From positions 47,233 to 87,658 of the forward strand of contig PGYL01000014.1 in the NCBI GenBank assembly GCA_002839645.1: a stretch of 40,426 bases of DNA, in the 5' to 3' direction. Within the stretch, counting starts at the first letter, position 1; each line of letters opens with the position of its first letter. Position numbers and translations under genes: made by a program. This document shows, piece after piece, positions 1-40,426 of the stretch. The DNA is from Methanomicrobiales archaeon HGW-Methanomicrobiales-2. GTDB taxonomy: Archaea; Halobacteriota; Methanomicrobia; Methanomicrobiales; Methanoculleaceae. The notes below the pieces were generated by a model. That model saw nothing but the letters and a program-made list of their open reading frames with translations, had not been told where the DNA came from and made no database searches.

Positions 1-383
1 TACGAGCGCGTAAACTTCCGACCGTCGACATTCTCGTAGGTGATAACCGCTTTTGCCTCCGAGACCATTGTGGCAAGGCTAAAACCGGATTCCTCTTCCG
101 GTTCGAGCGAGGCGACCTCGAAATCGATGTTGAGCGGGACGAGGGCGATGCGGATATTCTGCGCCACGGCAGTGCCCGTATTGGTGACGATGATCTCCCG
201 CGCATCTTCCGAGAGATCTGCGGTGATAAGCGGGTAGTTATTCGTGTCTCCCATGATACGGAAACCCATCAGGAGGACGAGCATGATGACCAGCGCGATG
301 AGGGCGAAGAAGATGTCGATGAAGGCCAGCCCGAGCGTAATGAGGGCGCCCATCCCCAGAACGATCTTCTGGTTCTTTTCCAT
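1..383 (-). CDS. Small membrane protein, partial (C-terminus beyond window)
   Basis: The reading frame is open from ATG at 383 to the window edge, giving 127 residues with the C-terminus missing. It starts MEKNQKIVLGMGALITLGLA and has a hydrophobic stretch at about residues 7-45, enough for one long or two short membrane helices. A polar, beta-rich domain follows, with the motif IIVTNTGTAVAQNIRIALVP, which reads like a CARDB/BatA-type extracellular beta domain (inference from pattern only). A TATA-like element 24-32 bases upstream supports this start and a leaderless transcript. It is divergent from serS. I do not recognise the family and assign no function. Confidence 0.7.
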   Translation of the reverse strand, partial: MEKNQKIVLGMGALITLGLAFIDIFFALIALVIMLVLLMGFRIMGDTNNYPLITADLSEDAREIIVTNTGTAVAQNIRIALVPLNIDFEVASLEPEEESGFSLATMVSEAKAVITYENVDGRKFTRS

Positions 384-406
384 GCTACATGGGTTGGTTC
401 GCCGGG

Positions 407-415
407 AATTATAAG
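407..415 (-). promoter_or_regulatory. TATA box for the leftward membrane protein gene
   Basis: On the minus strand this reads CTTATAATT and lies 24-32 bases before the ATG at 383. This is the archaeal TATA spacing for a transcript starting at or next to the start codon. Confidence 0.5.
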
Positions 416-504
416 AGTAGGTTTTAGTCGGGGGCAAGAGGATATGGTCCGGACGCCCTGCCCCGGGAGTCGCCCGGACTCAGCGCTGCAGAAGGGCAAC
501 ATGA

Positions 505-512
505 CCATATAC
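505..512 (+). promoter_or_regulatory. TATA box for serS
   Basis: CATATACC lies 32-39 bases before the ATG at 544. Transcription would begin near 530-537, downstream of the alternative ATG at 517, which favours the 544 start. Confidence 0.5.
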
Positions 513-543
513 CGTCATGGCGAAGTACGTACAGAGAGACAGT

Positions 544-1821
544 ATGCTTGAGTTGAAGTTCGTTCGTGCACACCCCGATATCGTCAGGGCAGATCTCACG
601 AAGAGAGGAGATATCGAGAAACTGGCCTGGGTCGACGAGGTGCTGGAGATGGACCGGAGGGCACGGGAACTCACCGTGGAGATCGGGAGCCTGCGCAACC
701 GGAAAAATGTCATATCCCGCGAGATCAGCCAGGCGAGGAAGGCGGGGAAAGATATCGCCGGGCTCCTTGCCGAAGCCGCAGGCCTCCCGGAACGGATCAA
801 TGAGGCGGAGACAGAGTACGATAAACTCACCGAAGCAGTGAAGTACCGCCTGATGCGGCTCCCGAACATCCTGCACGAGAGCGTGCCCATCGGCAAGGAT
901 GATACCGAGAACGTCGAGATCCGGCGGTGGGGCAAACCGGAGATCCCTGCGTTCGACCTGAAGAACCACGGCGCGCTCGCCGTCGAGCAGGGCTGGGCGG
1001 ACTTCGAGCGCGCGACAAAGATCGCCGGATCCGGGTTTTACTTCTTAAAAGGCAGGCTTGCCCTGCTCGACATGGCGCTCCAGCGGTTTGCGATGGACCT
1101 CCTTGTTGAGCGCGGGTATACTCCGGTGATCCCCCCGTACATGCTGAACCGGGCCGCATACGAGGGCGTGACCGACCTTGCCGACTTCGAGAACGTCATG
1201 TACAAGATCGACGGCGAGGACGAGTTCCTGATCGCGACGAGCGAGCACCCTATGGCCGCGATGTACAGCGACGAGATCTTCGAGGAGAAGGACCTCCCGC
1301 TCCGGTTTGCGGGGTTAAGCCCGTGCTTCCGGCGTGAGATCGGGGCGCACGGGCTCGATACGAAGGGGCTCTTCCGCGTCCACCAGTTCCACAAGGTGGA
1401 GCAGTTCATCTACGCCACGCCGGAGCAGTCCTGGGACCTCCACGAGGAACTGATGGCGAACGCCGAGGAAGTCTTCCAGCAACTCGGCCTCCCCTATCGG
1501 ATCGTCTCGATCTGCACGGGAGATATCGGGACCGTTGCCGCAAAGAAGTACGACCTCGAGGTCTGGATGCCGCGCGAGGAGCGCTACCGCGAAGCGGTGT
1601 CGTGCTCGAACTGCACGGCATACCAGGCAGTCAGGTTAAACATCAAGGTGCGCGACCCCGTTGAATTCACCTCGAAGCGCTTCGTGCATACCTTAAACAG
1701 CACCGCGATCGCAACGTCACGCGCGATCCGGGCGATCCTCGAGAACAATCAGAACGAGGACGGTTCGGTCACGATCCCGAAAGCCCTCCGGCCGTATCTC
1801 TACGGCGATGAGACGCTGTAA
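544..1821 (+). CDS. serS: Seryl-tRNA synthetase (standard type)
   Basis: Class II synthetase that charges tRNA-Ser with serine in the cytoplasm. The protein is 425 residues, the normal length for the bacterial/eukaryal-like SerRS; it is not the rare zinc-dependent methanogen type. The N-terminal 110 residues form the coiled-coil tRNA-binding arm (heptad-like, rich in R, E and K). Then come motif 2 (CFRREIGAHGLDTKGLFRVHQF) and motif 3, with LNSTAIATSRAIRAILENNQ and the usual ending near IPKALRPYL. An in-frame ATG at 517 would add nine residues. I chose 544 because family members begin MLELKFVR and because the TATA box is too close to 517. A T6 run after the stop may end the transcript. Confidence 0.96.
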   Translation: MLELKFVRAHPDIVRADLTKRGDIEKLAWVDEVLEMDRRARELTVEIGSLRNRKNVISREISQARKAGKDIAGLLAEAAGLPERINEAETEYDKLTEAVKYRLMRLPNILHESVPIGKDDTENVEIRRWGKPEIPAFDLKNHGALAVEQGWADFERATKIAGSGFYFLKGRLALLDMALQRFAMDLLVERGYTPVIPPYMLNRAAYEGVTDLADFENVMYKIDGEDEFLIATSEHPMAAMYSDEIFEEKDLPLRFAGLSPCFRREIGAHGLDTKGLFRVHQFHKVEQFIYATPEQSWDLHEELMANAEEVFQQLGLPYRIVSICTGDIGTVAAKKYDLEVWMPREERYREAVSCSNCTAYQAVRLNIKVRDPVEFTSKRFVHTLNSTAIATSRAIRAILENNQNEDGSVTIPKALRPYLYGDETL

Positions 1822-1852
1822 GTAGCCCGGGTCTGCACGAGGCCGACAATAC

Positions 1853-1858
1853 TTTTTT
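1853..1858 (+). terminator. Poly-T terminator after serS
   Basis: A run of six T lies 32 bases after the serS stop. Archaeal RNA polymerase often terminates at such U-runs without a hairpin. No strong stem is seen in front of it. Confidence 0.4.
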
Positions 1859-1985
1859 CATCCGGGGGATTCAGTCACTTCAGCCAAAAGCATCCCGCAC
1901 TGCTGCCGTTCTTCGGTGGCATACTGCGTCCCGGCACAGAGATCGACCGGTCAAAAGAAAGGAGGCTTTCCCCCCGCCCCGCGCC

Positions 1986-2687
1986 TCACGGGATCGTCCG
2001 GACGATCCGCTCCTTCGTCACCTTCCCGGCAATGAATCGGGCGAGAGCGAGGAGCGCGAGCCCTGCTGCCGCGAAGATACCCTCCGTCGTCACCGAGAGG
2101 CCACCGCCGCCCGGTGCGACCCCCTGGAGCACGACGATGAGGAAGATGAACCCGAAGATGAAGACGAACCCGAGGATCTGGTTCTCCCGCATCCCGAGCG
2201 CAAGCTGGGCCGCGCCGATGAGCCCGGCCGCAGCGGCGATCCAGACCGGGACGACGACCGCGAGGTGAAGGATGAGCAGAGGTTCGCCGGCTATAGGAGC
2301 GCTCGACAGGGTGTAAACCGCCGCAATGGTCACTGCGGCCGAGGCAAGGGTCATCAGGTACGCCGGCACGGCGACCCCGACGGCCTTCCCCTCCCAGAGG
2401 CGGCGGAGAGAGACCGGGGTGCAGAGGAGGGTCTCGATGGTGCCGTCCCGCTTCTCCCGGAGGAAGGCGTCGGCGCAGAAGAGATAGCCCATAAATACCC
2501 CGACAGGGAGGGTGATTGCGGCGATGCCGCCGGCAACGGCCGTAGTGTCTTCACCGGCGGCTGCAGCGATCCCGAGGGCCGACATGACCGGGAACCATAC
2601 GGCAAAGATGAGCGCCGAGATGAGGACGCTCCGGTTCCGGAGGGCGAGCCGCATCTCGCGGCCGGCGATGACGCGAAACGTCTTCAC
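1986..2687 (-). CDS. ABC transporter permease (ABC-2 type)
   Basis: A 233-residue integral membrane protein with about six helices and the ABC-2 exporter layout: a short cytoplasmic start (MKTFRVIAGREMRLALRNRS), a helix pair around residues 20-75, an amphipathic cytoplasmic segment with FLREKRDGTIETLLCTPVS, then four more helices. The REKRDGTIETLL stretch is typical of the NatB/CcmB-like permeases that pair with a separate ATPase. Its start codon overlaps the stop of the upstream ATPase by four bases (2684-2687), so the two are translationally coupled and form one exporter. The substrate cannot be told; drug, sodium or lipid-like substrates are all possible. Confidence 0.88.
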   Translation of the reverse strand: MKTFRVIAGREMRLALRNRSVLISALIFAVWFPVMSALGIAAAAGEDTTAVAGGIAAITLPVGVFMGYLFCADAFLREKRDGTIETLLCTPVSLRRLWEGKAVGVAVPAYLMTLASAAVTIAAVYTLSSAPIAGEPLLILHLAVVVPVWIAAAAGLIGAAQLALGMRENQILGFVFIFGFIFLIVVLQGVAPGGGGLSVTTEGIFAAAGLALLALARFIAGKVTKERIVRTIP

Positions 2688-3634
2688 GCCGCGACCTCCG
2701 CAGAACCAACATGTTCGAGATAGATCTCCTCAAGCGACCGGGACGACCGGCGGACCTCCTCGATGCGGAAATTGGCGCCGACAAGCGCCGCGATCAGGTC
2801 CGGGGTCGCGCCGGGGTCGGAGAGGGTGCAGACGAGGCCGTTGCCGTCCATCTCGCACCCGGCGACGAACGCGAGCTGCCCGACCGCTTCGCACGCACGG
2901 GCACGGTCGCCCGGGTCGGCGAGAGAGACCGTCACGGCCGGGCGACCGGAGGCCGCGGTGAGGTTCGCCACCGTATCGAACACCCGGATCCTCCCTCCCG
3001 CAAGGATCGCGACCGTGGAGCAGATGCGCTCGACCTCGTCGAGGTGATGGGAGTTTAAAAAGACCGTCATCTCCTCCCGGCGGGAGAGTTCGACAATGAG
3101 GTCGCGGACCATCCGTTGTGCGCCAGGATCGAGCCCCGATGACGGTTCGTCGAGGAAGACGACCTCCGGCCGGTGGAGGATGGCCCGGGCGATCCCGAGT
3201 TTTCTCTTCATCCCGGTCGAGTACGTCCCGACCAGGTCTTCCCGCCGGTCAGCGAGGCCGACGAGCGTGAGGAGTTCGTCGATCCTCTCCTCCGGATCGT
3301 CGACGCTGTAGAGCCCGGCGTAGTAGGCAAGGTTGCCGACAGCGCTCATCCGGTCGGAGAGGCCGTTGTTCTCGAAGAGCACCCCGATCCTCGCGCGCGC
3401 ATCGTCGTCGGCGGCGAGATCCCTCCCGAGGACCCGGACCTCGCCCGCGTCGGGAGCAAGGAGGCCGAGCAGGATCCGTATGGTCGTGGTCTTCCCGGCC
3501 CCGTTCGGGCCGAGGTAACCGAAGATCTCACCGTGCCCGACGGTGAACGAGACGTCGCTAAGGATGTCGCGGTCGTCGAAGGACCGCGAGAGGTGCCGAA
3601 CTTCGACGGCGCTCACGCCGGCGGCCTCCGGCAT
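2684..3634 (-). CDS. ABC transporter ATP-binding protein
   Basis: The ATPase subunit of the exporter, 316 residues. Walker A is GPNGAGKTT at 42-50, the signature YSTGMKRKLGIARA at 138-151 is the usual variant of LSGGQ in ABC-2 drug and Na+ exporters, and Walker B VVFLDEP at 158-164 is followed by the D-loop SGLDP. The H-loop histidine is in LNSHHLDEVERIC. Residues after about 225 form the extra C-terminal domain common in CcmA/NatA-type ATPases. It is first in a two-gene leftward operon with the permease. A TATA-like CTCTATAC lies about 40 bases upstream of the start. Confidence 0.93.
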   Translation of the reverse strand: MPEAAGVSAVEVRHLSRSFDDRDILSDVSFTVGHGEIFGYLGPNGAGKTTTIRILLGLLAPDAGEVRVLGRDLAADDDARARIGVLFENNGLSDRMSAVGNLAYYAGLYSVDDPEERIDELLTLVGLADRREDLVGTYSTGMKRKLGIARAILHRPEVVFLDEPSSGLDPGAQRMVRDLIVELSRREEMTVFLNSHHLDEVERICSTVAILAGGRIRVFDTVANLTAASGRPAVTVSLADPGDRARACEAVGQLAFVAGCEMDGNGLVCTLSDPGATPDLIAALVGANFRIEEVRRSSRSLEEIYLEHVGSAEVAA

Positions 3635-3814
3635 CGTGCGGAGCGGGACTGAACAGGGTCAATTTCAGAGCGTATAGAGGGATCTCCAGCCACGTGACCG
3701 GGTAATATCATGAAGATTCATTCTTGCCCGCGAGGCATCAAATCACCGATTTTGCTTGAACGTGCAGAGGTTGTCGATCTTGACTGAACAGCCCCACGCT
3801 AATTAAGCAACACG

Positions 3815-3820
3815 TATAAA
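3815..3820 (+). promoter_or_regulatory. TATA box for the YdjM-like gene
   Basis: TATAAA lies 23-28 bases before the ATG at 3843, so the transcript should be leaderless. The surrounding 3690-4200 segment is clearly richer in A and T than the rest of the window. Confidence 0.55.
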
Positions 3821-3842
3821 CATCTCAAACTGTATTAAAAGC

Positions 3843-4202
3843 ATGGACAGGCATGAGCATGTTACAATTGGTATTTTTGCTTTTGTAGTCTGTAGCATTC
3901 CTCTTTACCTGGTTACTGATCAAATACCCGGTGGCTTTATCCCGGGACTGCTTGCGGTTGCTGTCGGCTCGATAACCCCTGATGTTTTAGAGCCAGCCAG
4001 ATCGTGGAAACACCGGGGCAAATACCACAGTAAACGTGCTCTCAAATACATTCTTAAGATCAGCATAGTTGCCGTCATCCTGGGATATATCTCTACAATC
4101 CTGGAAAATTCGCCCATATTATATATTTTATCAGGTTTTTTCCTTGGGTACTCGCTTCATCTGCTGGCTGATTCGACAACTCCAATGGGTCTTCCCGATT
4201 AG
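3843..4202 (+). CDS. Small YdjM-like membrane protein (putative metal-dependent hydrolase family)
   Basis: A 119-residue protein that fits the membrane-bound YdjM/DUF457 family. It has an early histidine pair (RHEH), a first helix, GSITPDVLEP followed by HRGKYHSKRAL (the family's HRG..HS metal motif), two more helices, and an ending HLLADSTTPMGL that matches the family's H...D..TP.G motif. Family members are often longer, continuing past TP.G with another helix, so this copy may be shortened at its C-terminus. Codon use is AT-rich, unlike the neighbours, which suggests acquisition by transfer (inference). It stands alone between an exporter operon and the broken permease. Its role is unknown. 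Confidence 0.7.
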   Translation: MDRHEHVTIGIFAFVVCSIPLYLVTDQIPGGFIPGLLAVAVGSITPDVLEPARSWKHRGKYHSKRALKYILKISIVAVILGYISTILENSPILYILSGFFLGYSLHLLADSTTPMGLPD

Positions 4203-4436
4203 GAATGTACTCATCATACGAAGATATCTGATGGGGGCTGAGCGGTCTCCTCTCCGCTATTCGATTGCAGGGAGATCTCCCCGGGCGAGAGCCTCGTACA
4301 CCCAGCCGGGGACATATCCCCCGGGTAGGCCCTTTTACCATCCTGATAGGAAGCACTATCTCACCGCAGAGAGAGCCTCAATCACTGCGTCGGAAGACCC
4401 GCCACCCTTCTGGCAGCGCAACCAGGAGCCTTTGCG

Positions 4437-5688
4437 ATGGAGTTCACCTATGGAATCGACGACCGGCCCGGCCCGGCATACCTTCTCATCTTCGGCCTGC
4501 AGTGGCTGGCGGTGAGTGTCCCCATCATCCTCATCATCGGCGGCGTGATGGCCGCCCTCCAGGGAGAGGGGGCAGCCGTCCCCTACCTGCAGAAACTCTT
4601 CCTCCTCGTTGCCCTGGCCCTCCTCGTGCAGGTGTACCTCGGCCACCGGCTTCCCCTGGTTCTCGGCCCGGCGACGGTGCTCCTGGTCGGCATCCTCGCA
4701 AGCATTGATGCGGGTGCCGGCGCGATCAACGCATCGCTGCTCGCCGGGGGGCTCCTCCTTGCCGGAATCGCAGCAACCGGCCTTATCGGGCACCTCAAAC
4801 GCCTCTTCACGCCACGGGTGATCGCGGTCGTCCTCATGCTCATCGCGTTCACCCTCGCCCCCACCATCCTCGCTCTGGCCACAGACGGAGGAGGCACGGT
4901 TCCTCCGACGCAGGCCTTCCTCTTCTCGATCACGTTTGCGCTCGTCCTTTTCATCGCCGGCGGGCACCTCCCGGGGATATGGGAGTCGACCCTGGCGCTC
5001 TGGGCGATCCTCCTCGGCACCCCGGCCTACATCGCCCTCTTCGGGGCAGTTCCCCTGCCTCCGGCGGATACCCCCCTGCTCGCGCTGCCCGGAGACCTGA
5101 TCGCACCGCTTGCCGTGCCTGGCGCCGGAGTCCTCGGGGCGTTCCTGATCTGCTACCTCGCGCTCGCCGTAAACGACCTCGGCTCCATCCAGTCGGTGGG
5201 CGGTCTTCTCCGGGCCGACAGGATGGAGGAGCGGGTGAACCGCGGGGTGACCGTCACCGGCCTTGCGAACGCTCTTGCAGGCATCCGCCGCCACAGGGTG
5301 CGCGCCCCGCCTCACCCTGGTCCCGGCGGCGGTTGCACTCGGCCTCGTAGCCGCATCGCCCCTTGCCATGGGATATCTGGAGAGCATCCCGGCACCGGTC
5401 ATCGGCGTCGTCCTCACCTACGTCATGGCCTCCCAGATCGCGGCAGGGCTCATGCTGGGACAGGAGAGCAGGGCATTCGGGAGATTCGAAGACGGCCTGA
5501 TCGTCGGCATCCCCCTCCTTCTCGGGACCCTGGTGGGCTTCCTGCCCCCGGAAGTTACCATGGGCTTCCCGGCAACGATCCGCCCCCTGATCGCGAACGG
5601 TTTCGTCGTGGGCATCGTTACGGTCCTCGTGCTCGAGCACATCGTCTACCGTCGGGCGCGAGAGCAGGACTGCCCTTCAGAACCCTGA
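4437..5688 (+). pseudogene. NCS2 (uracil/xanthine) permease, broken by internal deletion and frameshift
   Basis: The first 840 bases encode a normal NCS2 nucleobase transporter: many hydrophobic helices, LPLVLGPATVLLVGI, and the central ALAVNDLGSIQSVGGLL and GVTVTGLANALAG. After about 5281 the frame becomes an unrelated arginine- and proline-rich peptide. The true continuation, TGCAPRLTLVPAAVALG and the last helices ending at 5688, is in the next frame. The family's conserved glycine-proline-serine segment (G..GPV..S...GVI) expected between NALAG and TGC is missing, so about 45-50 bases have gone rather than one base slipped. GGAG lies 10-13 bases before the ATG. Either a decayed gene or an assembly error. 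Confidence 0.85.
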
Positions 5689-5773
5689 ACAGCCGGGTTC
5701 CGCGGAAAGATACGCTAAGAACCCAGCCGGGAGCCGTAACTGGACGACAAAAATCTGGATGAAAAAGAAACGA

Positions 5774-5846
5774 TGGGCCCGGTGCGATTCGAACGCACGA
5801 CCTCCCGGTTATCAGCCGGGTGCACCACCAGCTATGCTACGGGCCC
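5774..5846 (-). tRNA. tRNA-Ile (GAU), copy 1
   Basis: Full cloverleaf of 73 bases on the minus strand: acceptor GGGCCCG paired with CGGGCCC plus discriminator A, D-stem GCA/TGC, anticodon stem CCCGG/CCGGG around the loop CTGATAA (anticodon GAT), T-stem GTGCG/CGCAC with loop TTCGAAT. CCA is not encoded, as is usual in archaea. It differs from copy 2 at one D-loop base. A TATA box lies 22-27 bases upstream and a T-rich stretch follows the 3' end. Confidence 0.97.
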
Positions 5847-5867
5847 GGATACACTCGTATTAGTGCC

Positions 5868-5873
5868 TATAAA
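5868..5873 (-). promoter_or_regulatory. TATA box for tRNA-Ile copy 1
   Basis: Minus strand TTTATA, 22-27 bases before the tRNA 5' end. No equally good box is seen at the matching place before copy 2. Confidence 0.5.
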
Positions 5874-5969
5874 TGTTGTACAATCTTCAATTTAAAGGTT
5901 GTGCAAGGACCCTCGCTCCAGAATTGTCACAAAATGATATCAATAAAGAACAGGCCGAACAGAACCGGG

Positions 5970-6050
5970 ATGAGATCCCCGGGTGCGTATCTCCTCAGAA
6001 ATGAAGCCGTCGCGCATGACCGCATCGAGGCGAGCATCGACTTCGCGACT
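5970..6050 (+). pseudogene. Decayed copy of the iorA 5' end
   Basis: Read from the ATG at 5970, the residues YLLRNEAVAH and IEASIDFAT match the start of iorA (YLLGNEGIAH, LEANIDFAS): 13 of 23 aligned residues are identical, while the DNA is about 65 percent identical with most changes in third codon positions. After DFAT the similarity stops and the frame closes at 6140. The remnant sits 123 bases past tRNA-Ile copy 1, much as the real iorA ATG sits 108 bases past copy 2. This points to duplication of a tRNA-Ile/iorA-5' unit, or capture of a paralogue's first codons. The third-position pattern suggests it was once translated. Not expected to be functional now. Confidence 0.6.
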
Positions 6051-6184
6051 GTCGTCGCCTTGCTTTGTCAGTTTCAGTGCGCATGGCGGTCTCCCCACGA
6101 TGGACGCCGCCCTTGCAGGTGCGACCCTGAACTCCGGTGATGCCGAAACGCGGGGCTCACCGGAGAAAGGCTATACAAGGGATA

Positions 6185-6257
6185 TGGGCCCGGTGCGATT
6201 CGAACGCACGACCTCCCGGTTATCAGCCGGGTGCACCACCGGCTATGCTACGGGCCC
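6185..6257 (-). tRNA. tRNA-Ile (GAU), copy 2
   Basis: The same 73-base cloverleaf as copy 1, with anticodon GAT in CTGATAA, no encoded CCA and one different D-loop base (AGCCGG here, AGCTGG in copy 1). The two genes point the same way with 338 bases between them. The region upstream of this copy has only a weak AT-rich element about 36 bases away, and no T-run follows its 3' end, so joint transcription with copy 1 is possible. Confidence 0.97.
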
Positions 6258-6365
6258 CGGTGGGTTTACCCTGCAACATCTGGCATCTTAGCACTTAATT
6301 GTTATGTAGCGGCATCCAAAGCGCTATGTTAAAAACCGACAATAGAAGTACAGTTGAGTGGAACA

Positions 6366-8135
6366 ATGGCAATACGATACCTACTCGGGAACGAGGGCAT
6401 TGCGCACGCTTGCCTTGAGGCAAACATCGATTTTGCCAGCGGATACCCCGGAACGCCATCCTCTGAAGTGATTGACGTCCTCCGGGTGCAGGAGGAGCGC
6501 CCCTTCACCGTGGAGTGGTCCACGAACGAGAAGGTCGCCTTCGAGAACGCGCTTGCCGCCGCCTGGTGCGGCCTGCGCGCACTCTGCACCATGAAGCACG
6601 TCGGGCTGAACGTGGCGGCCGATCCCCTGATGACGAGCGCATACACCGGGGTGACCGGCGGGTTCGTCGTCCTTTCTGCAGACGACCCCTTTGCACACAG
6701 CTCGCAGAACGAGCAGGACACCCGGCGTTACGCACACTTTGCCCGGCTCCCATGCCTGGACCCGGCATCGGTCCAGGAGGCGCACGATATGCTGCGGGAC
6801 GCCTTCGCCCTCTCCGAGGAGTTCAGTCTCCCGGTGATCTTCCGGCCCACCACCCGGATCTGCCACTCAAAGGGGGACGTCGACCTCGGAGAGGTCGGCA
6901 ACGAACACCGGACCGCCGCCTTCCACCGCGACCCGAAGCAGTATGTGGTCATCCCCGCGCACACCCGGGTGCTGCATAAAATCCTGAACCAAAAACAGTC
7001 GGCGTTAAAAGAACGGCTGGTCGAACTCGGCTACAACCGGCATACCATCCGGGGCAGCACCGCCGTCGTTGCAAGCGGTGCCGCCGCCGCCTACGTCCAG
7101 GAGGTGCTCGGGGGCGACGTCTCGCTCGCGATCATCGGCGCCTACCCGATCGACGAGGAGTGGCTCAGAGCCTTCGTCGACCGGCATGAGAGAGTCCTCG
7201 TCCTCGAAGAGCTCGCCCCGGTCGTCGAGGAGGCGGTACTCCAGGTGGCGACGAAGACGGAGGTCCTCGGTAAGATGACCGGCACGGTCCCGTACGAAGG
7301 GGAGTTCACCCCGGCAACCGTCGCCGCCGCCCTCGATAAGGCGGGCATCGCCTCCACGGTGGTCTTCCCGGCGGCTGCCCCGATCCAGGGAGTGCCGCCC
7401 CGCCCGCCGATCCTCTGCGCCGGGTGCATGCACCGGCCGACGTTCTACGCGATCCGGAAGGTCTTCCGCGACGGCATCTTCCCAAGCGACATCGGGTGCT
7501 ACACCCTCGGCCTCCAGCTCGGGGCGGTGGACACCACCATCTGCATGGGTGCCTCGATCACCGTCGGGAGCGGCATCTCCCGGTCGGGGGAGGAGCGCCC
7601 GGTGGTCGCTACCATCGGCGACTCGACGTTCCTGCACACGGGGATGCCGGGGCTCTTAAACGCCGTGTATAACGGCGCCGATATGGTCGTCGTCATCCTG
7701 GACAACCGGATCACCGCCATGACCGGTCACCAGCCAAATCCCAACACCGGCCTGACAGCCACGGGCGAGGAGAGCACCCCGATATCACTCGAGGCGATCT
7801 GCCGGTCTTGCGGGGTCTCCTGGGTCGAGACGGTCGACCCTTACGACCTCCCGGTGCTCCTCGACACCTTCCGCCAGGCAAAGGAGCGCAAAGGTGTCCG
7901 TGTAATCATCTCAAAGCAGCCCTGCGTCATCACCGCACGGCGGAGCGGCATCCGCCGCAAGGCCTACACGGTCGACCCGGAGCGGTGCATGGGCTGCGGC
8001 GCCTGCCGGTCATTCGGCTGCCCAGCGATTGCATTTATCGGGAAGAATGCTACAATCACCGAACTCTGCGCCGGGTGCGGCGTCTGCGCGGACATATGCC
8101 CGTCAGGTGCGATCGGTATGGAGGGACGGCGATGA
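6366..8135 (+). CDS. iorA: Indolepyruvate:ferredoxin oxidoreductase, alpha subunit
   Basis: Catalytic subunit of the thiamine diphosphate enzyme that oxidatively decarboxylates aryl pyruvates to aryl-acyl-CoA, reducing ferredoxin; in methanogens it can also run backwards for aromatic amino acid synthesis. The protein is 589 residues. The pyrimidine-binding domain is N-terminal (FASGYPGTPSSE), and the TPP-binding segment GDSTFLHTGMPGLLNA starts at 418. Two ferredoxin-type clusters end the protein: C541, C544, C547, C552 (an unusual CX2CX2CX4C form known in this family) and C568, C571, C574, C578. A TTG at 6354 would add four residues; I prefer the ATG at 6366. The stop overlaps the iorB start by four bases, so the two subunits are coupled. 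Confidence 0.96.
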   Translation: MAIRYLLGNEGIAHACLEANIDFASGYPGTPSSEVIDVLRVQEERPFTVEWSTNEKVAFENALAAAWCGLRALCTMKHVGLNVAADPLMTSAYTGVTGGFVVLSADDPFAHSSQNEQDTRRYAHFARLPCLDPASVQEAHDMLRDAFALSEEFSLPVIFRPTTRICHSKGDVDLGEVGNEHRTAAFHRDPKQYVVIPAHTRVLHKILNQKQSALKERLVELGYNRHTIRGSTAVVASGAAAAYVQEVLGGDVSLAIIGAYPIDEEWLRAFVDRHERVLVLEELAPVVEEAVLQVATKTEVLGKMTGTVPYEGEFTPATVAAALDKAGIASTVVFPAAAPIQGVPPRPPILCAGCMHRPTFYAIRKVFRDGIFPSDIGCYTLGLQLGAVDTTICMGASITVGSGISRSGEERPVVATIGDSTFLHTGMPGLLNAVYNGADMVVVILDNRITAMTGHQPNPNTGLTATGEESTPISLEAICRSCGVSWVETVDPYDLPVLLDTFRQAKERKGVRVIISKQPCVITARRSGIRRKAYTVDPERCMGCGACRSFGCPAIAFIGKNATITELCAGCGVCADICPSGAIGMEGRR

Positions 8136-8719
8136 AACCTTCGTTTGATATCCTGATCGTCGGGATCGGCGGCCAGGGGACCGTGCTCGCCTCGAATGTC
8201 CTTGGCGAGGCATGCATCATCGAGAATCGGACCGTCCGGAGCGCCGAGACTCACGGCATGGCACAGCGCGGCGGGTCGGTGGAGAGCCATATCCGCATCG
8301 ACGGTGAGTTCGGATCCCTGATCGTGCCGGGGACGGCCGATCTCCTGATCGCCTTCGACCTCCTCGAGGCCCTCCGCTATCGTCACTACCTGTCGGCCGG
8401 GGGGAAACTCGTGGTGAACCGGCACCTGGTCGTCCCCACATCGGTCTACCAGCAGGACCTGGACGTGCCCGACGAGGAGAGCATCCTTGCCGCGCTCTCC
8501 GACCTCGACGTCACCTGCATCGACGCCGCGAACCTCGCAGAGGAGGCAGGGAGCATCCTTTCGCAGAATATCGTGATGCTCGGGGCTGCGTCCACCGATA
8601 TCCCTCTCCGGCCCGAGACCCTCGAAGAGGCGGTGCGGCGGTGCGTCCCCAAAAAGACCGTCGAAGTCAACGCCAGAGCCTTCCAGCTCGGGCGGAAGAA
8701 GGGTGCCGGCACGCCCTGA
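8132..8719 (+). CDS. iorB: Indolepyruvate:ferredoxin oxidoreductase, beta subunit
   Basis: The small subunit (195 residues) of the IorAB complex, belonging to the gamma-domain family of 2-oxoacid:ferredoxin oxidoreductases. It opens MKPSFDILIVGIGGQGTVLA, with the family's GIGGQG motif at about residues 11-16, then THGMAQRGGSVESHIR, the other conserved block. It starts inside the iorA stop (ATGA), so both subunits should be made in equal amounts. A longer frame reading through this region exists in another phase but is arginine- and proline-rich and not credible. Confidence 0.95.
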   Translation: MKPSFDILIVGIGGQGTVLASNVLGEACIIENRTVRSAETHGMAQRGGSVESHIRIDGEFGSLIVPGTADLLIAFDLLEALRYRHYLSAGGKLVVNRHLVVPTSVYQQDLDVPDEESILAALSDLDVTCIDAANLAEEAGSILSQNIVMLGAASTDIPLRPETLEEAVRRCVPKKTVEVNARAFQLGRKKGAGTP

Positions 8720-8830
8720 GTGAGGGTCTCCGGACCCGGCAGTTCCTATTTTACGCATAGCAGGGCGCCGCAACAGGAACAGCCGTACCCCGGTGTTGAG
8801 ATCATCCCGGGGAGCGCCGCCCGGAACCTG

Positions 8831-8836
8831 TATTAA
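8831..8836 (+). promoter_or_regulatory. TATA box for the Rsm22-type gene
   Basis: TATTAA lies 24-29 bases before the ATG at 8860, giving a leaderless transcript separate from iorAB. Confidence 0.45.
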
Positions 8837-8859
8837 CCACCCCGCCGAGCTGGTACGCC

Positions 8860-10377
8860 ATGACCGAGCGGGATACAGTTGCAGCACTGAAGCGTCTTGC
8901 AGGCGCAAAGCCCGAGTTCCGGCTCTCGGAACTACAGGAAGACCCGGGCGAAAGGCAGTCGCTCGAGCGCCTCGCCGGTGAGATCCGCCCGCACCTCGAC
9001 GGCCTCGGCCTCACCCTCAGGCCCGCCGGCGACGATTACGTGATCAGCCGCCTCTCAGCGGACAGGCCGTTCACGGTCAGCGATATCGGGCGGCTGCGGC
9101 AACTCGCGTTCTTCCGGAACCCGGAGATCCCGGACTATATTCAGCAGCGAATCGAGTCCTACATTGCAAAGAAGACCGCCAAGTCCTGGGACGACCCGGC
9201 CGTGCTCGACCGGATGGCGAACGCCATCCTCGTCCAGAAGGGCCAGTACTGGAAAGAGCGGCAGGTGAGCTACCGGAAGGCCTACCCGGTCCTCGGCTAC
9301 CTGGCCTACCACGCCCCCGTCTACCTGGTGCAGTTCGAGCACATCTTCTGGCAGCTCATCAACCAGGGACTCGCAAAACCGCACATGCGCATCCTGGACG
9401 TGGGCACCGGACCGGGGATCGTGCCGCTCGCCGTCATCGACCTCCTCGGAAGGATCGGGAGCGGCACGGCCGAAATTTACGCCGTCGAGCGCTCCGAAGA
9501 GCATTTCGAGGCATACAATGCCCTCGTCCCGGCAGCGGCCGAAGCGCAGGGAAACATGGTGCAGGTCCATAAGCCCATCCGTGGAGATATCGGAGCGCTC
9601 GCCGCGAAAGACCTGCCCGACAAAATAGACCTGATGGTCTTTTCGAATGTCTTGAACGAACTCCGTCACCTGGATCATGAGGGGCGTGCCGACCTCGTCG
9701 CCCGTCTTGCCGACCGCCTCGCGCCCGATGGGACGATCGTCGTCGTGGAGCCGGCGGACCTCGCCAACTCGACCGCCATGCGCCAGACCGTGCGCGCGAT
9801 CGCGAACCGGGGCCTGACCATCCACAGCCCCTGCTCGTTCATCTGGGAGACCGCATGCAACCCCGTGCGGTGCTGGACCTTCGAGCAGAAGACCAATATC
9901 CACCAAACGCGGCTGATGGAGCGTCTCGCAGGGAGGGCGGACGGCTACCGGTTCATCAACGTCGATATCAAATACTCCTCCGCACTCCTGCGGAAGGATA
10001 AGAAGGCGCAGCAGACCTACCGGGTCCCGCCGGGAGCAAAAGTCGCCCGCCTCTCCCACCTCCACCAGCACGTAGATCGGAAGATCAACGTGGTCGCCGC
10101 GCTGATGTCCGGGAACCTCGGCGACAACCGGACGAAGGTCTACAAGGTCTGCGACGGGACACCCGCAAGCCCGGCCTATGTCGTGGTCCCGGCGACCCTC
10201 CGGGGTCCGAACCGCGACGCGCTCCGAGATATAGCCTATGGCGATATCATCCGGTTTTACGGGACCCTCGTCCGTTTCAACAAGGACCATAACGCGTACA
10301 ACCTGGTGGTCCTGCCGGGAACCCGGATCGAGCCGATCGGATGCCCGGCGGGAGAGGCTGCCGGGACAGCCACGTAG
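8860..10377 (+). CDS. Rsm22-family methyltransferase-like protein
   Basis: A 505-residue protein of the family that includes mitochondrial Rsm22/METTL17, a small-ribosomal-subunit assembly factor. The SAM-binding motif I is ILDVGTGPG at 178-186, and SNVLNELRH is the family's post-motif block. Cysteines C325, C333 and C338 (in SPCSFIWETACNPVRCW), perhaps with C431, match the place where METTL17 binds a 4Fe-4S cluster; the spacing differs, so this is inference. The first 90 residues look like a helical or winged-helix extension. The last 80 (IIRFYGTLVRFNKDHNAYNL) look like an OB-like beta domain. Known members are often poor methyltransferases, so it may act in 30S assembly rather than catalysis. 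Monocistronic. Confidence 0.8.
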   Translation: MTERDTVAALKRLAGAKPEFRLSELQEDPGERQSLERLAGEIRPHLDGLGLTLRPAGDDYVISRLSADRPFTVSDIGRLRQLAFFRNPEIPDYIQQRIESYIAKKTAKSWDDPAVLDRMANAILVQKGQYWKERQVSYRKAYPVLGYLAYHAPVYLVQFEHIFWQLINQGLAKPHMRILDVGTGPGIVPLAVIDLLGRIGSGTAEIYAVERSEEHFEAYNALVPAAAEAQGNMVQVHKPIRGDIGALAAKDLPDKIDLMVFSNVLNELRHLDHEGRADLVARLADRLAPDGTIVVVEPADLANSTAMRQTVRAIANRGLTIHSPCSFIWETACNPVRCWTFEQKTNIHQTRLMERLAGRADGYRFINVDIKYSSALLRKDKKAQQTYRVPPGAKVARLSHLHQHVDRKINVVAALMSGNLGDNRTKVYKVCDGTPASPAYVVVPATLRGPNRDALRDIAYGDIIRFYGTLVRFNKDHNAYNLVVLPGTRIEPIGCPAGEAAGTAT

Positions 10378-10427
10378 GTTCGCGGAGAGGGAGAGCCGGG
10401 CAGAGGATCAGAGGAAGTTTGGGGGGA

Positions 10428-10447
10428 GTTCTATCGGCCGATAGAAC
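10428..10447. repeat. Perfect 20-base palindrome between convergent genes
   Basis: Half-site GTTCTATCGG followed at once by its exact complement. It lies 51 bases after the Rsm22-type stop and 4 bases beyond the stop of the convergent bactofilin-like gene. It could form a cruciform or an RNA stem on either strand, so a bidirectional terminator or a protein-binding site are both possible. No T-run follows it. Confidence 0.6.
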
Positions 10448-10450
10448 GGG

Positions 10451-11431
10451 TTACGCCGCCCCTCCACTCGCACGGAGCGGGGAGACGCCCCTGAGTGCAT
10501 AGAGCAGCCCCCCGTAGCCGAGGCTGACCGCGATGACCTGAACGATCGTCCCGAGCACCGGAATGAAGATGAGGACCTGCAGGATCACGAACCCCAGGAC
10601 AAATATCCACGCATTCCCCGGCCTCCATCCAGCCCGGGAGGCGATAACGTCCCCGAGGGCATATGCGACAAAGAGCGACGAGAGCATCAGGGCAACGATG
10701 AAGAGCAGCCCGCCGACGAGCGCGAGAGGGAGACCGATGATCGTGACTGCGACGATGAGGAGGATGATCGCCGATACGATGATCGCAACGAACCCGAGGA
10801 CCGTGAGGACGACCGGACTCTTCTCGACCTGCCAGACCACCGCCGCGAACGGGCCGGGAAATACCCTGATGAGGAGGAGCCCGAGGATCAGGAATCCAAT
10901 GGCGGCGAGCACCGAGAAGAGGCCCGGGAATGGTGATTCCGGCTCCTCCTCCTCAAACGTCACGTTCCCGGCCGTGCCGGTGTTGTTGAAGGTCTCGCCC
11001 GATACCGTCAGGTTACCCAGGACCGATCCGGCGTTCGTGACCTGTCCCGCGCTGATGAATGCGTCACGCTCGATGACGGCATCCTCCCCGATCCGGACCG
11101 TGCCCCCGGTTATGAGGGCGTTCGTTGCGTTTCCGTTCAGTTCGATCTCGCCCCCGGCGGCGAGCACCTTCCCGCCGACGTCGCCGTTGATGATCAGGGT
11201 GCCTCCCGCGGCGATGATATCGCCGGCGACCGGCGCATCCACCGTCACCATACCCCCGGCGACCGTCAGGCTGTCAACAGGGGCGCTGATGGTCACGGAC
11301 CCGCCCGAGGCGACCACGTCGTCGGCGATGGGAGTGTCGACCACCGGCTGGTCCCCGCCAAGGAAGGTGAGCGCCTGGGCTCCGGACGGGATGAGCAGCA
11401 GACCGAGGATGAGCACTGTCAGATGCTTCAT
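10451..11431 (-). CDS. Exported bactofilin-like beta-solenoid protein with membrane C-terminus
   Basis: A 326-residue protein. From the ATG at 11431 it has a clear signal peptide (MKHLTVLILGLLLIPSGAQA). Residues 25-155 are a series of short repeats such as VASGGSVTISAPVDSLTVAG and IIAAGGTLIINGDVGGKV, the pattern of a right-handed beta-solenoid of the bactofilin (polymer-forming) type. An acidic linker (EEEEPESP) precedes five or six membrane helices. The solenoid would therefore lie outside the membrane, unlike classical cytoplasmic bactofilins. The longer frame from 11503 adds 24 residues without a signal-like pattern and was rejected. Its function is unknown; a cell-surface scaffold is possible. 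Confidence 0.75.
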   Translation of the reverse strand: MKHLTVLILGLLLIPSGAQALTFLGGDQPVVDTPIADDVVASGGSVTISAPVDSLTVAGGMVTVDAPVAGDIIAAGGTLIINGDVGGKVLAAGGEIELNGNATNALITGGTVRIGEDAVIERDAFISAGQVTNAGSVLGNLTVSGETFNNTGTAGNVTFEEEEPESPFPGLFSVLAAIGFLILGLLLIRVFPGPFAAVVWQVEKSPVVLTVLGFVAIIVSAIILLIVAVTIIGLPLALVGGLLFIVALMLSSLFVAYALGDVIASRAGWRPGNAWIFVLGFVILQVLIFIPVLGTIVQVIAVSLGYGGLLYALRGVSPLRASGGAA

Positions 11432-11573
11432 GCGGCAGGGATAGATCGCTCTCCAGAAAAAAGTTCGTGCGGAGGGGGGAGAAGCGTTCTTCGCAACCGT
11501 CAAGGAGGCTTACTGCCCGGGTTCGTCCCGGTGGTGCAGGACCCGTGAGGCGGTGTGAGAGGCCTCCCGGCAT

Positions 11574-11603
11574 AAAAATCGTAGCGGAAAGGAGGTCCGC
11601 TAC
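11574..11603 (-). terminator. Hairpin plus U-run after the S24-like gene
   Basis: On the minus strand GTAGCGGA pairs with TCCGCTAC (positions 11596-11603 and 11581-11588) around a seven-base loop, followed by GATTTTT. The stem starts at the stop codon of the upstream gene. This has the form of a factor-independent terminator. Confidence 0.65.
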
Positions 11604-12232
11604 ACCAACTTCGCAAGGCGGCTCTTGAGTTCGGCGAGCGCCCCGTCTTTCCCGGGGACATCCGACTCCTGGATAGAACGAATGTTCTCCTCGACTGATG
11701 TGGCGAGCCACTCCTTCGGAACGCCGGATGCCGGGAAGAGCTCCTGCCACTCATCCGAACCGAACGGAATGACCTTGACCAGTTTCCCGAGGACATTCCA
11801 ATCGACGACCCGGTAGTCCTCTCCGGTGCTGGTATCCGCGACCTGTATCGATCTGTCCTCATTGCACTCGATGACCCGGCCGTGGATGACGTAGACACTC
11901 ACCTCGTCCTTGTCGGTGAAGGTGATCTGTACCACGTCCCCCGGCTGCGGGCTCTCGGGAACCATGTAGAGGGCGATATCACCCGGATACATCAGGTCCG
12001 GTTCGTACCGGTCTGCAATACCGATGTACCCGGTGTCGGAGACATAGAGCCGGAGGTATTCCTGGTAGAACTTCCGGACGATCCAGTAGACGGCTCCCGG
12101 ATGTGTCTCCGCCAATTTCAGGAGGAGATTGTGGATGGCGCTCGGGATGCTCTCCGGCCGTTCCAGCACCTCACGTGCCAGCCTCTCATACGCTTCTACA
12201 ACCCCGGCCTCTGTCTGCGTTGCCTGTTCCAT
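11600..12232 (-). CDS. Unrecognised protein with an S24/LexA-like, apparently inactive fold
   Basis: 210 residues, no signal or membrane helix. Residues 1-65 are helical (AYERLAREVLERPESIPSAI). Residues 70-155 follow the S24 peptidase outline: YEPDLMYPGDIALYMV, then PQPGDVVQITF, then YVIHGRVIE and ADTSTGEDYRVV before WNVLGKLVKVI. In active LexA/CI-like proteins the first block is GDSMEP..GD with the nucleophilic serine, and the later strand carries the lysine. Here serine is replaced (ADRYEP) and no lysine is at the equivalent place, so cleavage is not expected. The resemblance is by eye only. It is divergent from an equally unknown gene at 12457 and ends in a strong hairpin terminator. Confidence 0.65.
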   Translation of the reverse strand: MEQATQTEAGVVEAYERLAREVLERPESIPSAIHNLLLKLAETHPGAVYWIVRKFYQEYLRLYVSDTGYIGIADRYEPDLMYPGDIALYMVPESPQPGDVVQITFTDKDEVSVYVIHGRVIECNEDRSIQVADTSTGEDYRVVDWNVLGKLVKVIPFGSDEWQELFPASGVPKEWLATSVEENIRSIQESDVPGKDGALAELKSRLAKLV

Positions 12233-12265
12233 ATCAACAACCCCGCCGCATAGTGCCGGTGGTAG

Positions 12266-12273
12266 GATAAAAG
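12266..12273 (-). promoter_or_regulatory. TATA-like element for the S24-like gene
   Basis: Minus strand CTTTTATC, 34-41 bases before the ATG at 12232. Confidence 0.4.
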
Positions 12274-12362
12274 TGTTCCTCCGAAGATTTCCTCTGCATC
12301 GTCCGGGTCAATCCCGGCATCCATCCCCGTACCGGCCCGCGAGAAGGAGAGGCTGCCAATCC

Positions 12363-12398
12363 CCGCCACCGGGTGGGGGGTAGGAACGCCGGTGGCGG
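12363..12398. repeat. Ten-base inverted repeat in a divergent intergenic region
   Basis: CCGCCACCGG and its exact complement CCGGTGGCGG are separated by 16 bases. It lies between two divergent genes, just upstream of the TATA element of the rightward one. It could be an operator for a dimeric regulator or a structural stem. No T-run follows. Confidence 0.5.
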
Positions 12399-12412
12399 AG
12401 AGAACTATAATG

Positions 12413-12420
12413 CTTATATT
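12413..12420 (+). promoter_or_regulatory. TATA box for the gene at 12457
   Basis: CTTATATT lies 37-44 bases before the ATG. The resulting short leader contains an AGAGGAT element placed to act as a ribosome-binding site. Confidence 0.5.
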
Positions 12421-12456
12421 CGACCGTGACCATACAGTAAAGCAGAGGATATTGAT

Positions 12457-12888
12457 ATGGGTGGCATAAAGAATTCTACGTATCTTGATGTCCAGAAGGC
12501 CCTTGCCCGGCGTTTCTCTTCCCGGGACGGGTGGCAGTTTGCATGGTCCCCCACCTACGGCAGTGTGCAGCCGGAATGTATGCTCTCCCGCCGGGTCGCC
12601 GGCAGGACAGAGCGGGTGGTCGTGAACGTGAAGATGGCCTCCGAAGTCCTGATGGATACCGTCGAAGAACTCCAGAGCCAGTGCCGGACACTTGCTGCAG
12701 GCAACGTCGACGTCGATAAAACGGTTCTGGTCGTCCCCGGCGGGGCGAACGTCTCCCGGGTCCCCGAAGGGATTGAAATCCTGGAGATGGATAAGTGGCA
12801 GATCGTCGGCGGTCGGATCGCCTGGTCAAAGAACATCGAGAGGAGCGCGTTCCTTGAGGAGGAGCGCGCGAAAAGGGGCCTGGCATAA
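12457..12888 (+). CDS. Unrecognised protein, degenerate restriction-endonuclease-like fold
   Basis: 143 residues, soluble. I do not recognise the family. The middle reads like the core of a PD-(D/E)XK nuclease: CMLSRR, then a strand RVVVNVKMASEV followed by a helix with VEELQSQCRTL, then a strand KTVLVVPGG. In active nucleases the strand would carry E-x-K; here it is NVK, so the acidic residue is missing and activity is unlikely (inference by pattern). The C-terminus is charged (FLEEERAKRGLA). It is divergent from the S24-like gene across an inverted repeat and convergent with polB, with only 24 bases between the stops. A regulatory or DNA-binding role would fit but is not shown. Confidence 0.6.
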   Translation: MGGIKNSTYLDVQKALARRFSSRDGWQFAWSPTYGSVQPECMLSRRVAGRTERVVVNVKMASEVLMDTVEELQSQCRTLAAGNVDVDKTVLVVPGGANVSRVPEGIEILEMDKWQIVGGRIAWSKNIERSAFLEEERAKRGLA

Positions 12889-12912
12889 AGCGCCCTGCCC
12901 CTCAAACTCTTC

Positions 12913-15363
12913 TTACAACCCAAAATCAAAGAGCGTCGTCCTCGAGGGGTCGACGTCGTGCCAGTCCCACCCGAGCGGTTCGATGATCCTTGAGAGAGGA
13001 CCCTTGAGTGTCTTTTCAAGCATTGTCTCCCAGTCGACGACGAACTCGGGCGGCACCTGGTCGGCATACTCGAAGCAGACCACGTCCGTTCTCGGGTACT
13101 TCGCCGTGACGGTCTTGATGTAGACGCGCTTGGGTTTGCTGCCCCGCTTGAAGTCGGTCCCGAGATGCTCGTTCGAGTACTTGGCGCCCCGGATATGGGC
13201 GTCGTCGTTCTCGTAACTATCCAGGTTCTTCCCGATACCGCCGGGAATACCGGCCTCGTCGAGGGGATACTCCCCGCGGCGGTACTTCCTGATGACGTCG
13301 CGCAGGTACGCCTGCACGTCAGTGAACGCGTCCCCGCGGAGGATCATCTCGATGACGGCGCGCTGCACTTCCCGCGTGATCTGCGGTGAATCGCTCCGCC
13401 GGATCTCGAACCCGACGACATCGATCTCGTCGACGTCCTTGCCTTCCTTCCAGACCAGGTGCCCGGCGTAGCGCTTCTTCTTACCGGCCTGGAAGAAGCG
13501 CTGGTAGACCTTCTCGAACTTGATGGAGAAGTAGTGCGTATCGGCGTTCAGTTCGGCCTTCGCGAAGTCACTGTAACTCGCGTTTAACCGGGCCTCGATC
13601 GCCCTCGCCCGTGCGATGGTCTCCTCAAGAGTCCCCGGCGGGACCTCGACCATGCAGGAGTCGGTGTCGCCGTAGAGGACCGTGTACCCAAGACCGGTGA
13701 TGATGTCACGGGTATGCCTGATGATCGCCCGGCCGACCGAGGTGACGGCCGACCCGATCTCGCGGTCGTAGAGCCTGAACCGGGTGTAGCCCGAGACCCC
13801 GTAGTAGGAGTTCATGATCACCTTCAGGACGTTCTGCTGGAGATCGTAGAGGACGTATTCCGCCGACCCAAAGGGGTACTGGTTGCGCAGGCGTTTGCGC
13901 TCGTCTCGCTCCCCGAGGAGTTCGGCGAGGATGCTCCTTGTTAACCCGTCCGGCTCCCGGGAGAATCGGACGCCGTTTGGCGCCCGCAGTTCGCCGTCCG
14001 GGTTCTTCGTCTCGGGGGAGGCGTTGATCGTCATCATCGCCATCGGGTAGAGCGACTTTAAGTCGAGGACCACCACGTTCTCCCTGAGGCCCGTCGCAGG
14101 CTCAAAGACGGTCGCCCCCTCGAACTCGTCCCCGGCGGCGAGTCCCTTGGAGGGGAGGACGAACGTGCCCGAGGCCTTCCGCAGGACGTAGATGTCGATG
14201 ACGTTTGAAGAGTTCAGCGTCCGGTCGAGCGGGCACCCAACATACCGGGAGATCTCCCGGTAAAAGTCGATGATGTTGTCTTTTCTGTCGATCCCGACAC
14301 AGAGTTCGACGTCACGGCAGTTGTATTCCACGAGCCGTGCCGGGTCGGATTGCCAGAGCGCCGTGATCGTCCCGGTGTAGCGGACCTTCGTGATCCCGAG
14401 TTCATCTCCGGCGACCGCATCGAGCCGGTAAGACTCCTTCTGGGCCAGGTGTATCTTCCGGTAGGCGGAAAGAAGGTCGAAGACCGCCCTCCCCCGGACG
14501 GCGTTCCGCTCGGTCTGCCCGGGGAGACGCGCGAGGTCCTCAGGCCTGATGCCGAGCGTCGCCATCCGTTTCAGGACGTAGGGGATATCGAACTCCACGA
14601 AGTTCCAGCCCGAGAGGATGTCAGGGTCGCGCTCCCTGACGTAGGTGATAAGTCCGCGGAGCATCGCCACCTCATCCGGGTACCGGACGACCCGGTGCTG
14701 CTCGTGGATACGAAGTCCGGGATCATCGACGGGCGCATCGCCCGGCACCCCGCCGGGCCGCCAGAGGAGGGTTGTATAGTCCCCGTCAAACGAGTCCCAG
14801 CAGGTTACGCAGATGACCGGGTCCCGCTCGGGCTCGGGGAACCCCTGCTCGTCCACGCACTCGATATCCATGATACAGGTCCGGGCAGGAGCCTTGATAT
14901 CGACCGGTACGAGTTCGCGGTAGTCGATCACGGAGACGCCGGCGGGGAGTTCCACCCCTGCGGAGAGACCGCAGTCGATCATGAACCGGGTGGCAAACGG
15001 GATATCGGCCTCATAGTGCTGCGAAAATAGGTCGCGGACGTTCCGGACGTCGCTCGGGCGCCGGGTATAGAGGCGCCGGAGCGGCTCGCCGCGGATGGAG
15101 CGGTAGGTTGTCCCGGCCTCCAGGTCGACCTCCTGCGGGAGGGATCGCCCCTCCACCAGACCGGCGGGCACGTAGAAGTAGGGCCGAAAACCGGTCACGT
15201 CGATCTTGACCGCCCTCCCGGAGGTGTCCCGGCCGAAGATGTGGATGACCGGGATCTCACCGCCGACGCTGTACTCCACCTGGTGAATGCCGACCCGGAC
15301 CTTCCCGAAGTCGTCTAAGGTGGCCGCGGTGCTCATATGGGACTCCAGCACCTGATCAGTCAT
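12913..15363 (-). CDS. polB: DNA polymerase, family B
   Basis: Replicative or repair family B polymerase with 3'-5' proofreading, 816 residues. Exonuclease motifs are intact: DIE at 166-168, NFVEFD (Exo II) and YNCRDVE (Exo III). Polymerase motifs are intact too: motif A DLKSLYP at 434-440, motif B KVIMNSYYG, motif C YGDTDS at 564-569. The start at 15363 is preceded by AGGAG five bases upstream and overlaps the end of mdh by eight bases, so the two genes are cotranscribed. The open frame runs 66 codons further into mdh but that part is a shadow. A second ATG nine codons in, beginning MSTAATLDDF, is an alternative. Confidence 0.96.
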   Translation of the reverse strand: MTDQVLESHMSTAATLDDFGKVRVGIHQVEYSVGGEIPVIHIFGRDTSGRAVKIDVTGFRPYFYVPAGLVEGRSLPQEVDLEAGTTYRSIRGEPLRRLYTRRPSDVRNVRDLFSQHYEADIPFATRFMIDCGLSAGVELPAGVSVIDYRELVPVDIKAPARTCIMDIECVDEQGFPEPERDPVICVTCWDSFDGDYTTLLWRPGGVPGDAPVDDPGLRIHEQHRVVRYPDEVAMLRGLITYVRERDPDILSGWNFVEFDIPYVLKRMATLGIRPEDLARLPGQTERNAVRGRAVFDLLSAYRKIHLAQKESYRLDAVAGDELGITKVRYTGTITALWQSDPARLVEYNCRDVELCVGIDRKDNIIDFYREISRYVGCPLDRTLNSSNVIDIYVLRKASGTFVLPSKGLAAGDEFEGATVFEPATGLRENVVVLDLKSLYPMAMMTINASPETKNPDGELRAPNGVRFSREPDGLTRSILAELLGERDERKRLRNQYPFGSAEYVLYDLQQNVLKVIMNSYYGVSGYTRFRLYDREIGSAVTSVGRAIIRHTRDIITGLGYTVLYGDTDSCMVEVPPGTLEETIARARAIEARLNASYSDFAKAELNADTHYFSIKFEKVYQRFFQAGKKKRYAGHLVWKEGKDVDEIDVVGFEIRRSDSPQITREVQRAVIEMILRGDAFTDVQAYLRDVIRKYRRGEYPLDEAGIPGGIGKNLDSYENDDAHIRGAKYSNEHLGTDFKRGSKPKRVYIKTVTAKYPRTDVVCFEYADQVPPEFVVDWETMLEKTLKGPLSRIIEPLGWDWHDVDPSRTTLFDFGL

Positions 15364-16222
15364 CGAATCTCCTGCAGAGGCCCTGCACGAACGCTCCCGC
15401 CTCTGCCATCTTCGCAGCTTCCCAGGTATCGAGGTCCCACTCCTCGATGCCGAGGATACCCTCGCGGCCGATCCGGGCAGGAACGCCGAGCGAGCAGCCG
15501 GAGAGACCGTATTCGCCGTCAAGCACGCACGAGCAGGAGAGCACCTCCCGCCGGTCCTCAAGGACCGCGCGGATCAGCATGGCGATGTGGTATGCAGGGC
15601 CAAAGACCGTGCCGCCCTTGCCGCGGATCACCTCCATGCTCGCGCCCTGCATCCGGGAGAGGATCGCTTCCCGCTCATCGAGGCCGAGATTGGCACCGGC
15701 CTTCGAGAAAAGCGGCACCTGGTGCTCGCCGTGCTCGCCAAGCACCCAGGCGGGCCCAAAGACCCCCGCCTCACCGAGGAAGCGGGCAAAGCGAGTGCTG
15801 TCGAGCTGGCCGCCAAAGCCGATGCACTGCCGCCGGTCGATGCCCATCATCTTCCAGAGGCCGTAGTTGTTCGCGTCCATGGGGTTCGTGACGGTGATGG
15901 CGACCCCGGAGAACCCCTGCAGGTGCTCGCTGCAGCGCTTCGCCACCGGGATATTGGCCTCGAGGAGATCGGCGCGGGTCTTGATATCGGGCGTCCTCGG
16001 GGTGCCTGCCGCAAAAACGAAGACATCGGCTTCCCGCATCGCTGCCACATCGGTGGAGACCGTGACGTCGATACCCGTGTGCTGCAGGTCGAGCACCTGT
16101 GCCCGGAGGATGGGCTCGTATGCGTCATGGAGGATGATCTCATCGACGAGGCCAAGCGCAGCGGAGAGAAACGCCGTCTCGCCCCCCACCTTTCCTACAC
16201 CTAAGATTGCGAGCGAGGTCAT
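15356..16222 (-). CDS. mdh: Malate dehydrogenase (LDH/MDH family)
   Basis: NAD(P)-dependent interconversion of malate and oxaloacetate, 288 residues. The Rossmann motif is GVGKVG at 8-13. An aspartate (D33) ends the second strand, as in NAD-preferring members. Substrate-binding arginines are R76, R83 and R144 (in AAGTPRTPDIKTR and DSTRF). The catalytic histidine is H164 in LGEHGEHQVP. Archaeal MDHs of this branch resemble lactate dehydrogenases, and the active-site arginine in GTPR supports a dicarboxylic substrate; lactate activity cannot be excluded from sequence. It is first in a leftward pair with polB, an odd metabolic partner. Confidence 0.9.
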   Translation of the reverse strand: MTSLAILGVGKVGGETAFLSAALGLVDEIILHDAYEPILRAQVLDLQHTGIDVTVSTDVAAMREADVFVFAAGTPRTPDIKTRADLLEANIPVAKRCSEHLQGFSGVAITVTNPMDANNYGLWKMMGIDRRQCIGFGGQLDSTRFARFLGEAGVFGPAWVLGEHGEHQVPLFSKAGANLGLDEREAILSRMQGASMEVIRGKGGTVFGPAYHIAMLIRAVLEDRREVLSCSCVLDGEYGLSGCSLGVPARIGREGILGIEEWDLDTWEAAKMAEAGAFVQGLCRRFDD

Positions 16223-16395
16223 TGTATCGGTCCTATATGTAGATAACAGTGAAAGAGTGTGCGCGCCAAAGAGCCCTGCTGCATGGAGAATAACGATCCG
16301 GCAGGGAAAAGGGGCGCTTTACCGTCTTCCGTTCCGGCATCCGGGCTCCGGAGAACGGAGCACATATTTCTTCTCCAGTACACTTGGCGCGAGGG

Positions 16396-16405
16396 TATAA
16401 TAATA
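16396..16405 (+). promoter_or_regulatory. TATA box for pyrDK
   Basis: TATAATAATA lies 22-31 bases before the ATG at 16427. Transcription should start at or next to the start codon. Confidence 0.55.
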
Positions 16406-16426
16406 CCTCACTCCCACCTGTTTTCA

Positions 16427-17274
16427 ATGGTTGCGCTTTATCCTGGCCCTATCGAAGTCGGCGGTATCCGGTTGAAGAACCACCTCCTGCTGGCGGCCGG
16501 CATCCTCGGGACTACCGGGGCGTCGCTCGCCCGTCTCCTGCAGAACGGTGCAGGCGGCGTGGTCACGAAATCCATCGGCCCGAGCCCGAAAGAGGGCCAT
16601 CCCGGACCCTGCCTGATCGTCGTCGACGGTGGCATCATCAACGCCATGGGCCTCCCGAACCCCTCGGCCGCGTTCGTGGACGAACTGGCAGCCCTGCAGG
16701 GCGAGCCGGTGGTCGTCAGCATCTTCGGAGGTTCCCCCGAAGAGTTCCGGACGGTCGCCGGGTGGTTCGCCGGCACGGCGTCCGGGCTCGAACTGAACCT
16801 CTCCTGTCCCCACGCGGAGGGCTACGGGGCAGCAATCGGGAGCGACCCTGCCCTCGTAGAAGAGTGCACGCGGGCGGTCGCCTCCCTCGGGGTCCCGACC
16901 TGGGTGAAACTCACTCCGAACGTCGCCGATATCGGTGAGATCGGGGCGGCCGCGGAGCGCGGCGGGGCTGATGCAATCGTTGCCGTCAACACGCTAAAGG
17001 CGATGCGGATCTCGACGGCGCTCCGCCGGCCGGTGCTCGGGAACCGCTTCGGCGGGCTCTCCGGGAAGGCCATTTTCCCCGTCGCGGTCCGGTGTGTCTA
17101 CGATCTCTACGAAGCGTGCTCCATCCCGGTCGTCGGGTGCGGCGGGGGGTCCCCCCCCCGCAACCGCGAAGCGCAGTCATCGACGATATCAATATCTTCG
17201 CCGCGATCGCGGAAGGCCTCTACAGCCACGACGGCATCGACGCACGCGAGATCGTGGGGTGCGCCCATGCATGA
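16427..17274 (+). pseudogene. pyrD: Dihydroorotate dehydrogenase, disrupted near the FMN phosphate loop
   Basis: Catalytic subunit of the type 1B dihydroorotate dehydrogenase (pyrimidine synthesis). Residues from MVALYPGPIEVGGIRLKNHL to IPVVGCGG are normal, including NLSCPH and VKLTPN. At 17144-17160 the sequence runs into six G, a T and nine C. The expected segment with MAG(A/T)(T/S)AV, the FMN phosphate-binding loop, is missing, and the true C-terminus (SAVIDDINIFAAIAEGLY) resumes in another frame to the stop at 17274. About 40 bases are gone. The original frame reads on into pyrK, giving a false PyrD-PyrK fusion. As the partner pyrK is intact and the step is essential, a sequence or assembly error is the likelier cause. 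Start set by the TATA box and family alignment; the longer upstream frame is rejected. Confidence 0.85.
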
Positions 17275-18031
17275 GCAGATGCCCACGCCGGTTGCAATAA
17301 AAGAGATCGTAGAGGAGACGCCGTCCATCAGGACGTTCGTCTTCGACCGCGAGATCGCCGCACGGCCGGGACAGTTCGTGATGGTCTGGGTGCCGGGCGT
17401 GGACGAGATCCCGATGGCCCTCTCCTCCCCGTCCTCGATCACGGTCCTCAAAGTTGGGGACGCGACTGCCGCCCTCTTTGCGATGCACGAGGGCGACCCG
17501 ATCGGGGTCCGGGGACCCTACGGGAACGGGTTTACCATCTCAGGAAGGACGCTTGCCATCGGCGGCGGCGTTGGGGCCTCCCCGCTGCTGCCGCTCATCA
17601 CGGCCGGGCAGGTTGAGACCTTCCTGCTCGGGGCCCGGACAGCCTCTGAACTTCTCTTCGCCGACCGGATACGGGAATCGGCGACGCTGATGACCGCGAC
17701 CGACGACGGCACCGCCGGTCACCACGGTTTCGTAACAGAGCTCATGTCAAGAGTAGACCTCGCCGACTTCGACCACATCTGCGTCTGCGGGCCCGAGGTC
17801 ATGATGGCGGCGGTGCTCGCCGTCCTGGACCGGGAAGGGTGTGCGGAGCGGGGGCAGTTCTCCCTTCACCGCTACATGAAATGCGGGGTCGGCCTCTGCG
17901 GGTCATGCTGCACCGACCCGCACGGCCTGCGGGTCTGCAGAGACGGGCCCGTCTTCACCGGCGACATCCTGCTCGGGAGCGAGTTCGGGCACTACGCGCG
18001 CGACGCGAGCGGGAGCAGACACAGGGTATAG
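17267..18031 (+). CDS. pyrK: Dihydroorotate dehydrogenase electron transfer subunit
   Basis: The FAD and 2Fe-2S subunit that passes electrons from PyrD to NAD, 254 residues. It has the FAD-binding barrel (RPGQFVMVWVPG and the block GDPIGVRGPYGNGF), the nucleotide-binding loop IGGGVGASPLLPL, and the C-terminal cluster cysteines in KCGVGLCGSCC followed by LRVC. The ATG at 17267 overlaps the true pyrD stop by eight bases and has GGGGTG four bases upstream; the in-frame ATG at 17279 is an alternative. It is open and intact, unlike pyrD. The stop is 17 bases from the convergent beta-propeller gene. Confidence 0.92.
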   Translation: MHEQMPTPVAIKEIVEETPSIRTFVFDREIAARPGQFVMVWVPGVDEIPMALSSPSSITVLKVGDATAALFAMHEGDPIGVRGPYGNGFTISGRTLAIGGGVGASPLLPLITAGQVETFLLGARTASELLFADRIRESATLMTATDDGTAGHHGFVTELMSRVDLADFDHICVCGPEVMMAAVLAVLDREGCAERGQFSLHRYMKCGVGLCGSCCTDPHGLRVCRDGPVFTGDILLGSEFGHYARDASGSRHRV

Positions 18032-18037
18032 TCTGCC

Positions 18038-18043
18038 AAAAAA
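18038..18043 (-). terminator. Poly-U terminator of the beta-propeller gene
   Basis: Six A on the plus strand, i.e. T6 on the minus strand, six bases past the stop of the leftward gene. Confidence 0.4.
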
Positions 18044-18048
18044 GAGGA

Positions 18049-19296
18049 TCAGGCGAGGAAGTCCTTCTGGGGCTCAAAGAGAAGGGAGATGATGTTCTCC
18101 ACCCACCCGAGCACCTGCGAGGTGATTGGAACCCCCTCGGCCCGGGCGTTCACTTCCACCGCAGGATCCGCGGTATCGTCCGGGGCAGGCGGGAGAACAT
18201 CGCTCGCCGTGCTGTTGGAGGGTTTTGTATCGTCTATCACAACCTCCGTCGGATCCCTGCTCTCAATCAGGGCCGCGTTGTCCGTGAAGAGGTGAATGGA
18301 CCGATCACCATCGCCGCCCCCGACGACGAGAAACTCCCCGTCAGGGGTCACAGCAACGGACTCCACACGACCGTCGAAGGCGATCTTCTGGAGATCGGCA
18401 CCCGCCCGGTCGAGGATATAGACTGTCCTGCCGGAGGCGGCGAAGATCTCGTTCGCCTCGTTTGAGAGAGCTGTCGCGAGAACGGCGTCTTCGGTGGGAT
18501 ATTTCCAGAGGTGCTCACCCTCCCCCGTGGAGAGGTAGACGCACCGGTCCACCGACCCGGCTGCCACGAACCGGCCATCAGGGGTGAGAGCAATGCCCTT
18601 CACGAGCTTGCCGGTCCCATAACTCCAGGATTCTCCCTCCCTGCTGTTGAGGTAGTAAACCCCCTGGTTGTCACAGCCGAGCGCGATCTTACGGCCGTTC
18701 TCCGACATCGCAATAGCATAACCATCGGTTCCCATATCATAGTCCCAGAGCTGCTTCTTGTTCCGGTCGAAGATGAAGACCGCGCCGTTGTCGCACGCGG
18801 CGGCGACGTACATGCCGTTTGACGAGAGGGCCACACCCCGGTAGACAAAGGTTGTCTTCTCGGTCCAGAGCTCGTTGCCGTCCCGGTCAAAGAGATAGAG
18901 TTTGTCTGCGGCGACGCCGATGTACGATCCCTCGGGCGATATTCCGACGCCGTTCACCCGGGACCCGACAACGGTCTTCCAGAGGACATTCCCCTGCTGG
19001 TCCAGGAGATATACCACCGAGCCCGCACCGGCGACTATCGTGGAGCCATCCTGCGCCACTGCCGCAGAACTGACAGCATCGTTTGCCCCTTGTTGCCAGA
19101 GGGGAGCATACCCCCCCTCGTCAGCGGAGGCGAACCCGCAGAGAGCAGCGATGAGGCAGCAGAACAGAAGAAGCGGCAGAGAGATCCGGCCGGATCGAGA
19201 TCTATGAATCCTGCGACCGGAATGCGTTGCCTGCCGGATTCCTGAATCGATCCGGCTTCTGGTAGAACTGGATGAGATCACTTCCCCCGATGACAT
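18049..19296 (-). CDS. Exported beta-propeller protein (PQQ/WD40-like repeats)
   Basis: 415 residues. A hydrophobic segment at about 40-58 (LPLLLFCCLIAALCGFASA) looks like a signal peptide but follows an unusually long, basic, Ser- and Arg-rich start. No later Met is available, and the TATA box 25-32 bases upstream supports this start. Residues 65-345 hold about seven repeats of the type VAAACDNGAVFIFDRNKKQL and VAAGSVDRCVYLSTGEGEHL, each with a (V/I)xxxAxxPDG-like turn, typical of propeller blades. A Pro-, Ser- and Asp-rich linker follows, and the end (VLGWVENIISLLFEPQKDFL) may be an amphipathic or membrane-associated helix. Such archaeal proteins are surface exposed; the ligand is unknown. 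Confidence 0.8.
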   Translation of the reverse strand: MSSGEVISSSSTRSRIDSGIRQATHSGRRIHRSRSGRISLPLLLFCCLIAALCGFASADEGGYAPLWQQGANDAVSSAAVAQDGSTIVAGAGSVVYLLDQQGNVLWKTVVGSRVNGVGISPEGSYIGVAADKLYLFDRDGNELWTEKTTFVYRGVALSSNGMYVAAACDNGAVFIFDRNKKQLWDYDMGTDGYAIAMSENGRKIALGCDNQGVYYLNSREGESWSYGTGKLVKGIALTPDGRFVAAGSVDRCVYLSTGEGEHLWKYPTEDAVLATALSNEANEIFAASGRTVYILDRAGADLQKIAFDGRVESVAVTPDGEFLVVGGGDGDRSIHLFTDNAALIESRDPTEVVIDDTKPSNSTASDVLPPAPDDTADPAVEVNARAEGVPITSQVLGWVENIISLLFEPQKDFLA

Positions 19297-19320
19297 CAGG
19301 CCCTGACTTCTCGGAGATTG

Positions 19321-19328
19321 TATATATA
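19321..19328 (-). promoter_or_regulatory. TATA box for the beta-propeller gene
   Basis: TATATATA, 25-32 bases before the ATG at 19296, a near-ideal archaeal TATA box implying a leaderless mRNA. Confidence 0.65.
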
Positions 19329-19591
19329 GTTTACGGGGCCGTTACCGGCCCCGCTCTCCGGGGCAGTTCGCCAGCTCCCGGCCAACCCCGATCAGGGGCT
19401 GCCGGGGTTTCGGGAATACTCTGCATAACGTTTAAACGATTCGAGGAGGCCCGGATCCCGGGAACTCATCGGCCGGGGGCAGAAGGCAGGTGAGACCAGC
19501 CCCGGATGCGAAGGGAGCATAACGGATCGGGAGACAACACCTGTTGATTTGAGGTGAGACATTAACGGGCCAGAAGACCTCTCCGGTCCGC

Positions 19592-20227
19592 TTACGACGG
19601 TTCCTGCCCGGGACCGGGCAGGTTGTCGCGGCCCGGCCCTGCCGATGGGTCGATCGACTTTAGATCTTCTAAGTTGTTGATGTTCGTAAACGTCAGCAGG
19701 TCCGGGTCGATCTCCCGGATCTTCTCCACGCACACATACCGGGCCTCAAGACTCCTCACCATCGAGCGGAGCGAGAGCGACTCGTGCTCCTCCAGGTAAC
19801 CGAGCAGTGCGCTCGTCCGGTAGACAGCATGGAGCGGCTCGAGCATATCGGCGTTCCAGCAGGGGATAGCGGCATCATACCCGACAGCGGCGTCAAAGAG
19901 CAGCCGGATCACTCCCGGATGAATGCAGGGCATATCGCAGGCGGCAACGAAGACGTACTCGCCATGTACCTCGAGCGCCCCCGCGTGCAGGCCGCCGATG
20001 GGCCCGAGATCCCTCCGGACATCCGGTATGCACCTGATGTCCCCGAGATGGCCGAACCGTTCGCACTGCCCGGGGTCCCGTGCGACCACCACAATCTCGT
20101 CGGCCACCTCCCGGAGGGTATCGATGAGGCGGTCGATGAAGGTCTTGCCCCGGAACGTAAAGAAGTACTTCTCCCGCCCGCCTGCACGCCGTGCCTCGCC
20201 ACCAACGAGGACAATCGCAGACCGCAT
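19592..20227 (-). CDS. mobA: Molybdenum cofactor guanylyltransferase-like protein
   Basis: MobA-type nucleotidyltransferase, 211 residues, which attaches GMP to molybdopterin for enzymes such as formate and formylmethanofuran dehydrogenases. It begins MRSAIVLVGGEARRAGGREKYF, the family's N-terminal G-rich loop, although the usual RMG is changed to RAG. DLGPIGGL and VAACDMPCI (metal-binding aspartate) follow. The end (LTFTNINNLEDL) matches the family's F.NINTPEDL. The start at 20227 is preceded by GGGAGAGGG. The frame is open further upstream but without family similarity. Near the stop is a palindrome, CCTGCCCGG with its complement two bases away (19603-19622), that may help termination. Confidence 0.85.
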   Translation of the reverse strand: MRSAIVLVGGEARRAGGREKYFFTFRGKTFIDRLIDTLREVADEIVVVARDPGQCERFGHLGDIRCIPDVRRDLGPIGGLHAGALEVHGEYVFVAACDMPCIHPGVIRLLFDAAVGYDAAIPCWNADMLEPLHAVYRTSALLGYLEEHESLSLRSMVRSLEARYVCVEKIREIDPDLLTFTNINNLEDLKSIDPSAGPGRDNLPGPGQEPS

Positions 20228-20243
20228 ATCCCTCTCCCAGCCC

Positions 20244-20354
20244 TCAGCGCCGCCCCCAGAGGGGGATACATTCGGCGATGCAGGCATTACGAGGTGCGTC
20301 GATACCATGCTTCCGGGCGAGCGCCGCCCCCGCACCCAGGACTACGATCATCAT
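20244..20354 (-). CDS. Candidate 36-residue small protein upstream of mobA
   Basis: An ATG at 20354 opens a 36-codon frame ending 16 bases before the mobA start. It begins MMIVVLGAGAALARKHGIDA and ends in a Cys-containing stretch, IAECIPLWGRR. The composition looks protein-like, with a hydrophobic start, then charged residues, unlike the arginine- and proline-rich shadow frames of this GC-rich DNA. Against it, the AT-rich element AAATATAG at about 20361-20368 is only about seven bases from the ATG, so a transcript from that box would miss it. I know no family. Could be a leader peptide of mobA or chance. Confidence 0.3.
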   Translation of the reverse strand: MMIVVLGAGAALARKHGIDAPRNACIAECIPLWGRR

Positions 20355-20397
20355 CTCAACTATATTTGGTAGAGTTACCTGTTAACTTCTCCCATTT

Positions 20398-20844
20398 TCA
20401 GGCGCCGCAGACCCTTCCGCGGCGCTCCATGGCAAGCAGCGCCTCCTTGATCGCCACATCCGGGGAGAACCCGCCCATACCGGTCTTCGCGACGACCCGG
20501 TGGCAGGGCACCACGAGCGGGGTCGGGTTCCGGGCCATCGCCGATCCGACCGCCCGGGGTGCGGTCCCGACCCTCCGGGCAACCTCGCCGTAGGTAACGG
20601 TCTCCCCACAGGGAACCGCACGGACCGCACGGTAGATCCCGGCAGAGACCGATTCCCCCTCGGTCGCGATACTCCGGAGGGAGGCGAGGTCTGCCGGCCG
20701 GCCGGCACAGTAGCGGAGGATCTCCTCCGGGACCGGCCCGGCGAGCGCCTCTCGCACGAACCGCACCCGGTAGACGAGATCGTCCTGCCATGCGACGTGG
20801 ACGTGCCAGAGGCCGAACTGACATGACCCGGTCACGATCGCCAT
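20398..20844 (-). CDS. ogt: Methylated-DNA-protein cysteine methyltransferase
   Basis: Suicide repair enzyme that takes alkyl groups from O6-alkylguanine onto its own cysteine. 148 residues. The active site is VVPCHRVV with nucleophile C114. The helix-turn-helix recognition segment is TYGEVARRVGTAPRAVGSAM, and GMGGFSPDVAIKEALLAME matches the C-terminal block, in which the usual YxGG is MGGF. The start at 20844 lies inside the 3' end of the helicase gene (13-base overlap), so the two share a transcript and a DNA repair theme. A longer frame to 20904 is a shadow of the helicase. Confidence 0.93.
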   Translation of the reverse strand: MAIVTGSCQFGLWHVHVAWQDDLVYRVRFVREALAGPVPEEILRYCAGRPADLASLRSIATEGESVSAGIYRAVRAVPCGETVTYGEVARRVGTAPRAVGSAMARNPTPLVVPCHRVVAKTGMGGFSPDVAIKEALLAMERRGRVCGA

Positions 20845-22807
20845 TTGCCAGCCTCCCTGCCGAAGAGGTCGACGGTGCATTCGGTCATCTCCTTCTGCAT
20901 CCACGGCGGCAGCCCGGCGTGGACCCGGGGTTCCAGGAACCGCCGGTCCCCGAGGACGAGCATCCCCCGGTCCTCGGGCGTCCGGAGCACCCTCCCTAAC
21001 GCCTGCAAGGCGCGGTTAATCGCCGGGAGGGTGTAGCTGATGAACTCTCCTTCCTCACCGAACTTCATCCGGAAGTAGTCGATCACCATCTTCCGGACAC
21101 GGTTGAACGGCGCGAGCGGAAGGCCGATGACGAGCGCTCCCGAGAGCATCTCACCCCGGTAGTCGAGACCCTCGCTCCACTTGCCGCCACAGACCGCAAA
21201 GAGGATGCCTGAGCGGCCCGTTCCCGGGAGGGCCATAAATTCCCGGAGCATCGTGGCGGCAGCGGCAGTGTCCTTGGACTCGATGTAGATCTGCTTCTTG
21301 CGTATCCTTGGAGCGCACCGTTCTGCGAAGGTGTTGAGCTGGTCGTAGGAGGGGAAGTAGATAGCAAGGTTCCCGGGGAGGGCGGCAAACGTGGTGATGT
21401 AGTCCTCCGTTCGCGCAAGGTTCCGGGGGTCCCGGCGCATCGAGTAGGCGGTGGTGATGTCGTTTGCGCAGAAGATGCGGCGGGTCCTCTGGGGGGAGGA
21501 GTTCGGGGGCGGTGTCGTGGTGACGGGGAGGGCGGCGCAGGAGGAGCGGCGGGAACCCCCCCAGGGGGGGGAGGCCCGATATCCTGGAGCTTGGTGCTCG
21601 GGTCGATGTTCCTGACCTCGAGCGCCACCGTGCCGTCATCCTCCTTCCGGTAGACCGTGAGATAGGCAGGATCGGCCGCAGACCGGAAGATCCGGTAGAA
21701 GAACTCGGTCAGCCGCTCGATCGCGCTCTCCCGGAACTCACCTGCCTGCATGTTCTTCTCGCGGAGCCCCTCGCTGATCTTGAGGAGGTCGTCCACGATC
21801 TCCTCCATGCTCCGGTAGAGCGTGCCGGAAAGGATCATCCGCTGGAAGATGACAGGGTCGAACCAGTCCTCAACCTCGTGCGAGGCCTTGAGCGCCTCCA
21901 TGAACCGGTTGATCTGCGGCAGGATCTGGGCGATGGCATCCGCCTGCTGCGACCGCCGCCGGCCGGAGAGTTCGTGCCCGGCCTGCATGATGTCGCGCTC
22001 CTCGATCGTCACGCTCTCGATGCTCTGGACGACATCGCCACAGTTGTGGGCCTCGTCGATGAGCAGCAGGGCGTCGTGCCCCTCGATCCCGAGCGACTGG
22101 TAGAGTTGCTCCCGGATGGTGTCGTCGAAGAGGTGGTAGAAGTTCACGAGCACCACGTCGGCATCCCGGGCGGCATGCATCATCGTGTCGTAGGGACAGA
22201 TGTCGCCGCAAAACCCGGCAAGCTGGTCGGGCCAGATCATCTCGGTGCTCACGCGCTCGGCCCGGACCCGCAGGGCCGCCGACGGGATCATCTTCAGCCC
22301 CGCATCCTCGGGCTCCACGAAGGATTTGCCGTGGATGAAGTAAGGGCAGATGAGCGGGTGCTCCGGGTCCATCTTCCGGATCTGCTGCTTGATCTGGCGG
22401 TCGTTTGCCGGGACGAGCGATCCTTTCTGCGCCCGCTCCCGCATCAGCGCCGTCGAGAAGGCCTTGACACCCTCGCACCGCCGGTAGACGTCCCCCTCGC
22501 CGCCGAGCGGGCACATGCTGGACTTGCCGATAAGGTAGGCGAACTTCAGTTTGCCACGCTTCTTCCGGACGAGCTCGAGCTCGCGCATGAACGTGGCAAG
22601 CTGGCTGATGGTCCGAACGGCGACGAGCACTTTCCGTCCCCGGCTCTCCGCGAGGAGCGCGGAGACCACGCTCGACTTGCCGCTCCCGGTCGGCGCATCA
22701 ATCATGGCGATGCCGCCGTCGCGTGCGACGGATGCGGCCAGATCAAGCATCTCCCGCTGATTGGGCCGGTACTCCCGGTACGGGAACCAGTCGTCGAGGG
22801 TATCCAT
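20832..22807 (-). pseudogene. XPD/DinG-type superfamily 2 helicase, disrupted in the middle
   Basis: The 5' part is a good Fe-S helicase: Walker A DAPTGSGKSS at 37-46, cysteines C99, C111, C154, C200 and C204 in the cluster region, and DEAH at 251-254. The frame is lost after KLQDIG at about 21575, where the plus strand has seven C, an A and eight G. About 90 bases to 21482 have no helicase coding in any frame and should have held the SGTL-type block. The C-terminal half resumes in another frame at RRIFCANDITTAYS and carries GGKWSEGLDYRG and motif VI QALGRVLRTPEDRG. Each half is otherwise intact. Start chosen at the family-like MDTLDDWFPYREYRPNQ. Assembly error or a recent mutation are both possible. 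Confidence 0.85.
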
Positions 22808-23064
22808 TGCTGATAGGTCGACGGCTGACGTCAATGTAGTTTGGGTGCCCGGGGTGAAAGTGAACGAGACCGGGAACGGGCCGGGCGCCGGTGGAACCGA
22901 GGAAAGACCGGGGATCCCCTGACCGTTGCCCGGGTGCTGCCCATAGCGCTTGCGGCGTTCATCCCCCACCGGGAACCCCCATGGCGCTCATATGCTCCCG
23001 CCTTTCAGGAAAAAGACGGACTAAAAGTTTCCAGTACGGCCCCGCCGGAAACGCAGACCAAAAA

Positions 23065-23074
23065 TATTATATAC
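23065..23074 (+). promoter_or_regulatory. TATA box for the DUF5654-type gene
   Basis: ATTATATACC lies 33-42 bases before the ATG at 23107. The leader contains GGTGA seven bases before the start, a good archaeal ribosome-binding site. Confidence 0.55.
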
Positions 23075-23106
23075 CAAACCGCTCACCGCACACTGGTGAA
23101 GACTGT

Positions 23107-23358
23107 ATGTCACTCAAGGCTGAGGTCATCGAAAAAGTATCGGCTCTTCTCGCGGCCGCATTCGGCCTGATCGCCGCTCTCGCATGGAACGGCGCCATTC
23201 AGGAACTTTTCGCGCAGATATTTGGAGATCAGAGCTCGCTCGTTGCAATGTTCGTGTATGCTATCGTCGTGACGATCATCGCGGTGATCGCGGTCATCCT
23301 GATCGGCCGCGCCGCAGGGAAGGCAAAGGCAGAGGATGAGGCGGCAGGAAGAAGGTGA
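23107..23358 (+). CDS. DUF5654-type small membrane protein
   Basis: 83 residues: a short amphipathic start (MSLKAEVIEKVSALLAAAFG), a first helix containing AALAWN, a short polar loop (ELFAQIFGDQ), a second helix (LVAMFVYAIVVTIIAVIAVI) and a charged tail. This arrangement, with the AAFGLIAALAWN motif, matches the archaeal DUF5654 family, which has no known function. The start is fixed by GGTGA seven bases upstream and the TATA box. It is followed 58 bases later by the first corA in the same direction, which may hint at ion or membrane-stress physiology. Confidence 0.8.
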   Translation: MSLKAEVIEKVSALLAAAFGLIAALAWNGAIQELFAQIFGDQSSLVAMFVYAIVVTIIAVIAVILIGRAAGKAKAEDEAAGRR

Positions 23359-23416
23359 GGCCCCAAAAACCCCCTTTTCGACAGATTTGTCCAGACAGAA
23401 ACCTACCTGATCTCCG

Positions 23417-24466
23417 ATGAGCCGGCATAACGACCAGCCAGAGGGCAGGACAGGTGTGGACAAGTCGCCCGGCCCTGCCCGCGGGCGACCGGTCACCGTC
23501 ACGGTCATCGAGTACGACGAGTCCCGCTTCAATGAGCAGACCTGCACCCGGCCCGGGGACCTTCGGGCACTCATCCTCCGCCCGATGGTCACCTGGATCA
23601 ATGCCGACGGCATCCACGATACCGGGATGGTCCAGGCAATCGGGGACGCTGTCGGGATCCACCCGCTGACCCTGGAGGACATCGCGAACACCCGCCAGCG
23701 ACCGAAGATCGAAGATTACGGCGATTATCTCTATGTTGTAATCAGGATGCTCTCCCCTTACGGCGACGGTGAGTTCCAGAGCGAGCAGGTCAGCCTTGTG
23801 CTCGGGAGAGGTTACGTCGTATCGTTCCAGGAGCAACCCGGCGATGCCTTCGAGCGCATCCGGGAGCGCCTGCGTGCAGGAGCCGGGCGTCTCCGGAGCG
23901 AAGGGCCCGATTACCTCTTCTACGCCCTGCTCGACGCAATCGTCGACGGCTACTTTAGCGTGATCGAGGTCTTCGGGGAGCGTATCGAGGTGGTCGAGGA
24001 GGAGGTGGTGGCAGACCCCGACCGGGAGACCCTGCAGGCGATCTACGCCTTAAAACGTTCCCTTGTTGCCCTCCGGCGGTCGGTCTGGCCGCTCCGCGAC
24101 GTGGTGGCCGAACTCGAGCGGGGTGAGTCGCCCCTTATCCGGGAACCGACGCTCGTCTACCTCCGGGATGTCTACGACCACACCATAGAGGTCGCCGAGA
24201 CCGTGGAGACCTACCGGGATACAATGTCTGGAACCCTTGATGTCTACCTATCGAGCCAGAGCAGCAAGATGAACGAGATCATGAAGGTGCTCACCGTCAT
24301 CGCCACCATCTTCATCCCGCTCACCTTCATCGCCGGGCTCTACGGCATGAACTTCGCATACATGCCCGAACTCAGGCATCCCTGGGGGTACCCTGCGGCC
24401 CTCGCCTCGATGGCGATCGTCGCGGGGGTGATGCTCCTCTACTTCAAGAAGAAGGGGTGGATCTGA
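23417..24466 (+). CDS. corA: CorA-family magnesium/cobalt transporter, copy 1
   Basis: Pentameric divalent cation channel, 349 residues. The large cytoplasmic N-terminal domain includes VTWINADGIHD, GIHPLTLEDIAN and QRPKIEDYGDYLYVV; the long stalk helix spans about 190-285. Two C-terminal helices follow, the first ending at the signature YGMNF (GMN at 310-312) and the second followed by KKKGWI. The start is uncertain: the first 20 residues are poorly conserved, and a GTG at 23456 is an alternative. It is a paralogue of the gene ending at 26707, and the two bracket an MscS channel. Confidence 0.94.
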   Translation: MSRHNDQPEGRTGVDKSPGPARGRPVTVTVIEYDESRFNEQTCTRPGDLRALILRPMVTWINADGIHDTGMVQAIGDAVGIHPLTLEDIANTRQRPKIEDYGDYLYVVIRMLSPYGDGEFQSEQVSLVLGRGYVVSFQEQPGDAFERIRERLRAGAGRLRSEGPDYLFYALLDAIVDGYFSVIEVFGERIEVVEEEVVADPDRETLQAIYALKRSLVALRRSVWPLRDVVAELERGESPLIREPTLVYLRDVYDHTIEVAETVETYRDTMSGTLDVYLSSQSSKMNEIMKVLTVIATIFIPLTFIAGLYGMNFAYMPELRHPWGYPAALASMAIVAGVMLLYFKKKGWI

Positions 24467-24508
24467 ACCGCGGCCGGCATCCCTCCCGCCTATAGCCGGC
24501 CGGATACC

Positions 24509-24517
24509 ATTATATCC
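24509..24517 (+). promoter_or_regulatory. TATA box for the MscS-type gene
   Basis: ATTATATCC lies about 80 bases before the chosen ATG. Transcription would begin near 24538, past the TTG at 24520, so the shorter start at 24595 is favoured. Confidence 0.45.
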
Positions 24518-24594
24518 CGTTGCGTCGAAGTCCGCGCCACTTTGCTGCGAGGAGAAGCAGGCCGCGTGCGCCGGCGGCAGCAGGGCGAAGGGAT

Positions 24595-25578
24595 ATGCAG
24601 GCAGACCAACGACACCCGGAGAGGCAGGAAGAGAGACGGGCGACGCTGAGGACCGTCGCCGTCATCATGATCTCCGGCACCGCCACAGTCATATTCTTGC
24701 TCATGGCGCTCGCCTACCCGGACATCTTCCTCGAACGCGTCTTCTACACGTCCCTCACGATCAGCCTCGTCTATGTCTTCTTTCTCGTCGTCGAATCACT
24801 TACCCTCCGGCGCATCAGGGACGAGCGGGAGCGCTACTCGTTTCGGAGAACGGTATCCATCTTAAAACTCGTCGTCACCGGCGTCATCCTCCTCCGGGTC
24901 TGGATCGACACCAACTACATCTTCGTCGCCTACGGGATCGTCGGTGCCGGGATCGCCGTCGCGCTCCAGGATCTCTTCAAGAACTTCGTCGGCGGGATCC
25001 TGATCATCGTCTCGCGCACCTACCAGGTCGGCGACCGTATCGAGATCAGCGAGACGATGGGCGACGTGATCGATATCGGGATCCTCGCGACGAAGATCTT
25101 AGAGATCCACGCCCGCGACGTGAAGGGAGATCAGGCAACGGGCAGGATCGCCGTCGTTCCGAACGGTGCCGTCCTGTCGGCGCGAGTCTTCAACTACACG
25201 ATGGATCACACCTTCGTCTGGGACGAGATCACCATTCCCATCACCTACGGGTCGGACTGGCAGCGGGCCGTCTCTCTCTTCCTCGATATCGTTCGCCGGG
25301 AGACGGCGGCGACGTCAGGACAGGCCGAACGGGAGATCGAGAGGATCGGCGAGCGTTACTACCTGCCGAAGAGAGAGGTGGAGCCGTCCGTCTACCTGAC
25401 CCTCACCGACAACTGGATCGACTTTTCTATCCGGTACGTAACCGATGTCCGGAGGAAGCGAGCCACGAAAGACGACCTCTCCCGCAAACTCCTCGAGGCA
25501 GTCGAAGCGACCGACGGTATCGCCATCGCGACCGAAAATATCATCGTTTACAAAGGCGCGCCACTCGAAGACGCATGA
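24595..25578 (+). CDS. MscS-family mechanosensitive channel
   Basis: Small-conductance channel that opens under membrane tension and protects against osmotic downshock. 327 residues: charged start, two membrane helices (45-100), then a third pore-lining helix region YGIVGAGIAVALQDLFKNFV, the Gly- and Ala-rich TM3 typical of MscS. The beta domain follows with VGDRIEISETMGDVIDIGIL and the conserved PNGAVLSA, then a mixed C-terminal domain. Start at 24595, with AAGGGAT just before it; the frame upstream to 24520 would start inside the promoter. It is placed between two CorA paralogues in the same direction. Confidence 0.92.
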   Translation: MQADQRHPERQEERRATLRTVAVIMISGTATVIFLLMALAYPDIFLERVFYTSLTISLVYVFFLVVESLTLRRIRDERERYSFRRTVSILKLVVTGVILLRVWIDTNYIFVAYGIVGAGIAVALQDLFKNFVGGILIIVSRTYQVGDRIEISETMGDVIDIGILATKILEIHARDVKGDQATGRIAVVPNGAVLSARVFNYTMDHTFVWDEITIPITYGSDWQRAVSLFLDIVRRETAATSGQAEREIERIGERYYLPKREVEPSVYLTLTDNWIDFSIRYVTDVRRKRATKDDLSRKLLEAVEATDGIAIATENIIVYKGAPLEDA

Positions 25579-25596
25579 GCGGCCCGACAGTGATGT

Positions 25597-25603
25597 TTTA
25601 TAC
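25597..25603 (+). promoter_or_regulatory. TATA-like element for corA copy 2
   Basis: TTTTATA-like sequence 13 bases before the ATG at 25610 and about 110 before the ATG at 25709. This spacing argues for the later start. Confidence 0.35.
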
Positions 25604-25708
25604 CATGGGATGAATGCCTCCCTCCCCGAGAAGGTGTCTACGACTCCTGCCGGGACCGGCAGGGTGTATCCGCCTCTTCTCCGGGGGGCAGGCAGTCCGG
25701 AGGTGGAA

Positions 25709-26707
25709 ATGCGGCCGGAAAAAACCTGTGGGATACTCGCGATCCGGGTGATCGATTACACGGAAGACCGCCTTGAAGAGCACGAATGCATCGAACTCAC
25801 CGAGGCCTGGTCGTGGATCGGCCGGGAGACGGTCACCTGGATCGACGTTGTCGGGGTGCCGGAGCGCGACGAACTCGTGGTCCTCGGCAGACAGGCGGGG
25901 ATCCACCCGCTTACGATGGAGGATGTCACGGTCCCTGACCAGCGGCCGAAGGTGGAGGAGTTCGGGAGCTACGTCGCCGTCATCGCGAGGATGCTCTCGG
26001 TCAGGGACGGCAGGGTCGCAAGCGAGCAGGTCAGCCTGATCTTCGGGGAGAACTACGTCGTAACGTTCCGGGAGCAGCCTTTCCAGGTCTTCGAACAGGT
26101 CAGGGAGCGGCTCAGGAACGAGCTGAGTGTCCTCCGGGGCGCGGGGCCGGATTTTCTCGCCTACACGCTCCTTGACGCCATCGTGAGTGTCTACCTCGCC
26201 ATCCTCGACGCAGTCGACGACCGGGTAGAAGACCTCCAGGGCAGGGTTCTGGCTTCCGCGGATCCACTTGCCTTAAAGCAGATCTACGAACTCAAGGAAG
26301 ACCTCCTGACCATCCGGAGAGCGGCCGTCCCGGCACGCGAGGTTCTCGGGTCGCTCGCAAGCCGGGAGTTGAGCCTTGTCCGGAAGGAGACGATCCCGTA
26401 CTTCCGGGATGTATATGATCGGTGCATCCAGGCGGCAGAGGTTGCGGAGTATACCAGAGATACGCTCTCCGGCGTGATGGATCTCCATACCTCGAACCAG
26501 AACAACAGGCTCGCCGAGATCACGACGATCCTCACCATCGTCGCGAGCATCTTCATCCCCTTAAGCTTCATCACCGGATTTTATGGGATGAATCTCAGGA
26601 ACATACCGCTCGAAGACTCGCCCTGGGGCTACCCGCTCGTCCTCAGCCTCATGCTGGGTGTCGCGGTCGCGATGCTCCTCTACTTCAAGAAGAAAGAGTG
26701 GATATGA
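25709..26707 (+). CDS. corA: CorA-family magnesium/cobalt transporter, copy 2
   Basis: 332 residues from the ATG at 25709, which has a consensus GGAGGTG ribosome-binding site (25699-25705). An ATG at 25610 would add 33 residues with no similarity to copy 1. Domain order is that of copy 1: VTWIDVVGVPE, GIHPLTMEDV, DQRPKVEEFGSY, long stalk helix, FIPLSFITGFYGMNL with GMN at 293-295, then the second helix and KKKEWI. The two copies agree over most of the length but differ in the loop after GMN (RNIPLEDSPWGYP against AYMPELRHPWGYP), the mouth of the pore. Different ion preference or regulation is possible. A hairpin with a T6 run follows. Confidence 0.94.
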   Translation: MRPEKTCGILAIRVIDYTEDRLEEHECIELTEAWSWIGRETVTWIDVVGVPERDELVVLGRQAGIHPLTMEDVTVPDQRPKVEEFGSYVAVIARMLSVRDGRVASEQVSLIFGENYVVTFREQPFQVFEQVRERLRNELSVLRGAGPDFLAYTLLDAIVSVYLAILDAVDDRVEDLQGRVLASADPLALKQIYELKEDLLTIRRAAVPAREVLGSLASRELSLVRKETIPYFRDVYDRCIQAAEVAEYTRDTLSGVMDLHTSNQNNRLAEITTILTIVASIFIPLSFITGFYGMNLRNIPLEDSPWGYPLVLSLMLGVAVAMLLYFKKKEWI

Positions 26708-26732
26708 CGGCGAGCCCTGCGGCGCGGGGAGA

Positions 26733-26752
26733 GGGGCGGCACCCCCTTTTTT
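26733..26752 (+). terminator. Terminator after corA copy 2
   Basis: GGGG pairs with CCCC across a short loop and is followed by six T, 26 bases past the corA stop and before purB. Confidence 0.55.
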
Positions 26753-26780
26753 GTAGCGAGAATGCCAACACTTCTCCACT

Positions 26781-28121
26781 ATGGCAATCCATCCCATCGA
26801 CTACCGGTACGGCACCCCCGAGATGCGTGCCGTCTGGAATGAGGAGAATCGGTTCCGGGCGATCGTCATGGCCGAAGTGGCGCTGGCCCGTGCCGAAGCC
26901 GTGCACGGGATGATCCCCCGCGAGGATGCGGAGACGATCGCAGCCTGCGCGTTGGAGGCACGCCTTGAGCGGGCGAAGGAGATCGAGGCCGAGATCAACC
27001 ACGACATGATGGCAGTCGTCAAGGCCGTCACCGAGGTCTGCGGCGACGCAGGCCGGTGGATCCACTACGGCGCGACCTCAAACGACATCCTGGATACCGC
27101 GACGGCCCTGCAACTCCGCGACGGCCTCGCGCTCATCGAGGAGAAACTGGGCAAACTTCTCTGCGTGCTCCTCACCCGGAGCGCCGAGACAAAGACCCTC
27201 GTCTGCGCCGGCCGCACCCACGGGCAGATCGGCGTCCCGACCACCTACGGCCTCCGGTTCGCGATCTGGGCGAGTGAGGTCTCCCGCCACATGGAAAGGC
27301 TCCGCCAGATGCGCCCGCGGGTCGTCGTCGGGCAGCTCACCGGTGCCGTAGGCACCCAGGCAGCGCTCGGCGAGGCCGGCATCGAGATCCAGGCGACGAT
27401 GATGGAGTTCCTCGGAATCCAGTCCGTGGACGTCTCAAATCAGATCGTATCACGGGACCGTTACGCGGAGTATTTCATGCTCCTTGCAAACATCGCGACA
27501 ACGCTCGACAAGATCGGGCTTGAGGTCCGGCTGATGCAGCGCTCGGAGATCGGGGAACTTGCGGAGGCGTTCGGGAAGAATCAGGTCGGCTCGAGCACCA
27601 TGCCCCACAAGAGGAACCCGATCAAGAGCGAGCAGGTCTGCGGCCTTGCCCGGATCGTGCGATCCGCGGTAGAACCGGCACTGCAAAACAACGTCCTCTG
27701 GGACGAGCGCGACCTGACGAACTCCTCCACCGAGCGGGTGCTCTTCCCCGAGGCGTCGGTGCTGACCGACCACATCTTGAAGGTGATGATCGGCGTGATG
27801 GAAGGCCTCGAGTTCAACAAACCAAACATCAGGAAGAACCTGATGCTGCTTCGTGGGGTGAATCTCGCCGAATCGGTGATGATCGAGCTGACGAAGCGGG
27901 GCATGAGCCGGCAGGAAGCCCACGAGGCGATGCGGACGGCGAGCATGCAGGCCCTCGCCGAAGACCGGGACCTCGCCGAGGTGCTCGGCGAGCGGCCGGA
28001 GGTCACGGAGTTCGTCACCCGCGAAGACCTCCAGGGGCTCCTCGACCCGGACACCTACATCGGGACGGCAGTCCGGCAGGTGGACCGCCTGGTCGAGAAA
28101 CTCCTGCCGCTCTGCCGGTGA
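26781..28121 (+). CDS. purB: Adenylosuccinate lyase
   Basis: Cleaves SAICAR in purine synthesis and adenylosuccinate in AMP synthesis. 446 residues, the usual length. The fumarase-superfamily signature GSSTMPHKRNP is at 270-280 and carries the catalytic serine loop. Other conserved blocks are HYGATSNDILDT (substrate-binding histidine and Ser/Asn) and AGRTHGQIGVPTTYG (catalytic histidine region). The open frame begins at the ATG after a terminator, so it is its own unit. The stop is followed at once by A5T5, probably a two-way terminator with the convergent regulator gene. Confidence 0.96.
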   Translation: MAIHPIDYRYGTPEMRAVWNEENRFRAIVMAEVALARAEAVHGMIPREDAETIAACALEARLERAKEIEAEINHDMMAVVKAVTEVCGDAGRWIHYGATSNDILDTATALQLRDGLALIEEKLGKLLCVLLTRSAETKTLVCAGRTHGQIGVPTTYGLRFAIWASEVSRHMERLRQMRPRVVVGQLTGAVGTQAALGEAGIEIQATMMEFLGIQSVDVSNQIVSRDRYAEYFMLLANIATTLDKIGLEVRLMQRSEIGELAEAFGKNQVGSSTMPHKRNPIKSEQVCGLARIVRSAVEPALQNNVLWDERDLTNSSTERVLFPEASVLTDHILKVMIGVMEGLEFNKPNIRKNLMLLRGVNLAESVMIELTKRGMSRQEAHEAMRTASMQALAEDRDLAEVLGERPEVTEFVTREDLQGLLDPDTYIGTAVRQVDRLVEKLLPLCR

Positions 28122-28130
28122 AAAATTTTT
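28121..28130. terminator. A5T5 bidirectional poly-U terminator
   Basis: AAAAATTTTT starts on the last base of the purB stop. It gives a U-run on the plus strand for purB and another on the minus strand for the winged-helix gene, whose stop is 43 bases away. Confidence 0.45.
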
Positions 28131-28172
28131 GGGCGGGGTGTGCCATCGCATCCCGCAGGAACCCGGCGCCCC

Positions 28173-28448
28173 TCATAACTTGAACCGGGGAGCGGTATCG
28201 AAGAGTTTCTGGTACAGCGAGCTGAAGAGTGCGATGTACTCCCCGGCCCTCTCGGTAGAGATGTACCAGGTCCTGTCCCCCTCGGCCACTCCGACGAGAT
28301 ACTCTTTTTCCACGAGGAACCCGATATACTCCTGACCGATCTTTGAGTTCAGGTCGCACCGGTTGATGATACCGGTAAACGACTGCGGCGTTCTGCAGAA
28401 GACCAGGATCTCCCAGTAGATCTCAAACGCCGTCCTGCGCCCGCTCAT
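28173..28448 (-). CDS. Archaeal winged-helix DNA-binding protein
   Basis: 91 residues of the short archaeal winged-helix type (HTH_45-like): RRTAFEIYWEILVFC, then a helix-turn-helix of the form FTGIINRCDLNSKIGQEYI, then the wing (FLVEKEYLVGVAEGDRTWYI) and a final helix (ERAGEYIALFSSLYQKLF). Such proteins act as small dimeric transcription regulators. It starts in the stop of the upstream membrane protein gene (TGATG), so the two are made together and may form a membrane-signal to regulator pair (inference). A GTG one codon earlier is a possible start. Confidence 0.8.
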   Translation of the reverse strand: MSGRRTAFEIYWEILVFCRTPQSFTGIINRCDLNSKIGQEYIGFLVEKEYLVGVAEGDRTWYISTERAGEYIALFSSLYQKLFDTAPRFKL

Positions 28449-29095
28449 CACCGATACATCCCCAACGTTTTTTTCAGGAGGGCCTCGGACTCCTCGATCT
28501 CGCCGATCCGCTCGTCCCAGACCTTTGCAAACCGGGAGAAGTAATAGGACGAGGCAAGGCTGACAAGGGCGATCCCGATCGTGAGGAGCATGAAAGGGAT
28601 GACCAGGTAGTTGTTCATGGTGAAGACGATGCCGTCCGGTGAGACGGACAGGAATTCAAGACTGCCGAGGATCCCGAGGAGAAACGAACAGACGCCGCCA
28701 AGCGTGCAGACAACGATCATGGTGCGGACGGTTCCACGGTTATCGCGGTAATGGGAGAGCATCCTGACGATAAGGCCGGTGAGATCCTCGTTCGAGACCT
28801 CGCTTCCCCTCTCATCCAGGTCGTCCTTGATCGTCTCGATCCCTTCAAAAACCCTGACGCTGGTAAGGATCCAGCCAAATCCTGCAAAAGCGGCAACAAG
28901 TGCGATAACCAGGATCGCCGGCGAATAGATCGCGTATACCGTGGTCGAGAAGGTCTCGTAGATCAGGACCGCCTGCCCGACGAGCCCGCTGATGCCGAAT
29001 GCCATCACAAGTGCGGCAAAGACGATGTTTGCGGCTGTGATAAGGTAGAAGTGCCGGATCTCGCTTCTGAACCGGATAAGTGCTGATTCGTGCAT
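28448..29095 (-). CDS. Four-helix membrane protein coupled to a winged-helix regulator
   Basis: 215 residues; family not recognised. Helices are at about 15-38 and 52-78 and, after a 45-residue charged cytoplasmic loop (IETIKDDLDERGSEVSNEDL), at about 125-150 and 163-190. The C-terminal tail (RIGEIEESEALLKKTLG) is a likely coiled coil. No enzyme motif is visible. GGTGA lies eight bases before the ATG at 29095, a normal archaeal ribosome-binding site. The gene ends in TGATG with the regulator start. A sensor role would fit the pairing, but nothing in the sequence proves it; a simple housekeeping membrane protein is equally possible. Confidence 0.75.
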   Translation of the reverse strand: MHESALIRFRSEIRHFYLITAANIVFAALVMAFGISGLVGQAVLIYETFSTTVYAIYSPAILVIALVAAFAGFGWILTSVRVFEGIETIKDDLDERGSEVSNEDLTGLIVRMLSHYRDNRGTVRTMIVVCTLGGVCSFLLGILGSLEFLSVSPDGIVFTMNNYLVIPFMLLTIGIALVSLASSYYFSRFAKVWDERIGEIEESEALLKKTLGMYR

Positions 29096-29471
29096 GGAGT
29101 ATTCACCGGTCTATCTATCTATTCACTTTCTGCAAATAAAGGACATGAAACTAAGATACGTATCCTGCCGCAAGTACCGATATCAACCTCCGGCAGGGCG
29201 GATCAGCCCCTCCGGGGATCGGTGCACCGGTTCCCCGCTCACAACGGTATGAACGGTGAAGTGTAGAATACTCAGGTAACAACCGCCTCCCGCCCTGTGA
29301 GAGGGCGCATACCCGGCCGAAACTCTCCGAACAGCGCGTATTTTGCGCCGGATGCTGCACGTAGATTTATACTTCATCAATGCAAACACTGAGATCGATC
29401 CGTTTTTTGGGGCGGCCGATACTGCGGTCGTCTCATGGCAATAACCTGCCGGATTCGAGGATATACCAACC
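29096..29471. other. 376-base divergent intergenic region
   Basis: Lies between the leftward four-helix protein and the rightward AsnB-like gene. It contains AT-rich elements (AAATAAAGG near 29136-29144 for the leftward gene, ATTTATAC at 29365-29372 for the rightward one). The rightward TATA predicts a leader of about 75 bases. A 31-codon frame from 29380 ends in an ATGA overlap with the next gene but begins upstream of the predicted transcript start. Nothing resembling an RNA gene or known riboswitch was seen. Confidence 0.5.
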
Positions 29472-30470
29472 ATGAACCTGAAGGGCTGGATAGAACGTGA
29501 TGGCGTGCGGCTTATGCCGACTGATGTGGAGCGGATGCTCGAAGCGGGACCGGCGGCCATCGCCCCATGCGGCGGCGAGTTCCTGCTCGACTGGGACGAC
29601 TGCATTGCCCGCGACACTCTCGGCATCATGCCCGGCCCGGTCCCGCCCGGGACCGTCTGTTGCGGCGGGCGGGAGGTGGCCCGGATAGCACCCGATCCCC
29701 CCTCCTGCACCCTTGAGGAGGCGATCGTCACCGCGGTCAACCTCAGGAGCGACGAGGGCGTGGTGGCGTTCTCCGGCGGCGTGGACTCAGGACTCATCGC
29801 CGGGCTTGCCCACCTACCCTGCGTGGCGGTGGGAATCGAAGGGTCGCACGACTCCGCGTGGGCTGCCGCGGCAGCCCGGATGATGGGGCTCGAACTCACG
29901 ATCGTCTCCCCGACCGAGGAAGAGGTCGTCGAGGCGCTCGCCCGGGTGGTCCGGGTGATCCCCGAGCCGACGAACCCGGTCGAGGCCTCGATTGCAACGA
30001 CCCTCTCCTTCGCCGCCGCCTGGGCAGGGGAGCAGGGGCACACCCGGATCCTCGCCGGACAGGGAGCCGACGAACTCTTCGGCGGCTACGCGCGTTACCT
30101 CACCTCCCCGGACCTCGCGGCGGAGCTCGAGCGGGACTTTGCAGATCTCAAGCGCCAGGGGGCGCGGGACCAGGCGGTGGCGGCGCTTCATAAGGCATAC
30201 TTCTCGATGCCCTACCTCGACGTCCGGGTGGTGCGCGCAGCAAGGGCGATCCCGGCTGCCGAGAGAGTGCGCGGTGGGGTGAGAAAGTACCCCCTGCGAG
30301 TGGTCGCAGAACGTCACATTCCCGCAGAAATTGCCCGGGCCGAGAAGAAAGCGATGCAATACGGGAGCGGCATCTGGCGGACAATACAACGGCTTGCACG
30401 TCAAAACGGTTATAAAAAGTCGGTGCAAGGGTACTTAACGGAGATCAGTAGGGCGGAACATGGTAACTGA
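29472..30470 (+). CDS. Asparagine synthase-like PP-loop protein with vestigial glutaminase stub
   Basis: 332 residues. The synthetase domain is intact: PP-loop SGGVDS at 101-106 for ATP and GQGADELFGGY at 196-206. The N-terminal glutaminase domain of AsnB is absent except for its last strands: GGEFLLDWDDCIARDTLGIMP at about 34-54 matches the family's GEF...RD..GIKP. There is no N-terminal catalytic cysteine, so glutamine cannot be the nitrogen donor on its own. It overlaps gatC by 11 bases and begins a run ending at dcd. It may make asparagine from free ammonia, take ammonia from a partner, or adenylate another substrate. GAGGAT lies nine bases before the ATG. Confidence 0.82.
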   Translation: MNLKGWIERDGVRLMPTDVERMLEAGPAAIAPCGGEFLLDWDDCIARDTLGIMPGPVPPGTVCCGGREVARIAPDPPSCTLEEAIVTAVNLRSDEGVVAFSGGVDSGLIAGLAHLPCVAVGIEGSHDSAWAAAAARMMGLELTIVSPTEEEVVEALARVVRVIPEPTNPVEASIATTLSFAAAWAGEQGHTRILAGQGADELFGGYARYLTSPDLAAELERDFADLKRQGARDQAVAALHKAYFSMPYLDVRVVRAARAIPAAERVRGGVRKYPLRVVAERHIPAEIARAEKKAMQYGSGIWRTIQRLARQNGYKKSVQGYLTEISRAEHGN

Positions 30471-30729
30471 GAGCGATATTGAACATATAGCAGAACTTGC
30501 GGATATCGGCATATCGAGAGATGAGGTGCCGGAATTCACCACCCAGTTCAACGCAATCCTCGACTACTTTGAAGTTCTCGACACTGTACAGGGCGAAAGC
30601 GCCCCGGCCGCCGGGATCATCAACGTTTTCCGGGAGGATGAGCCCCGGCCCTGCCTCCCGCAGGAGGCGGCCCTCGCCAACGCAGGGTCGACCGAGGACG
30701 GGTTTATCAAGGCACCGAGGGTGATGTAA
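30460..30729 (+). CDS. gatC: Aspartyl/glutamyl-tRNA amidotransferase subunit C
   Basis: Belt subunit (89 residues) that holds GatA and GatB together in the enzyme that converts Asp-tRNA-Asn (and Glu-tRNA-Gln in many organisms) to the amide form. It opens MVTESDIEHIAELADIGIS, the usual helical start with the IxxIAxLA pattern, and continues QFNAILDYFEVLDTVQGES before the extended Pro-rich tail (FREDEPRPCLPQEAALANA). It overlaps the AsnB-like gene by 11 bases and its stop abuts the gatA start without a gap. Confidence 0.93.
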   Translation: MVTESDIEHIAELADIGISRDEVPEFTTQFNAILDYFEVLDTVQGESAPAAGIINVFREDEPRPCLPQEAALANAGSTEDGFIKAPRVM

Positions 30730-32031
30730 GTGGCGGGAACCCTCAAATTCTCGCCGGACGACCGGTACAACGCCTTCATCACCACCTGCCGTGAAGCGCC
30801 ATTTGGTGATGGTGCGCTCGGCGGCACCGCCATCGCGGTCAAGGACAACATCTCGACGGCGGGTATCCGGACAACCTGCGCATCGAGGATCCTTGAAAGT
30901 TACGTCCCGCCGTACGACGCCCACGTCGTCGGGCTCCTCCGGAGAGAGGGGGCCGCGATCGTCGGCAAGACCAATATGGACGAGTTCGGCATGGGCACCA
31001 CCACCGAGACGAGCGCGTTCGGCCCCACCAGGAACCCGGTGGACCCGGAGCGGGTGCCCGGCGGATCGTCCGGCGGGAGCGCCGCCGCGGTTGCGGCAGG
31101 CCTCGTCCCGATGGCGCTCGGCACCGACACCGGCGGCTCGATCCGGTGCCCCGCGGCATTCTGCGGGATCGTGGGCCTCAAGCCCACCTACGGCCGGGTC
31201 TCCCGCTACGGCCTCATAGCTTACGCCAACTCCCTCGAGCAGATCGGGCCGATGGCGCGGACGGTAGAGGACGTATCGAGACTGATGTCGGTGATCGCGA
31301 AGTATGACTTCCACGACTCGACGATGCTCGATCGGCCCTACGACCACCGGCCAACGGCTGATATCGCAGGCCTGCGGGTCGGCGTGCCGGAGGAGTACTT
31401 CGGCGAAGGCGTGGACCCCCGCGTCGCGGAGACGGTCCGGGACGCTATCGGCGTCCTCGAAGGACTCGGGGCCAGCACGGTGCCGGTGAGCATCCCCGGC
31501 ATGCGGCATGCGCTTGCGGCCTACTACGTCATCTGCACGAGCGAAGCCTCCTCGAACCTCGCCCGGTTCGACGGCGTCCGCTACGGTCCGGCGGTCGATA
31601 CCAGAAAGACCTGGCACGAAGCCTACCAGGACCTCCGGCAGGAGTTGTTCGGGAAAGAGGTCCGGCGCCGGATCATGCTCGGCACCTTCGCCCTCTCGGC
31701 GGGCTACGCCGGCAGGTACTACGCGAAGGCGCAGGTGGCCCGCCGCAACATCAAGGAGGACTTCGAACGAGCGTTCCGTGAGGTAGACATCATCGCCGGC
31801 CCGACGATGCCGACCGTAGCCTTCCGCCTCGGCGAGAAGACCGACCCGCTCTCGATGTACCTCTCGGATATCCTCACGGTGCCGGCGAACCTCGCCGGCG
31901 TCCCGGCGATATCGGTCCCGTGCGGCAGGGTGGACGGCCTCCCCGTGGGCTTCCAGTTGATGGGAAGACAGTTTGAGGACGAGCGCGTCGTCGATGCTGC
32001 CTTTGCCTACGAACAGGAGGTGAGGAGATGA
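30730..32031 (+). CDS. gatA: Aspartyl/glutamyl-tRNA amidotransferase subunit A
   Basis: Amidase subunit that frees ammonia from glutamine or asparagine. 433 residues, GTG start directly after the gatC stop. The amidase-signature catalytic triad is present: lysine K38 in IAVKDNIST, a cis-serine in GGSSGGSA (112-118), and the nucleophilic serine S137 in [12 protein letters not shown]. The stretch [18 protein letters not shown] is typical of GatA. It overlaps gatB by four bases (ATGA). A little shorter than the bacterial average but complete. Confidence 0.96.
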
Positions 32032-33443
32032 AGACGATTGTCGGGCTTGAGATCCACGTCCAGCTCGCGACAACGACGAAGCTCTTCTGCGGGTGCTCGA
32101 CGGACTACCGCGACGACGAACCGAACACCCATTGCTGCCCGATCTGTCTCGGGCTTCCCGGGGCGCTTCCGCGCCTGAACCGGAAAGCAGTCGAGTATGG
32201 ACTCCGGGTTGCAAAAGCCCTCGATATGGAGGTGCCGGAGGATTCGGAGTTCGCCCGGAAGAACTACTTCTACCCCGACCTCCCGAAGGCCTACCAGGTC
32301 ACCCAGTACGACAAGCCGCTCGCGGTCGCGGGGACCGTCGAGATCGAGGACGACGAAGGGCACGAGAAGATCGTCCGGATCACCCGGGTGCACCTCGAAG
32401 AGGACCCGGGAAGACTCGTCCACGTCGCCGGCGGCTCGAAGTACTCGCTCGTCGACTACAACCGGTCCGGTATCCCGCTCCTTGAGATCGTCACTGAACC
32501 GGATATGCGGTCCCCACAGGAGGCCCGCCGGTTCCTCAACAAGCTCCGGACGATCCTCGAGTACCTCGGGGTCTTCGACGGCGACCGCGAGGGCTCTCTC
32601 CGTGTCGATGCAAACATATCGCTTGAGGGCTCACAGCGCGTCGAGGTCAAGAACATCTCCTCCTACAAGGGCGTCGAAAAGGCGCTCACCTTCGAGGTGA
32701 CCCGGCAGAAGAACCTGCTCCGGCGCGGCCAGACGGTGACGAGAGAGACCCGGCACTTCATGGAAGGGCGGGGGATCACCACCTCGGCCCGCAGCAAGGA
32801 GGAGGAGCACGACTACCGCTACTTCCCGGAGCCCGACCTCCGGCCGCTCCGTGTCGCGGAGTGGGTGGCGGCGATCGACCTCCCCGAGCTCCCTGTTGCC
32901 CGGAAGAACCGGTTCATGCAGCAGTACGGCATATCGCTCAACCACGCCCGGACCCTGACCGGCGACCCGAAACTCGCCGACTTCTACGAAGAGGTCGCGG
33001 GTGTCGACCCGGTCCTCGCCGCCACCTGGGTGTCCGACACCCTCCTCGGGGAGCTCAACTACCGCGACATGAGCATCGCCGCTGTCCCGCCCGGCCGTAT
33101 CGCTGAACTTCTCGGCCTTCTCAGGTCGGAGACCATCACCGACAAAGCCGGCGTCCAGGTGCTCAGAGAGATGCTCGATGCCTGCGCCGCGGGTAAGCCC
33201 TGCGAGATGCCCGCCGCGATCGTGAAGCGTGAGGGGCTCGGCAAGGCCACCGGGGGCGAGTTCACCCCGATCGTGCAGGCGGTGATCGCCGCAAACCCGC
33301 AGGCAGTGGAAGATTACCGGATCGGTAAGAAAGGAGCCTTAAACTTCCTCGTGGGCCAGGTGATGAAGGAGACCCGCGGCCGGGCGGACCCGCGGGAACT
33401 CGGGCGGATCGTATCCGGGTGTATCGAGACAGGGGGGGTGTAA
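32028..33443 (+). CDS. gatB: Aspartyl/glutamyl-tRNA amidotransferase subunit B
   Basis: The kinase and tRNA-binding subunit, which activates the aminoacyl group before amidation. 471 residues. It opens [20 protein letters not shown], followed by the zinc site C21, C23, C37, C40 (CGC and CPIC). The block [20 protein letters not shown] and the sequence [14 protein letters not shown] belong to the cradle domain; the C-terminal YqeY-like tail ([20 protein letters not shown]) binds tRNA. Translation is coupled to gatA. GGGGGGTG near its end serves as the ribosome-binding site for topA. Confidence 0.96.
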
Positions 33444-33449
33444 CCCACA

Positions 33450-36245
33450 GTGCATCTGATCATCGCAGAGAAGAATATCTCGGCAAACCGGATCGCGCAG
33501 CTCCTGGCCGGCAACGAGAAGGTGAAGGCGACAAAGGATGGAAACGTTTCCACCTACTCCTTCGACACGAAGACAGTGGTGGGCCTCAAAGGGCACGTGG
33601 TGGAGGTGGACTTCGAGCCCGGCTACACGAACTGGAGAAGCGAGGTCCACACCCCAAGAAGCCTCATCGATGCGGGGACCATCAAGAAGCCGACCGAGAA
33701 GAAGATCGTCAATATCATACAAAAACTTTCAAAAAAGGCGAATCTCGTCACCATTGCCACCGATTACGATACCGAAGGGGAGCTAATCGGGAAGGAGGCC
33801 TACGAACTCGTCCGTGCGGTGAATCCCAGGGTTAAGATCAACCGGGCCCGGTTCTCCGCGATAACCCCCGCGGAGATACGGGCTGCCTTTGAGAACCTGA
33901 CCGATCTCGACTTCGCGCTCGCGTCTGCCGGCGAGACCCGCCAGGCGGTCGACCTGATGTGGGGTGCATCGCTGACCCGGTTCATCAGTCTCGCTGCCCG
34001 GCGGGGCGGCACGAACATCCTCTCCGTCGGCCGGGTCCAGAGCCCGACGCTTGCCATGATCGTGAACCGGGAGCGCGAAATCGAGACCTTTGTCCCGCAG
34101 ACCTACTGGATGCTCTCGCTTGCGACCGAGAAGGACGGAGTGCCGGTAGAAGCACGGCATACCGCCGGGCGGTTCACCGACCACGACGCGGCCCTCGCCG
34201 CAGAGGCGGGGACAAGGGAGCCGCTCGTCGTCACGGACGTGAAAGAAGGTCAGAAGAACGACCGGGCGCCGGCGCCGCTCGACACCACGACTTTCATCGT
34301 CGCGGCGAGCCGCCTGGGCCTCTCGGCGGCGAACGCGATGCGGATCGCCGAAGACCTCTACATGAACGGGTACATCTCCTACCCGAGGACCGACAACACG
34401 GTCTACCCGAAGTCGCTGAACCTGAACGGAATCCTCGAGACACTCCGGGGAGGAGTGTTCGATAAGGACGTCGCCTGGGTGCAGCAGCACCGGCGAGAGG
34501 TCCCGACCCGGGGCAAGAAGGAGAGCACCGACCACCCGCCGATCCATCCCGCGGGGGCGGCGACCCGCGAGGCCCTCGGACCGGACCGGTGGAAGGTCTA
34601 CGAACTCGTTGTCCGGCGGTTCCTTGCGACCCTCTCCCCCGACGCGACGTGGGCGACCACCAAGTGCCTCTTTGATGCGTCGGGCCAGCCCTACACGGCG
34701 ACGGGCGGGCGGCTCCTCTCCGCCGGATGGCGCCGGGTCTACCCCTACTCGGAGGCGAAGGAGAATATCCTCCCGGTCTTTTCCCCGGGCGAACGCCTGC
34801 CGATCAATAACGTGAACCTCGAAGAGAAACAGACGCAGCCACCGGCGCGCTACTCCCAGAGCCGGCTCATCCAGGTGATGGAGGAACTCGGCCTCGGCAC
34901 GAAGAGCACCCGGCACGAGGTGATCGGGAAACTCGTCTCCCGGCGCTACGTGGAGGGGAACCCTCTCCGCCCGACACTCGTCGGGCGGGCAGTCATAGAC
35001 GCGCTCGACAATCACGCGGAGACGATCACGGAGCCTGAGATGACCCGGACGCTTGAAGAGCACATGCAACTCATCAAGCAGGGCCAACGCTCCCGCGAAG
35101 ATGTCGTCACCGAGTCCCGCGAGATGCTGCATAGGGTCTTTGACAAACTCGAAGCGCACGAGAAAGAGATCGGCAGCGAGATCATGGAGCAGACCGCAGA
35201 GGAGCATACTCTCGGCACCTGCCCCGTCTGCGGCCACGATCTCCGGATCCGGCACCTCGGGGTCTCCCAGTTCATCGGCTGCACCGGTTACCCGGAGTGC
35301 CGTTTCAACATCAGCCTGCCCGGCAGCACCTGGGGACGGGCGATCCGGATCGAGGAGACCTGCCCGGAGCACGGGCTTGCCCACGTCCGCCTCATCCGGA
35401 AGGGCTCCCCGCCCTGGACGATAGGCTGCCCGCTCTGCAGTCATATCGCCTCGAACATCGAGGCACTCAGGATGATGCCCTCGATGACCGACGACCTCGT
35501 GCAGCGCCTGCACGCGCACCATATCTACACCGTCTCGGAGATCGCGGGCAAGCAACCCGGAGACCTGGTAGCGACCGTCGGCGTCGACGCAAAAGAGACA
35601 GAACAACTCATCCACGAGGCAGAAGGCGCCCTCGAGGTCCTCCGGCGCCGCTCGGAACTCAGGAAGTTCATCAGGAAGATCGTCCCCCCGAGGAAGGGCC
35701 GGAGCCACGCGAAGATCACGAAAAGTCTCCTCGAACAGGGGATCGGGGATATCCCCGCGCTCTCCCGTGCCGATCCCGCGGCCCTGAAGAAGGCCGGCAT
35801 CTCGGATGCCGGGGCGACGGAACTTCTGGAAGCAGCCCGCGGACTCTGCAACGAGCGCACTCTCCGGGAGGCCGGCGTCCCCGCGGTCAGCCTGAAGAAG
35901 TACCAGGCAGGGGGCGTCGCAAGCCCCGACGATTTCTGTTACCTCCCCATCCCCTACCTCTCGAGCAAAACCGGCATTAATCCAGAGACCGTACATAAAC
36001 ATGTGGATATGGTCTGCAAGCATCTCGGGCGCAAGAGTCCGGCGAAAGTGACCCGGGCAGCGCTCGAACGCGGGCAGAAGGAACTCCTGGAGATCCCCGG
36101 CATAGGGGAGGCGACCGTGGAGAGACTCTACCTTGCGGGCATCTATGATGCCGCCACGCTACGGGAAGCCGACCCGGGGGAGGTCTCCTCCATCACCGGC
36201 ATCGCGAAGACCAAACTCCACGACTACATCAGCCATCTGAAGTGA
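33450..36245 (+). CDS. topA: DNA topoisomerase I (type IA) with long C-terminal extension
   Basis: Relaxes negative supercoils by single-strand passage. 931 residues from a GTG six bases after gatB. The Toprim metal site is in IATDYDTEGELIG and the catalytic tyrosine is Y311 in GYISYPRTDN. After the core come zinc fingers (CPVCGHDLRI...GCTGYPEC at about 590-620, then CPLC). The last 250 residues are unusual: repeated helix-hairpin-helix-like units such as GDIPALSRADPAALKKAGI, KELLEIPGIGEATVERLYLA and the final VSSITGIAKTKLHDYI. These are likely extra DNA-binding elements; topoisomerase I enzymes often have only zinc ribbons here. Confidence 0.95.
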   Translation: MHLIIAEKNISANRIAQLLAGNEKVKATKDGNVSTYSFDTKTVVGLKGHVVEVDFEPGYTNWRSEVHTPRSLIDAGTIKKPTEKKIVNIIQKLSKKANLVTIATDYDTEGELIGKEAYELVRAVNPRVKINRARFSAITPAEIRAAFENLTDLDFALASAGETRQAVDLMWGASLTRFISLAARRGGTNILSVGRVQSPTLAMIVNREREIETFVPQTYWMLSLATEKDGVPVEARHTAGRFTDHDAALAAEAGTREPLVVTDVKEGQKNDRAPAPLDTTTFIVAASRLGLSAANAMRIAEDLYMNGYISYPRTDNTVYPKSLNLNGILETLRGGVFDKDVAWVQQHRREVPTRGKKESTDHPPIHPAGAATREALGPDRWKVYELVVRRFLATLSPDATWATTKCLFDASGQPYTATGGRLLSAGWRRVYPYSEAKENILPVFSPGERLPINNVNLEEKQTQPPARYSQSRLIQVMEELGLGTKSTRHEVIGKLVSRRYVEGNPLRPTLVGRAVIDALDNHAETITEPEMTRTLEEHMQLIKQGQRSREDVVTESREMLHRVFDKLEAHEKEIGSEIMEQTAEEHTLGTCPVCGHDLRIRHLGVSQFIGCTGYPECRFNISLPGSTWGRAIRIEETCPEHGLAHVRLIRKGSPPWTIGCPLCSHIASNIEALRMMPSMTDDLVQRLHAHHIYTVSEIAGKQPGDLVATVGVDAKETEQLIHEAEGALEVLRRRSELRKFIRKIVPPRKGRSHAKITKSLLEQGIGDIPALSRADPAALKKAGISDAGATELLEAARGLCNERTLREAGVPAVSLKKYQAGGVASPDDFCYLPIPYLSSKTGINPETVHKHVDMVCKHLGRKSPAKVTRAALERGQKELLEIPGIGEATVERLYLAGIYDAATLREADPGEVSSITGIAKTKLHDYISHLK

Positions 36246-36249
36246 CACC

Positions 36250-36942
36250 ATGCACGCGAACTGGAAGACCTGGGCACACGTGACGAAACTGGACCCCGAC
36301 AAACACCTCCCGCCAGGCGCCGTTGAGGATATCGTGACGAGCGGGACCGACGCCCTGATGCTCTCGGGCACCCTGAACGTGACGCGGGAGAACCTCCATG
36401 AACTCCTGGATCTGGTCTCTGCCTACGGGCTGCCGCTGGTGGTGGAACCGGCGAGTCCCGACTGCGCCATATTCGAAGGGGCGGTCGACCACCTCTTCGT
36501 GCCGAGCGTGATGAATACAAACGACGTCCGCTGGATCGTCGGGAAGCACTACGCCTGGCTCCGCCACGCAGAGAGCGTCGACTGGGAGATGGTGGTGCCT
36601 GAGGCCTACATCGTCCTCAACCCGAACTCCGCCGTCGGGCGGGTGACGGGGGCCGACTGCGCTCTCACGAGGGAGGATGTGGCCGCGTTTGCTGAAGTCG
36701 CGGACCGCTACTTCCGGTTCCCGATCGTCTACCTCGAGTACAGCGGGACCTACGGCGACCCTCTAATCGTGCAGGCGGCATCCGAAGCGATCGAACATGC
36801 CATCCTCTATTACGGCGGCGGGATCCGCTCGGCGGAGCAGGCGGCGGAGATGGGCGGCATCGCCGACACGATCGTCGTAGGCAACGCGGTCTACGAGGAA
36901 GGCATCGATGTGCTCCGGGCGACGGTCCGGGCGGTACAGTGA
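36250..36942 (+). CDS. Geranylgeranylglyceryl phosphate synthase
   Basis: Joins sn-glycerol-1-phosphate and geranylgeranyl diphosphate, the first committed step of archaeal ether lipids. 230 residues, TIM-barrel PcrB/GGGPS family. The start MHANWKTWAHVTKLDPDKHL has the conserved KLDP near the phosphate site. TSGTDALMLSGT, YLEYSGTYGDP, LYYGGGIRSAEQA and IVVGNAVYE are all family blocks; the last two bind the phosphate of G1P. It starts four bases after topA and ends three bases before the next gene, so it is inside one transcript. Confidence 0.95.
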   Translation: MHANWKTWAHVTKLDPDKHLPPGAVEDIVTSGTDALMLSGTLNVTRENLHELLDLVSAYGLPLVVEPASPDCAIFEGAVDHLFVPSVMNTNDVRWIVGKHYAWLRHAESVDWEMVVPEAYIVLNPNSAVGRVTGADCALTREDVAAFAEVADRYFRFPIVYLEYSGTYGDPLIVQAASEAIEHAILYYGGGIRSAEQAAEMGGIADTIVVGNAVYEEGIDVLRATVRAVQ

Positions 36943-36945
36943 GAC

Positions 36946-37644
36946 ATGCCTGAAGTCTCGATTGTCCTGGTCGAACCCCTCTACGACGGGAACGTTGGGT
37001 TTACCGCCCGGGTGATGAAGAACTTCGGATTTACCCGGCTGGTGCTGGTCAACCCCTGCACGCTTGGCGACGACGCTACTATGCGCGCCTCCCATGCCCG
37101 CGACGTCCTGGAGGGTGCCCGCCGGATGACGATCGACGAGATCTATCATGAGTTCGACTTCGTGGTCGCGACGAGCGGCGAGGTGAGCAAGTCGGTCTGC
37201 ACCCCGATGCGGATGCCCTACTACGCGCCGGCGGAGGTCCGGGAGGCTGTCGCCGACATCGACGGCACGGTCGCGGTCCTCTTCGGGCGGGAGAACTGGG
37301 GCCTCGCAAACGAGGAACTGAAGCGCGCAAACCTTATCTGCACCATCCCGACCTCGGAGGTGTACCCTATCCTGAACCTCTCCCATGCGGTGGGCATCCT
37401 CTGCTACGAACTTGCGAACCTGCCCCGTGGGACCTATCCCCTCGCAGGGCCCGTCGAGATGGAGTCGCTCTACAAGCATATCGATGATTTCCTGGATCGG
37501 GTCGACCACCCGGACTTCAAGCGGGAGAACACGATGCTCCTCATCCACCGGGTGCTGGGCCGGGCGAAGCTGACCATCCGCGAGGCGAGTACGCTTCATG
37601 GGCTGATGCGCCGGACGGAGTGGCACCTTGAAAACAAAGAATAA
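36946..37644 (+). CDS. SpoU-type RNA 2'-O-methyltransferase (TrmJ-like)
   Basis: 232 residues of the SPOUT superfamily. Motif 1 NVGFTARVMKNFGF, motif 2 VAVLFGRENWGLANEEL and motif 3 YPILNLSHAVGILCYEL, which together form the trefoil-knot SAM site, are complete. Their spacing and the C-terminal segment resemble the archaeal TrmJ group, which 2'-O-methylates tRNA position 32, but a different RNA target cannot be ruled out. It lies three bases past the GGGP synthase gene and 27 bases before dcd. Confidence 0.88.
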   Translation: MPEVSIVLVEPLYDGNVGFTARVMKNFGFTRLVLVNPCTLGDDATMRASHARDVLEGARRMTIDEIYHEFDFVVATSGEVSKSVCTPMRMPYYAPAEVREAVADIDGTVAVLFGRENWGLANEELKRANLICTIPTSEVYPILNLSHAVGILCYELANLPRGTYPLAGPVEMESLYKHIDDFLDRVDHPDFKRENTMLLIHRVLGRAKLTIREASTLHGLMRRTEWHLENKE

Positions 37645-37671
37645 ACTGGCTTGCAGGAGAAACCTAAGAGA

Positions 37672-38229
37672 ATGATTCTTGTCGACTGGCAGATAGAAGA
37701 CCGCATCAGGCGGGGGTATATCAAGGTAGATCCCTTTGAGCCCGGCCTGATCCAGCCCAACTCCCTGGATATCAGGCTCGGTTCCCACTTTGTCTGGTAC
37801 GTTCCGGGAGATACCGTGATCGACCCTTACGAGAAGGAGAGCGTCTGCTCAAAGACCGAGGAGATGGTGGCCGACTCGATCGTCCTTACTCCTGGACGGT
37901 TCCTCCTCGCTGAGACCCTGGAATCGATCGAACTCCCCGACGACGTCGTGGCAAGCATCGAGGGGAAGAGCAGCATCGCCCGCCTGGGGGTCGAACTCCA
38001 CCAGACGGGAGGCTGGATCGACGCAGGGTTCCGGGGGACGATCACGCTCGAGATGTGCAACGTGAACTCCCGGCCGGTCCGGGTCTACGCGGGGATGCCG
38101 ATCGGGCAGCTGGTATTCTACCGCACTGACCGCGCCGCGCGCCCGTACAACATGAAGCGGGACGCGAAGTACATGGACCAGCGGCAGGCGACCCTCTCTC
38201 GCTACCCCGATAACGCGCGGCGCGCGTGA
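37672..38229 (+). CDS. dcd: dCTP deaminase (possibly bifunctional dCTP deaminase/dUTPase)
   Basis: Makes dUTP (or directly dUMP) from dCTP for thymidylate synthesis. 185 residues, starting [20 protein letters not shown]. The active-site region is [20 protein letters not shown] followed by [12 protein letters not shown], which contains the general-base glutamate. The [11 protein letters not shown] form resembles the archaeal bifunctional enzymes, which also split off pyrophosphate. The end ([20 protein letters not shown]) is the family's nucleotide lid. A TTG at 37651 would add seven residues. Likely the last gene of the operon. Confidence 0.93.
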
Positions 38230-38330
38230 TCCGCGCCGCCGGCAACCGGGTAAAACCGCACACCTCATCGTCTGACGGGGAAGGAAGCGGGCGGGGTGCC
38301 GCGTGCTCCCGCCAAAAGAGCGTTATGCAC

Positions 38331-38336
38331 TATATA
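38331..38336 (+). promoter_or_regulatory. TATA box for thrS
   Basis: TATATA, 41-46 bases before the ATG at 38377. The short leader ends in GGGGATACCA, where GGGG could pair with 16S rRNA. Confidence 0.55.
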
Positions 38337-38376
38337 GCAGGAAAACAGATATTGAACGATTCAACTGGGGATACCA

Positions 38377-40215
38377 ATGCGACTTCTTCTAATCCACTCT
38401 GATCATATCGAATACGAGACCCGGAAGAAGACGAAGGTCGCCGAAGAGGACGTCATCCAGAAAGACGCCCTCGATGAGGCGCTCGCCGTCTTCTGCGCGA
38501 TTGAGTCGGTCGACGAGGAGAATATCGGGGATGTTGTCAGGCAGGCGACAGACGAGATCGTCACCACCGCCGGGCAGCTCGGCACTACCAATATCATGAT
38601 CTACCCGTATGCCCACCTCTCGTCCGACCTTGCATCGCCAAAAACAGCAGTGATTGCTCTCCGGGGTATCGAGGAGGCCCTCGCCGCGAAGGGTGGCTTT
38701 GTTGTGAAACGGGCGCCGTTCGGCTGGTACAAGGCTTTCTCGCTCTCCTGCAAGGGTCACCCGCTCTCGGAGCTCTCCCGGACGATTGTACCCGGCGAAG
38801 GAGCGGCGGCCGCCGAAAAGAAGGAGATCCAGCACGAGTTCTTCGTCTTCACTCCCGAAGGGGAGCGCAAAGACGCGGCCGAATACGCGAAGGACGATAC
38901 GCCCTTCGCCGCCCTGGTCCGGAAGGAACTCGGGTATCCGGGTCCGGAAGGGACCGAGCCGGTTCACGTAGACCTGATGCGGGCCAAGGAACTCGTGGAG
39001 TACGAGCCGCGCTCGGACGTCGGGCACCACCGCTGGATGCCCCGGGGCAAGCTGATCCGGGACCTTCTTTCCGATTACGTCCTGTCTCTGGTGCTTGACT
39101 ACGGTGGGATGCCGGTGGAGACCCCGGTCATGTACGACCTCGGCGATAAGGCGATCGCGGAGCACGCCGCCAAGTTCGGAGAACGGCAGTACCGGTTCAA
39201 GAGCGGCAACCGCGACATGATGCTCCGGTTCGCGGCGTGTTTCGGCATGTTCTCCATCATGCACGATATGCACATCTCGCCAAACACCCTTCCGATGAAA
39301 CTCTACGAGCTCTCGACCTACTCGTTCCGGCACGAGCAGAAGGGCGAGGTTATCGGGTTAAAGCGCCTCCGCGCCTTCACGATGCCCGACATGCACACCC
39401 TCTGCCGGGACGCGGACGGGGCGCTTGTGGCGTTTGAGGAGCAACTCGCTATAGGCTGGAAGACCGGCGAAGACCTCGAAACCCCGCTCGTGGGAGTCTT
39501 CCGGTGCACCCGGGACTTCTTTGAGCAGTACGAACTCTGGGTGAAGGGGATCGTCGCGAAGTCGGGCGTGCCGATGCTGATTGAGGTCCTCTCGGATCGG
39601 GTCCACTACTGGATAGCAAAGGTCGACCTCGCAGCGATCGATGCACAGGGGAGACCAATCGAGAACCCGACGGTCCAGATCGACGTCGAGAGCGCGGACC
39701 GGTTCGACATCAAGTACTACACTCCTGAAGGGACGGAGGTCCACCCCCCGATCCTCCACTGCTCGCCGACGGGCTCGATCGAGCGGGTGATCTGCGCGAT
39801 GCTCGAGGGCACTGCTGCACAGGAAGTCCCCTCGTTCCCGACCTGGCTCGCCCCGACCCAGATCAGGCTGGTGCCGGTGGCGGAGCGGCATGTCTGCTTT
39901 GCCGAGGAGATCGGCACCCGCCTGAATGCCGCAGGCATCCGGGCGGACGTCGACGACCGGGACGAGAGCGTGAACAAGAAGGTTCGCGAGGCCGGGATGG
40001 ACTGGGTGCCCTACGTCGTGGTGATCGGCGACCAGGAGGCCGAAACCGGCCGACTCATGGTCACCATACGGAAACTCTCGGAGAAGAAGAAACCCTACAA
40101 AGAGACGATGAGCGAGACCGAACTCATCCAGGCGGTCAAGTTCGAGACCGCCGGAAAGCCCTTCCGGCCCCTCTATACCCCGAGGCTCCTCTCCAACAAG
40201 CCCCGGTTCATCTAA
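38377..40215 (+). CDS. thrS: Threonyl-tRNA synthetase, archaeal type
   Basis: Charges tRNA-Thr with threonine. 612 residues. The first 140 residues ([20 protein letters not shown] and [20 protein letters not shown]) are the archaeal editing domain, related to D-aminoacyl-tRNA deacylases, not the bacterial one. The class II core has FAACFGMF with a zinc-binding cysteine, motif 2 in [18 protein letters not shown] followed by [11 protein letters not shown], and motif 3 around [14 protein letters not shown]. The last 110 residues ([20 protein letters not shown]) form the anticodon-binding domain. A T7 run follows the stop. Confidence 0.97.
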
Positions 40216-40221
40216 CCACTC

Positions 40222-40228
40222 TTTTTTT
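40222..40228 (+). terminator. Poly-T terminator after thrS
   Basis: Seven T begin seven bases after the thrS stop, without a clear stem. The remaining sequence to 40426 holds no credible gene. Confidence 0.45.
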
Positions 40229-40426
40229 GCAAAGCACGAAGCCACGCTGCTGCAACTCGCACCAAATGGTTCGCACGCTCCTTTCAGTCGTGCCTCGCAC
40301 CTGACGATGTCAAACAGGAGATATCCCACCTATCGTTCTTAGAAACGCCACAAACCCAATCTACGGCTTTTCACCGGTTATCGCCACGCGGGGGAGGGGC
40401 TGACGGGGAGGGGGGAGACCCCCCTC

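Follow-up and report, generated by a model that had tools for sequence, protein, structure and literature searches.

Probable origin in another archaeal family of the promoter region and decaying iorA start between two tRNA-Ile genes of Methanoculleus

In the genome of Methanomicrobiales archaeon HGW-Methanomicrobiales-2, two nearly identical genes for tRNA-Ile(GAU) precede the gene iorA and enclose between them a stretch reading like the beginning of iorA, which raises the question of where this additional unit has come from. The window, i.e. the whole stretch of 40,426 nucleotides analysed here, carries on the reverse strand the distal gene (5774–5846; tRNA_D) and the proximal one (6185–6257; tRNA_P), both recognized by ARAGORN and differing, as the preliminary description had stated and the alignment bears out, by a single base of the D-loop. 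The latter occupies the place usual in the order, the common layout there being a single tRNA-Ile located ~100–150 nt away from iorA; in the window, the native divergent promoter of tRNA_P and iorA (6258–6365) separates them by 108 nt. The iorA gene itself (6366–8135, forward strand, with its ATG at 6366), coding for the alpha subunit of indolepyruvate ferredoxin oxidoreductase, is complete, exhibits the Pfam domains TPP_enzyme_C, POR_N and Fer4, and is present in its own genome in one copy; an iorA-like gene on contig C59 of the same genome, considered as a second iorA, was rejected, its N-terminus being unrelated. To the left of tRNA_D, a frameshift near 5270 divides a xanthine/uracil permease gene (4437–5688) in two; it is due to either pseudogenization or an assembly error, and ten relatives have the frame intact.

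The iorA-like stretch is real and not a product of chance. The frame P0001 at 5988–6050 on the forward strand reads YLLRNEAVAHDRIEASIDFAT, the compared iorA being YLLGNEGIAHACLEANIDFAS, and in a search of 826 kb, translated in six frames, with a hidden Markov model of 61 iorA N-termini, it was the best match outside iorA (23.8 bits, E=3.5e-5); the homologous stretches of three relatives reached ~22 bits and the next non-iorA match after these relics 10.9 bits. On the DNA level, nhmmer gave a value of 9e-9, and the tree sets the relics apart from the native iorA. The similarity covers codons 5–25, but not the entire first 25 codons claimed previously, and the start codon has been lost, the ATG of the donor (see below) being aligned to CCG at 5979–5981. 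The differences from iorA affect 13 of the 21 third positions versus 8 of the 42 other positions; the third-position bias noticed earlier is thus present and goes back to divergence from another iorA lineage. Since this donor difference explains the bias, the idea of deducing from it the coding phase of the relic was dropped. Decayed to a varying degree, the relic is recognizable in the window genome (G000) as well as in G003, G004, G006, G007, G010, G012, G025 and G026/G031. In the window, G025 and G026 it forms an uninterrupted frame, which would suit a functional small ORF or a leader peptide; such a role is, however, scarcely credible in view of the lost start codon, the indels and deletions in G006, G007, G010, G012 and G013, and the low conservation.

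Concerning the origin of the unit, the decisive part is the divergent promoter region between tRNA_D and the relic (5849–5978, reverse strand), which combines a conserved promoter of tRNA_D, with a AACCTTTAAAT box upstream of the tRNA, and the remains of a donor iorA promoter and leader, as delimited by alignment and by the conservation of its parts. When the distal block (5849–6048) was aligned to G085, a member of the genus g14 from the family f4—presumably Methanofollis—157 of 207 positions were found identical, end to end through the tRNA promoter, the iorA leader and codons 5–24, with an alignment score of 105 against a maximum of ~20 for shuffled sequences. The matched locus is the native tRNA-Ile/iorA locus of g14. 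Among 232 genomes of the order, searched with the distal block of G026 as a query, the distal promoter was found outside Methanoculleus only at this g14 locus, the matches in G101 and G123 being confined to iorA codons. The noncoding parts of the distal blocks are 70–79% identical to G085, in comparison with 64% between the subgroups of g14. The native promoter of the window can be aligned well to other genera of the family (G080 and G082), but not to the distal block, and to g14 from the iorA start region only; the vertically inherited promoters of Methanoculleus and g14 are unalignable. The noncoding DNA of the distal block is thus closer to that of a distant taxon than to its vertical homologue, as is characteristic of horizontal transfer. 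Because the promoter is restricted to Methanoculleus and g14 within these 232 genomes, while their vertical promoters cannot be aligned, the block is, judging from the sequence comparison, very probably xenologous and derived from another archaeal family. The transfer would have proceeded from g14 to Methanoculleus, since the gene is complete in the former and a truncated relic in the latter.

Further traces common to the relic and g14 are the codon 13 ATC, the codons GAC TTC GCG and the alanine of codon 7. In the tree based on the promoter together with the codons—the 63 codon columns alone being too short for placing the donor—the distal blocks are joined to the G085/G088 side of g14 with the support of 95/94; the AU test did not reject g14 without the distal blocks as a clade (p=0.63). 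The blocks of G002, G016, G028 and G034 are set apart from the others, so the number of acquisitions may be one or two.

The preliminary description had preferred a duplication of the tRNA-Ile together with the iorA start, and the unit is indeed present twice with its iorA start as a relic. A local tandem duplication of the tRNA-Ile and the 5' end of iorA, followed by decay, would also account for the nearly identical tRNAs, their similar spacing and the iorA similarity, but it is very improbable, the distal and proximal promoters being unrelated (at the chance level in 34 of 36 comparisons, with the exceptions of G010 and G007 against the promoter of G001) and the distal one matching another family. 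A local duplication would have left the flanks of the two copies homologous, and closer to each other than to those of other species, which they are not. Moreover, the relic already differed from the native iorA by ~32% when the genus began to radiate, although the native iorA hardly varies within it. The other proposal, a diverged iorA inserted and later deleted down to its start, came closest, but nothing shows that a full gene arrived. A relative with another intact iorA, suggested as a check, was looked for among Methanoculleus and g14, and none was found. It could also be assumed that the ancestor of both families contained two tRNA-Ile/iorA units, of which g14 kept one complete and Methanoculleus the other along with the relic. 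Such an ancient paralogy would be compatible with the AU test, the distal blocks being allowed as a sister to g14; it is nevertheless unlikely, because neither the other genera of the own family nor the other families retain a trace of it, and the distal block is 70–79% identical to g14 despite the unalignable vertical promoters. In addition, iorA is single-copy across the order, save for eight genomes of other families with 2–3 matches of a lower best score, taken as split genes.

The donor homology is followed by a spacer of 134 nt (6051–6184), in which no integrase or other element genes are present between the tRNA copies. It includes a 41-nt piece (6093–6133) that is 85–90% like the PGF-pre-PGF/PKD surface-protein genes of g14 and G024. 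The end of the spacer to the left of tRNA_P, AAGGGATA in the window, is common to G010 (AAAGGATA), which has retained the distal tRNA only, and the loss of tRNA_P therefore came after the insertion.

The distribution was surveyed in 35 genomes of the genus, in which four states were distinguished, the remaining genomes being incomplete at the locus. Both tRNAs are present in six genomes (the window genome, G002, G016, G018, G028 and G034), the distal one only in 13 (G003–G008, G010, G012, G013, G025, G026, G031 and G032) and the proximal one only in eight (G001, G015, G017, G019, G022, G023, G027 and G029), whereas in G011 and G030 the tRNA is absent from iorA and located elsewhere. In all 13 distal-only genomes, tRNA_D is the single full-length match to tRNA-Ile(GAU), and a promoter of apparently foreign origin would thus precede the sole gene for this tRNA in about 13 relatives. 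The same genomes exhibit a short GGGCC trace beside the native promoter; as GGGCCC is present at either end of the tRNA gene, a deletion between the two repeats would explain it. An apparent deletion in G024 (L021) was rejected as a scaffold gap. It should be noted that many of the relatives are metagenome assemblies; the structures recur in many independent ones, including the Methanoculleus records L011–L016, L019 and L026. In the basal genomes G011 and G030 (L159 and L160), the tRNA-Ile and its native promoter are located at a distance from iorA; in G011 the permease gene still precedes it, which suggests that the locus was split by rearrangement. As to the explanations offered earlier for the near identity of the two tRNAs, a need for gene dosage is unlikely with a single copy in most relatives, and concerted evolution gained no support, the differences within and between the six two-copy genomes being alike (permutation p=0.6), albeit with low power, as the tRNA hardly varies.

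The individual parts of the distal block have not been conserved equally. The 48 columns facing the tRNA are 94% identical among the distal blocks (86% in the near members of g14), whereas the leader facing iorA reaches 62% (88%), the iorA start region 53% (82%) and the iorA codons 69% (87%). With 94% on the tRNA side and 53–69% on the iorA side, the tRNA promoter is therefore kept and the iorA start is decaying; the low identity of the codons relative to the functional homologue, the indels and the lost start agree with the relaxed constraint of a pseudogene fragment. Such a pattern would be expected of a block that has come to serve tRNA_D alone. A scan for sigma-70 promoters is uninformative for archaea.

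All in all, the best explanation, regarded as highly likely, is that a block from g14 or a neighbouring lineage was transferred and inserted at the tRNA-Ile. Before the greater part of Methanoculleus diversified, DNA containing the donor tRNA-Ile promoter, the divergent iorA leader and ~25 iorA codons would have entered the genome, and a crossover in the tRNA-Ile gene may have inserted it, giving the order tRNA_D, foreign promoter, foreign iorA start, spacer, tRNA_P, native promoter and iorA; a circle with a tRNA-Ile and its upstream flank, recombining with the chromosomal tRNA-Ile, would yield precisely this order. Because the body of tRNA_D is devoid of g14-type bases, the crossover presumably occurred close to the 5' end of this gene, unless the body was altered by a later conversion. 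Either copy would have become dispensable once two working tRNAs were present, so that several lineages may have deleted the native tRNA_P, others hold the native copy only and the window both, while the useless iorA start would decay and the promoter from which tRNA_D is presumably transcribed would stay.

The vehicle would most likely have been an integrative element targeting tRNA-Ile and carrying host flanking DNA. That this tRNA can receive mobile elements is documented in G031, where a 13.6-kb element resides in tRNA_D, the nearly identical G026 (L220) representing the empty site; a displaced 48-nt 3' piece of the tRNA is found at L219:1686–1733 and the full tRNA at 15329–15401. The displaced piece and the empty site, as the marks of an attachment site, were found for this element and not for the g14-derived block. 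The cargo of the G031 element (L219:1686–15401) consists of PADLOC homologues of HmaA, HmaB and HmaC (helicase, methylase and ATPase) and an Mrr-type nuclease, and no integrase was recognized in it; its tRNA is a hybrid of a 3' part from the element and a 5' part of Methanoculleus, with the g14-type promoter. Truncated copies of tRNA-Ile were observed to the left of the tRNA, a short and almost uniform distance beyond its 3' end, in G001, G003, G004, G006, G007, G012, G013, G015, G032, L024, L159 and L160, the conserved U33 being lost where inspected (G013 and G015); they are probably old scars of an attachment site and are also visible in the g14 flanks of G084, G087, G090 and G094.

Since the same tRNA holds the G031 element, a mobile vehicle is plausible for the g14 block, too. 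The integration scar considered in the preliminary description came near to this. No integrase linked to the distal block was found, nor any carrier of it in the phage and viral collections and contigs, and the transfer from g14 may therefore have taken place by plain homologous recombination between incoming DNA, linear or circular, and the conserved tRNA; the recipient-type body of tRNA_D would suit this as well. That course is the somewhat less probable one, given the proven insertion of the G031 element into this tRNA and the old truncated copies adjoining it. A wider proposal is made tentatively, with slightly more doubt than trust: elements targeting tRNAs may carry host flanks across archaeal families in a manner resembling specialised transduction, and an essential tRNA gene present in one copy may in this way have received the promoter of another family in about a dozen species, with a gene-start fossil naming the donor.

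When a transfer replaces the promoter of an essential tRNA gene, the event is difficult to recognize, the tRNA itself being nearly invariant; in the present case, the dead iorA start serves as a label giving the donor, the direction and the extent. The locus suggests that a tRNA insertion site can import adjoining regulatory DNA between families, and it provides a natural experiment: of the two halves of a divergent promoter, one is maintained and the other decays within the same species. In specialised transduction of the lambda type, imprecise excision carries along the host DNA adjoining the attachment site, and a similar event would bring the flank of the tRNA with the iorA start to the matching site of a new host; no virus or element was found here, however, the likeness being an analogy only. 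Archaeal integrases favour tRNA genes, the class using the 5' half leaving the tRNA under a promoter supplied by the element (PMC8371274). The present locus resembles the integration by tyrosine integrases at archaeal tRNAs in that the tRNA is the insertion site and a complete tRNA stays on the chromosome, but the promoter supplied is the native tRNA promoter of another family along with the start of a neighbouring gene, both ends are complete tRNAs, and neither element genes nor an integrase are left (PMC8371274). The truncated copies of tRNA-Ile by the locus and the displaced 48-nt piece in G031 are similar to the tRNA fragments left by integration (PMC9897764), whereas the two tRNA-Ile genes of the window are complete. 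Finally, the adjacent position and the same orientation of these two genes are those of a tandem tRNA gene duplication, from which the locus is distinguished by upstream flanks differing in their family origin.
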